Below the pieces are notes generated by a model that was not told the DNA's origin, searched no databases, and saw only the letters and a list, made by a program, of their open reading frames with translations. A DNA stretch of 64,000 bases from positions 372,001 to 436,000 of the forward strand of contig CM026427.1 in NCBI GenBank assembly GCA_014871385.1, read 5' to 3'. Position 1 is the first letter of the stretch, and each line of letters starts with the position of its first letter. Below, in pieces: positions 1 to 64,000 of this stretch. The position numbers and the translations under genes are program-made. The DNA is from Ceratodon purpureus. Lineage: Eukaryota; Streptophyta; Bryopsida; Pseudoditrichales; Ditrichaceae.

Positions 1-2311
1 GGCGGAATTCTACTTTCTCAATTGTCCTCAAAAGCTCAGGTTCCTGTGTCATCTGCGCAATCTTCTGTGCAGAAAGGAGAAGAAGCTACAGTTACTGAGC
101 CTGTGAAGCCTGTACGTGAGGGTCAGAAAGTGCAGCTTTTGTCACACTCCTCCCATGATCAGCAACAAGTGGAGCACTCTTTGAAGCACCATCGGCAGTC
201 TAATTCTCAGCCAGAACGTCAGGTTCGCATACGATTATGGATATAGAACCGATTTTTGATAATGCATGTCATATTCAATTATTACAATGTACGTGAGGAT
301 TGCACGATGATATAACTTTTTAGTGGACATGCCTATTTTACTAAGCTTATTATTGGTCCCTTCTATGTTAATAAATCATACATGTATACTATAAGCGTAT
401 CATTGCTCCATGCAGTCCCAGTAATTGCACAGTTTAGTGTAGATGCTTATTGCCAAATTTCAGCAACGATCGTACTCTATCATCACTACTTGTTTAGTAT
501 AAATTTCCGGCTTGTCTCTCTTCTTCGCCTGTAAGGTTTTCTTGCCTCTCAGCCTTTGCTGCTCGAGTTTTTTCTTGATTGATCGTCATGCTAAACATAG
601 CTTCTTGATGCGCTTGTTGTAGAGACAAGAACAGCAACAACATTCTCAAAGTCACAAGCAGGTGGCCCTGCAGCAGCACGATGAAGCACGTCAGTTGCAG
701 CATCAACAGGGCATTTCAAGTTCCATGCATCACCTCTCGCAAGCTGCAACATCAGGGACAGAAGGAACCCAACTTCAACAGAAGCCGCCTCTGAGCAAGT
801 CCATGGCTGTCAAGCAAGAGGCAAGACAGCCTGTAGTTAGTCCAGTGAATTCTCAACAGACAACTGCTGAGCCTGTCAAAAATCCGGAACCTGTTCTACT
901 GGATGAGAGAGCTTTGCTTGCTTGTCTAGTACGTGCTGTGCCTGCTGAAGCTAGTGCCAAGATCAGCTTAAAATCCACTGTAAGTGTTTCTCCAAAGCTG
1001 TATGTTACTGCGCAAATAATAACGAGTATATACTGAAAGACTTCAAATCGAAGTTCGCTACCTTTTGGTGTCTATACTTGTTTATAAGATTACTACACTG
1101 CACTCACAAAGAACGATGCGGTGACGGATGAGGTTGAGTAACTGGGAATGTCATTGATATGAAGGTCAGTTTCCCGACTGTTTGGAGGAGACTGTCTTCT
1201 AATAGTGCTTTTCTTTGTATACAGCTACCGAATCGTCTTGGAAAAATGCTTGCCCCTCTTCATTGGCAGTCATACAGGAAGCAGTATGGTCGCCTTGATG
1301 AGTTTGTGAGCTCACACAAAGAGGTAATATTAAATTCCCTTTGTAATCGCTCAAATGTTTTAAATCAGAATAAATTCCATGAGCCGTTACATCAGAATGC
1401 ATGTCTTTATCAGGATCCTTGATATTAGATATAATTGATCGTACATCCAAATATCGTGCCTTGGTCATTAATCCTTTTTATTTTATTCAGCAGCTCTTTG
1501 TAATTGAAGGTGACTACATCTATTTGAAAGAAGGAGCTCATGCCAAGGTTTCTGCTACTACTGCTGTTGCAAAAGCGGCTGCGGCAGCTGCAGCTGCCAG
1601 TCCAGTAGGATCAGACCGCCTCCCTACTGTGGCTGTTACACCCGTCGCTCAAGTTTCTCAAGTTCAGCGGGGAAGGAACGCAAAAACATCTAGTAAGGAT
1701 GACAAAGCGAGAGCACAGGTTCCACAGGATGACCTAAGCACTCACAAACAAAGATCTTTATCCCCACAGCATACCAAACCAGGGAGTACCCGACAATATG
1801 CTTCATCCTTGAGCTCTAGAAATAGCGTGGGGAATGGGATAGCTACACCCAACAGTGGAGGGAATCTCGACGACGATAATAATACCACGGGCGGAGAGTT
1901 TGGTTCCAACAATCTCTCTGGAAATAACTCTGGTGTTATTGAGAACGGAAACGCAAATAGCTATGGAAATTCAAGAGCGGGTGGGTATAAAGGAAGCAGA
2001 CAACAGAGCAGGTTCGTGCTTCCCAACATACTCTATTCTCGTAGTCGATCTCTTGTATAGCTTTCCGCAGTTTTTGTACTACATCTTGACTCCTCTGGAC
2101 ACGATATTATTTCATAGAGCTTTTTTTTATTGGATGCCGAGTCAGGATTGCTTCTAAATGCGTCCTAATCTAAAGATAAGATAATTGACGACAGTTTGTT
2201 GTCTGCGGCAGCCGAAGTTCCTATGCAGGATCAGGGCAATATAGAAAACAGGATAACCACAATCGGTCCCAGATACAAGATAGTCGGTCCACATCAACCC
2301 CAACACAATGA
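1..2311 (+). CDS. DUF7725-like plant protein, 5'-truncated by window edge
   Basis: Five exons are visible: <1-222, 623-979, 1225-1323, 1491-2011 and 2212-2311, with TGA at 2309-2311. All junctions are GT/AG and the phases agree (0,0,0,2). Exon 1 is open to the left edge, so the N-terminus lies outside the window. The early part is Gln/Ser-rich (runs such as QQQHSQSHKQ) and looks disordered. The conserved core runs from LLDERALLACLVRAVP through LPNRLGKMLAPLHW and YGRLDEFVSSHKE to LFVIEGDYIYLKEGA, followed by an Ala-rich helix. From memory this matches the C-terminal domain of a plant-specific family now called DUF7725, whose core resembles a small winged-helix or LOTUS-like fold; its function is not known to me. 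The tail is Gly/Asn/Ser-rich and ends in GSGQYRKQDN-type sequence. Exon 4 has a tandem CAGCAG acceptor, so one Gln may be optional. The family call is from recalled sequence, not a search. Confidence 0.8.
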
Positions 2312-4132
2312 GGTATTTTGATCTTCAGTTTGATTACTCTAGTTCGCATCACATATTTGAAGTGTTGGTACACAAGTGTCATCGTGTTACAAAGATTCCA
2401 ATACTTTGTGTGATAATTATACGCTGCCTAACCTAGTTTGTACCACATTGATGTATGTTGCTATTAAAACATCTCATAATTACAAATTTTATGCTGTAAC
2501 TAGTGTTTTTGTCATGTGGTTACCGAAGTGGTCCTATTTCACCAGCTTGGAGTTGTGATTGCGTGTAGACACTGATGAGTTTTGGTCGTCTATTATTTTT
2601 GTCTTGATTTTGAATTTAAAAATACTCCAAATCTTTTATTATTAATTTTTGCAGACTTGAAGGTGAATAGCTGATAAGGGTATAATAGACCCTTGGACTG
2701 TAAGGGTCGTCTGATTAGCGAGGAGTTCTCCTAGAAGCCCAGATGTGCCAACACATTTATTGACTCTACATCTGACTATTGACTCACCCGTCTTCGGTCC
2801 GCTAGTAGCAAGCTCGGTAAAAGTGGAAAAAAGACAGAACAGTTTCACTTGCTAATGTGCAAGTTTTTCATTATTTTCCTGCTTCTGGTTCAAGTCTGAC
2901 CGCCTTATTTTCCCCATTCGTCGGACAGGTTTTAAAACTCCAGGTATCTTTTTTTCTTTTGCAAGAGGCAAATTAGCGAAACTATCTCAGTGAAATCAGA
3001 ACTGTACTCCCCAGCTCTGGATTGAATATTAGTGGTTCAGCTACTGTTTCATGGTTGGCAAGGCCTTGTATTCGTCCTTTCTTTCCCTTCTTGCATGGGA
3101 TACACACAACACTTTTGTACCGTCAGCTGCTTCCATCATCTTTGTTCCTAATCAATTCTGGGAAAGTAGTTCATAACTATTTAAATGTAGCTGAGTAGTA
3201 TGCGAATGATGTATGATTGAACGAAAGAGCATTTCAATGCGAGGCTTTAAAGCTCATTTAAAGTTCAAATCTCGCAGAACTAATCCGATGCGGCGTGGAA
3301 CATCGTTTCTGACGATGGAGCCCGACTAAATTGCAGTACTGTAGATAGAAATCTAAAAGATGAATATTATATTGCTTGGCGCGCTCAGAGTAAAAGTATA
3401 GGGTATCTCACGATTCTCACGACCCGTATAATCACGATGTGAGTTTCACTAATGTAGATTGGGATATCCACGGCGTCCAGTTCTAGTGTAGGATGCGCTT
3501 ATCTATCGCTTACCTACGCGTGCGCGCGAACTGTGAATATCTCTAGGACTGAACATAAGGAAATTTGCCTACTGGTACGCAGAGATTGAAAATCCAAAAC
3601 AGCGGACACCTATCATGAAGAGTTGTATAATTTTACTTCTTTCCACTATGGAATTTAAACCTTTTCATAATTATTCTTTCATATCTACGTTTTCATCGAC
3701 CTTCTTCCATCACATTGTGCACACTGTTTCATCTGAGAAAGAAATTGTAACGTGTTCAGATGTGCAGATCAATAATCTTCTAAATTGATTCTGGTATTCC
3801 ATCAATTTGACATTTTTGTTTTCATATTTAGATTTGTGAAGGAAAAAATTAATGATTTCTGTATTATTTTCAGATTCTCACCAAAGTTGCTGCACTTCTC
3901 CAATTGCACTCCTCCAAGAATAAGGTGTTCGTATGAACAAAGTTGCTATTATCAAAGTTCCTTTCGCCGGACGTGACCGATGTTTAAGATGTTTGCTCGG
4001 GCTGAAAAACTGACCTTATACAGGAGTCCTAAGCCATAATGTGTCACAATCCCAATTCTCTTCCTACTCCCCCGCATTCATCAGGTCTAATTGATTTTGC
4101 TTATTGATGAGAAGGACAAACATCGCAAGAAC
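2312..4132. other. 3' flank of DUF7725-like gene and intergenic DNA
   Basis: The first several hundred bases probably hold the 3' UTR of the upstream gene; GAG|GTATTT just after the stop could start a 3'-UTR intron with an acceptor near 2655. Beyond about 3.2 kb I see no coding signal on either strand, only short chance frames. Confidence 0.45.
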
Positions 4133-4672
4133 ACTCAGAACTACAGTTACAATGATTTATCATCATCGATTTCAGGCTTTGATGGTACATCGGTAATCAT
4201 CACTGCGGCATGCGACCAATCTGCAGAGTTTGCACATCAATCGATCTACATTAAGATCAATCACACTCCGCCCCCTCTCCTAGTTCACTCCTAGATCCCA
4301 CTTCCATACACACTGCTACAAATCCTCAACTCTCTCAAGGCCCACACCCAGCAGAAACATACTGACGGCCCACCGACATCCCCGCAACCAAGAACCAAAG
4401 TTTATACCAAATGTAAGGTTTGTTGCTCTTGTTCAGCCCTATGATGATTTTACACACCCAGTTGTTGCAGAACTGTCAAACTGCCAAATGGTCCGGCACA
4501 ATACAACGAGAACTCCGGTCAACATGAACACTCATTTAATTCATACGATTCTCTCAAAACGTCTAGCTTCTTGATACTACCATTCCTTGTAGTCAAATGC
4601 TCAGGATTACAGTTATATTGGTTTATCATCACCGATATCAGGCTTTGATGGTACAATAGTAATCATCACTGC
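4133..4672 (+). repeat. Diverged direct duplication of a ~74-bp block
   Basis: Bases 4133-4206 and 4599-4672 are direct copies, about 80 percent identical. Both contain TCAGGCTTTGATGGTACA and end in AATCATCACTGC. The spacer is about 390 bp. No open frame runs through both blocks. They could be two fragments of one repeat family or a local duplication. Confidence 0.6.
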
Positions 4673-5508
4673 AATTTGCTACCAAGTTCTCCAGGTAATC
4701 CTGGCATCAAAACAGAACTTTCAGATAAACAGGAAACCTTCAGGGTCTGCTTTTTGTCAACATTGCCTTGCGGCAGTCAGGTCTCAAAGATTATAGACAA
4801 CATCACTAGGATTCCCTGTCACCAGATTGCTAGCTCAACCGTGAACATGACGTATTTTCAGAGACCCGTCAGACAATGATTCCAAATTGTTAACAGCACC
4901 GCCGAAGCTCTGATGACCGTCGTGATGGAATGTTTCATCACACGGGCAATTACACTCCTAGTGTTCACGTAAACTGATTCTCTCAGACAAATGCCTCGAT
5001 TATGCTTCAGAGCAACTGGTAAGCCAGCGGTTAGCAATATCCAGCAGCAAAGTGCAACATCATGACAGAACGTCGTGATGCCGTCATCCACAAACTACTA
5101 TTTGCGCCTTAAACTCAGATTCGTCATCTACAGTCATCATCACAGAGAATCACACCCGCCAATATCTAAACCCTAATCCACAATAACCCAAATCTGCATC
5201 TCAATCAAATAAAAACATAAACCCACCACCCATGGAACTCCCCAACAGACGGAACTCCCAACAACATTCTACGAACAAAGTACATCAAAGGCAAGACGGC
5301 TGGTAAGACACCGTGTGAGTAGAGTATGTGTCCACCAACATGCTCGATATTACGGGGACGGCGGCGACGGCAGTGGCGGCAGCCGCAGTTGAACACGAGA
5401 AAAGATGCAGGCATGGTGCGATGGCTGGCTGCTTGACGCATGCACTCACGCACATAGAAAGAAACCCCAAAGGCAAAGGTGATTAGTGCCAGGCAGCCAG
5501 GCTAGGGG

Positions 5509-5554
5509 GCCAATGCCAATGCCAATGCCAATGCCAATGCCAATGCCAATGCCA
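5509..5554. repeat. (GCCAAT)7 tandem repeat
   Basis: Seven perfect GCCAAT units followed by GCCA. A (GA)n run follows at about 5560-5592. Confidence 0.95.
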
Positions 5555-5809
5555 GGGCTGAACGCAGAGAGAGAGAGAGAAGGGGAGAGAAGAGTGGAGT
5601 GCAAGAGTCGAAAGGCAACGACAAGCAATGCAATGCCAGTGAGCTTCTCGGGGACGCATATGCTGAGTTTATATGCTGCCCCGCTGCCCTGCTGCCGAGC
5701 TGCCGAGCTGCCGTGCTGCCGCTTTGTTATGCTCGGCTTCTCTCCCCTTCCCTAAGCTCCCCTCCTCTTGCTTCTCTTTTCGTCTCCAAGCCCTAATCCC
5801 ACCTGTCCA

Positions 5810-5846
5810 TTGGGACCCACCCCCACTCCCACTCCCACTCCCACCT
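5810..5846. repeat. (CCCACT)n tandem repeat
   Basis: Four to five CCCACT/CCCACC units. A looser GCTGCCGA repeat lies just upstream at about 5680-5722. Confidence 0.85.
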
Positions 5847-7074
5847 GTTCACGGATCCACGTATTTTAGTGCTAGGAGCATTTTTAAGAGCCACCCCCAA
5901 CCAATGGACTTTTTTCTTCCAAAACCCTGAAATTTTGAATTTGGACCCCCCAAGACCGTTTCTGGTAATTTTGAATTCCAAAATGAGACCTGCTACCTTA
6001 GATTTTAGAGGTCATTCGCAAATTTTAAACTAAAAAACCAAAACCTAAGGGGCTCATCAACCCTCCTTCCTGAAACATGCTCGTAGCACCACATTACAGT
6101 GATTCTCTATCCATTACCAGTGAGATTGGGACAGTCTCGTCACCCATGACTATAAACCTCGTCCTCGTCTTAATTATTGACGAGACCAACCCTCCCTTCC
6201 TCCTCTTTTTTCTCTTCCCTTCCCTGATTCTATTTTTAGGAGCCTTCTGGCCGTTTTTAATAATTTTTATATTTTTAATGGAACTAGGGACTCAAAATTA
6301 GAAATATGAGATCCACTACTTTAATTTTAGATATATTTTTTTTTAATTTAATTTTTTTTCATCAACAAGCAAATTACGAGGGGCTTTTTGCTCCCTCCAA
6401 TGGAAACTTTGGGTGGAGGGGCCTCGTCATTAAGACGAGAGTGAGGTTTATCGTCGAGGCCTTGTCTCTAGTCAGCCTCAAAATTGAGGACTGTCTAGGA
6501 AAATCAAGGCCCTTGATGTATTGGCGCTCATCTTCATTGTCCATCGTTGGTGGAGGCCTGAGTCATAGTGAAGGTCCTCTAACAGTGAGGACAATATTCA
6601 CTGAACAGTTCTCTATTGAGATGGCAACATGGGCCATGGAGATCGAGCATGGGGCATGGTGCCGAGCAAGGTTCATTTCAGTAAATGTGAGGCAATTGGG
6701 CTTGGGTAGGTGTTGGTGGTAGCACCTGTGGCTTGGAGGACAGGGGTTAGGATTGGGTAATAGACAAGGACTTGAGTTTTAAATTAATTTTATTATAGTT
6801 ATAGATAAAATGCATATATAATGCCACGATTATGTAATTTTGTTATTGATTTATATGAATCTTCATTAAAATATTTAATGATATTTATTTTTGAATTTAA
6901 TCAAACATATAAGAAGATATAAATATATATATTTTTAAAATAATAATTTGAAGCTTTATGCTCAATTTAATATTAAAAGAATATCATTTTTTGTATGATA
7001 ATTAAAATTTACTTAAATTAAAATAAATTTGTAACTTTTTTGCTTTCCTATATTACTTCAATTGCATGAATAAA

Positions 7075-8510
7075 TTAAGGAATTTCAAAAATAATACTTT
7101 CAATGTAACTAATGTAATTAATCCGTAGTATGAGGGACAACGTTGTGCCCACTTGGCCATTCTCATTATAGTCATTACATAACATGATGAAAATGAGTAT
7201 ATCTAAACCGCTTGCATTTGGATACAGTCCAGCAAAAAATGGTATGTCCCATTGATTTATCTTAAATCTAGAATCTATCACACATGCTGAATTAGGTGTT
7301 ACAATCTTTGCTCTTTGTAGCATTTCCTCTGTTTTCATTACCAATACAAACAACCGCTTGTCGGGATTAGGATTCAAAGGATCATATGCATGATAGTCTA
7401 TAGATAATCATTTTTTAACTTTTTACAATCCATTTAGGAACTGTCTCTTTTGCTTTATCATAGTTATCTCCAACGCCCTTTCTTGTGATTGGAGCTTGTA
7501 CGACAGGTTTGATGATTCTATTGGATTTGAAAGAAACAAAATGTCTTCTTTTTATGCAATTGAGCTGCTCAGCGCAAAATTTCTTTGCAGCTTTAAAAAT
7601 GAACAAGAGAAAATTGGATGTTATACAAACTTTTTACTAACATCTCAACACAATTATCTATTGCACTCTAATGAATGGGTGAGAAATAACTATACATTTT
7701 GAACCTCGAATCATGTTAAATATTCTCTTTATTCAGATACACTTCAATATCTTGACCTTCTTCAACGAGATATAAAACCCTCACACAAAATTTACATCTT
7801 GCGTATTTACTGTAGAATATTGCCACACTTTATCACCATCGTCGTCATCTTCACATGTTTTACCTTGAATTTTTTGTCTACGATGGACCATTTCATGTGG
7901 ATAAGGTGTTACTCTCTTATATCTATGAATAGGTTTCAAGTACATAAAATTTTGAGCCAATAAATTATTTGTAAATCTTTCCAATTAGCCAACGACATTG
8001 AATACCGCTCAGAGTATCGTTGGTAACGACGTACCTCCCTTTCTTCACACTATTCCTCAAGGTGACACTTACTACAAGAGTTTATCACCTTTTTCAATGA
8101 ATAGCTTTGAAATGCCATTCATTTTATCACTCACAAACCACCGTACATTTCCAATTTGCAAAGTAGAATCCTTGTACGCTAGATGACTTTCTTTCCCGCA
8201 GTGCGCAACTTCAACAATTGACGGCTATTCGTTAATGCATGGAACAATGAGAAATTTTTTTATTGAATAATCACTCTTTACTATTTGCAATTATTCGTAT
8301 TCCAAAATTCCTTCCATACAATGCACAATTTTTAAAGATAGCTTTATGCCAAGCTTCCATTAGACTATCTTCTTGACAAACAAAATTTGGATCCAAGGTA
8401 ATGATAGTGGTTGCAAAAAAAATAATTCTTCCTTTGGTCCTTTGAACAAAATAATTGCCAACTCTCGTTTGAAAAAATAATATGTCAAATGCAGAAATTG
8501 AAAGGGTCAA
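7075..8510 (-). mobile_element. Broken MULE-like (FAR1-type) transposase remnant
   Basis: Read on the minus strand, several open pieces lie in order from 8510 down to 7075. The first (8510-8271) contains SLMEAWHKAIFKNCALYGRNF and then GIRIIANSKE, resembling the FAR1-type N-terminal domain of Mutator-like transposases. A later piece (7377-7075) has ACVIDSRFKINQWDIPFFAGL, which fits the first catalytic Asp region of the MULE DDE domain (a D-x-T-x-K-T-N-like motif), followed by IFIMLCND. Between them are basic Cys/His-containing segments. Multiple stops and frame changes separate the pieces, so it is not functional. I did not identify terminal inverted repeats. The family assignment rests on two weak motif matches; another DNA-transposon superfamily is possible. 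Confidence 0.42.
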
Positions 8511-9358
8511 AGTTTGATTATTGAACCCCGATTACTTGCTCCTCATACTCTTTTCTTCATCATTTTCCAAAAACTACGGAAAATCAAATGAAAGTTTATC
8601 ATCTGATAAAAGATCATTAAAATTGAGAACTTAAAAAATATCATCATCTTCCGCCATTGTTTCAACACCTTCCCTACCAATTCAATCCATTATTATAGCT
8701 CAATTGATCCTTGTTTATTCTAACAACTAACACACAACAATTAACTAACAACTAATACACAACAATGTTGATTTAAAATAGTCTTACAATTAACTAATGC
8801 CGATTCAAGTCACCACCACTAACTTCATCTTGTAAGTGACGCCCCTATTTTTACCCCCAATGGTGACCGTCACCACCTCCAACTCTACAGATGAGTTACT
8901 ACTACCCCCCTCCCTAACACTCTCCATGGGATTCAATTGTCCCTGAGTTGGGTAGCACAAACTTACATCACAAAACTTAGCTTTTTTTGGAAGACCCCTA
9001 AGCCCTCGTGGCCCTCATGTTCTATGCATCCCATGCCATCCATGCATCTCATGCACATTGTCCATGCTCCATGCAATCCCCTTTTTCTACGATCACCTTT
9101 TCCAATTCACGGACCTTGGGAGTTGTGATGGAGGGTTCATAACATCCAACTTCGATCAATGGCCCTCTTTGGTCGAGCTAGACCTTGATTTCAAGGTTGG
9201 CCGGTCTTGAGGCTGCTGCACGAATTTGCCGACGACCCATTCATAAGTTCCGCCTCTTCATCTTTAAAGCTCCATCCTTAATCCAACTCTAGTTTATTTG
9301 TTCGTTTGTTTCATTGTCGGGACTGTCCATCTTTGTCTATGACTCTATGCAAGGGGAG
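8511..9358. other. Intergenic DNA, no gene seen
   Basis: Short repetitive text (ACAACAATTAACTAACAACT twice near 8725-8765). No supported frame. Confidence 0.4.
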
Positions 9359-9433
9359 GCCATAAATCAAGGGCTTTCTTGGATGGAAATGTTCGATGCG
9401 TCGAAGCATCTAGGAAAGCCCATGATTTAAGGC
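9359..9433. other. Long imperfect hairpin, possible small-RNA foldback
   Basis: Arms 9359-9383 and 9409-9433 pair over 25 bp with two mismatches and two G:U pairs (if transcribed from +). The core of the left arm is GGGCTTTC and of the right arm GAAAGCCC. The 25-nt loop contains a further small stem GATGC/GCATC. The size and arm length are compatible with a plant MIR-type precursor or with the end-to-end remnant of a MITE. There is no evidence of expression. Confidence 0.4.
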
Positions 9434-12400
9434 ATTTCCGTCGTAAAGTACAAGGCGGTTATGCACACTAGCACTTTATGGTGCCAGCTTTTGTAACTTC
9501 TCATGAGTGCCATTACGTCATATAATTTGCCTGAGTTTCTAAACAAAATTTTTGACATGTGTGTAAGACTAAAAAGCGCAATCCTAAATTGTTGAGTATG
9601 GCCTACGCACCTACGGTCCTACGATAATCTTTTAAATACATCACGTAAAAATCAAAATTTTCAAAAGTAATTTAAATAGAGCAAAATATGAGTTGACTTT
9701 ATCCTATTAATCCTAAAGTTCTTAATTTTGTAACTCTAAACAACTTGTATTACTTAATTACTTTTTACCCTAAGCTCTTATTTTACTTTTAATTTTTCAA
9801 TCATTTTTATGTTTTAAACCTAAAACCCTCTTAATTCATAACTCAACCAATTTACATCAGAATCAAGATTTTTAAGAGCTCAAAATTACTGATTTCTATT
9901 TTTTATTTAGTCATGAATTTACATGCGCAGTTTAACATCCAAATTCTTAAACCATTCATGACACAAGAGGAATAACATACAAGCAATAATTCTCAAAATT
10001 CAAGCAAGGCACAAGTTTTCTACAATAACATTCACATTCATATTTTATTTTTTCTCCTTTTTTTTTGTACACACATGCAAAATTTTACTACATACAAAAA
10101 TCGCCTTAATCTAATCCAAACAAAATAAAATAAAAAGTAAAACAAAAGAAACCAAGAACACAAATTGCTGCAAATCACCACCATCAAACAACCGCAATGC
10201 CTTACTCCAATAGCTCATTTCTTTGGGCAGCACTTGACCTCTAGCCTATAGCCACTCATCAGTTACATCCTTCAGATCCTTCATTTCTTTCGAGAACGTT
10301 AAGCTTCAACTAACCAAACTAGCAATCACCGCATGCATCTTCATACAAAATCAAGCAAAACACCAAAGAACAGTCGCTCCCTTAACCGAGCACCACCTCC
10401 CATTCCTACCCGTTGTCGAACCTTCTTTTGCAGCAACAGCTAATCAATAAAAACTAACAAAAGAGAAAAAACCAAGCACTGGAGCAAACCCTCGGCCTTA
10501 ACTTGTCACCGATCTTTTTCCAAGCTTCAGCTAACACTACAGCCTTGCACCGAACCAGCAAGATGAAGAACATAATAATTTAGAAATAAATGAAATCAAA
10601 CCGCAAACCCGAAGCCAACCGCTTGCAGCCATACACATCTTCCCTCTCTAGATAGTGAATTGCCACTTCGGTTGACTGCAGTTGCTTTCGATTAAAACTC
10701 TAAGCTGACCAACAAACAACCAACCTCAATCTTCGCACTCAGCTCTCGTCCAATCTCAAATAGTCACTCCCATTGCCAAAATTCCTCCGACCCGTTTGCT
10801 ATGCCTCTTCTAATCACCATCCACCCCTCTTGTTGTCAACTGCAACTCCTTGCAACCAACCAAACCACTGCTCCCAAAAATCTCAGCCCTCCACTCCTCC
10901 TCGACCAGCAATTGCCTTACTAAGCTCTTTCGGAGCTCTTCGACAAAGCCACCTTAGAACACCTTCACCTTCGAGAATTTCAGGCCAACGCCTCGAGTCT
11001 ACCACAGCTAGGAAAAAACCAAGAGCCGCCTTGTCAAGATCTCCCCCTTTCATGGAAGCTCCAACACCTCTTACCTCAGCCGTAGTTGGCTCATTCGAAA
11101 CTCCTTGCTCCGGATTTTTAGGAACCATCGTTCTTCTATGCTCAGGTCCGCGTTGCTCTAGTATTCGTCCACAACTTGCAGCCAAGTTCAACCATAAGCA
11201 CAACCCCCTCACAGAACCCCATTCCAGAACCGATAGCACAACCCATCACAGCCACGGCATGCATCTACCTCCACTAGCCAGCTTGCACCCGCCTCGTTCA
11301 CATGTCCAGAATCTGAAATTAGAGCAAAGCTTATCCCCCTCTACAACTTGCATATCCAACCCTTAGCTAACCACTACCCCACTAATTCTCCTATTCAAGA
11401 CTATTTTCTCCTTTTCTCCTAAAATACCCCGCTCTTCCTAAAACTACCCTCTTCTCTTTTTCCTCCACGACTTATTTGGTTTCCAACTAGGATCCTCATT
11501 GTGTCTACCTACTTTATTCTAAACTAATTTCCTGCTCACTAGTAGTTTATCTTTGACTTGAGCCGCTTGTCCATAGTTTGTGGCGGCTGCATTAATACAG
11601 CCGCATTGAATCTTCCAATTTTTATAGAAACTAAAAATAAAAATAAAAATAAAAATCTTAATGATTTAAAAGTGGAATAATGAAAATTAGAAGAAGAAGA
11701 AGAAAAAGAAATAAAGATAAAATTGGGAATTGGCTTTTAAGAAGAAATTCAAAACGAATAAAATTAAATTAAAAGAAAAATTGGACTTTTTAGAATAAAT
11801 CATAAATGGAAATTAGAAGACTAAGAATCGAGAATTTTGGAGGAAATTAGTAAAAATAGAGTAGTTAGTATATTAGGGCCTAACTAGTTTATTTTTGGTT
11901 ATTTGTAATCTTCAAAGTATAAATTTCTACTAAACTAAGGAATTTTTGAACCAAAAAAGAAAAGTGAGCACTTTGACTGCTCACACAGTGCTTTACGTTC
12001 TTTTTGTTTTCATAATTGCACAGCCGCACTACACTACATGTGCACTATGAGAACGTTATTACACTACATGTACACTACATGTGCATTATTGGCCTCCTTC
12101 CATGTTCACTTTTGGACCCAACTCCTAGTCTCCCTTTAGCTTTCATGCTTGTATTATGGAGTGAGGTTTAATAGTCACTTTGAACACTCTTAACACTAAT
12201 CCCTTCATTGACCAAATTCTCATTTGATCTATCATGCATCCGTGCGGTCTAGAAGCGTAACAATCAAAACCATAACATTAATCATTAATATTTCTTGGAC
12301 TTAAATGTTTTTCAACCGATGTGGCATGATTAGTTTTGTTCAAAGCCATCAAAAATACTTTAATATTTGTGTGCATGGTTATAATCTTCATCACTTCTAA

Positions 12401-14281
12401 AAATGTATTTGTCAAGTGTAAACTCTTCATTAATGAGAGATGGATTTGCACATTTAGACATGCCTTAAGTCTAATCACTAATGCCCGATCAAGATATTTT
12501 TTTAAAGTAGTGCAACTATGGGTGTCATGTGAAGCTAAATGGCGCATGGTATCATTCATGAATTATTACAGAGGTAGACTTTGTATGACTATAAGCCTAT
12601 AAAATCATGGTTTATATTATTATAAATTTTTGAGGGATTTTAACTTAATCTTCCTTTTTATCTTATTATTACTAGTTAGATTCTTGTTGAAAATCCATAT
12701 TAATTTTCAAAAATACATTCTACTAAATAATGATATCAATTTCAAAAATAGATTACATATAATCTTCAATAATTTCCATCCTTGTGTCTTTTCTTTTGAA
12801 TAAACATGAGCACTCTACTAATTATTTTTGACAATGTGCACTTAATGGAATTTATTTAAACAAGGGGGTCTTAAATAAAAACTACATCCAAAAAATGTTT
12901 ATTATGGTATATTAAACATATTTGAGCTTATATTTTGAGACAAGGGGCGTCAGTTTTGACAACCGTTCCATTGAATGGTCGGTAGCGGCGTTAAAGATCA
13001 GACGGCCAATTGGTTAGCAACATGGCTACACCGCGGCCAATAGGTAAGGCGGATGGAGCGGCCGGCCGTATCAGCTGCGTTAGCCATTTTTATAATCTAA
13101 CGACCGCGATTCAGGTCAAAGTTAGCCACTCAAATCTAAAAGTGGATGGATGTACTTGGGTCTGATAACTACGTTTTCAAGGTCGGATGAAGCATCCGGT
13201 TGAAGCGATGTTTCATCAATGTCCGGCCAACATCTTCCGGATGTTTTGTGACTCTAGACCTCCTAGGACGTCTCTTTTGATATAGCTAGTAGGATAGATA
13301 AACTGTAAAGTAGAAATAGGACGTTGTGGATAACATCCTTCCATACGTCTACTCAATTGCATTCGCGTTTTTGACAACGTTCAAGATGTTTGTGTTAACA
13401 TATCTAAAGACGTCTTGTCAGATGATGTAGATTGTAGTTCAAGCTGTGAGGCATACAAGATGCAACATAGTGTGGAATGAGGGTTCTCCATTCATGCATG
13501 CATGGCCTTACCATGCATACGTAGAAAGTCCTCTTAATTTAAAATACGGTGATTTTCTTTGATTGTGAAGCATTTTCAAATTGCATGCATTTCTGGCCCT
13601 AAATCCTACATCCTAAACCATGTTTGAAGAGATGTCACCAAAGTCGCGCATACATTCCTCAAGACATCAACCATGACATTTGTAATGTCCTCGTGTCTAA
13701 AATCGAAGATAGACAATAATCATAGTGGATATTGGCAACGCTGTCCACATGGACATGGCCATGTCAACTATTGTATCTTCTTAGACATGGGAATGTCTGC
13801 ATAAACCAACAAGATACATTACACGTTTGCACGGAGATCTTCGCGTACATCGCGCTGTTAATGCGCGATGTTTCAAAAACACATTTATGTCCCGTGTGAC
13901 ATCCAAATGAAAACCTTTTTGATTAGCAAACCACATAGAACTCTACTGACATGGTATGCCACGTTATTTTTTTCCAGGTCTATGTCGGATTTTTGCACTG
14001 CCACGTCATAATTTGCTGGAATTACGTCATTTTCAACATAACCATTGAAAAGAATGAAAATGATTGCCATGTGTCACTTCCCATAAAAAATTCACTGATT
14101 TGTTGTCGAAGTGGCATGCATTTGACATAATTTTCTATCTTCCAAAATCACGTCTAGACGCACGTGCTACACACATGTCCGCATGTTTCTGTGGATGTTT
14201 GCATTTGTTTCCATTGTGTTTTGGATGTTCTCATGTCCGCACAACATCTCTACTTGGTTTTTGAAACATGACATGGAATAT
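9434..14281. other. Gene-free AT-rich DNA with decayed repeats
   Basis: No supported gene. A 197-codon open frame at 10773-11366 is Pro/Ser/His-rich and has no recognisable domain. A short GCGGCTG/CAGCCGC palindrome lies at 11583-11604. 12.03-12.09 kb repeats ACTACATGTGCA/ACTACATGTACA text. From 12.95 to 13.15 kb the DNA is unusually GC-rich (CGGCC-containing), then 13.2-14.28 kb is dense in GACATG/ATGTC words, as often seen near ends of DNA transposons. Confidence 0.35.
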
Positions 14282-14308
14282 CACTAAAAACTTGGATTTC
14301 TTCTAGTG
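14282..14308 (-). mobile_element. Possible terminus of a CACTA (En/Spm) element
   Basis: On the minus strand the sequence begins CACTAGAAGAAATCC and soon reaches TTTTTAGTG, close to the CACTA(C)AAGAAA terminus of plant CACTA elements. The neighbouring DNA to the left is rich in ACATGACATG-like words that could be subterminal repeats. No matching second terminus was found within several kilobases, so this would be a truncated element or coincidence. Confidence 0.28.
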
Positions 14309-15073
14309 ATTTGTTATCTATAAAGTGCAGCTCATCCCTACAGTGTTAAAAGTGATTAATAGTCATTCCGCAGTGATACCCAACCACGCATTATATGGCC
14401 TACAATGTTCAATTTGGTCAGAAGTAGGTCCCGGGCCAAGAGAGCGACCGAATAGAAGCCACCTGCTCTTAGCTTGGAAATGTGCACTATTATACCAAAC
14501 AGTTTCAGAGTATACTAAACTAGTTTAGGGTGCAGAGGGGCACATATGGGTGTAGGTCTAGGTGTACGTGACAACCTTTTCCACTTCTGTCATATCTACA
14601 TAGAAATAATGAAAATTTGAATGTCCGTATGAGCCACTTGACTATGGAGACGAGGTTTGTCCCAGGTACACATGTGAGTGTGATTATATGTTGTTTATGA
14701 GAATAAAAGAATACAAAATTGCCTTTGTCCAAAGCAATGCTAAGTGTGAAAAATGAGAAATGGGAAAGATGAACATGCATGACAAGTGAAGATAGGTGAC
14801 AAACTGTAGAAGCTATAAAGCAGTGAGGAGCACCCTGAAAGAGGGATATACAGAAGCAGCACCAATGTTCATATTGACGCCCGCCCCCACTCTAATCCGC
14901 CTCCACCTCTATCCCGCCCATGTTGCAAGGAGGAAGTCCGAGGCTATACGACGGACGTGCCCATGCCAAGACCAAACTAAGAGAGAGGAGGGCTAGGAAC
15001 CCAAGGAGTCAAACCCTTCTAGTTCCCTCTATCCATCCACCCACCCAACAACCTGGACGAAACCGACTCACTA

Positions 15074-15104
<31 letters not shown>

Positions 15105-15163
15105 TACTCAATTAATTTAATTTGGTTAGAACCAACTCGCAGGGTACTCGAACCACATTGAAG
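14309..15163. other. Intergenic DNA, no gene seen
   Basis: Only chance frames. A CACTCT simple repeat sits at about 15074-15103. Confidence 0.4.
15074..15103. repeat. (CACTCT)n simple repeat
   Basis: Four to five units of CACTCT. Confidence 0.85.
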
Positions 15164-15687
15164 TTAACCCCTAAAGGTTATGGATATCCAAAATGGTTCT
15201 CAGGTGTCTCGGGCAACCTACATGAAGGGGTTAAAAGAGATATTTTTGCCTAAGAATTTTACTGGATGCTCCCTATACCGCAAGGTGTATGTGGTAAAAT
15301 TTGCAAAGCCAAATTTCACTTTTAGAACCATCATCTAGAAATTTTAGGTTTCAAGTCCAAAATGGGCAGTTTAAAATTAGGTTTTTTTAGATTTTTTTTT
15401 GGAAATGTGTTCATAACTAACTCACTACTCAAAATCCGAAGTGGCCTATATCAAAAACCTTACCAATTTTACAAGGGCAGCCTCCAAAAATTACAAAAAC
15501 AATGTTCACACTTTTTAGTAATTTTACAATTTTTTCTTTCGAAATTTGTCAAAATTTGAGATTTAGGAATTTTTCAAATTGTTTTTTCCAATAATTCAAA
15601 AACTCATAGACGTAACTTTTAACCGTTCACTTTTTTAAAAAACCAAAAACATTTGACGTCATTTAAGTTTTACTATATTGTGGTTTT

Positions 15688-16087
15688 CATTAGGTGCAAA
15701 ACGGGGTCTAGAAAAGGCCGTGTAAGCCTGCCCTTTCTAGTTGAACCCCCTGCTTTGTGCACCTTTGCCGCTGGCAACGGATGTCAGAGTTGCTGCCCGC
15801 ACAGAACTGCGTGGCGCACTGTGAACAATAGTTGAGGGAATAATAGTTGAGATATGAATGACTTGGCTCGGGGTTTGGTCCCAAGTGGGTAGATGGTGTC
15901 AGTCTGCCACTGTAGCTTGTGCCCTCCACATGCCTCGCGGGGAGGTCATTGGTTCGAGCCCCCGTGGCGGTTGCTAGCACCACGATGGCACCTTCGGTGC
16001 CATGTCAAAAAGCACGCGGGCAGCGGCCATTTTTTCTCTCACGTGCCGCTTACACGGCCTTTTCCAGACCCCGTTTTGCACCTAATG
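15688..16087. mobile_element. 400-bp nested element with 40-bp terminal inverted repeats
   Basis: Bases 15688-15727 and 16048-16087 are inverted repeats identical at 39 of 40 positions, starting CATTAGGTGCAAAACGGGG. The related copy C (about 34235-34265, opposite strand) has continuous sequence at the equivalent place, so this is a true insertion into copy A after the family spread. The near-identity of its ends shows it is young. A clear target duplication longer than one or two bases is not visible. The interior is GC-rich and contains a tRNA-like segment. Confidence 0.7.
15871..15970 (+). other. tRNA-like pol III promoter segment inside the nested element
   Basis: A B-box match GGTTCGAGCCC lies at 15951-15961 and a weaker A-box-like TGGTCCCAAGTGG at about 15876-15888. 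The spacing of about 65 bp is longer than in most tRNAs. This pattern suggests a tRNA-derived SINE-like core captured between the inverted ends. It is not a functional tRNA gene as far as I can see. Confidence 0.38.
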
Positions 16088-16625
16088 TGTACCTTTCTTC
16101 TGGAAAATAATTTGCTTGAGGTCAAAAAAGAGTAATGAGACTCTAAAATTTTGCATGGAGGTGCCCAACGTAGTCACTTGCACGGAGAAAAATATGAGCA
16201 AATTTTTTGGAGTAACAATCATCAAGTCTCCATTGGCAACATTTAGAGTATACTTTTTGCGCAAATCCAAAAATAAATAAAAAATAAACTTTGAACGTTA
16301 TAATCTCACAAATGGAAAAGATCCAACCGTTGAAATTTGACATGGTATTATTTCAGGTAGTTAGGTTCAAGATCTTACAGTTGGATGTACCAAAAAGATA
16401 AAAAAATAAGTATCATACTCCAACTTCTACAAAGTTGTCAAAAATCACAATTTTTGGTTTTGGAGGTTTAAAAACGGCTTGAACCTTTAGAGGTTAAGCT
16501 GAGCTAGTTATTCTTCATCAGTGCAACTCACTGCAACGCATACATGTATACATGCTTGCATACTTTCATATTTACTGACTCACTGACTCAGTGAACTTCT
16601 AGAAATGAATATTTAAAAAGAAATC

Positions 16626-17531
16626 GCCATCCCTAAACCCTTGAAAATCCAGGAAAGCCAAAACGGCTTTTTGCAATTTTGGGCACCTAAAATGAAGGGG
16701 TTAGAACTAATATTTTTTCCTAAGATTTTCACTAGATGCTTCCTACACTGCAAAGTGTATGTGGTAAAATTTTCAAAGCCAAATTCCAATTTGTAGACCT
16801 TCATCTAGAAATTTTAGGTTTCAAATCCAAAACGGGCAACTTAAAATTAGGCTTTTTTTTTGAAAAAATTCTTAAAATATGTTCATAATCAAATCACCAC
16901 TCAAATCCCAAAGAGATCCAAGTCAAAAAGTATACCAATTTTAGAAGGGCAACCTCCAAAAATTACAAAGACAAGCTTCAAATTTTTGAATTATTTCTTT
17001 CAAAATTTTTCAAAAATAATTTTGCCCAAAAATCAAAAATTTATAAAGGCAGCTTACCACCGTTTAGATTTTTCTAAACCAAGTATACGTAACGTTATAC
17101 ATGTTTTACTATATCAACGTTTATAGAACTCCTTCTAGAAAACAATTTTTATGAAGGTCCTAAAAAAGGAAAGAGTCTCTAAAATTTTGCATGGAGGTAC
17201 CCAACTTGATTATCTACATGAAAAAAAATATGAGCAAAATTTTGGGGTAAAAATCTTCAACTCTCCCTTTGCACCATTTTGACTATGTCATTTGAGCAAT
17301 GCCTAAAAAAAGTTTTGCTGCAACTTTGAATGTTATAATCTCTAAAATGGTAAACATCCAACGGCTGAAAATTTTATTAGTACTTCTAAAGAGGTAAAGT
17401 ACAAGATCTTACGATTGGATGACTAAAAAAAAACAATTATTTTGGTCCAAACCGTCGTTTGCACAAGGTGGTCAAAAATGGTTGTTTTGGGTTTTGGAAC
17501 CTCCAAAACCGGCTGGATTTTTAGGGGTTAA
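16626..17531 (+). mobile_element. TTAA-flanked piggyBac-like MITE, copy B
   Basis: The right border TTTTTAGGGG then TTAA (17528-17531) is clear. The left border is worn (CCCTAAACCC near 16630), without an intact TTAA. The body is colinear with copy A, including TTTTGCATGGAGGTACCCAA near 17184 and the subterminal AAGATCTTACGATTGGATG near 17403, about 115-130 bp from the right end. Copies A and B lie side by side in the same orientation, about 130 bp apart. Confidence 0.6.
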
Positions 17532-19032
17532 GTTGAAGTTTGGCACGCACACACTTGGACTTGACTAAAGTGAAGACCATGTTGGCATAGGGAGGGACAC
17601 TCCAGTCCAGTCCAGTCCAGTCCACTCCGGTGCAGACGAGGAGCGTGGCCATCAACATCAGCAGCAGCATCATCATGTCATCATCATGCAGGCTCACCAA
17701 GACAGACATCCAAGGGAGGGAGGGAGGGAAGGACTAGGACTGGGACTAGGGAGGGAGGCTGCGCTCGTAATGGTAATGGTAATGGGCATGGGCTGCAACC
17801 AAGTTCCAACCGTGACATGAGGTGAAGGGACTGGACACTAGTGCACTACTGTAGTAGTAAGTAAACTTACTGCTTAGACTAAGTTATGATAGGCCCGAGC
17901 GGGAGCGGGAGGCGGAGGCGGAGGCGGAGGCGGGGCATGTGCGAACGTGAGGTAGCTTAGGAGAGCGTGGGTTCGCAGCTGGTTCGTTCCAAAGGCGCAG
18001 AGGAGGCCGGAGCGCCTCCGCACATGCTTTGGTCTTGGTCTTGTGCCCCTCCCTCGCTCCCTCGCTCCCTCGCTCCCTCGCTCCCTCCCTCCCTCAGCTG
18101 GCTGGCTGTCGGTATCCCTCCCTCCGAGTCCGTTGCCCCTCCAGGCTCCTGGCTCCCATCTCCCGGCGAACACTACTAAAACTCACAGTTTTTGGCGGGA
18201 TTCCCGCTTTCTTTGCTTTCTGCCACTTTCTCGTCGTCCCCTTCTTTCCTCTTCCCCAGGGCCCAGCCTCTCAGGATTCCCTGCAGTTTCGCCCCACCAG
18301 GTGGAGGTGTGTGTGTGTGTGTTTTCCTTTCTTCTCTTTGCTTTTTGCCCTTCTGCGCTCAGAGACTCACCCTCACGTGTTTCCTACGCTTCTTCAAGTG
18401 GTGTATGTATGGTTGGTGTCGTTCGGTGTCTAATTTTGTAGATCCGCCGTGGGGTGTTTTGGTGGACGGATATTTGGTTGTTCCTGAATTTTCATACACC
18501 ATCCCATTTAGAGTGGACTGGTGAAGCTGGTGGTGGTTGAGCAAAAATCGAGCGCAGGAAGTGAGGCTCCATTATTTATTTCCTCGTTTCCCGCCGTGGT
18601 GCGTCTCTTCAGCAATGCGGAGGAATTTTCACAGCAAGAGGACAGCACCAGTGAACTTGAAGCGGGGTACCGACGTGGTATTATGTAGTAGAGATTCCAC
18701 CAGCAGGGTTGGCAGAATGCAAATGAGGGGAGCGATGGAGGTTCACGACTATGGAGTTCTAAGTATCTTCGACGCACGCACAACGACGTGATCACATTCT
18801 TCTCCCTCCAGACGACCATTTTTCTTTTGCATTTTCTCAGGGTTTTTTTTTTTTGAAGGACTTCATCGACAGGAAATGCAACATAATCGACCCTAGGGCA
18901 GCGTCCGAATTTCTCGGCGAAGTTGCGAGGCAGCGAGCGTCACTCATCAGCAGTGTGCGAATGAGGGGGGCATAGAATTTTTTCCTGCAAGGAAATCAAC
19001 AGCTTGGGTTGCAAGCAGTGGGAACACCAAAA
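17532..19032 (+). other. Upstream region and 5' UTR of the ARO gene, rich in simple repeats
   Basis: The stretch holds (CCAGT)n at about 17601-17625, GGAGG runs near 17716, (GGCGGA)n at about 17909-17933, (CTCGCTCC)n at 18049-18096 and a (GT)n run near 18307-18321. GC content rises sharply here compared with the DNA to the left. The several open frames on both strands are Pro/Ser/Arg-rich products of these repeats and are not supported as genes. The 5' UTR of the downstream gene presumably starts within 18.2-18.9 kb. Confidence 0.45.
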
Positions 19033-22000
19033 ATGGAGGCGAATATAGAAGCGTACTTGACCCACTACCTGGACCTCAAGATGGAGGATCTGTTGGCCTT
19101 TCCACTGCAGGTGGCCGAGCTCGTGCGCAAAGGCGCGGAGGAAGCCGACTCGTTCAGACAGGAGTGCTCGGATCTTATCAACAAGGTGGAGAAGCTGATA
19201 CAGCTGCTGCGCAAAGCCGCTCGGTTCGAGAAGCTGACCGCGAATGCGGTGGGGTTGTACGAACGCCCCACGCGGCGAATCATGCTGGAGGTGCTCAAGG
19301 CGCTGGAGAAGGCGCTAGGGTTGGTGCGCAAGTGTAAGAAGAGCGGTATCATCAAGCGGGTGATGACCATCACCACTACCACGGATTTTCGGAAGGTAAA
19401 TCTGTGGTTGGATAGCTCAATCGGGGACGTCACATGGCTGCTCAATATCTCCTCAAGCGGGGACGAGCGGTCTGAGTTTGCAGGGTTGCCCCCCATCGCA
19501 TCCACAGACCCTGTATTGGCTCTTGTGTGGGAGCAAGTTTCCATTGTGCATGTGGGCACGCCGGAGGAGAAAGCTGACGGGGCGGAATATTTGGGTAACC
19601 TGGCCAAGGGCAACGAGCGGAACGTGAAGATTATCATAGAGGAAGGCGGGGCTGCACCTCTGTTGAGGTTGCTTAAGGAGGGCACCGTTCCCGGGCAAGA
19701 GGCAGCGGCCACTGCGTTGGGGCATTTGGCGACGGACAAGGAGCGAGTGCAGCAGTTGCGCAATGAGGGCGCGAGCAGCGTCTTCACCCACATTTTGAGC
19801 AGTCATTCTACATCCATGAAAGTCCAGGTAATATCAACACCTTCCAACACTTGCGAAGAGAGTGCTTTCTAGTCCTAGATGGCATCTTCAGATTTTGAGT
19901 GCCCGTTTGGAGTTCAATGCAGAGAATGGGGTTGACCATCTGCATCTTCAAGCTCAACTCAACGTTGCAGCTTCAAGGACGCTTTACAGAGGCTAGATTT
20001 ATGTGTTAGTGAAAGAGGGTGCAGTGTTGTGAAGATTGGTTTACATAATCAAGATGTTTCCCTTTCTGTCACTGTTTCCCGATTCCAAACCTTACTAACC
20101 CTCGCAAATGAGTATATTCTAGCTCTAGCTAGCAGAACGTAGGTTTATTTCTCGAGCGTCTATTTCAATCTTTATGGAGAGGATAGGACCATCTTTCATC
20201 TTCAGCCTCAAGTTCATTTGTGCAGTTTAACCCTCAAGGACGCTTCACAGGGCTAGGTTCTAGTGGGAAATATCGTTCTACTGTGGAGCTTAATTTGCAG
20301 AATTGAGATGTTTGTGTTGTTTCTTTGATATGATGCAGCTACAAGTGGCACGAGTAGTAGCGAAGTTTGCCTCGCTGGATGATGAAGCACAAGGGGAGCT
20401 TGCTTCACAGGGTGCTATTAGGTTACTGGTAGCCCTTCTTGCGCATCAAACCAACACAGTGGACAGCAAGGACGGACCAGTTTCAAGCATTGCTGCGATT
20501 GTGGTGAGGACGAATTTGACCCAACTAAGGAGCAGTACAGTTGTGAGGGGAAATAACCACCCCCACGCTCATAACCCCTATGCCAGCCCATCCAGTTCTG
20601 ACGCTCGGGTGCAACCCGTTGCAATGGCAGCTTCTTCAGTGATGGCTCGAATGCGAAGCAACAATCCACCACCCCTTACGGAGAATCCGAACTCTGGAAG
20701 AATGGTGCCTCTGCGGCAAGGCAGCCGAGCGCACCGAGACTTGGAAGATCCCGAGGTGAAGCTCGGGCTGAAGGTGGAGGCTGCGCATGCGCTCTGGAAA
20801 CTCGCAGCTGGGAACATAAAGAACTGCAAGCTTATAACCGACACATGCGCGCTTCTGTGCTTCGCCAAGCTGATGAAGCATAGTGGTGGGGAGCTGAAGT
20901 ATAACTCTGTCATGGCTGTAATGGAGATTGCGGCTGCTGCGGAGAGCGACCCTGAGCTCCGACGGGCTGCATTCAAGACGAATTCCCCTTCAGCGAAAGC
21001 TGTTGTGACACAACTCTTGGAAGAAATTATGAGCGAGAATGGAGAACCGGATCTTCAGGTAGGTGCTCTTTCACTTCATGCCAGCTAGCTACTCAGAATC
21101 ACCACCATCTTTAAATTTACATCCAGTACCTCTCTCAGGGTTGCGTCTTTTCTTTCTTTCTCTTTTTTCTCTACCTTCTTGGTATGATTAGACATTGTTT
21201 AATTGCAAAAAGATATAATACAAACGCACCTCCAGTATTGTAAGAGGTGAGCGGAGTTGGGCACCTCCATTAACCTAGTTTGGGCCCTGTGCTTTTTTTT
21301 TTTTTTTTTAAGTTCCTGGTGTGAGGGAAAAAAGAGAGTTAGCTTAAGTAGATATGAGTCATGGACAAGTGGGTGACAAAAGTCTTCTTCAGCCTTACCA
21401 AGAAGACTTTCCTCCTGAAAGAGAGACTGGGGTGAGACTAGTTTGACAAAGATTCTTAGTTCTCCAAGGAACATATTTTGATACTCACTGTTTTGGTCTC
21501 TGTTTTTAGAAATTCATTCCTTATTTCAACGGAACTGAGACACTCATCCTCAGTTTTGACAGGTCTTTTAAGGATAACTTCAGTGACAGAAGAATGAAGT
21601 CATTTTTTAACTACACCAATCAGCAGAGAAATGGTTCATTGCCCTTCTGTGTTACGGTTCGAGCAGTGGCTCAATTCACAATACCAAAACATTTTAAAGA
21701 GTTTTAGCTGGTTTTGATAATCAATTTTTTTATAAAGTGTTGCCATCGACACGAAAACTGTTGATGTTTGGCAGGTATCATGTTGCAAAGCGATAGGAAG
21801 CTTGGCTCGAATTTTCCCTGCACCGGCTGAGGCTCCCATCAGAGCTTTAACCTCGGCCTTAGCGAACCAGAACCAGGACGTGATTCAAGTGGCCACGGAA
21901 GCTGCTTCTGCTCTGTCAAAGTTCGCGAGCGACGAGAATTACCTGCACTTGGAGCACTCGAAGAACATTATTGCAGAAGGAGCGGTGGAGCACTTGGTTC

Positions 22001-22275
22001 TGCTAGCACTTAACTTCGGGTACTCCGAGTCACAACTCGCTGCGCTTGAGCTTCTTTGTTATCTGTCATTGAATGTTCCAGATAGTGAAGCGTTAGCAAG
22101 AGCCAATATTATCCATGTCTTGAAATCTACCATTCACGCCAATCAGTTATCCCAGTTATTTGCGAAACACGAGACCGCTAGACCACTGATTAACGATGCC
22201 ATTGCCAAGCTGGAGGTTTATCAGTTGCGTAGCTCCAGCTTCAGCATAGACATGGGCCAATCTCCGACAAGGTGA
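19033..22275 (+). CDS. ARMADILLO REPEAT ONLY (ARO)-like protein
   Basis: Three exons, 19033-19827, 20339-21058 and 21775-22275, join in phase 0 to give 671 residues, close to the roughly 650 of Arabidopsis ARO proteins. Residues 1-110 (MEANIEAYLTHYLDL...) form the helical N-terminal domain typical of the family. Armadillo-type repeats follow: EKADGAEYLGNLAKGNERN, then GGAAPLLRLLKEGTVPGQEA and ATALGHLATDKERVQQL, with further repeats in exons 2 and 3 (SQGAIRLLVALLAHQ; EAAHALWKLAAGNIKN; CKAIGSLARIFPAPAEAPI). A basic, disordered insert lies near residues 330-400. In flowering plants ARO proteins act at the tip of growing cells, linking ROP GTPases and their GAPs; by homology this one may serve tip growth. 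I chose ATG 19033 as the first ATG in the open frame. Introns of 511 and 716 bp. Confidence 0.88.
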
Positions 22276-24223
22276 ATTTTTGGGTCAACCTCCAAAATCC
22301 TCCCATCTTGGGTAGAGGCACTCGAAGCCGACAGGAACCGAAAACCAACACCATCTATGTATGATGTTCGTTTCAAGTGCATTGGAATGTGTGTTTCTAG
22401 GTGGATCATAGTTCAATGACCCCAAGTTTGAGTGTAGGGAATACGTGCCTCTACCTTGGTTTTCTTTTACCTGGAAATTAGCATTTCTTGAGAAGAATGT
22501 CGCATTTTCATGCGACAAGGTCTATCTCTTGAAAATTTGTGGGAGCTTGTGCTCTTACTCAGTTTCCAGCATTGTAGCATACATCGAGGCTTTTCTAGGT
22601 CCTTTTGCTTTTGGGCCGTGTATTACATTCAAATATTTATGTAGGGAGCATAGCATTTCGGATCAGCTCACAACCTGGGTTGATATGGGGAAGGAGATCG
22701 GTTCAAGAGCTTTGGTACTGTCACAGAAATGCAAGTGTCCTTCCACTTCACTGTGGGGTTCATAAAGTATGAAAAAATCAATTTTTACTCGTTGGAAATA
22801 GTGCTAGTGGTGATGAGTATATATCTTACATACTTAACAATTGTCTAATGAGGGGTTTATAATGCACATTATGGGGGTTTATGGTGACTGAAACCCATGA
22901 GTTTATCTGACCTTGCATGACAAGTCAAAGGTGAAAAGCGAAGGCTCTGATGAACAAACAAACCTTAAAACTCAACATATTTGTGCATACATGGACTTTT
23001 AGTGGCGCATTGTTGAAATGATGCATGAGGTGGGGGTGTGTTCTTCAACGAATCCTCAAAATGGAGTTAAAGCATAGTTCGAGGAGGGGGATTGGGGATG
23101 CTCTGAGGTGCAACTGCACCTTGCACGTTACAAATTGAGGGCAGGCCATTGGTATGCTCGTGTGAATGCGAGTCCTTTGGCAAAACAAGGCAGGAAGTCC
23201 ATGTTGTGTATCAATTGAGGTTCATGCAGGTACATGCTGGTCATGTTATACGTTGTATTCCCAGGTAGCGAGAAAAATGAAAGGCCAGCTAGGCCTTTTC
23301 TCCTTAACCTTCTGTGCCTCCAGGACTCGTTCCAATGTTCCTTTGTATTCCTCTATTTGTCCAGAGGATTGGCTCCATTGACCTTTCACCCAGCGCATGC
23401 CAGCCTTCTCAAATGGCTACTTCCCATCACAGTGTGAATGCAATAAAACCCCATAGCGCTCTGAAGCGATAGCTCGTCCCCGGCTTTGCACTTCCGGAAT
23501 GCCTTGAGTGTTACCGTTTCTCTTACGATTCCGAGATGCTGAGGTGACTACGATACGTAATGACAACTTGCTACTGTGGCAGAGGAGATTGCAAAGCAAT
23601 TGCAGCAAACATATGGTTGCATATTTTTTGTTACGCCACCTTCTCCTTGAAGAAGGTTAGCGAACGCTGCCAGCATTCATCTCTGTGGTCGGAATCTTGA
23701 ACCTTCTTGGAAAACCTCCGCACACTTCAGAGTCTCAGCCAGAACTGCTAACAACCCAGCCTCGTTCTCAGGAAGAATTTGCATCGCATGCTCGAAACGC
23801 GGTCTTATATGATGATACTGGAACCAACAAATCTGTTGCTAGGAAGATTGGGTTGAATGCACAAGGGTGTAACGGTTGCCGTGCAACGTTTGCATTTCCC
23901 TGTCGATGAACAGCCACTTGCTCACTGAAATTGCTGTTTGCATGGTCAAGATTCTGCCGATCAATGCGCATGTGCACATTTCACTTCTCCGATTCTATAT
24001 CTTCTGCATCTGTAAACCTCTCAAGGAAGCTATGTCGTTGGACAAAGCTCAGGGAGAATAGCAGCGGGGATTGGGAGAACGGAGCTGAGACCGAGCAATT
24101 CCACAGCAACACGTGAAACCCTAAATCAGCAACATCACTTCGCCTCCGGGAGAGGAATCATTTAACATCCCTCTCAGGTAAGCAACACGATACAAGTAGT
24201 GGCATTTCTGTACATAAACTCCA
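22276..24223. other. 3' flank of ARO gene and 5' region of the F-box gene
   Basis: No further gene is supported. The first few hundred bases are probably ARO 3' UTR. From about 23.6 kb the base composition becomes gene-like and likely represents the promoter and 5' UTR of the F-box gene. A strong donor CAG|GTAAGC at 24177-24183 suggests a possible 5'-UTR intron. Confidence 0.45.
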
Positions 24224-24361
24224 ATGGGAATTCTATCCCGTCAACAGAAGCAAACTAAGGTGGTCCTGCAACACGCTTGTGAACCGGGCCACGAGGATTC
24301 TGATCATATAATGAGCAAGATTGTCGACGAAAGCATTTTAAGGGAGTATATCGAATGCTAG
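24224..24361 (+). CDS. Upstream ORF (45 codons) in frame with the F-box CDS
   Basis: ATG at 24224 opens 45 codons (MGILSRQQKQTK... to ...SILREYIEC) and stops with TAG at 24359-24361. One codon later (GCC) comes the ATG of the F-box protein, so uORF and main ORF share a frame and are separated only by TAG-GCC. Such a uORF would be expected to control translation by reinitiation or, less likely, stop readthrough. Caution: a donor-like GTAAGC at 24178 with an acceptor-like CAACAG at about 24246 could remove the uORF start in some transcripts. Whether the peptide is conserved is unknown. Confidence 0.5.
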   Translation: MGILSRQQKQTKVVLQHACEPGHEDSDHIMSKIVDESILREYIEC

Positions 24362-24364
24362 GCC

Positions 24365-25894
24365 ATGGAAGAAGGGTACAGAACTTACCGAAGGCAAGCA
24401 CCATCATTGATGCCACGGAATCGGAAAGTAGTTTGGGATCGTGACGAGATTGGAGAAGCAGGCACATCCTGCGAATGCGTTCCTGTGAAGATGCATCCTA
24501 AGCTTTGGAGCAAGTTACCCCAGCATATTGTAGACTGCATCTACGCCAGAGTTCCGTATGTGGATTTCTTCCGACTCCGATGCGTGTGCCGGCGATGGAA
24601 TGCCCTCCTCCACTCTCCTTCCTTCCTTGAAGAGAATCCCAGTGCGCCATTTCCAGAGCCATGGTTCCTGGTCATCACCAAGCAGTTCGTCCGTTACCTC
24701 ATTTTCGACTCGAAATGCAAAAGCTGGATTTGGATCCGTCTGCCGGGATTCTTCAGGGGAACATGGACAATTGGGAGCCACGATGGCCTTCTGTACGCCA
24801 TCCGGAAGGAAAACAACGTTCTAAAGGTTGGGGTGTTTAACCCTAGAACAAAGATTTGGAAAGAGCTACCTCCGTTGCAAAAGCCTGACATACACGTCCA
24901 CTTGCACGGGATGGTGAAGCAACACCGAGAAGCGGAGGACTACAAGCTCGTCATGGTGACCAACCCAGATCAGTCCATGCGAAGTGTGCACAGCACCACC
25001 CAAGTCTACGACTCGACCACGGATTCATGGTCTCTCTCAGCTGCTAAAATCCCTAAAGGTCGCAATGGCCTCTTCTGCGAAAACACAGTCTGCTGCAACG
25101 GAGCTTTGTATGCATACAACGAGCAACCCAACGACCCCGACGACCACGAGCCATCCTTCGACGGCCTCCTGACCCTGGACTTAGAGAACGACACTTGGAG
25201 CTGGGTAGCCGGGCTCTTCCCCTGCGAGACTCCATTGTTCCATGTGTTCGGCCTCAACATGAGCCGCCCCAGCCTGCACCACGGCCTCTTCTCCTGGCAG
25301 AGCCGCGTCTACGCGGCGGCCAAAAACATGCGCAACATCGGCAGAATCAGCTTCTCCATCTGGGAGCTGCAGGAGAGCCACGCCTGGAAGGAAGTGAACC
25401 AAATGCCCTGGGACCACTTCAACTGGCTCTCCGACGAGCAGGACTACCCCAACTATGGCACCGGCACAGTGCTGGTGCAACACAGCAGCTTCCAGTGCCG
25501 CAACTTGGTGCTCATCTGCGGCTTCTTAGAAGAGGAGGACCTGCCATTTAAATTCGTCTTGTATGACCTCCACAAGCGCGAGTGGCACCGCCTGGACGTG
25601 CCCCTGCTCCTCGGCCACGCGGGCTGCGTGGACCACAGCTTGGACAGCAGCAGCAGCACCACCACCACCACCACCACCACCGATAGCAGCCCCAGCGAGG
25701 AAGACGCCAGGTCAAGGTCGAGCTCCAGCAGCAGCACCACCAGCAGCACGACGGACCTCAGCAGCGACACCGATGCAGACACCAATGCAGATGAGCGTCG
25801 AACAATTAGCCAGCCCGCCGCAATTAGCCAGCTCCATGAATCAGAGTCATTTGATCATGATATTACTCAACGCCCAGCTGCGCCTCATCAGTAA
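24365..25894 (+). CDS. F-box/kelch-type protein (LCR/HWS-like)
   Basis: An intronless 509-residue protein. Residues 48-88 are a typical F-box (LWSKLPQHIVDCIYARVPY, then FFRLRCVCRRWNALL). Residues 95-420 look like a kelch-type beta-propeller: spaced Gly/Trp-rich strands such as VGVFNPRTKIWKELPPL, TQVYDSTTDSWSLSA, LTLDLENDTWSWVAGLF and FVLYDLHKREWHRLDVP. It should act as the substrate receptor of an SCF ubiquitin ligase. The closest families I recall are the LEAF CURLING RESPONSIVENESS and HAWAIIAN SKIRT type. Unusual is the C-terminal tail from residue 423: long Ser/Thr runs coded by AGC and ACC triplets, then an acidic Asp/Glu stretch. The start is the first ATG after the uORF stop; the next in-frame ATG would lose part of the N-terminal extension. 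Confidence 0.87.
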   Translation: MEEGYRTYRRQAPSLMPRNRKVVWDRDEIGEAGTSCECVPVKMHPKLWSKLPQHIVDCIYARVPYVDFFRLRCVCRRWNALLHSPSFLEENPSAPFPEPWFLVITKQFVRYLIFDSKCKSWIWIRLPGFFRGTWTIGSHDGLLYAIRKENNVLKVGVFNPRTKIWKELPPLQKPDIHVHLHGMVKQHREAEDYKLVMVTNPDQSMRSVHSTTQVYDSTTDSWSLSAAKIPKGRNGLFCENTVCCNGALYAYNEQPNDPDDHEPSFDGLLTLDLENDTWSWVAGLFPCETPLFHVFGLNMSRPSLHHGLFSWQSRVYAAAKNMRNIGRISFSIWELQESHAWKEVNQMPWDHFNWLSDEQDYPNYGTGTVLVQHSSFQCRNLVLICGFLEEEDLPFKFVLYDLHKREWHRLDVPLLLGHAGCVDHSLDSSSSTTTTTTTTDSSPSEEDARSRSSSSSSTTSSTTDLSSDTDADTNADERRTISQPAAISQLHESESFDHDITQRPAAPHQ

Positions 25895-25948
25895 TTTAAT
25901 TAAGCCTAATTCCTTACTTCCATTCCAGCTCACGAGTAGAATTAAGGA

Positions 25949-25950
25949 AC

Positions 25951-25988
<38 letters not shown>
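25949..25988. repeat. (ACAG)n microsatellite in the F-box 3' UTR
   Basis: About ten ACAG units directly downstream of the F-box stop codon. Confidence 0.92.
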
Positions 25989-26526
25989 GGCACCGTACGT
26001 ACCACTGTGATGTCACAGACCCACAATTGTCAATAACCCTTTAAGGCAGTTGATCAAGTGCAGCTATTCTTGCAGGCGTGTTTGCTGAGTGCTCTCAAGA
26101 GTTTCCTCTCACTGCAACTCTGCGCCGGTTGCTTGCCGTGTGTAGGAATCAGGATCAGGATCAGGATGGTGTGTGAAACAGTGACTGACTCTGGGCAACC
26201 AGGCTCATAATTTACAGCTAATTCATAACTAGTACCACTCCACACAAGGACAATCTCGTGAACTCGTGTTGGAGAATTGTCAGTCAAACGCCGCCTTAGA
26301 CTCTCGAGAGGAAGACTGATCTGAAAGTCGTTTGCCATCCATTCAAGGATCAATGTATCAATATTATAAGTACCAAACTCTCCGAAGTTCACTTCACTCC
26401 ATCCAGCAGTTCACTCACAACTCCAGAAATAATCTTCTCGCAGTTTGCAGTTTGAATTATGTATATTGTATGTTTCTTGAGCTCCTGAATTCGATTGAGT
26501 AAGTAATCAATCTACAATTTGTTACC
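25989..26526 (+). other. Intergenic region between F-box and Hog genes, probable Hog promoter
   Basis: No coding signal. The last 150 bases before the Hog ATG include TATGTATATTGTATG near 26459, a possible TATA element. Confidence 0.4.
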
Positions 26527-28630
26527 ATGGAGACTTTGCGCGCAAAGCAGCTCGTGCTGTTGCAGGTGCTAATTCTCTCCGTCACGCTGCATCAAGCGGC
26601 GATTGATCTGGTGGGTGCTCTTGAACCGATGCAAATTGGGGTCGAGAGTTTCCAAGCGCCATTTAAAGATGGCACGCCTAACACCTTCATTGGCACTGGA
26701 CGTCAGATCGGTAGCTCCTTACTTGATGCCACGACGCCGGCTCTCATGTTTGGAGTGATCTCATCTGCACATGTGAGTGTAATTTGCGAGCAAATTGCAA
26801 GCACAGGCAGCCTCAGCTTCATGGCTGATGTCACAACTACTACATTGGGAAGCACTATCACACAAGCCTTGATCTCATCTCAAATCACTTCCACTCAAGG
26901 TTGCATGGAAGAGAGTGATGCTTCAGGAACTCAAGCTCTTATGGTGGATGATAGCGGCCGCCCAAGTGTGGTGAGTCGTGATCAGGCTTACCCAAATATA
27001 TATATATATATTTATTCATTTATATTGATTAACTCTTTCCAATTGGGAATCCGGAATTATAATGGAAATTAAGGAATAGATTAATCAATTGGTAATTCTC
27101 AAGCCAAAACATAAAACATGAATTGAATTTCGAATGTAATTTTTGTCATTGTCATGATTGTGCGTGCAGCTTGTCTGTCCCAGCAACGCAGGCTCGATAG
27201 GCTGCGCAATCTACCTAACGGGCGACGACATCACCAATCTCTACAACCAGGGAGTCCGGCGCCGGCTGCTTGGACGGAGAACGCTCGTGCATCATATGAG
27301 TTGCGCTGGCGAGGCCAAGAAGGGCGCCATTTCTGGAACCATTACTGGGGTCTTGGCTGTCACAGCATGCGCGGCTTTCACTGGTCCCATGGCACCGTTC
27401 TGCGCAGCTGGAATGATCGGTGCCTCTGCAGGGCTTGGCGCCGCAGCCAGTTGCGCCTCAAGCTGCTTCCCAGGTAACTCGAGGGATTGAGATAAATTTT
27501 CTAAGAATCTCTCCAAATTTGTAGCTCTCGTGTCGTGAATTTCGTCGAGAAAGATTGTAAGAGTTTGTGCTGTAAGCTGTGCAGGAGATGCCACAGTTTC
27601 TATGGCAGATGGCGGAGTGATACAGATGAAAGCTCTGGCGTTGGGTGACGAGGTGCATAATATTTTTGCACAACTTCAAATCTCATTATTTTTTTATGAA
27701 TCCTGATAATTTTGCAATGACGGTATTGTAGACTACAGCTATGGTGAATTTTGGCTGCAAATGGCATGCTTTTCAACTCACGGTGTATTTGCGCTCAACT
27801 GAATCGTCAATTCATTTTGTGCAGGTTGCTGTCAGAAAGCAAGATGGTCGTCTTGCGTATGAGGATGTCTATGCATTTGGACACAAAGATGCCTCTGCTA
27901 CTGCAACATTTGTTCGGCTCACTCTGAAATCGATCATCGCCAATATGTCGGACCCTGCCGTCGAAAGCAGGAGCTTAGAGCTCACAGCTTTGCATTTTGT
28001 CCCAATCTTGTCAGGTTGATGGATTATCACCAACAGTTTCTACCTATGAGTCCAAAACATACGAACTCGATACTTTGTCGTGACTTCCGAATAAGCAGAT
28101 CCAGATCGTTTTTTATACTAAAAAAGATTGAATTTGCAGATGTTGCAGAAACTCTCGTCTACAAGCGAGCTCAAGACATTATCAAGGGTGATAAAATGTG
28201 GACTCAGGGAGCGTTCATGCGTGCCGACAGAACAACTACCCATTTCCCTGTGTACGTCGTCACCGGGATTTCAGTACTCAAAAAACAAGGTCTATACAAT
28301 CCATTCACCCTGGGTGGCACCATCATCGTCAATGGCGTGGTGGCGTCCTCTCATAGCGACTGGTTTCTTGATAGCCTTTTCCAAGTCTTCAATTTGGTGC
28401 ACTGGCTGCCAGCGGCGTATCAGTTAGTTCTCTTACCTGTGCGAATGCTCTACTACTACCTGGGTAAGAGTTTGTACATCACCCTCTACCAGACATTGGA
28501 TTCTTTAGTGCACATGATATCCATGTTTGCAAGCAAGCATGGAGGAGGCATCGCTACCACAGTGGGCGCAGCTTCGGGCTTTGTTGCAATCTTATCAATG
28601 CCCAAGTTGACCATAAAATGGCAATTATGA
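26527..28630 (+). CDS. Hog-type protein with hedgehog/intein (Hint) autoprocessing domain
   Basis: Five exons, 26527-26970, 27170-27473, 27585-27652, 27825-28014 and 28140-28630, join in matching phases to 498 residues. Residues 1-30 look like a signal peptide (QLVLLQVLILSVTL). Residues about 31-205 form an unrecognised N-terminal domain with a few Cys. Residues 206-246 are Ala/Gly/Cys-rich and end SCASS. The Hint domain starts at Cys247 with CFPGDATVSMADGG and LALGDEV, the hallmark of hedgehog/intein self-splicing domains. Block B is present as LELTALHFV, giving T326 and H329 of the T-x-x-H motif. The domain closes with PFTLGGTIIVNGVVAS, like the hedgehog PLTxxGTIVVDGVLAS segment. A hydrophobic tail (410-498) follows. 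By family knowledge Cys247 should carry out an N-S shift and release the N-terminal part, perhaps with a lipid adduct. All expected residues are intact. Confidence 0.87.
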
Positions 28631-29774
28631 CGTCAAGGAGGGCGCGGTTGTAGTTGCATATTTAGAGACCAAGTGATTTAGAAGCTTCTCAGTCTTCCTA
28701 TGTATCAAACACGGTATATAGGAATCCAATGGCAGTACTCACGATGCAGGTCTCTAAGTCATAATTCGGAGGACGAGTATCTGTCCACATCCCCAATCTG
28801 TGATTTGGATCCTATCGGTCCAGCAACTCTGTTGAATATTACGTTGGGCACATGGTTTGAGGGGGAATTTCCCACTAATTTATCTGCTTATGTTGCGTCG
28901 ATGTTTTCCCAAGATTCACTGTTTTCGGATCACAGCGCAAACAAGCAGCTTGCACTCTACTGCAGATGTTGCTGGTCAGTGAGTACTGATTCATGGAAAA
29001 TTATCCTACCAGATTGTCACAGTGCTATCCTACAGATAAGACGTTGCAATTGCAAAGAAATAACCCACAGAACATTAAGTATGTCTATGACAGACACACA
29101 AAGTGCACAAATCACTTCGAGACAGATTAAAGGTTTCAACTCGTAGACCTTCCCCGTGACAAAAGAAACATTCAAGGGCATATGCAGATGACAGTGTTAT
29201 TTGCAATTGAAATGCATTGTCAGGTAATGACATAATATAGGCCCCGAAAAGGGGTTCGAGGGAAGCAACAGCAACTCCTGACTTATTGAGATTATCTGGA
29301 ATATCATTAGATATGTCCTTCCTTTTCCCAGTACCTGCACACTAAAAATCAACTACTGATTGATTCAAATTAGCGACAGACTCTAGTTTTTGCCCATCAT
29401 TTCCTGAATCAGAATTCACAACACCAGAAGAAAAGGAGTACGGATCCTTGGATCAGGGTGTCTTCACTTTGAACTAGTCTCCGAAGCACTAGTTTAGCTT
29501 CTATATTTTCTTTAACCTCAGATTACCATCAGTGGGTTGATGGCCGAGCTCCTGACCTCAAACCTTCTTAGGTTGCAGCTTATCGTGGCCATTGGCAAGG
29601 GCCTCCGTAGTTGTCTATGGTTGTGTACGATATCACGAACGAAGTAGTTTGAGTTAGAACAAAAATGGAGTGGCCCGGAGACCGACTCAGCGGTCACCTT
29701 TAACTTCCGTATGATACAAGGGGATGCGCTTCGCCGAGTCGTCACTCGAACAACATCCATGCCGCCAGAGCAGA
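28631..29774. other. Region between convergent Hog and small minus-strand gene
   Basis: Both 3' UTRs should lie here. A 148-codon frame at 28700-29146 has no recognisable features and begins 70 bases after the Hog stop, so it is most likely untranslated sequence. Confidence 0.4.
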
Positions 29775-30281
29775 CTATCTGAACTTGGGCAGAACTCTGC
29801 GCACAGTCGTCAGCTCAGAGCTCGGCTCCGGCTGCCGCCTCTTCCTAGAAATTTGCGACGAGGCGGAAGGAAGGAGCCTCCTCACTGGTCCGTTTCCTTG
29901 GGCTTGTTGCAGCGGTAGAGAGAGGTTGACAGTCTTGTCATCCGAAGAAGCAACCTGGTTCAGCAAAGAGACAGAATGTGAGCCCGCAAGTACTATTCTC
30001 CAAAAAACAGAGGAACGCAAAGACAATTACTCAAAGCAGCAGAAGCAGCAACGATTCGAACTTACATTTCCACTTCCAGGAAACAGATGAGTGATATCAC
30101 GCAGAGGAATCCGCGGGTGTCGCCTAGGCTGGCACCTCACCAGAACATGCCTCTCTTGCACCATATTCTCAATCTCGTCACCAACCATCGGGTTCACGTT
30201 CTCGTCATTCTCCCGTCGAACGCTACCATCCTCGAGAAGCACAGCCAGAGCCCTCAGCCACGAAGCACGTCGAACAGCCAT
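29775..30281 (-). CDS. Small basic protein of unknown function
   Basis: Two minus-strand exons, 30281-30066 and 29954-29775, joined in phase 0 across GT-AAGT and a pyrimidine-rich CCAG acceptor, give 131 residues. The protein starts MAVRRASWLRALAVLL, has an acidic stretch with NDENVNP, then PRRHPRIPLRDITHLFPG, and ends with a basic RKRRQPEP segment and RRVLPKF. The RIPLRDI motif resembles the destruction-box-like and RRPLxDITN motifs of some cell-cycle proteins, and RKRR could be a nuclear signal, but I do not recognise the family. An in-frame upstream ATG exists at 30368, giving 29 more residues; I prefer 30281 because the conserved-looking part starts there. It converges on the Hog gene. 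Confidence 0.55.
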
Positions 30282-30658
30282 AGCCAACACTGGTCCCTCA
30301 CCCTCGATCGTGAGGAATGGAAAACCACTGACGCAGATAAATTTGCACCGCTTGAAACAAACAATCAAACACCCTCAATATTGTACAGACGCTCCAGTCA
30401 GCTGAAGCAGAATTCACCTGCCCCGAATCGATTGGCACTATTCTCCAAGCCAATCCAATTCAATCCACACTCACGTACTTACTCAGTCAGTCGACGCAGG
30501 GGATGGAAGGGAGGGGAATGCTCTAGTGAACAGCAAGCAAGCATGGAAACAGGGGACGTGAGCGCAGCGGCAGCAACGGGAGTGGAAGAAGAAGAAGAAG
30601 CAGAAGCAGGGCTGTGCTTGGCTGTGTGTGAATGAATCAGCCTTTGCCTCTCTCTGGG

Positions 30659-30717
30659 CTCTCGCTCTCTCTCGCTCTCGCTCTCGCTCTCTCTGTCGGG
30701 CGCTCTCTCTCTCTCAG
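30659..30717. repeat. CT-rich (GAGA-type) simple repeat
   Basis: Imperfect TCTCTCGCTC units about 350 bp upstream of the small minus-strand gene. Confidence 0.85.
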
Positions 30718-31607
30718 TCGACTCTGTAGGTTGGCGATGACCCCTCCGAGTGGGACATGTCCGAGTGGGAGTGGGAGTGGGAGTGGGAGTGGAGATGGCG
30801 GGACCGCGGTGGCCACGCCCACTCTAACTTATGTACTAGTCACTCAGTTAGTGAGGCAACCAACGCAAAGGGAGGGGGAGTGGCCCAGTGCCCAGTGCCC
30901 GCGCAACACCAACACACAGGGAGGCCCAGGCCCAGGCCCAGTTTGAAATCCAAATCCTTTCGCCCCACGCCCACGCCCACGCCCACGCCCAGGCTCCCGC
31001 CCACTGCCACTTCCGTTCGTAATCCATCCGCCCACGGCTTCCCGCGCCAAAACTACACTACTGTACAGTACCTACCTTACTTGCACTGCCCCCAAGCCCC
31101 AAGCCCCCCCAAGCCCCCCTTCCTTCCTTCCAGTTGCGCGGGCGGGAGTCTCTTCCCATTTCGAATTCCCTTCCCTTCCTTCCTTCTCTTCTCTGCAATC
31201 TACTCCGGCCCTAGATCCTCTTCTTCCACCTTTGAATCTACTCTAGTGTCTCCCACCTCAAGCCTCATGCTCATTCAAACCCTTTCCACTCATCAATACA
31301 TAAGTGAATACTAGTCTCTTCTGATTTGTATATTTTCTATATTGCTTTTATATTGCTCTTAGAGCTTTTGATGATCACATCCATTTTACAACATATTTCA
31401 TTTAAGATTGATCAAATAATGACTTTACACATGATAACTATTTTTTATTTTTTATTATTATATGTCACCCTAAAATTCAAAATAAATAAAATTATTAAAT
31501 TGGAATTTTGACCAATTGAAAAAATGTGGACAAAAACATCAAATGTTGAGATTAAACATGCCATAAATCAGGTGATAAACATACCAATAAAAGAATGTTG
31601 TACACGT

Positions 31608-31652
31608 AAAAAAAAAAAAAATAAATAAATAAATAAATAAATAAATAAATTT
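31608..31652. repeat. (AAAT)n microsatellite with poly-A lead
   Basis: A run of about 13 A followed by seven to eight TAAA units. Confidence 0.92.
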
Positions 31653-31846
31653 CTAGTACATCTTTGTGTTCAAATCTATTTTCTATCATCCAAAACTAAT
31701 ATATCAATGTTGATTTTTTGATAAATTTACATTTGTAATGATAAATTATGGAGTGTTCAATGGACCACTACAAATGTTGGCGCCAATATTTGTAGGCTTT
31801 TGGTACCAATACAAAATCATTTCTATAAGCCACTAAAACCTTATAA

Positions 31847-32775
31847 TTGACCTCTAAAGGATAAATAGCCCACCTAGGGCAATTTTGGAGTTTTTGCATG
31901 TACCTGTGACTTCAATTTAGATCGAGATGTTTTGAAACTTTTTGTAAATGTTTGTCATAGCAAGGATTTTGAGGAAATCTATTTTTTTAATTTAGAATTT
32001 TTTAAAAATAGTTATGGTATCCGAAGTGAAATGTTTTGTTCGGTGGGCAATTCGGGCAGCCACGCTAAATGCATTTGTTACCTTTGAGATTATTTCTATA
32101 AATACTTAATATTGTCATCTTTGAAATTTCCCAAAAAAACTTCTTTCAGTACAAAGTGTTCACTCCACAAAATATCAAAGTTTTCTCACCGTTTCGGGCA
32201 GTGTGCTAAGAAAACTTCTTCTTTCTTTCATAAAAGTTAGAAAAATTATTTTTTTAGGAATTTTCTATTTTTACTTAAAAGGATGGACATCAATCTTTAC
32301 TTTGATCATTAGGATTGAGACTTTTATGAAATAATGGAATTTCTAGGAAAGAAATATGAATTAGCATTCTATTGCATTCAACTCTATAAAAATATTGTTT
32401 TCAACATGCTACATTTTGTTTTTTGTTTGTAATTTTTTTTTATAAAATTAGCTAACTTAGTCTTCTTTTTCATGCACCAAAAAACCTAAAATCCATAGTG
32501 CAAAAAACCTAAGGGAAAAAAAGTTAGAGTCTGTAGACCTAATCAAAAATCGTGTCAAAAAAAATTGATTTCAAATTTCAATCGCTATAATCTTTTAATG
32601 TCTACAGTTGATTATGATGAAATTTATTGAGCTATCCACTACAACAATATAATTGAAGATCTTAAGGCTATAATTAGAGCATAATGATTTTTTAGTCATT
32701 CATGCTTTTTACATTGGAAATGGTAGTTTTGGAACGTTTTTTGGTGAAATATAGTTAAGGAACTTTAGGGGTTAA
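31847..32775 (+). mobile_element. TTAA-flanked piggyBac-like MITE, copy H
   Basis: The left border is TTGA then CCTCTAAAGG (worn), the right border ACTTTAGGGG then TTAA. Length 929 bp. The subterminal motif is present as GAAGATCTTAAGGCTATA near 32655, about 110 bp from the right end. The interior has no frame of note and is strongly diverged from copies A-C, so this looks old. Confidence 0.5.
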
Positions 32776-33829
32776 AAACATTGATCATCCACTTTGTCAT
32801 AATATTTATAGAACGAGAAGGATATTAGACCTTCTAAATAATTTATATTCCAATAGAACAATAATGTTTAAATTAAGTTGTTGTTATATTTTATATTGGA
32901 TTGAAAAATATCTATGATTGAGGGAAAAAGACATGAATGTGTGTCATGATTTACATTTTATGAAAATACACAGTAAATAATATAAAATCTTCACAATCTC
33001 CGAATGTTTGTTTGAATTAATTATAAGAGTACTTTGTTATATTTGAAAATTCAAAATTCAAAATAATTTTAAAATTTTCAAGATTTTCAAGAGGCATGAA
33101 TTAACTTTCATAGAAGATTAGTGTAGAATTGGCTCCAAATTCATTGGTACGTTGGTTGATTGGCGAACAGATATGGTTGTTTTAATACCGTAATGTAGAT
33201 CATATAACCGCATTTAGTCAGATGTTAATCCAAAGCAACATTGCTTCTATGAAAATTATCAGATACACTTTATTTGACACATTCTATGATTATCAATTTA
33301 ATTCTTTTGCTCAGTTGAATATGAAATGGAAAAATCTCATTTCTTAGATTTGATAGTTATCAGTTTATATTATTTTAAGAAAAATATTGTTTTTTCATGT
33401 ACTGCAACAGTGAATGTTTTGAAATTCTAAATAATATTTGCACACATTGAATTGATCAATATTTTGAAGTTACAATATCCACTTACAATATTTAGATGAA
33501 ATTGATACTCTAAAAACGTAATACCTTACCATTTTAGTTTATGTTAAGAAAATCATACATATAAGTTATCAAATGTATAAAACTATCATTATTTTTACTT
33601 GTCTTTTTCTTTAAAATTGATAGTTTTCACAACACCATCATCTACAGTTTATTTGTTTATTTATTTAAAAAAGTGTTCATTTGTCTTCACAAACTTATTC
33701 TACAAAAACCCTTACATGAACATTTTTTCATGGAAGGTGAAACATGCAAATTTATATACTCCTTGAACAATTATTTGTGTGTTTGAAATTCCTTAATTAA
33801 TTTCAATGTAAGATTTTAAGACAATCCAC
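32776..33829. other. AT-rich spacer between elements
   Basis: Nothing recognisable; very AT-rich without open frames. Confidence 0.4.
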
Positions 33830-34775
33830 TTAACCCCTAAATGTCCAAGGTGTTTTGGCACTTCCAAAACTGAAAATTGCAGATTTTGACCACCGTAAGA
33901 TGTATGGAAATTGATGTATGTTTCCAATAAAATATTCTTTTCTTGTATTTCTAACCGTAAGATCTTCAACCTAACTACTTGCACTAAGACCATGTCAAAT
34001 TTCAACTGTTGGATCTTTACCATTTGTGAGATTATATCGTTCAAAGTTTATTGTTTTTTTTTTTTGGTGGCTTTCCTCGAAAGGCATAGTCCAAATGGTG
34101 CCAAGGGAGACTTGATGATTGTTACTCCAAACATTTTGCTCATATTTTTTTCCATGTAGGTAACTAAGTTGGGCACCTCCATGCAAAATTTTGAAGACTT
34201 ATTTTGATTTTTTGGCCTTCATGCAAATTATTTTCCAAAAGCAGGTACAAAATCGTCAATATGGTAAAACTTAAATAATATTAAATGTTTTTGATTTGGA
34301 AAAAAAAGTGAACGGTGAAAAGTTACATCTATGAGTTTGTAAATTTTGGAAGAAATAGAAATTGAAAAATTTCTAAATCTCAAATTTTGACAATTTTTGA
34401 AAGGAAAAATTGTAAAATTACAGTAAACTTTAAAGCTTGTTCATGTAATTTTTGGAGGCTGCCCTTGTATAATTGGTAAACTTTTTGGCTTGAGTCACTT
34501 TGAATTTTGAGTAATGATTTGGTTATGAACATATTTTTTTTTTAAATTGAAAAAAAACCTAATTTTAAACAGCATGTTTTGGACTTGAAACCTAAAATTT
34601 CTAGATGAAGGTTCTAAAATTGGAATTTGACTTTGAAAAATTTACCATGTACACCTTGCGGTAAAGGGAGCATCCAATAAAAATAATAGGCAAAAATATT
34701 ACTTTTAACCTCTTCAACTAGGCTGCCCGAAATAGCAAAAACCCAAATCGGGTTTCCTGGACCTTTAGGGGTTAA
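33830..34775 (-). mobile_element. TTAA-flanked piggyBac-like MITE, copy C
   Basis: The left border is TTAA then CCCCTAAATGTCC, the right border GGACCTTTAGGGG then TTAA; 946 bp. The subterminal motif CCGTAAGATCTTCAACC lies near 33955, so the copy is reversed relative to A and B. The shared block CACCTCCATGCAAAATTTTG lies near 34174. It lacks the 400-bp insert of copy A at the equivalent position (about 34235-34265) and so shows the empty site. Confidence 0.72.
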
Positions 34776-35169
34776 TATATGATTCTTTATTCCTTCATAC
34801 AAACTGCATTTTTATGCATTTATAATTTTTTGTTTATACTGAAAATGTAAAATTTGAACTTATGTTTAATATTCAATGCAAAAATGTCTTGGCACATCTT
34901 GGAATTTTTATAAGTTTAAATGTTACTTTTCACAAAATATACATTTAACATGCAATTATGGTTTTTCTTAATCATTGAGATTTTTGTATTAAATAAAATA
35001 TGACATGAATACTTCAACAACATAGATTTTATATTTTTGATGAAAATGTACATTTGATTCTAAAATTAATGTAGGAAATGAAAATATAATTTAGCTCATC
35101 ATGAGAGTATTATATAATTTTGTGTATCTTTTCATGGTATTTACACTTTAATGTGGAATTTTTTTCTTA

Positions 35170-36098
35170 TTAACCCCTAAATGCACTGGCGACCAAAATG
35201 TGGTCGCAGCCTATTTTGGGCAGGCTGCTACGACGTCAAAAATAATTATTAAGTTTTGAAATTTTGTTTGTAGATTCTTTCAGTCATTATGTACATGTCA
35301 AGCTTTGTTTCATATGATTTTGATATGTAATGCAAAAGTTATAAAGGATTAAAGGTTCAAAATCTCAACGCGGGCAGCATAAAAAAAACTCAAATCTTTT
35401 TTTAAAAAATAAATTAAAATATCATCATTTTCTACTGATTTGTATGCACATAGAAAGCTTTGAGCCATGCCAATCCAATAAGTGAGGTAAGAGATATGAG
35501 AAGTCATAGTATGCGGGCAGTTTGGTCAACTCTTCATCAAAAATAACTTCAACTATTGATTTTGAACTTGATTTTAGCTATTTCTCAAAATTAAAAATTG
35601 GAAAAGTTTTTCGTTACTTGTTACATCATCTTCACCGTTGGAATTGACTATATCTACTTTTATGTGGACAAAATTAGTAGTTTAGTTTTTCCCTCTATTC
35701 TACATCTTATTCTAATTATTTATGGTTTGAGGATGAAAATTAAGGTTTAATGTTTTGAGATTTTTTGTGAAGAATCTCAAGTCATTCTTTAAATAGAATA
35801 TGCAATTGCCCATTCTAAAATTTTAAAGCATATTTTCTGAAAATTTGTTGAAGCCAAGATTTAAGTTTTTTGAAGGATTGGAAATAACTTGTCTTGGAAG
35901 TTTAAACATCATGATCTTGTGATTGGTTTGATTTCTGACTCTAAGAATTTGAGAAATAGCTTTTTGATGAGTTATTTATAAGATCCTACCGTTGAAATTG
36001 CAAAAGAATGTTATGAAATTAAAAAAATTAGTTTGCTTTACAAAGAGGTATGAAAAGAGAGTTTGAGCCTGAAATTTCCAAGAGCATTTAGGGGTTAA
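35170..36098 (+). mobile_element. TTAA-flanked piggyBac-like MITE, copy D
   Basis: Both borders are intact: TTAA then CCCCTAAATGC, and GCATTTAGGGG then TTAA; 929 bp. A weak version of the subterminal motif (CATGATCTTGTGATTGG) is near 35910. The interior contains GGGCAGC words seen in other copies. Confidence 0.65.
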
Positions 36099-36435
36099 TA
36101 TAATAATTTCAATTTCAGGATAATTGTCAAAAAGTAATTAAAACAATTCTTTTTCAATAGAACAACTTGGAAGATTGCTATTAATATTACTACCTTGTAT
36201 TTACAAAAATACCTTAATAGAGTGATGTGTAAATTTTTATTTTTTGATTATATAAATTTATAAATACATATGAAATGATTATATTATTGCGCCTTTGGCG
36301 CCAATGATTTGCGGTGGCTGATTAGCCATTGTATAATCTATGTTATATAAAAACAAAGGATTAATAATCCAATCATGGTAAAATTAATAATCCAATCAAA
36401 AAATAAAGATGATGAATAGAAATAAAAATAAAAGA

Positions 36436-37527
36436 TTTACTTTAAAAGGTCCTTCAAACCATATTGTGGTTGGAGCACTTGTCGAAAGGCTTTATTAAGC
36501 TTATATATATTTAAAGTTTTATTACTATGCATAGCTTTCCCATGTAGCTATTTAATGGCACGGTTTTGAAAACATTTAGAATTACAATGCAAAAGTTATG
36601 GATTTTAGAAGAATATGCTCTAAATTTGGAAGTATAGGCACTTGCAAAATAATAGGCCCAATATATATATTGATGTCATTTTTCATCCAACAAATACTTT
36701 TCATCTAAACAACCGTTTCTATTTAGAGGAATTGTCTTCATTCCTAAGATTTTGTCATCCATATGACAATTATCATCCATAATTCAATTTGCATTCAAAA
36801 TATTTTTTTTCCATCTACAAATTTTTTTATATCCAATCTTCATTTTCCATCCGGACTTAATAATACTCATCAACTTTGTATGATGTGGCAAGAGGTCCAT
36901 CCAAGTGACCAGATGTTCACAAAATTGCCTTTAGAAACTATAGGGGAATATATAACCATTTGCACTTAAAAATTCCAGAAATTTGAGTTTTACTCTGATT
37001 TCATTCAAACTTTTTGTGGAGCTTTCTCTCATTGAAATGAAGAAATAAGTCATTTAGAATTTCAATTGAACATGTTTAAATTATCCTTTTACTATTTTTA
37101 AATTTAGTAGAATGTAAGGCATTTTCAATATACCTCCTTTCACACAAACAATGATTTTTTCCCTTTCCAAAGCCCATTTCGGGTTCAAACTTTGTGAGAG
37201 TATACCTAACTTCCATACCTACATGAATTGATGACCTTTAATCGCTCAAATGTGTTTGCAAAGTATAGTTTTTGGGCATCAAAACTCTATTGTACTACTT
37301 AAGCAATGTAAAAAATACCTTTATAGTGACTTCAAAATTAATAATCCTTCAATTTGTATGATGGATTTTGCTCAAATTTGGTACACTTTTTTCAATACGT
37401 AGGTACAAGATCCTACAATTATGTATGGAATTTTATGTTTAGGTTTAGAAAAAAAATAGGTTGCTATAAGTAGGAGTATACTTTTTGAAGTTTTGGCTCC
37501 AAAAACACCACGACCTTTAGGGATTAA
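36436..37527 (+). mobile_element. TTAA-flanked piggyBac-like MITE, copy E
   Basis: The right border GACCTTTAGGG-ATTAA (37514-37527) is clear; the left border near 36436 is worn. The last several hundred bases, reversed, align with the start of copy G (for example CTAAAGGTC then GTG and GGAG in order), so E and G form one subfamily of about 1.1 kb. The subterminal motif ACAAGATCCTACAATTATG is near 37405. Confidence 0.5.
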
Positions 37528-40403
37528 TAAATGAACAAAAGGTAATACAAGAGAATTATATATGAAAATTTGATGAACTAAAGAGTACATGGTGCAGCCG
37601 CCCAATTCTTCAATCAAAGTAGCTCAAGGATCTTGTGGTAGAGTTGTGAATGGCTTTTGTACTTGAGCAATTGAAAAATGTTTTGGTGGACTAGCAATAA
37701 AAGAATATAGTAGAGCACCTCCACCAAGGAATTCCAAAGTGTAAAGGCAATTCAAAAAGAGTAGAAATGTTGTTTTGCAACGTGTTGTAACATCTACGTA
37801 ATAGAAATAGTTTAATACTGCAGTAATTAAACGCTGCGGTGGAGTAGAGTCTTGTGGTGCAATTATCCAACAACATTCTCGAAGGAAAAACCTTGACAAC
37901 GTATCATGTGTTAAGAGCTTTAGGATTCATGTTTAGGTTTGAGGTTTATGATTTGTCATTCAAAATTTAGAAGAAATCTTAGTAATGAGATGAAAAAACC
38001 TTTAGATTTAACCATTGTAGTTGACTATGACACTTAAACTTGAGAATGAAAATCAAACATAGGACTTTCAAAAGGATGTAAGGTTGCAAACAAGAAATCA
38101 TTTACAACTCTTTATTTAATATTGGCTAAAGAACATGCCACATCTTTCTTTTAATATTAACCAAAGAACATGCCACATTCTTCTTTCAATATTAATCAAA
38201 GAAGATGAGAAGGGAAATTGATGCACATGGTACACCATTCTTTCAATTACAATGAAAGGAATAAAGGATGCAGGAGATGATACCTATGTCTTACCTTCAA
38301 TTTATAAACTATATATACAAGGCATTGAACACTTATTTTATCCTCAAATAATAAATAAATGTTGTTTTATCCTCAAATAATAAAGAAATTTTGGGATTTA
38401 GGCATATGTCTTACGTGAAATCATAATGGAACATCATCATTGTTAGTCCTCCTTATTTTCAAGAGTATATTAAAAATATGTGTGAAATGAATTGATTTTT
38501 TTACAACTATAATACATATAATTTTATATCATTTGATACAATTTTTTAATGTGCTAAAATCCCAATTAGCCTACTTTTATGGAAGACATACATTTTTAAT
38601 AGAACCGCTATTTTATTTAAATTTGATTTTTTAAATTACTACTTTGAATCATATATTAAATGGTTTGATTGAGTTTATGCATGTAGTGTAGTTGATTCAT
38701 TAAGTAGGATCCAATAGCCAATTGTTATGAAGAAAATTGTCAAACCTTATTCATTGATGTTTATACAATCAACAAATATATTATGTTTTATTTTAGTGTA
38801 TAGATAGTTGATAGTTGAAATTCTAAATTGTGTTCCAAATTTCTAATGCCAAACTCCAAACTTGAAATTTCACAATTAGATCTAACACCTTAAAATAATG
38901 GGTGAACTAAAAAAAGATTTTTGATAAACTCAAATTTTAATATCAAATTTTGATTAATCATATTTATCATTGAAATAATGTTGTATTTTAATAATAAATT
39001 TAGGAAAAATCATGATTTTTCTTTACAAGTGCATCTCCTTACGTTCTTTTATATTTATCAATTAATTTGTTGTCTCCTAAATTCTACTTTCTATAAATTT
39101 GTCTACAAAGATTATTTAACACAATTGATCGAGGAATATTTATGTTTGTTGTAAAAACCAACTATAATAAAATGTTGCAAACGTATCTTTTTAAATTAAA
39201 AATAAGTTCATAAAAAATATACAACATCCTTAAAAAATACATTACCTTGATATAATGGCAAATGTATATTGATTGAAAACTATGGTTTTTTAATTATTTA
39301 TAAAAATAATAATAATTTCATTTCCAGTCGTTTATAATGGTGCTCAGTTAATAGATGTAGGCTTTAAGTTTGTTAATAATGCATTTACCAGTGTAGGACA
39401 TTGATTATGGAAAGGAAAACAAACAATAATGATGGCTTTTATCTATTGATGCACATAGGAATTTGATGCTTATTGTGGTAAATTCATTTATAAGAATTGC
39501 ATCATTTCTTTGAATATTAAATTCAACTATTATGCTTTCTTTAACCTCAAATTTTCAAATTAAAAATCACTTTTGAAAAACTCCAACATTTAGTAAAAGG
39601 CTAAATCCTCATTTAAATGGTGATAGGATCATTAATCTCAAAACAAGAACAACGGAGCCCATTTCTATGGTAAAAAGAAAGGTACTTTATGTAGTAGGTT
39701 AATGTTGTTTGACTCATACTCTAAGAGCACAAAGAGGTGAAGAGAGAGTAGAAAAGGATTGGAGGATTAGGGTTTTAAATGAAGACAGGCTATATCTCAA
39801 CTTTACATACTTGTGGTAATTGTGGTTTGAGAAATGTGTATGTGGTGGATTTTGGTGATTTGGTAGGTAGGATTTTGGTCACGGGGTGGTCACCTGAAGT
39901 GTGGATCCACAGATGGCCGTAGAGGAACACATAGATGGAACCGTGGAGTCACGAGTGGGGTGGAAGGACCATGGAGTGGGGCCACGGTTAGAGCGGAAGT
40001 CTAGAACGTTCGTTGTGCAGAGTCTCGAAACTGTGAGAGTGAAACTGTAGACAGTCGAGACGGAGAGTCGGACTAAGACCGAGACCAACGGAGAGAGAAC
40101 TTAGAGTTGGCAGGGAGGGAGGGAATGTGGAGGAACACGACCACATCCAAACCAAACTAGGACCTGGCTGTGTGTTTGTCTGGCAATGGCCATAGCCATA
40201 GCAGCCTCAGCTTCCCCCACCCCTACGCCCTCGCCCTTGCCCTCTTACTCTTGCACACACTCTCGTTGAATACTCACTCTCTTTCTCTCTCCCTCCCTCC
40301 CTCCTGCCACTCTCCGATGCCTCCCATCCTCCCATTCCGACTCTCTCCCTCTCTGTTCTTGTGTTTCTATTCCAGCAATCCTTCCATTGCTACCACGGCA
40401 AGC
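37528..40403. other. AT-rich intergenic DNA, no gene seen
   Basis: No supported frame on either strand until about 40.1 kb, where composition shifts to that of a gene 5' region (CT-rich from 40.25 kb) belonging to the RAR1 pseudogene. Confidence 0.45.
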
Positions 40404-42477
40404 CCTGTTCGATGTCAACGGATCGGATGCAATGCCTTGTTCACGTCCGACAATAATCTCAACAACTCATGTACCTACCACGCTCGAATAAGCTGTCCTC
40501 AGCAGCCTCTGTCGATCGACTCGCATTGAGTTTGGGTGGTGCGTGGACAAGTCTAGAGGAAGCTTCTTTTGTGTTGGGGAAAAAGAAACAGTTGGAAGGG
40601 GTCATTCTGAATAGATCGTAAACGGGAATTCGATTCAGTGTGTCGATTCTAGTGATGAAGGATTTTGCTTCGGCTTGGTCGTTTAGAATCGGTGCATATT
40701 TTGAAATTTATTTTGTTTTGAACTTTTCATAGAATTGAGTTCCTTTTACTCCCACGGCAACCTTGATTGTATCACAAAGCTGTGAAACTCAGACAATTCT
40801 GTTTTTTTCTTCCGAATTCTGATAGTTCAGTTTGTAGTGTTTGATTTTTCTATTTTTGCGAGAGTTCCTAAAGCAAGTGTAATCACATGACGAAATCTTG
40901 TAAATCCTTATTTTGCTATCGTAGTTTCTTTGGGATCAGGCACAAGTAGAGAAAATCAACGTGTTGGAGCCGTTCGAAGAAATCCTTTTGACGAAGTAAG
41001 CCTTATTTTGTGTGGTTTTTTCAAAGGGTTTGTTAATCAATTGACTTTTGGATTGGAGTATCCTGTGACATTTGTATTGACATATTTGCTTGTTTACTGG
41101 CGGTGGATTCTATCGTGGGTCGTTGCTTCAATCAGACATGCGGTAAGATTCTTTCTGCAATTGAGTGTGCAAATTTTTTCTCTATATTGGTTTCTAAAAG
41201 AGATTAGTAAGAGATCATTTTATTTTATTTTTAAAATTTCAAGTTTTTCTTGAGAGTCGCATTAGATAATATTTTCACGCTTTGCGCATATTTTTCATTA
41301 TATTTTCATGGGCTTAGAGGTCTTCATGTGTGGGGGGTTGCTGAAATGAGTTTTGTTTTTGTGTAGCCTTTATTTCATGATGGTAAAAAGAAGTAGAGTT
41401 GTTGCAAACAACGCAACTATGACTTTAGCAATTTTTTGAGCCTACCTGGGTATGTTTTACCATGCTCTCTATGCTCTCTAGGCCTTGATGTTATAGTAGA
41501 CGTTTAAGCACGTCATATTTATGATTTAGGGAAGTAGGGAAGTTCTAAGAATTTTAGACTCAAGAGTTCGCATTTTATTACATGTGGATCGAGATGCCCT
41601 ACTTGAACAGTCATTCATGCATTCAAAATGCCACTTTTGATCTTCCTTGGGCTTGATATTTGTAAATAGCTTAGTTACAACAGGTCTCTGGAACAACGTA
41701 GTGTAGTAATGGCTAATTAGTCGCAAGTGGGTAGTCCTGCGCAAGATTCAGCAAAAGCCGCATGTGGACCGTGTAAGCAAGGATTTTTCTGCTTCGAACA
41801 TAGTCTGTACAGTACATCTCCCTCGGTTTATCTTCGTTTGCTTGTCGCAACACTTTGAAATTGAGGTGTTTTTTCCAACTGCTTCAACCTAGGTCTCATT
41901 GGGTTTAATATTATTCAAAACTGATAATATTCCCCATTTGTTGCCATCTTTTGTTCGGTAGGTGCTCTGAAACCAACAGCAGTAACTGCCAAGCCATCTC
42001 CGTCCCCTGAACAGGTTCCCGTCTTCCAAAGTGCAAAACCAGTAAAAAAGAGTTTGCCTGTCAAGGTGATGGATATAAATGCCAAACAAGTATATAAACT
42101 CAAAGGTTGTGGCAAGTTGCAACAATTTCACAGAGAAGGATAACCATGAGACAGCGTGTTGTTACCACCCTGGCCCTGCTGTATTTCATGATCGTTTGAG
42201 AGGGGTATGATGCTTCATTCACCACGATTTCTTGCCAAACCATTTAATTTCATATCAAAATTTAGTAGCGTCAAGTAAGCTCGTCGTACCACCCTGATTC
42301 TGCTGGTTATTAATTACTTACATCCAGAATCTTGAAATGATAAGTGATACTCCTATTTCATTTGTTTTTGTGCAGTGGAAATGCTGTGATGTGCATGTGA
42401 AGGAATTTGACAAGTTTTTGGAAATACCTCCATGCACCAAAGGCTGGCATGATGCAAATCCTGAAGATGCAGCTTGA
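40404..42477 (+). pseudogene. RAR1-like (two-CHORD co-chaperone) pseudogene
   Basis: Five exon-like pieces follow the RAR1 order. 40404-40481 is the first half of CHORD-I (RCQRIGCNALFTSDNN, then CTYH). 41367-41453, after a TTTGTGTAG acceptor, is the second half (PLFHDGKKK, stop, SCCKQRNYDF): the Trp codon before SCC is TAG. 41962-42065 is the linker (ALKPTAVTAKPS...). 42098-42204 starts CHORD-II (KGCGK, then NHETACCYHPGPAVFHDRLRG) with a frame shift near 42110-42130. 42376-42477 ends it (WKCCDVHVKEFDKFLEIPPC, TKGWHD..., TGA). The first exon also lacks a donor after the CHORD-I half. Introns are retained, so this is a decayed gene copy, not a processed one. RAR1 works with SGT1 and HSP90 to stabilise NLR immune receptors. 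A working paralogue may exist elsewhere. Confidence 0.8.
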
Positions 42478-42806
42478 GAATTTTATCGGCCGTTTGCAAA
42501 TCAAATTTCTTTTACAGATACACGGGATTTTAGATGTCTTAGAGCTGGATTGATGATGCAAGGGGTTTTGTAAACATGTTGTATTTACCTCATTTCTCCT
42601 ATCAAATAGCCAAATATTCTGTAGTATTTGGCAGTAGGCTACAGAATTGAGCACAATGCCGCCAGTCAAAACTTTATGAATTCAGACTAAAGTGTTATTT
42701 TAAAATCTTTCTCTACAACTGGAAATGTCATCTTGCCAGGGTGTGTTTATTGTGAATGTTTATCCAAAAGACATGTTCTAAATCCCAACTTAGAACCCTT
42801 TCTTTG
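42478..42806. other. Spacer between convergent 3' ends
   Basis: About 330 bases that should hold the 3' UTRs of the RAR1 pseudogene and the minus-strand gene; nothing else visible. Confidence 0.4.
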
Positions 42807-43730
42807 TCACCTAAAGTCGCTCTTCAAGACTCGTCTCTGCAACTCAAGCGTTAAGGGCCTGCATGCTCCACTCCTTCGTTTCCAAAGCAATACTTCCTCA
42901 CTCCCTCGTGGTGTGGGTTTCACAATCTTCACAGACGGTGATCCTAATGCAGGCTCATCTTTCGAAACCTCTACAGTGCTCACTGCAGGCGCCTCATCAC
43001 CCTCCGTCTGCATCATCGTCACTACGGGCTTGGTCATGAATGTGCTAGGTGGAAATGTTCTGCCTGCATTCATGTGACCGAAGCCAGGAGTGACTGCCTG
43101 GTCTTGAAAGCTGGTGCATGCAGAGCCAAACCTATTAAGGTCGATATGAAACTCGCCAGAATCATTCTCCTCAATGCGTGGTTGTTGGCTAGGGTTCACT
43201 GTTCCTCTTGCACCAAGGATTTGTTTCCACTTGGAAGGCCGTGAGGACGAAGGCGTCGACGTTGATTCCATGGCTTTCATTTGTGGGTTCCCTCTCTTTG
43301 ATTTCAATCTCCACGGCTCTGCCTCTCTGTTGTTTTTAGGTGGTATCTTCATATGCTTGTCCTTCCTAACCTGAGTCACGAAGAGAAGGTTTCATCAGCT
43401 ACCAACCGACTGAAAATTAACGCGTGAAATTAAGTAGTAGACATTCAATAATACTCTGCAAGGATAAATTCATTTCTGCACTCAATTACGTAATCTTAGG
43501 GCTGATCATATTTTGAAGATTGCCACTGGATTAGAGCGGCATGTTCAGTAACACTAACATAGTATCTTTTGGTGGTTTTTTCTTTCATTTGTTTTAGGGA
43601 GAATTAACATAAAGTATTAAAGAACCTGCTACAGTAGAACACTGCTGCTTCAATGTCTATATTTGTTACTATCTCCTTCTGGCAACACCTAATCAATCAG
43701 TGATTCATGTCTCGGGGATGAGTACTACCC

Positions 43731-43765
<35 letters not shown>

Positions 43766-44493
43766 GTGAGAGAGAGAGATCTCGTCCAGCTTTGTGAGCC
43801 AATACTCTAGAGCCAAGAAGACCCTGAGATGACGGCATCAACCTAGCCAAGACTAGACGACGATGAAGCCGAGATATTAACTATACCTGTCCTATGCAAG
43901 TGACCACAGGGGATGTAGGATCATCCCCACTGTCCGGGCCTTCGAGAAAGGCCGTCCGTGGAAGCGAGGTGACAGGCTGCACTGAAGACGCCCCTTGCCT
44001 CTGTCCGCCCATAGCCATAGCGGGATGCACTATCTGCTCGCCACAACACCAATTTCAGTTTAGTCTCTTGCCAACTCTCTACACCCAACTCCCGCTGACT
44101 CCTAAACCTACACCGAAACAATCTTAACAAGAGCACACAAGTGGTTTCTGTCAGCCCACTTGCATTGAACTCCCCACTGAACACACTCAGAAATCCTGAT
44201 TTGAAATCCAGTAGCAACAAGAGCGAGAGACGACTGACCAGATTAATGGCGCCAGCTCGGAAGCAAGCGAGCATTTGAGCGCTGCCACTAGAGCAGCTCA
44301 CTCTGTCTCTCCCCCGCGACGTAGCCTTCCTGTTCTCCGACGACGAGTAAGAAAAATCATGCGCGTCGTGGCAGTTGGTGTAGGACGTCCCGGGCTGCTC
44401 CGCGTCCTCCTCTGAGCAGCCATGGTGGGGATCGGGCGTCTCAGCCGGCAGCAAACAGATGAGATTCCGCAGCCCCATCGATATCTTGGTCAT
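42807..44493 (-). CDS. Syringolide-induced protein 14-1-1-like
   Basis: Three minus-strand exons, 44493-44239, 44033-43887 and 43370-42807, all in phase 0, give 321 residues. The landmark is residues 117-134, ending DDPTSPVVTCIGQ, followed across the intron by VRKDKHMKIPP; this matches the PTSPxVSCIGQVKxKK signature of plant proteins annotated as syringolide-induced protein 14-1-1. The rest is Ser/Pro-rich and probably disordered, with basic patches (SKRGNPQMK) and an EFHIDLNRF segment. The role of the family is unknown; its founding member was found as a transcript induced by an elicitor in soybean. An upstream in-frame ATG at 44568 would add 25 residues. The 3' end converges on the RAR1 pseudogene. 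Confidence 0.72.
43736..43780. repeat. (AG)n microsatellite in intron
   Basis: About 20 AG units with two GTGA interruptions, in the second intron of the 14-1-1-like gene. Confidence 0.93.
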
Positions 44494-45315
44494 CGCAGTA
44501 CTAGTCACAGCAGCTAATTCTAATTCCTTCCACAGATAGATCGGGGTAACGAAGAATCGTAGCTCCAAGTGCTGAGTGCTGACTTATAATTTTCTGCACT
44601 CGTGAGGTCGTTCTCATGTACTGATGAGCTAGCTAGCGAGCGTCCTTCAAGAGTGAGCTGGGATATATTATGTAAGATATCACTCGTGAACTAAAATGAT
44701 CACCAACGCCCGGCCCATGTATGCACATACATATATCGAGCAGTCAGTCTCTCTCTCTCGCTGTCTCTCTCGCTGTCTCTCTCGCTGGCTGTCTGTCTGT
44801 CTGTCTCTGTGCAGTGTGTGGGATGGATCATGGGCGTTGGCCGCGTCTAAGTTATGCGAAAGGTCTGTGTGAGAGTGGAGCGAAACATGACCAGTTCTTC
44901 CTTTTGCCAAGGCTAAGGTAAGGTAAGGCAAGGCAAGGTAAGGCAGGTAAGGCAGCCTCTGCTCTCAAGTATCCGTCTGGCAGCAGCTAGAGCCTAGTAC
45001 TACAGTAGTGTACTGTACGACGTGTGACCTAGCTCGGGTTGGTCAACAGTGCTTGACGGTGTCTTGACCACACCCAATGATAATATTGCTGTCATTTCCA
45101 CACTTCAAATTAAGCACATAACTTACTTGCTGCTCTCTTACCTCCAAAACCACTCGAAGTTACGCACTAAGTAACTTACTACAGTCTTCGTATTTTGACA
45201 ATCTCTCTCCAGAAATATATAATATGAAGATACCACCATTTCATGTGTGACTGGCTGACTCACTGACTGGTCCACACTAACTTAGCACTTACTATAACGC
45301 ACGCCTGCCTGCCTC

Positions 45316-45346
45316 CATACATACATACATACATACATACATACAC
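45316..45346. repeat. (ATAC)n microsatellite
   Basis: Seven to eight perfect ATAC units. Confidence 0.92.
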
Positions 45347-45551
45347 TCATACATGCAGAACCCAACTTTACCCTAAGTTAATTCCCTACTCTTGGACCAC
45401 ATGAGAGTCACTAACTTAACCGAGACTAACCCAGACCAGTTAGCTGTTAGTTTCGGACTAATTTATAACTAGAATAACAATAATAATAACAATATATGAC
45501 TCGACTCTGCTGAGATTGCAAATGAGACGTTAGGAGTGGAGGGTCCGTAGG

Positions 45552-45596
45552 AGGAGCCTGGAGCCTGGAGCCTGGAGCCTGGAGCCTGGAGCCTGG
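45552..45596. repeat. (GAGCCTG)6 minisatellite
   Basis: Six near-perfect 7-bp units. Confidence 0.92.
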
Positions 45597-46221
45597 ACGC
45601 ACTGCACTGCCCTGCTGCAGCAGAATGATATTCATGTGTCCGACGCAAAGCTGGATCCACGCACATGGGAGCCCAGAGAGACGCCCAGGACTCACAACTT
45701 GTACCTAACAGTACTGCTCCTCCTTGTAGTACTAGGAGCCATAAATTATAATCTTCTTGCAAGGTATCACCGTTCACGGAGGGAGGGAGGGACGGAGGGA
45801 GATGCCAGTTCTCTTTATTTCTCCTCATCGAGCATGGCTCCGTTGCCACGTTCGGTGGGTTCCATTTTTATACCCCTTCATACTTTGGGGTCCTGGGATC
45901 TTTTTTTAGTTTTTTTTTGTTATAATCGGGGCTAGAGGCCTCAAATTACCGTGCAGAAGTACACTTGAGATCAGTAGGACCCCACTCAAGCATAATAATA
46001 GGGGCAAAGATTTGCCCCACCCCTCCTACCCCCTCCTGAACTTCGCCACCGAGCGACACTCAATGGGAGGATTTAGACACTCTTTGAGTCTTGGAGATGC
46101 ATGCCTGCATGCTTTGGAAGTTTTTTTGCACTTAGGTCCTCTCCTCTAGTAGTCCTGGGAATACCTTAAATTGGGAGCTCAAGTATATAAAATAGGGACA
46201 CACTTTGCAACATTTGTAACC

Positions 46222-47051
46222 CTAACCCCTAATGTCTAAATCAACCCTTTCAGGGTCAATTTTCGTCTGGTCATGCTTGCAGTTACTAAATTTAGATCAA
46301 ATGAAGTTGCTACTTTTGGCAGAATGTAGAGTTTTTCAATACCTTTCCGAAAAGTCATCTCATGCTTCAAAATTCCTCATAGTTTAGGAGATATTCACAG
46401 TCAAAGTTTGAAAACACTATTTGAAATCTGCCCAAAACTACCCAAACTGCGGTATATGCTCATTTATTCTCAAAAACTGCCCAAAATCAATTAAATTGCA
46501 GAAACTTCAAAAATTCACCAAAAACTGAGATTTTAATTTTTTTCAAGTTTTGTTTTTTGTTCAAGTAAATAAGGTATTAAGGCATGAAATCACCATTTGC
46601 ATTTTCAATCCAATTATTCTTCACATACCTTTTTTATTGTCAAAGGTTGGCCTTTGTAGTTGAATTTCAGCATACCTCTATGTGAATAATCAAGCATTTC
46701 TTTAGGTTTTATAGGTCGTATGAGGGTAAAAATTGCAAAGGCATGTTCCTAACTCACCTAAAGACAAGAATTTGAAGAGCCTCATATCAAATTTTCTACC
46801 AAAAATGATTTTTTTGGCCCTCAAAAAACCAGTTACCGTTTTTCCAACAATCAAAAAAACTTTTTTCCATCTTTAAACATTATGATCTCACAATTGATAA
46901 GGAATTTGAATTTAAGATTTGACATACATGTGCACATACAAGTTAGGTTCAAGACCTTACGGTTGCATACTTAAAAATACATCAAAAATTTAAAAAAATT
47001 ATCTTGCATTTAAAGAGGGCAGTTTTAAAGGCTTTGGACATTAGGGGCTAA
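46222..47051 (+). mobile_element. piggyBac-like MITE, copy F, with CTAA target duplication
   Basis: The borders are CTAA then CCCCTAATGTC on the left, and GACATTAGGGG then CTAA on the right; 830 bp. The inverted ends match over 11 bases without error and the flanking CTAA is a direct, non-palindromic repeat. The subterminal motif TTCAAGACCTTACGGTTGC near 46948 matches copies A-C. No open frame of note. Confidence 0.68.
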
Positions 47052-48427
47052 TTTGTGAGAGCTCTCCACTTCTCTTGGAGCTCTCTGCAAAACACATGGT
47101 AGTCAAGTTTTTTTGACCTTGGAAAATAAAAAATTCTTTTCACCTCGGTAGATAGAAACACTGAGATAACCTCGGTGTCAAGCGCGAATGGGCGCACAAA
47201 GTACTTCCCGTTTAACTTCACTGGAATGTGCAATTGCCAATGAGCATCACCTACCACTGCATCAGTGCACCAGTGACTACTTCACTCCGGAGTCCGCATG
47301 CGTCCCTGACCAGCACTGCCACCGATTCCCCGCACTGCCACTGCCATTGCCACTGCAGGTGTCCTGTGCCATCATACCGTAGGTATTTTCATAACAAAGT
47401 CTCTGCTTCAGTCAATGCAATATATATAATTTCACTTGATTCACTTACCAATCTCCAAGCAGTTGTTGGCATGTTAAAGATATAGGACCAGGTGCTGGAA
47501 GTCATCCTACTAACTTAACTTAGTGGTAGATTCACCGGATATTTGACGATATTCGCTGGAAACTGGCCAATATTAAAGCAAAGTTTGTCTTGAATTACAC
47601 TAGACTACCTTTCTATTGTCTGATTATATCATGAATTTTGAAGACAGTGATTTGTCTAGACCATTCACTTGCGCAAGCTGAGCTAATTAAGTTACTACGT
47701 CCTCGAGGCGAGTGAGCTTCAAGAGTCATCCGAGGTTCGAGAGAAAGTCTTGTTACTTGTTGAATATGAGACGCTACAAAACAAATCTCAAAGACTTACA
47801 GTATTCCAAAGGCCATAGGATTATCCCAAAGCATCTCACTGCCCACTGCAGAGTTCAATCCCAAAGTCTAAAGTGGTGACTTTCTTTCACGGTGCATGCA
47901 AAATGGGTTAAGGTCTCAAGATTCAAGATTGGACCAATCAAGGGGATTGGGCCAAATTCCAATCAATCATCAACAAGGTGTTGAAAAGGCCTGTTATCGG
48001 GGGATGATCAGCAATTATATTATACCTTGTGTTATGTTGTCAATGAGGCTGCTGGAATTAGCTCATTTCTCACTTCTTGGTGGCTGCAGCACACTTGTCT
48101 ACAGTGTTTTTACACTGCATTGAAAGACATTGAGTCCAGCATCTGCACCCAAAATTAGATACTAGGTAGGCCCAGGTCCAAATGGTGTGATAACCATGAG
48201 TATTGGAGAACAATCTAAAAAGGATCAAAGGAAGAAAGTACCATTACATATCAAAGATAGTTTTTATTTTACGTTGCACTCCCTCCACTCTATCCTCTCT
48301 TTTGCCTACTTAACTTTTTAAGGTAGACGGTGCTGAATCCGTGTGTTTGCTAAATTCGTGCATGTGGTTTGAGCATAAAAACCATGCACTGCAAGACTCA
48401 GACCCAACCTAGTAGTGCTCACAAGTT

Positions 48428-48508
48428 GGATACACTCACAGTTGCATGTAGGAATCGAAGTGGGTGGATTTGGATACATTCACAGTTGCATGTAGGAAAC
48501 AATGTGGG
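48428..48508 (+). repeat. Two direct 37-bp copies, 44 bp apart
   Basis: 48428-48464 and 48472-48508 share GGATACAYTCACAGTTGCAT and a following GTAGGAA with a common end GTGGG. Confidence 0.8.
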
Positions 48509-50694
48509 AGAATTTGTGTACCACAATGGCCAATTCTCACCTTGGTCTTGATTGTCAATAGTCGCAGTAGGGCATGTCTATGGAGGCATTTTATTCATTT
48601 CACTTTGAACATTTTTTTGTTAATGGAGGTGATTTAATATGCTCATGTGAACGCTACGTAACGAATCCTCTAATTCTTCCAAGTATGTGAAATTTTTGCA
48701 ATTACTTATGCTTGATTCAAGTTGTTCAAACTTCCCTTAAGTGCACGCTTTAAGCACCATCTACCTTAGTGCCCAGGAGAGTAAATTGTAGACACTCAGA
48801 GCATCCCGAATTATAACTCGTCAAGCTCACCCTCAAAAAAGCCATTGAGATCACTGTACAGTAGCACGTTGGTGGTAGCGTGTACATGCTTTAATGGACA
48901 CTTGTTGGAAGGTCCCGGAATCAAACCTCAACTCCGTTGTGGCATCCTAGAAGTGGTCACGGACGCTTAGATCCCGCTAAATACTCATAGGGCCCATTGG
49001 ACGTCAATACGACCTCGGTGGTTATAGGCCGTGGAGCCACAATTGATCAAGTTTAGCAAGGATTCACATATTTGGCGAGAGCGAGCTATATGTGGCACAA
49101 CCCGCTAAACCTGGTTGGCTTGTGTAAATAGCGTGACGATTGGGGATGCTCTCATGTATTGAAAATGAAAATAACACAATTTTTTTAAAGAATTGGATTT
49201 TGAATTTTGAATTTTAGAGTTTGAGAATCATAACATGTATCTTCTTGAAAAATAAAACGTCCATTTGAAGTTGTGCAACTAACAAAACGCTTATGAAAAT
49301 GACACAAAATAACTATAAATACTTGTATTGAAAAGATAGAAAACATTTACAATTACAAACACATGCATTGTGTCGAAATTCTTGAGTTTGGAAGTTTGTT
49401 GTCTTATTTCGTTATTTTGGATTGTGTTCTCTAGTTCATGTTCCATAAGTTTATGTACTTCAATCTTCATCAATATATCAACTACTTTTCCCTAATAACC
49501 TATAAAGGACCGATTGCATTTTGGAAAACACAATGACAATTATTTTAAAATTTTGTAAAAATTCAGCAATTTCAAAAATGTAACCAAATGATCTTAAAGA
49601 TCATGGTAATATGGTCTTGGTTGCACACAATTTGCAAGATCATAAGTTCTAGACATTTTTGAAAGTTTTTCACTCAATGATGTGATTGAGAAGCCACCAT
49701 TAAACGTTCTTTAAAGTTTTCAAATACATTCAAAAATTTAAGCTTCAATGTTTTTGTGTATTAATTTGTGACATGAACAATCTCTAAAAAAATAAAAAAT
49801 GTTTTGGGAACCATGAGAAAAAGTGTCTGCAAAAGAAAAGGTTTGCTTTTTACACAATTACAAGGGCAATTTTTGAAGGCCAATGTAAGATCCAAAAAAG
49901 AAGATACACTAAAAGTAAATGGTCAAATTTTTTAATGATGTAATTCAAAATGTTGAAGAAGAAAAAAACAAATTTAAATGAAGTTTACAGTAAAAATTAT
50001 GGATTCTGAAGCCTTAGATAGGGCACCCTTCAATCGAACATACTTATCTAGACTATCCCTTCAAAAGATTTAGGATGTCATACCTATGCTTCATTAGCTG
50101 TGGGTTATATTAGGCAGGAATGAATTTCATTGTGTAGAGTTCAAAGACCTTTGTCCTGTGGGCATTGGATTGGGGGTGGATCGAACAGACACTTAATTCA
50201 CTTCGGTCCCCTCCTACCGTAGTTTCTCTCTCTCTGTAGAGTTTAAAGCCATAGATTTTACATGCAAAGGTATAAAAAAGTTTTAAAATATGAAAAATTT
50301 TGCAATCAAATATTTTACAAGATTGTGAAAATCAAAAGTTATAAAATTTTATTTAAATCTGGTTAACTAAAAAAAGAAGATCAAATATGGGCTCTTTGTC
50401 CTGTGGGCATTAGGAATTAACATTTGATTTTTTTGTCTTCTTGGGAAGTCAATCTCACTTTATAAATTCACAACAATTATGTGTGAGATTGTTTTTGACA
50501 TAGAAAATTTCAATGGTGATTTGTTGGCATAGGATATTGTTGAACCTACTTACTTTCATTTTTGAAAATTCACTTCAAACTTTGTTAAATTTTGAAGTCA
50601 TATATCATTCAAAATCTGATATTTGAGTGTATACTATAGTACTAATAGACAAAATCTTCCATTGGAACATTTAATCTTACTAAGGCATAATATG

Positions 50695-50769
50695 ATTAAG
50701 TTATGCTTATAATAATGCAATTAAGTTATGCTTATAATAATACAATTAAGTTATGCTTACAACAATACG
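50695..50769 (+). repeat. 25-bp tandem repeat, three copies
   Basis: Units 50695-50719, 50720-50744 and 50745-50769 share ATTAAGTTATGCTTA and differ at only a few bases. A partial fourth unit (ATTAAATATT) follows. Confidence 0.93.
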
Positions 50770-50797
50770 ATTAAATATTATAGACAATATTACTAAT

Positions 50798-51957
50798 TTA
50801 ACCCCTAAAGGTCTCGGTGATCATGGAGTCAGAACTATAAAATACGACCCTATTTGTTGCAAGCTATTGATTTCTAAAATTAGGCATCAAATGGAATATT
50901 CAACAGTAGAATCTTGTCCCTAGCTTGTCCAAAAAAGTGTATATCAAATTTGAATTCATTCCACGGTACAAATTGCGAGATAATAAAGTTTGAATTTAAT
51001 GTAAAAGTTTTTTTTCACTACCAGGTTGTATACCTAAGTTTTGATGTCCAAAAAGTATACATTGCAAACACATTTGATGTACGGAGGGTCATCCATTCTT
51101 GTAGGTGTAGAAGTTATGTGTATGCTCACCAAGTTTGAGTCCTAGACGGGCTTGGGAAGGGGAAAAAATCCTTGATTTGTCAAAAGGGGTGTGCTGAAAA
51201 TGCCTTACATTCTCCAAAATTAAAACTACCAAAAGGATAATCTCAATATGTCTAATTCCAAATCCAACAGGCATATATGTTCATGTCAATGAGAGAGAAA
51301 ACCACAAAACATTTCAATGCCATCGGAGTAAAACTTGAATTTTTGGAATTTTTGAAGTGTAAATTATATATTTCCCTTTCAACTTTGAAGGGCATTGTTG
51401 GTAATAAAGGGTCTTGTCAATGGATCCCATCCCACATCATAGACATTGGGTGAAATTCATTAAATATAGATGAAAATGAAGATTGGATGTAATATTATAA
51501 ATGGATGTAAAAAGTATTTAGGATGCAAAGTGTGTTATGGATGATAACTATCATTTGGATGAACTTTTTTAGAAATGAAGACAACCCTTCTAGATGAAAA
51601 CAGTTGGTTAGATAGAAAGTCTATCAGATGAAAAATGTCATTGATGTGAATGGATGAAAAAGTATTGGGCCCATTATTTTGCAATGCCCACCTTTGAAAT
51701 TTAGTCTTGTGTGACTTTCTGCCCTTGTGAATGACGGACAACTTGGACACAAAAGGGGAGATCCTGTTTGGTCATTGGCTGGTTAAATTTAGAATAGATT
51801 CTTCTACATTCTTAACTTTTGCATTGTAATTCCAAATGCTTTGAAATTTGCACCATTGGAAAGCTACCGATCAAAGCTATGTATACCCAAAAATTTCAGA
51901 AAATAATTAAATTATGAGACTTTAGAATAGCGTGCCTAGAAGTGCCTTTAGGGTTAA
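50798..51957 (-). mobile_element. TTAA-flanked piggyBac-like MITE, copy G
   Basis: The left border is TTAA then CCCCTAAAGGTC, the right border GCCTTTAGGG then TTAA; 1160 bp, the largest copy apart from the nested one. The subterminal motif, reversed (GTAGAATCTTGTCCC), is near 50906. It is colinear with copy E in reverse. No transposase frame. Confidence 0.65.
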
Positions 51958-54579
51958 ATGAAGAGAAACGACGTGTATGAAGTGTCTCTTTGTTCCATCT
52001 CTAGACCTATGTCGATGGGACAAATGAATAGAAGTAAAGAACTACTCCTCCCTTTTGAAAGTAGACAACTTTAGATATAACTAACTAGTATCAAAAGTAA
52101 AAATGAGTTCAAAAAAGGAGTAATTGGTATTAGGCTTGTTTTCTGCAGGAGTTTGAATGCAAAGCGAAGAACTAATTGTTTGTTGGAGAGGGTGTTCATC
52201 TCATTTAATTAATCCGGGTTTAAACCTTGGTAAACTCGTTTGAGTGGATGCGGAGAATGTCATGTTGAGTAAGCAATTGTAGGTAAGAAAGAAATTGTGC
52301 CAACCAACAGTCCACCAGATACATGATCAACTACATTGCACCTGTTGCTAACATTCAACAAAGTAGCTTTAGCTACTAAACTTTATAATTATAAGTAGGG
52401 CGGGTTTGCATTTGAAGTAGAGGTTGGTGATTTCTAAGTCTTTTTTTGTGGAGGAAGATAGACACGGCATATTGTATGGCTCTGGTATTAATGTTTTCAA
52501 GGTATTTCTAATGGTTGACATAGGTATTTAAGAATTGTCTTCTAGTAGTTTTAATGATGAAATATGTGCCATAGCTTTAGCGCCTATTGTAATAACAATA
52601 AGGGGGTCAATTTTCCGGCCTCTAGCAAGAATGTTTTCTTTTAGTGGTGTGTTTTTTGTTTGCTTTAGCATCGAGTGTTTTTGATGAAAATTTGTCATAC
52701 AATATGTGAAATCAATGAATTATATGATATGATTTTGATGAATATTTGTGGGTGATTCATTTTGATACAATAGTTCTTTTACACAGAGAATGTCAAGTCT
52801 AAATCAAGAGTTATAGTGGCATCGTTAAGTTCCGCATGTGCAAGGTAATAACCAATTAAGAACCATATATTCTTGAGGATTGTTGTTGAAGGTAATAACG
52901 TTCATAGAGTGTAGCTCGAGATTTTTTGGATAGAATTTGTTAACATGAAGTGACTTTGCCTATATGTAATTAGTATGTCTAGCCTTGTATCAAGTTTGTA
53001 TGAATTACATGTAGGGCATGTAATGAAGGGATATCTTTGCATACAAAAGAAGTCCAACTAACCTTCTAATCTAGGTTATCAAAGTACTCTACCTTTGTTT
53101 TAGACTTTTGAAATTTGACATGGCCCATGTAAGTTCCAGTCTCGAATTTGATGAGGCATGATTTTGGTTTGTCAGTGATAATAGCATTGTCCCAAAATTC
53201 ATTAGAAAGTTATTTGTCAATGTCCGCATTATCTATTCATTTACAAATATTAGAGATTTGAATGGCCATAATTTCTAAGTTATTTATTTTATAATTTGAT
53301 TTCTAGAAATCTAATAGGGTCTTTGTTAGAGGTGTTAATCCTAAAGGGCCATTGGTATTTTTGGTAGTAGTATGGTGTGGCATAAGCCCATCATATAGGT
53401 GTGTAGCATTTTCATAGGCAAGTTATAGGCATTCTATTGTTAATTATTTGCTTGTTTGTTGCCGTCTTTATCGACATCTGCTCTTATTTTGAATAATTTA
53501 ATTGGTTGTGAACATTTTTGAAGCAATTGTGCGATGGAGGCAAAGATGACTTTGTCTGGGTGGCTACTGGTAATGTAGAGTGTTCAATTTGTGTATTTAG
53601 TAAGTATAATACATTTAGACTATCGGGGAATAAATATGGGGGTTCATTTGGATATTGGATGTTGATAATTTATAATATTTTATAAATAACAATCATTTCT
53701 GCACATAGAATGTTCTAAAAACCGTGACCACTCCAAGACTTAGAGAGTTGTTTAACGACATAAATGGGATAGATATATGAAAATAAGCAATGCAACAATA
53801 AGATCTTTGATAACAAATTATCTTTAGATTCCCCAAAAAGAACTCTAAGTGTACTAATTAGTCCGGAAGGCATCACTTATAAAGTAGACTAAAGTGGCTT
53901 ACCAAATTGATGCAGCTGGTACACAGTTTGGGAACATATGGTGAGGAATTACGCAAAACCTAGATTCTAAGATAAAAGACAAAGACCTCGCAGGAACTAC
54001 TTTATCATGAAACAAAGAATAGTAAATAAAACCTTTCATCCCCTTCTGTAAATCCCACATGTGCACAAATTAGCTAACAACTCATAGGATTTCATGTTAT
54101 ATTAGGGAGATTGGATTTATATTAGTATTGAGCCAGTTTCCAGTATCTCAATTCCAGCCAATTCCAGCCAATTCCAGCCAATCAAAACATTTCATACTTG
54201 CACCTTCTCAAAGATGGTCTCTAAGTAAAACGATTCTACAAAAACCATGGGAGTGAGATTTCGCAACTCATGCACACAAGAACATATCAGCTAAAGTAAC
54301 GTCCAGAACATTGACTGTTAGGAGACCTCGCTGGAACTCCAGACATCCTTTTCTAGTTGACGCACACAATACCCTCAAAAGAAGCGCTTCACACTAGCAT
54401 TTATCCTTTATTTAGTTACCTGTTATCCATTTTGACAGCGTTGTCCTCATTGACTGGTTGCCGCATCTCTCTTAGCACCTATCCCGCCTTCGAACTCATT
54501 TAGAGTCGAAAACTGCACAAAAATGATCTTGATCTATCTCTACTATTTTGTAGACGGTTCAGTAAGAATATCCGACATA
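51958..54579. other. AT-rich intergenic DNA, no gene seen
   Basis: No supported gene; a small ATTCCAGCCA tandem repeat lies at 54151-54182. The last 150 bases are presumably 3' UTR of the TPR gene. Confidence 0.4.
54151..54182. repeat. (ATTCCAGCCA)3 tandem repeat
   Basis: Three perfect 10-bp units. Confidence 0.9.
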
Positions 54580-57500
54580 TCATACTTTCCATATCACACG
54601 ACCTAGCCTCACATCAATCACAACATGCCCCTCCACGTTGCCATCGCTTGGTTTTACCACGTCATCAATTTTCACCAAGTCTGCTAGTGGCCGAGGGCCT
54701 TTCCACATAGTGCTAGCCCATTTCCTCAACTTCTCGGCCTCCAAGTCACGATTTGGGAATTTGGAAACGATTTCTGCATAGCGAGCTGTGGTCCGGAAAA
54801 AAGATAAGCTGTTAAACGAGAAGAATCACCACAAACCAGCTTGTTCTTCTCAATTCAACTGGTACGTGTAGTTCAAATATTCACTTAATTTTAAGAATGA
54901 GCTGAGAATTTCATGAAATAAAGAGTTGCAAACTGATGAAAACTTGGCTCGGATTTTTAGAAATACAGAATAGACAATTCAATTTCCAGTATCTGAATTT
55001 TCATAGACAAAAAGTAGTGAAGTGTATCTGTACCTCTGGAAAGAGTCATAATATCAACGAGATCCAGAGCTTTCCCTGTATCTGAACAGTCCACAGTATA
55101 CTGCAATTAAAGAAACATATGCAAGTGTACAAAGACAATTGTTTTCAATGGTTGAACGCTTTTTTTTAAAATAAAAATAAAAAGAACTAAAAAGAACTCT
55201 TTCGGTAGTATCTTGTAAGAAAAAAAAAAAAAAAAAAAAAAAACCTACTGGCACCTAGCGCAGGAGCAAGACTTATCGCCAACAGCTCTAAGAACTTGTT
55301 CAATAGCGTCGCTCTTAGTAGCACGTACCTGGTACTTCTACAGGAGGACTTCCCAAATACTCCTGACATTTTCGGTACAGACCCTGCATAACAGTCCTTT
55401 TCAGTAATTAGCATTCTCTTTGCGTCTTTACTTCATGTCCATGCAGAGGACCCAAAGACTACCAGACAAAACCATAAAAGAGCAAATCTAATATTGCATC
55501 ACTAGTACATAAATGAGAGGGAGGAAAACAACAAAGTGGACTCAGCAACAGATACAAACAGTAAGTAAGAAAACACTGAAAGGCAACTAAATGACTCACT
55601 AACCTCCGATATAATAAAGCTATCACCGCTGCCTTTGGTCTTTCCTATGCGTGAATACACATCCGCAAGGCATGCTAAGATGACACCCACCCGTGGGTGC
55701 CTGTCACCTGCCAGAAGATTAATTGCAAAAATATGAGCATAATAACAAATTTAGGGTATATAGTGTTCTCCATCTCATACCCAAACTGACAGGCAAACTC
55801 ACCATTAATTTTCTCTGCTAGAGTCAATGCCTCTGTAATTTTCTTTCCTGCTTCGTCAAAATCCCTGTGAGCACGCATGTTAATACCACTATTCAGGGTC
55901 AGCTGCCCCACATATACTTGAATAAGACAACACAACTTGTGGCACAGGTCCTAACTATCAACGACTTCACCAAGAATCCATTAAACAAGACCATATAAAG
56001 GTACCATTCAAAAAATTAAGAGTGAGTCGTCGTACCCCTTGTAAGCAGCAAGTTGACCTAAGCCTGCCAGAGCTCCAATGTGAACTTCATCGGGGGCCAT
56101 TGCAACTGAAGCCAAGGTCACCTCGTTACCTTCCTTAGAGTTTCGAATGATAGCAATAGCTTTTTCGTAGAGCTCGCCAGCTATTTTTAAGGAACCTCCC
56201 ACATGGGCACACTGAGCAATACTGAACACCGCGGCAGCTGAAATACAAGTATTCCACCCAAGTCAGTCCCTTAATCTGATTAAATGATGCAAAATGAGGA
56301 GATCTAGACTTCGATGCTCCTGAAAGATTACAAAGCCGTGAGTAATCTATTCCTGCTAATGCATGGGAAGGGACTAAATGTAGGTTGAGCCCTTTAATCA
56401 AATGAATATTGAATGGAAATTTTGATAGTTGTCTAACTTGCAACTACGAGTTTGCTCGTTGGAGCTACCGTCTGCAGTCAGTGATCATCATTATTCTGCT
56501 ATGCAATGCTCGAACCCCCTCCACTTTGAGTTTATATAAAAATTCAAGAACAACATCAATGATCAAACGATGCTTTTACCCAAAACAAAAACAGAGAGGT
56601 TCAACAGAAGGAAGACTCACAAACCCCAGCTGTTCGGCGTGAGTTTTCTCCCAACCATGTAGGAACGTCCTCAAATAGCTTTGAATCAGCTGCCACAATT
56701 ACACATCCAGAAAGATGCGAGACCTGATCAAAGCTACAGCTTTAATGTAATGTCAATTACCAAGGACGATCATGATTCATATCTAATGTGGATCATGTGA
56801 CCAAATTCCACCATAGTAAGTTGACACCCAAATTTATTCTCAAAAGGAGGTCATACCAGCTCCACATCGTGCACATACTAATGCAGCTAATGCAGTAACA
56901 GCTTTGCTCCGAAACTTGAACTCCGCAAGCTCGTCCTCTGGCACTGTGTCACTTGCAGCCATAACAAGCTGGCCACAGCTATGGGCGTACCTTAGAGCTG
57001 GCTCTTCCTGAAACAAATCAAAAGCCAGTGAAACAGATTAAGGTAACTAGCAGTAATCATTCATCTACAGCTCTTCTCGAACGTCTGACAACTGCAAAAT
57101 GAACACACATACTCAGGATTGTAAAAACAAAAAACTTCAGAACATTTGAAAAAGTTTGAATCAGGGTACTTGTTGTAAGCGTAGGCACAATCCAGCTAGA
57201 GCTTCCAACGCGGCCACTGTAATTAACACAAACAACAAAATAAGTTCACAATAGCAAGACAGCGTCTCAGTGTTCAAAACATTATTCTATATAATTATTG
57301 AAGCATATGCAGATTCTGGCTTGCTCACCTCGGACCTCTAAACCAGCCGATTCAAGGTCACTAGCCACCTGCAAAGCCTCTACAGCATCCGCCAATCTTG
57401 CCCTGTTTGTTTAGACAGAAGCACTGGACATGTCACAGTGAATATAATTTGAGAGTACAGTAGTATCTAGCAAGGGAGAATACAGAGTAGACTCTAAAGA

Positions 57501-58759
57501 TAGATTGCATTCATAATCATTGAGATGAATAAATGCGCGCGGATTCAAAACAGAACGAACCTGTCCGCGTAAAAGGTAGCCAGAGTCAGCAACACACGGC
57601 CAGTTGCACTAGCAGCCGATGGTCCTTCATTGAGAAGAAAACCTCTTCCTTGCTCCAACACGCGGATTGCTTCCCCATGAGTTGACTCTGCCACCCATTT
57701 TTCCAAGATAAAACTAAAAATATTCATTTGAAGTCCACAAAACACTCAAAAAAAAGAAAAAAAAAAGAAAAAAAAAAACAGAAAAGAGCGTTGAGGAACG
57801 TTCATAGCCATGACCGGAGATTGAAAATTTATTCAGATTAGGATCCACATGTTCCTCAGCTTTCAACTCAGCACCTTCCTTCAATCAAAACCCTATGCAA
57901 AATAATTCTTCAGGGAAAGTGTTTAAAAGTATGCTTCGGTATGTTAGAAATCCGCTTATTCAAGGTTCAACCAGACATTCGACTGGGAGGACCATAGGAA
58001 TTCCAGAAGAAAAACATATAGCCCAATTCTCCTGTCAGGAAGCGGGTAGTGAGGCTCTGATGTGATATGACAAACAATAGCAACTTCAAGTACTACAACA
58101 ACAAAAGCAAATGCCAGCCTCTATGAATACGCTTTGAATCTCCTCCTACAGTTGAGACGAGCATTTTGCTTTTGATGTTGCAGTACCTGAAGTTCGCAAT
58201 CACTTGCAACATCCCATTACAGTGCTGCTGAATATGGAAATTTAACCATGCAAAGTTCTCACTGTATCGATTGAGAGGAGTCACTACAGAAGCAACAGCT
58301 CACTGCAAAAACCTGAAAATTGACGTTTAAAGCATCAAGATGTGGACCCAATTGAGAAAGAATGGTCACTTCCCCACATTAAATAAGTCCGCAAGCTCTA
58401 TGACACTCAAGCTTACCCTGATTTCTACAAGACGCCGCATACTTGATCATTTCTGTTGCAATCGAATCTGCGTCCGGCTTCGCTTTCTCACTGTTGCTCC
58501 TTGCGTACCATCGCTGTTGTCCGGTGCATCCATATTTCGGATCAAGCAACTCCCTGCTCGCGTCTGCCAATCCTCTGTAACATGCGCTCTGCACGCAGAT
58601 ATTTCGGAAGTTCTCCGCAGGATGACCGGATCCTGTGCTTCCGACACTCGGTTGTCGCGGAAGTAGTGGGGAATGCAGTGCAGATGAAATCGAACTGACA
58701 CCCGCGAGCCGCTGAAAACACTTCTTGCCTAACCTCTTGGAGGCGATTGCAGCAGCCAT
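54580..58759 (-). CDS. TPR-like superfamily protein, probably mitochondrial
   Basis: Twelve minus-strand exons: 58759-58417, 57687-57561, 57402-57329, 57216-57170, 57007-56857, 56689-56621, 56237-56036, 55864-55803, 55707-55604, 55383-55336, 55100-55034, 54785-54580. They total 1500 nt, 499 residues, TGA at 54582-54580. Residues 1-60 are basic, Ser/Ala-rich and poor in acid (MAAAIASKRLGKKCFQRLAG), as in mitochondrial targeting peptides. The rest is helical with TPR-like pairs, for example EAIRVLEQGRGFL, YAHSCGQLVMAASD, SLKIAGELYEKAIAIIRN, DEAGKKITEALTLAEKING, then DRHPRVGVILACLADVYSR and RYAEIV near the end. It matches a plant TPR-like family annotated without known function. The exon 10 donor is uncertain: GTACCA keeps the frame, the stronger-looking GTACGT six bases on (7 nt later) does not. 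An in-frame ATG at 58867 would extend the N-terminus by 36 residues. Confidence 0.82.
55220..55243. repeat. Poly-A/poly-T tract in a TPR-gene intron
   Basis: About 24 consecutive A on the + strand, in the intron between exons 10 and 11. Confidence 0.9.
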
Positions 58760-59336
58760 AGCCAAGTCCTGCTTTTCGTACGGCTGGACGCACTTCTTCT
58801 TCAACTCACCGTGCTCCTTTGCTGTCTTAAACCCTGCGAGCATAAATCGAGACGATAACGTCACCACCCTGGCCGATCACATGCCAATTCCATAAAACCC
58901 AATCGTCTATTAGGATATTCTAGGCCAACTCAATTGTTGCGCCTCTAAACCTCCTTCTCTCCTCTGTCTCAACAGCTTCAACTCCCACAAAAACAAAACA
59001 ACTCATACGATCATGACAATTCAATCAAGAGTGCGAGAATTGCTACTTCCAACACCGAAACCCCGCGCACTCCATTCACTCAGAAATTCCTAACACGGCT
59101 CAAAACCTATCGAACTGACCATGCGACCTCGAAGAAGTGGCAAGAAAACAGAGACGGGACTCACCCACACGCCGCAATCTCGACGTGACAAGAGTCGGAG
59201 ACCATCCTCCAACGCAATCAAACAGGCGGATGAGACGATTCCATGAACCCTCGAGCCGTGCAGGAATCAGGGATCAGGAATCAGGACCCAGGAGCACGAA
59301 ATGAGCGCAGCATCTATCGAAGAGCGTGACGAGAGG

Positions 59337-59400
59337 GCAGAGCCAGAGGCAGAGCCAGAGGCAGAGCCAGAGGCAGAGCCAGAGCCAGAGCCAGAGCCAG
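59337..59400. repeat. AGCCAGAGGC/AGCCAG minisatellite
   Basis: Three 12-bp AGAGCCAGAGGC-type units passing into 6-bp AGCCAG units. Confidence 0.9.
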
Positions 59401-60144
59401 GTTGCGTCCCCGGGAGCACTCGTGGAGCCGTTCTAAGTTATCATCGGTGATGATACCCTGCTTTGCTTTACTTTGCATTGCTTTGCTTCGACTGCTGCAT
59501 TGCATTGCAGGAGTAGGATATGATCCCTGCCATGGCATATGGGTGCGTGCCCATATCCGGAGTGGCCGGTTCTAAAACAGTGGCGAGGGAGGCGTGTGCT
59601 TCATCTTCGCACGCTCTCTCTCTCACTCACTCACTCGTGCGGACTGCGGAGCTCAGAGTTGTCCTCGAATTTTGCACATCGCTGCTGTGACCCAACTGAA
59701 GGTGTGCATCTACGATTCCATTTTTGTGTAGAAATGCAATTTCTTTCGATCAAAGAGCTCGGATGTTTGTTTTGGAACGTGCCGACCCTCTGTCGAGATT
59801 TTCTGGATTTTTCTCAATCGCTGATGATGAGCTTGAAGGAGCAATTACTTTTGTGTAGAGTTGAGTTCGGTGGAAGAGGCTGCTCCATAATTGTCGGTTG
59901 GACATGTACTGTTTTGTAATGTTCTCAGTCTCTTTTTTGTGTCGAAGCTTTTAGTCCTTTTGGGTTTTCTGCGGGGAGGTGAGGTGTGTCTGTGTGTGTT
60001 AGGGGCTGGCCAAGGGTTGCCGAGGGCTGGCTCTATTTTTCACAGCTTGGGGTCTTTGGAATTAATGTTTCACATTCCTTTACTACTTCCTTGAAGACGA
60101 CTCGCTTGACAGGCAACGCAATCGTATTTAATGAGTTACGAGAT

Positions 60145-60177
60145 TGCATTGCATTGCATTGCATTGCATTGCATTGC
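60145..60177. repeat. (GCATT)6 microsatellite
   Basis: Six perfect 5-bp units. Confidence 0.92.
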
Positions 60178-60297
60178 TGGGGTGGGACTGGGTACTGATG
60201 AAATTAGAAGTTGTGCGTTTAGGCAGGTTATTAGCAAGCAAGGAGAATTGGCTTCTGGAATTAGGTTAGCAGTGGTTGCCATCACAAGAAATATATC

Positions 60298-60322
<25 letters not shown>
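60298..60322. repeat. (TA)n microsatellite
   Basis: Twelve TA units. Confidence 0.92.
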
Positions 60323-60328
<6 letters not shown>

Positions 60329-60476
60329 TTATATAGTTTGTAAGATGCTGATGATCTAAATCATGTCTGCAGTCCAATTGTCGCTAGAATACCCAAGATT
60401 AGCCCTTGCCATGTGAGGCCGTGTGTCCAGTTGTCGGGTTTCGTGAGCTTGGCAAGGAGCTGGCGTAATTTATTTG

Positions 60477-61096
60477 ATGATCCCTGAAGAATGGCTGTTG
60501 CATTTGATGGAAAATCAGGAAATTGGCAGCAAGATGAGTACACGGGACATCGAGGGTGAGTGGCGATCAGCGTCGTATTTCCTAGCCAAGGGGCCTTCAG
60601 CAAGCCTGCAGTATTTGCAGAGGGATGTGAGTGTGCAGCTGTTCGCTCTGAAGGCTCAAGCATTGGATGGCGATTGTCCTCCTGGCCAAGATGGGTCCCT
60701 GGCTATGGATCCGTCGCTTAGGATCAGACAGGTTCATTGTATTCCACTTTCTGATGGTTAACATGCTCTACACTAATTGCCGTTCAATTGGGTTTCAAAT
60801 CACACATTTGGTAATTTTTATAAGGATGAGCCCTGTCTCCATCTCTTGTGGATACTCTGATGATGTTTTCGTGACAGGAGGCGTGGAACGCTCTGAGTGG
60901 GATGTCTCGAGAGGACGCCAAGAGGAGGTTTGTGGATTTATTGTCAGAGGTGCTGCCCGAATGGAAGAAATGGAGCGCAGAGCACGCACCAAAGCCTGGC
61001 AATGGGGAGGAGCATGAGAGCGAAGCCGACAGGCTTGTGAGAGCATTCAAAGCTAGACTAAACTCCAGCACCTCAACTCATTTTTCTAGGTTATAG
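60477..61096 (+). CDS. Divergent acyl-CoA-binding (ACBP) domain protein
   Basis: Two exons, 60477-60731 and 60878-61096, join in phase 0 to 157 residues. The ACBP fold is visible from ASYFLAKGP (32-40) through VQLFALKAQALDGDC (53-67) to EAWNALSGMSREDAKRRFVD (86-105) and LPEWKKW. ACBPs bind long-chain acyl-CoA in the cytosol or at membranes. Compared with the canonical LYxxYKQAT helix, the Tyr-Lys pair that binds the CoA moiety is replaced (FALKAQA), and KW before DAW is RQ before EAW; so ligand binding may be altered. The core is flanked by a 30-residue N-terminal extension and a C-terminal acidic/Ser-rich tail. I chose ATG 60477 as the first ATG after an in-frame stop at 60444; an additional upstream exon cannot be excluded. 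Confidence 0.72.
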
Positions 61097-63167
61097 CTAT
61101 ATTAAAATGCCGAGCTCTGTAGGCTTGAACATTCTATAACAGTGGCACAGCAAAATGAACAATCAAGTAGCAACTAGTAGATATGCAGTAGCTCCATGCA
61201 GAGAGTCGCTTTGTTTTTGCCGATGGAATCCTCGTGTGCTGATATGAATCCAACAAAAGCATGCTCTTCTGCATGGGCGTTGTAGAAAACTGGTAAGAAG
61301 AACGTATTCCAGTACTGCTCTCCAACAATTTGTCTTTTCCTTCATTCAATAAGATAGGCTTTTTGTACTGGAAAGTTGAGCACCTATTACTTACCTTAAT
61401 ATGTTTCTTACGACTGGAGAGTGGTTCTGATCCAAAGCTGACCAGAATTGCTGTATGTTGTTCCTCTCTAATTCCACAGTCTAGTAGTCCGATAACTAAT
61501 CTTTGTGTACGAATCTGATCTAACTTATGAGTCTTCACTGATGCTCTCGAGTACCTTAAGCGAGTAACGAGCGAAACCGAGCAAGTCAATTTCCTTCAAA
61601 GAACTGTGACCACAATGAGGCACATTTATTCTTGAACCAGTTGGCCAAAATATGTGAATTTTTATTGAAGGTCTTAGTATAGAATATCCCCAATCCCACC
61701 TTGTCACCTTGTCAGCATGCAGCTGCAGGATTGCTTGGGCCTGTGAAGCTCCCACTCTCGTTTCTAGCAGGAGATGATTTCTCTGAATCAACGGGGAATC
61801 AAGAGTGTGATTGGAGCAGTTAGAATTGTTTGCTGGACTTCCCTCAGTCAACTCGTGTACGTAGCGTGTAGTTTTGTGTGAGTGAGAAATGTGTGGGGTA
61901 CTCGTACGCTCTGCAGGTAGGGTTTCCCCTACATACCCATAAATTTTGTTACGAAGCAGAACCCGTTGCTTTCTTGGAACAGGCTAGGTTTCAAACATTT
62001 GGAACACAAGAAATTATGAGTGTTTAACACGCTTGACAGGGTTTAACAGGATGATGAAGAAGTCTTGAGAGGAAGCAGAGCAGACCTTCGACCTGCGTTA
62101 AGACCTTCCTGCGTTAACAGTGACCACTCTAACAAAGATTTGTTTAAAGTTCCATCCCGAAGCTTCTTCGGTTCAGTTGCACTTGTTACATAACACATGT
62201 TTGTGTGTCCGAGATCTCGTTCTGATACTTATTTGTCCAAGTGATATGGCGTCAGTAGTAACCACATAGTCACAGTCAAACTTGCGAGGAAAGAATATAT
62301 GTAGAGCCTGCAACCAAAACGGTCCCGTTTCCAAGAAATTTCCGAGCTGGTTGTTGTTCAATATTTACTTGCTTATGAGACCGTGTTCTTATTGATATTC
62401 TCTTGCATATACTTTCAACGCACAAGACTTAGTTACATGGTTACGAATGGTCAAGCCAATCCCAATTTCTGCTTCATGGTGTCGTCTCCGGTGTGGCTGA
62501 AGCATCAGTCTGCACCGCAAAGTCTTCTCAGAAGAGCTAATCGTGGGATTTTGGGAGCATTTGTTACTATCATGGTTTCAAGACTTCTGTCGGTATCAGT
62601 CGGTATTGGAAGTTGCAAGCGTGCCAGGAAAGTGAAGGCTGCTAATTGGTCATCTCCGAATGTCGGCCAAGATGATGATTCTTCTCGACTCATTACTGAC
62701 CACCTGGACTGAATAGGCAAAATATCAGGCTGGGTGGGAGTCCTCTTCTGCATGGATAGTACGATATTATAATAGGTACGCAGGCTCTTGAGCGTTATCA
62801 GTTTCTCATACATTACTACTACTCTGCCACTTTGTATGAATGAAGCACACTGAACTGGATTGTAGCTAATGTTGTTCGTGCTGGTAGATTGCCTAGTGGA
62901 TCAAGTGCAAGCTGAGTTTCTTCGACCCCCAAGATTGTGATTCGTGATACTGTGAGCCTTTATTTTTAGTTCGTTCTGCCATTAGGCGTACTTCTTTAAT
63001 ATATACCACTCATTAATCAGTGAAATCCACCTTAGAAGAGTCTCATGACACATAATTTCTGTGTGCAGGGGAAGCAGACTGTTGATCAGTTACAGGCTTT
63101 GCGGTATCACATAATAATATCAGCTAGCTAATTCTTTGTGTGGATTGGGAGTAGTACTAGTGCCACC
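61097..63167. other. Intergenic DNA, no supported gene
   Basis: Several 100-150-codon frames occur on both strands (61134-61589 -, 61525-61851 -, 62383-62712 +) but none shows a domain, a convincing start or neighbouring splice sites. The left part presumably includes the ACBP 3' UTR. Confidence 0.35.
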
Positions 63168-63458
63168 ATGTTGCCTCTCATAGTGGTGGGGGTAGGGGTA
63201 GGGGCAGTGGTGTTTGAGGCTGCTGCAGTCCTCATGGCCACAACATTGTGCGCTGATCACCATCACCAGTACAAGCCCAAGGCACATCGTGGAAGCCATG
63301 CTGGAGGGGGGGCAGTAGCGGCGGCCACTTTTGCGGGACTTGGTGGGGGTGGAGGGTACACTGGCGATACTGGTGGCTGCACCACAGGCGGTGGAGGGGG
63401 TTGTGGAGGAGGTGGTGGAGGCGGGGGTGGCGGTGGCGGTGGCGGTGGCGGATGCTGA
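63168..63458 (+). CDS. Small glycine-rich protein with N-terminal membrane segment
   Basis: An intronless 96-residue frame with a good ATG context (CCACCATG). Residues 1-22 are a hydrophobic segment (MLPLIVVGVGVGAVVFEAAA) that could be a signal anchor or signal peptide. A short His-rich/basic middle (DHHHQYKPKAHRG) follows. The C-terminal 45 residues are nearly all Gly with spaced Cys (GGCTTGGGGGCGGG) and the protein ends in Cys. Plants have many such secreted or wall-associated glycine-rich proteins; the exact family is unknown. The Gly tract is coded by GGN repeats, so part of the frame could be chance on a simple repeat, but the hydrophobic N-terminus and the stop right after the tract favour a real gene. 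Confidence 0.55.
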   Translation: MLPLIVVGVGVGAVVFEAAAVLMATTLCADHHHQYKPKAHRGSHAGGGAVAAATFAGLGGGGGYTGDTGGCTTGGGGGCGGGGGGGGGGGGGGGGC

Positions 63459-64000
63459 GCCTGGCCCAGGGCGAATCGTTATCAATATATATCATTCATA
63501 CACTATGATACATATTTGTTTGAATTGGCACTATATAGCTTCACACTAGAATATATACATGTGACTGGAATATGTAAATGATGTGAGGTTAGTTGGTTTG
63601 GAGTCACTGAAATGTTTTCCAATTCTGAATTCTGAATGATGCATACATGTTGAATCACCAATATTGCTCAACATATACTGTATTGCTCTTGGAGCCATGG
63701 TTGACGTCAATCTTCGAATTTGTGCACAATATCTTGTAGCAGTTGGAGAGTACTGGCCTAATGAGCTTAGTTCTGGTCCCTGTAAACTACAATCCTTCAA
63801 CAAACTCTACGAGGCCTTTCATTTGGTGCACATACGCTTCTCTTCAGACGTTCTGAGCGCTGTGAATCCTGAATTCCTCTAAAATGCGCTGTTTAAGCTG
63901 CAAGACTTGAATCACCATGCTGTGAAGATACTTGAAATTTGAGCACATCGGTACAAAGTTTTACAACACTACCGGAGTAATCTGAAACTGTCGTGAGCAC
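63459..64000. other. Right-edge flank, no supported gene
   Basis: A 72-codon frame at 63664-63882 has no recognisable features. Confidence 0.35.

Follow-up and report, generated by a model that had tools for sequence, protein, structure and literature searches.

An intact Hog (hedgehog-type Hint) gene in the moss Ceratodon purpureus and a conserved candidate protease site upstream of its Hint domain

We report an intact five-exon gene for a 498-residue Hog (hedgehog-type Hint) protein in a 64-kb stretch of moss DNA (the window; C7:372001-436000 of the Ceratodon purpureus assembly, 362 Mb in 151 contigs). To judge from its sequence, the protein is a Ceratodon member of the land-plant family of Hogs with a conserved N-terminal domain (NTD) described by Bürglin (2008; PMC2362128). 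The gene looks alive and most likely encodes a working autoprocessing precursor, and we give a somewhat better than even chance to the specific reading that this active precursor matures in the secretory pathway by Hint autoprocessing and a second cut at the motif RRLL. The family itself is known, and the new handle would be the conserved candidate protease site together with a uniform histidine at the position of the Hedgehog (Hh) general base; these two turn the suggestion that the protein "may have added a sterol" into a concrete, testable scheme.

Much of the frame for these findings was laid in 2008, when Hog domains were reported in Physcomitrella and Selaginella (pPp Hog, pSm Hog and pSl Hog), with a conserved region upstream of the plant Hogs that is absent from other organisms, a convincing signal peptide for the P. 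patens protein, and a replacement of the motif-J cysteine of Hh in the moss and Selaginella proteins (Bürglin, 2008; PMC2362128). The earlier note on this DNA had called the N-terminal domain novel, which it is not, as the region has been in print since then. Self-processing, a secreted product and possible sterol transfer were also proposed there, so that the core idea of a self-processed secreted plant Hog is already known; the protease site, the histidine general base, the linker cysteines, the Cys-rich N-terminus of a Ceratodon paralogue and the Coccomyxa protein described below are not mentioned in the part of that article considered here. The open-licence literature that we searched for a plant Hog function gave none beyond this paper and the algal work, in agreement with the earlier note, which knew of no established function in plants.

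The five exons (Table 1) join into one intact frame, from the ATG at 26527 to the end of the TGA at 28630 on the forward strand. All four introns are GT-AG with phases 0, 1, 0 and 1, and have a GC content of 0.29-0.40 versus 0.475-0.609 in the exons; an intact gene with in-phase junctions, as previously claimed, is what we found. Along the protein follow a likely signal peptide (an N-terminal hydrophobic stretch that resembles one, as had been noticed), the NTD of about 140 residues, a hydrophobic linker, Hint, and a C-terminal hydrophobic segment. The exon layout is backed by two paralogues in the same genome, whose tblastn segments end at corresponding points of the protein (P0002 at four, P0010 at three); these borders are segment ends rather than base-level mapping, and by them the P0002 gene has seemingly one intron more than the window gene. 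The deposited protein KC19_6G002600 (P0001) comes from the window gene and is identical to our translation except for 32 missing residues, which match exactly an in-frame GT..AG stretch inside exon 1. Because this stretch is exon-like in GC content (0.52) and codes GTPNTFIGTG, a motif common to other family members in the alignment, the longer model is favoured: the 498-residue model is more likely right and the deposited intron a mis-call, the alternative being that the stretch may be a true exitron.

Table 1. Features of the Hog gene, in positions of the window
Feature	Position	Strand	Remarks
Exon 1	26527..26970	+	aa 1-148: likely signal peptide (~aa 1-31) and most of NTD, with cysteines C87 and C126
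96-bp in-frame GT..AG stretch inside exon 1	26611..26706	+	matches exactly the 32 residues missing from KC19_6G002600
Exon 2	27170..27473	+	aa 149-249: NTD end (C151, C160), dibasic site, hydrophobic linker, Hint cysteine in CFPG
RRLL, aa 179-182, candidate site-1-protease/subtilase site	27260..27271	+	R-(R/K)-x-L here in 12/12 NTD-bearing Hogs
Hydrophobic Gly/Ala-rich linker, aa 186-246	27281..27463	+	four conserved cysteines: C193, C215, C226, C243
Cys247, putative Hint nucleophile (= Hh C258)	27464..27466	+	Cys in 31/31 Hogs scored
Exon 3	27585..27652	+	Hint, ...LALGDE
Exon 4	27825..28014	+	Hint centre, FGHKD ... LELTALHF
His292, position of Hh general base D303	27882..27884	+	His in 31/31 Hogs scored
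T326-x-x-H329, Hint block of Hh T326/H329	27984..27995	+	T 21/31 or S 10/31; H 31/31
Exon 5	28140..28630	+	aa 336-498: Hint end (GTIIVNGVVAS), sterol-recognition-like region, C-terminal hydrophobic segment, stop
P435-V-R437	28436..28444	+	P and R invariant in 15/15 aligned rows (P0001, from the same gene, is among them); resembles P-x-R of first helix of Hh sterol-recognition region (SRR)
C-terminal hydrophobic segment, aa 471-490, candidate membrane anchor	28544..28603	+	hydropathy

Over 211 codons of the Hint and C-terminal regions, dN/dS between the window gene and its paralogue on C12 was 0.24 (NG86) and 0.26 (YN00), with dS at 1.05-1.11, near saturation; these values suggest purifying selection and not a dead gene, and on them and the intact frame we rejected a pseudogene. 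Deposited models of the family disagree, P0001 lacking 32 residues and P0003 having extra stretches, and this could be taken to mean that the N-terminal exon and the Hint exons belong to different genes joined in annotation. Such a chimera is hardly credible, as exon 2 alone codes both the linker and the CFPG of Hint, and the same arrangement is found in moss, liverwort, lycophyte, fern and Coccomyxa proteins.

The profile search of Pfam matched the protein to Hint (PF01079) with E 2.3e-24 and 86.6 bits versus a cut-off of 29.7, which confirms the earlier identification of a hedgehog-type Hint protein in a plant. Hint was the sole Pfam domain above cut-off, and no Hedge domain was found in this search. 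Among PDB sequences, phmmer matched Sonic hedgehog (E 1.1e-8) and Drosophila Hh. The fold of Hint is common to inteins and the window protein, and inteins share the first chemical step with the Hint of Hogs. In the predicted structure of the paralogue P0002, Hint is Hh-like in fold with high confidence (structure matches cover residues 229-385) and nearer to Hh than to inteins; an intein was rejected on its lower structural score.

The residues named by the earlier note are all present as it gave them (C247 in CFPGDATV, LALGDEV, T326/H329 in LELTALHF, and GTIIVNGVVAS), and the catalytic residues are intact in that the nucleophile cysteine and the TxxH motif are in place. Its description of Hint as complete holds for these and not for the positions of Hh D303 and C400, which are His and Ser here. 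D303 and C400 are the two residues that separate Hedgehog from inteins, and by comparison with the animal protein (Drosophila Hh 1at0/6tyy) the window protein is thus not Hedgehog proper, from which it differs also in having no Hedge domain and in carrying the C-terminal hydrophobic segment and the candidate upstream protease site. For residue scoring we started from 40 proteins (the window protein, P0001-P0022 and P0033-P0049) and dropped P0001, being the same gene, and P0012, P0038, P0040-P0042 and P0046-P0048, which have no anchor CFP/CFS; P0022 was anchored by hand. The remaining 31 all came from plant queries, with several near-duplicates, many metagenomic sequences and no nematode Hog seen among them. 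Throughout these 31 the D303 position is His (Table 1), and of the eight anchorless Hogs P0038, P0046 and P0047 also read F-G-H there, the simple pattern having missed the place in the other five. At the C400 position the scored Hogs have T, V, A or S (P0003 is gapped), and the residue before the Hint cysteine, Gly in Hh and Ser in the window protein, differs from Hog to Hog (G 13, S 9, A 3, V 2, D 2, K 1 and E 1 of 31). The loss of C400 and this variable residue count against an active precursor.

The loss of C400 and the replacement of D303 would also fit a pseudo-enzyme, in which Hint has lost its activity and serves structure or trafficking. We consider this very unlikely, given the retained core catalytic positions, the confidently predicted Hh-like fold of the paralogue and the dN/dS of 0.24-0.26. 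The preferred reading remains that of an active precursor, as follows. A signal peptide would bring the precursor into the ER; Hint would attack the Ser246-Cys247 bond to form a thioester with T326 and H329 assisting, as the residues and the fold suggest; and His292 would take the role of Hedgehog Asp303. Replacement of this Asp by His was reported to leave Drosophila Hh active and to widen its substrate range, and His was reported to support sterol transfer. The thioester would next be attacked by a nucleophile. The likeliest one is a plant sterol, brought in by the C-terminal region and reacting through its 3-hydroxyl, and the C-terminal hydrophobic segment would hold the Hint part at the membrane.

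The region after Hint is conserved, helical in the P0002 model and rich in invariant residues (HS.WFLD, P..YQ..L.P.R). Its likeness to the Hh SRR is short and it is spaced differently, and the hydrophobic segment that follows passes the same hydropathy threshold in nine of ten NTD-Hogs (P0008 fails). Given this spacing and this segment, the adduct may be something other than a sterol. Hint could cleave itself with no lipid transfer at all, water, a small thiol or an amine resolving the thioester, and so act as a one-shot maturation protease that frees the N-terminal product; the spacing agrees with this, as does the pattern of replacement, with both Hh-specific residues (D303 and C400) gone and the first-step Cys, T/S and His retained in all 31 Hogs. 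We regard it as unlikely, since D303 is replaced uniformly by His, a residue reported to support sterol transfer in Hh and since the invariant post-Hint residues exceed what hydrolysis should need.

Upstream of Hint, the NTD of the window protein aligns with P0003 and P0008 with its four cysteines kept, and is a region common to Physcomitrium and Selaginella Hogs; among 12 NTD-bearing Hogs the four cysteine positions are conserved in 12, 12, 12 and 11. A Pfam search of nine NTDs gave no match below E 0.01, and an NTD profile gave nothing significant against PDB sequences (best E 0.17). In the P0002 model, NTD residues 21-150 have pLDDT of 25-66 by blocks of ten, and the matches in structure comparison were all filled by Hint. 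Stand-alone NTD genes were considered and rejected: the ten matches of the NTD profile were eight short proteins on contigs of 1.3-4.4 kb and two Selaginella models that share a contig, one of them with a piece of Hint remaining, and there was no clear NTD-only gene among the 8,000 candidates scored with this profile. In ten proteins, P0003 and P0033 being excluded, the NTD has a mean pairwise identity of 0.50 and the linker one of 0.40, and the four linker cysteines are kept in 9, 11, 12 and 11 of the 12 NTD-bearing Hogs. The linker of the P0002 model consists of two helices of low confidence, which would make it a hairpin. It may instead span the membrane and place Hint in the cytosol; the four conserved cysteines speak for the lumen.

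At the junction of NTD and linker, 65-68 residues upstream of the Hint cysteine, lies the candidate protease site, where RRLL179-182 fits the motif of site-1 protease, R-(R/K)-x-L or R-(R/K)-L-x. The reported preference of AtSBT6.1/S1P is R-(R/K)-x-L (PMC7162652), P. patens RALF1 carries RRLL (PMC9933782), and in N. benthamiana RRLL, RKLL, RVLL or RTLL occurs in eight pectin methylesterases that are processed (PMC11494411). The shuffle and hydropathy test used ten proteins, and the cysteine and motif counts the same ten with P0033 and P0034. R-(R/K)-(L/M/F)-L stands between NTD and linker in all ten, versus an expectation of 0.001-0.009 per shuffled linker. Adding Coccomyxa (RKVL) and the second Adiantum protein, R-(R/K)-x-L is at the junction in 12 of 12 and elsewhere in none of these proteins, six of which have two non-overlapping copies; the 12 Hogs are related, so that this count does not represent 12 independent events. 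The motif survives large sequence change, being kept in the Coccomyxa and second fern genes at 34-41% identity. Its region has a pLDDT of about 40 in the P0002 model, which fits an exposed linker and also a shallow alignment.

As controls, six plant Hogs with no NTD (P0010, P0013, P0014, P0035, P0036 and P0037) have no R-(R/K)-x-L upstream of Hint, and of 13 further Hogs whose upstream parts are unrelated, 6 carry one or two scattered matches. A single match by chance is thus no rarity, and what carries weight is the constant position in all 12; the weakness of the motif by itself and the low confidence of the linker and NTD models count against the reading of two cuts. The scattered matches, and the Gly-rich stretch that adjoins the dibasic motif in several proteins, would also suit a basic patch (one that binds pectin or membrane, for instance), with a single Hint cut freeing NTD and linker together. 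This is possible, and we lean against it, as the motif is at the junction and nowhere else, its Leu, needless for a basic patch, is kept, and half of the proteins have two copies. Under the reading of two cuts, which we prefer, a site-1-type subtilase of the Golgi would separately cut RRLL; the NTD would then leave in soluble form, and the four-cysteine hydrophobic linker with its C-terminal adduct would stay on membranes. The earlier note took the N-terminal part as the candidate for a self-processed plant signal or surface protein; the upstream site suggests that its release is perhaps not by the Hint cut alone.

A bolder extension, to which we assign a rather low probability, is a relay of two cuts in seedless green plants. 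Here Hint would add sterol to the C-terminus of the linker and site-1 protease would remove the NTD at R-(R/K)-x-L, so that the sterol carrier would be a disulfide-bonded hydrophobic hairpin peptide of about 60 residues, and not the N-terminal domain as in animals; animal Hedgehog apart, Hogs would as a rule use His and not Asp as general base. Should sterol transfer be true, plants would join the organisms in which a secreted protein is covalently modified with sterol, and finding His so widely at position 303 would bear on the origin of the animal Asp.

The first protein search reported 22 proteins with E up to 0.1, those with names coming from Ceratodon, Physcomitrium, two Adiantum ferns, Selaginella, Marchantia paleacea and the red alga Pyropia, and a profile search reported 31 with E up to 1e-5, new among others the green alga Coccomyxa elongata. 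In the Coccomyxa protein (P0033) NTD, linker and Hint all align to P0002 with 39% identity, its model being without about 26 NTD residues. A tree was built of 22 of 27 candidate Hint regions (P0003, P0018, P0020, P0039 and P0045 left out), with 6 of its 19 inner branches well supported and nine open. The placement of Coccomyxa in it is unsupported, so that its Hog may reflect either old age with vertical descent or horizontal transfer. No seed-plant name was among the matches, which, with at most 8,000 candidates scored per protein search, is weak evidence of absence; the part of Bürglin (2008; PMC2362128) considered here reports no Hog in Arabidopsis and other higher plants. P0003, from Physcomitrium patens, aligns to 94% of the window protein with 46% identity. 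Its UniRef sequence has an insert of about 53 residues immediately behind CFPG, at the site of an intron in the Ceratodon genes, and a second insert after LELTPLHFTVILSG; the former is probably an intron retained in the database model. In Selaginella P0013, P0014 and P0035 the Hog domain is found behind signal-like and Pro-rich stretches only, with no NTD. The NCBI names "warthog protein 4/6" of Selaginella proteins probably reflect Hint alone.

Full-length proteins are deposited for three Ceratodon Hog genes, on C7 (the window), C9 (P0002) and C12 (P0010, KC19_11G148500). The Hint of P0010 is sister to that of the window protein (support 100/97 in the tree of 22 Hint regions), and its N-terminus is Cys-rich and unrelated to the NTD, with two matches below cut-off: Stig1 (E 0.0024) and a Cys-rich family whose name comes from a myxobacterial protein (E 1.6e-14, 54 of the 100 required bits). 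One open stretch codes the Cys-rich part through to the ACFPG of Hint (G000:C12:13347000-13354000, ~2208-2780), so the fusion lies in the genome, and the next break comes after CFPG, as in the window gene. At the DNA level, the Hint cassette is modular; the N-terminal module seems to have been exchanged and Hint kept, as with the varied N-termini of nematode Hogs. By their description, nematode warthog, groundhog and quahog have Hog behind different secreted N-termini (PMC2362128), like the two kinds of Ceratodon N-terminus. The kelch- and trefoil-associated Hogs of cyanidialean red algae are likewise non-animal, with N-terminal domains other than that of the window protein (PMC9812998, PMC13353863). 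Decayed copies were seen at C11:13330000-13339900, as two stretches like the NTD part of the window gene and containing stops. Two short stretches resembling exon 4 of P0002, broken copies, lie on C6 (110.5 Mb). We presume that C6 is perhaps the Ceratodon sex chromosome.

In the 64-kb window there was no Rfam family and no tRNA. A long AT-rich stretch (27-30% GC) extends over 32001-40000, and no repeats of at least 60 bases were found in 31000-41500. On the forward strand, an ORF with DUF7792 and an armadillo repeat lies at 18976-19869, and the ORF neighbouring the Hog gene, at 24362-25894, has F-box and kelch-like matches.
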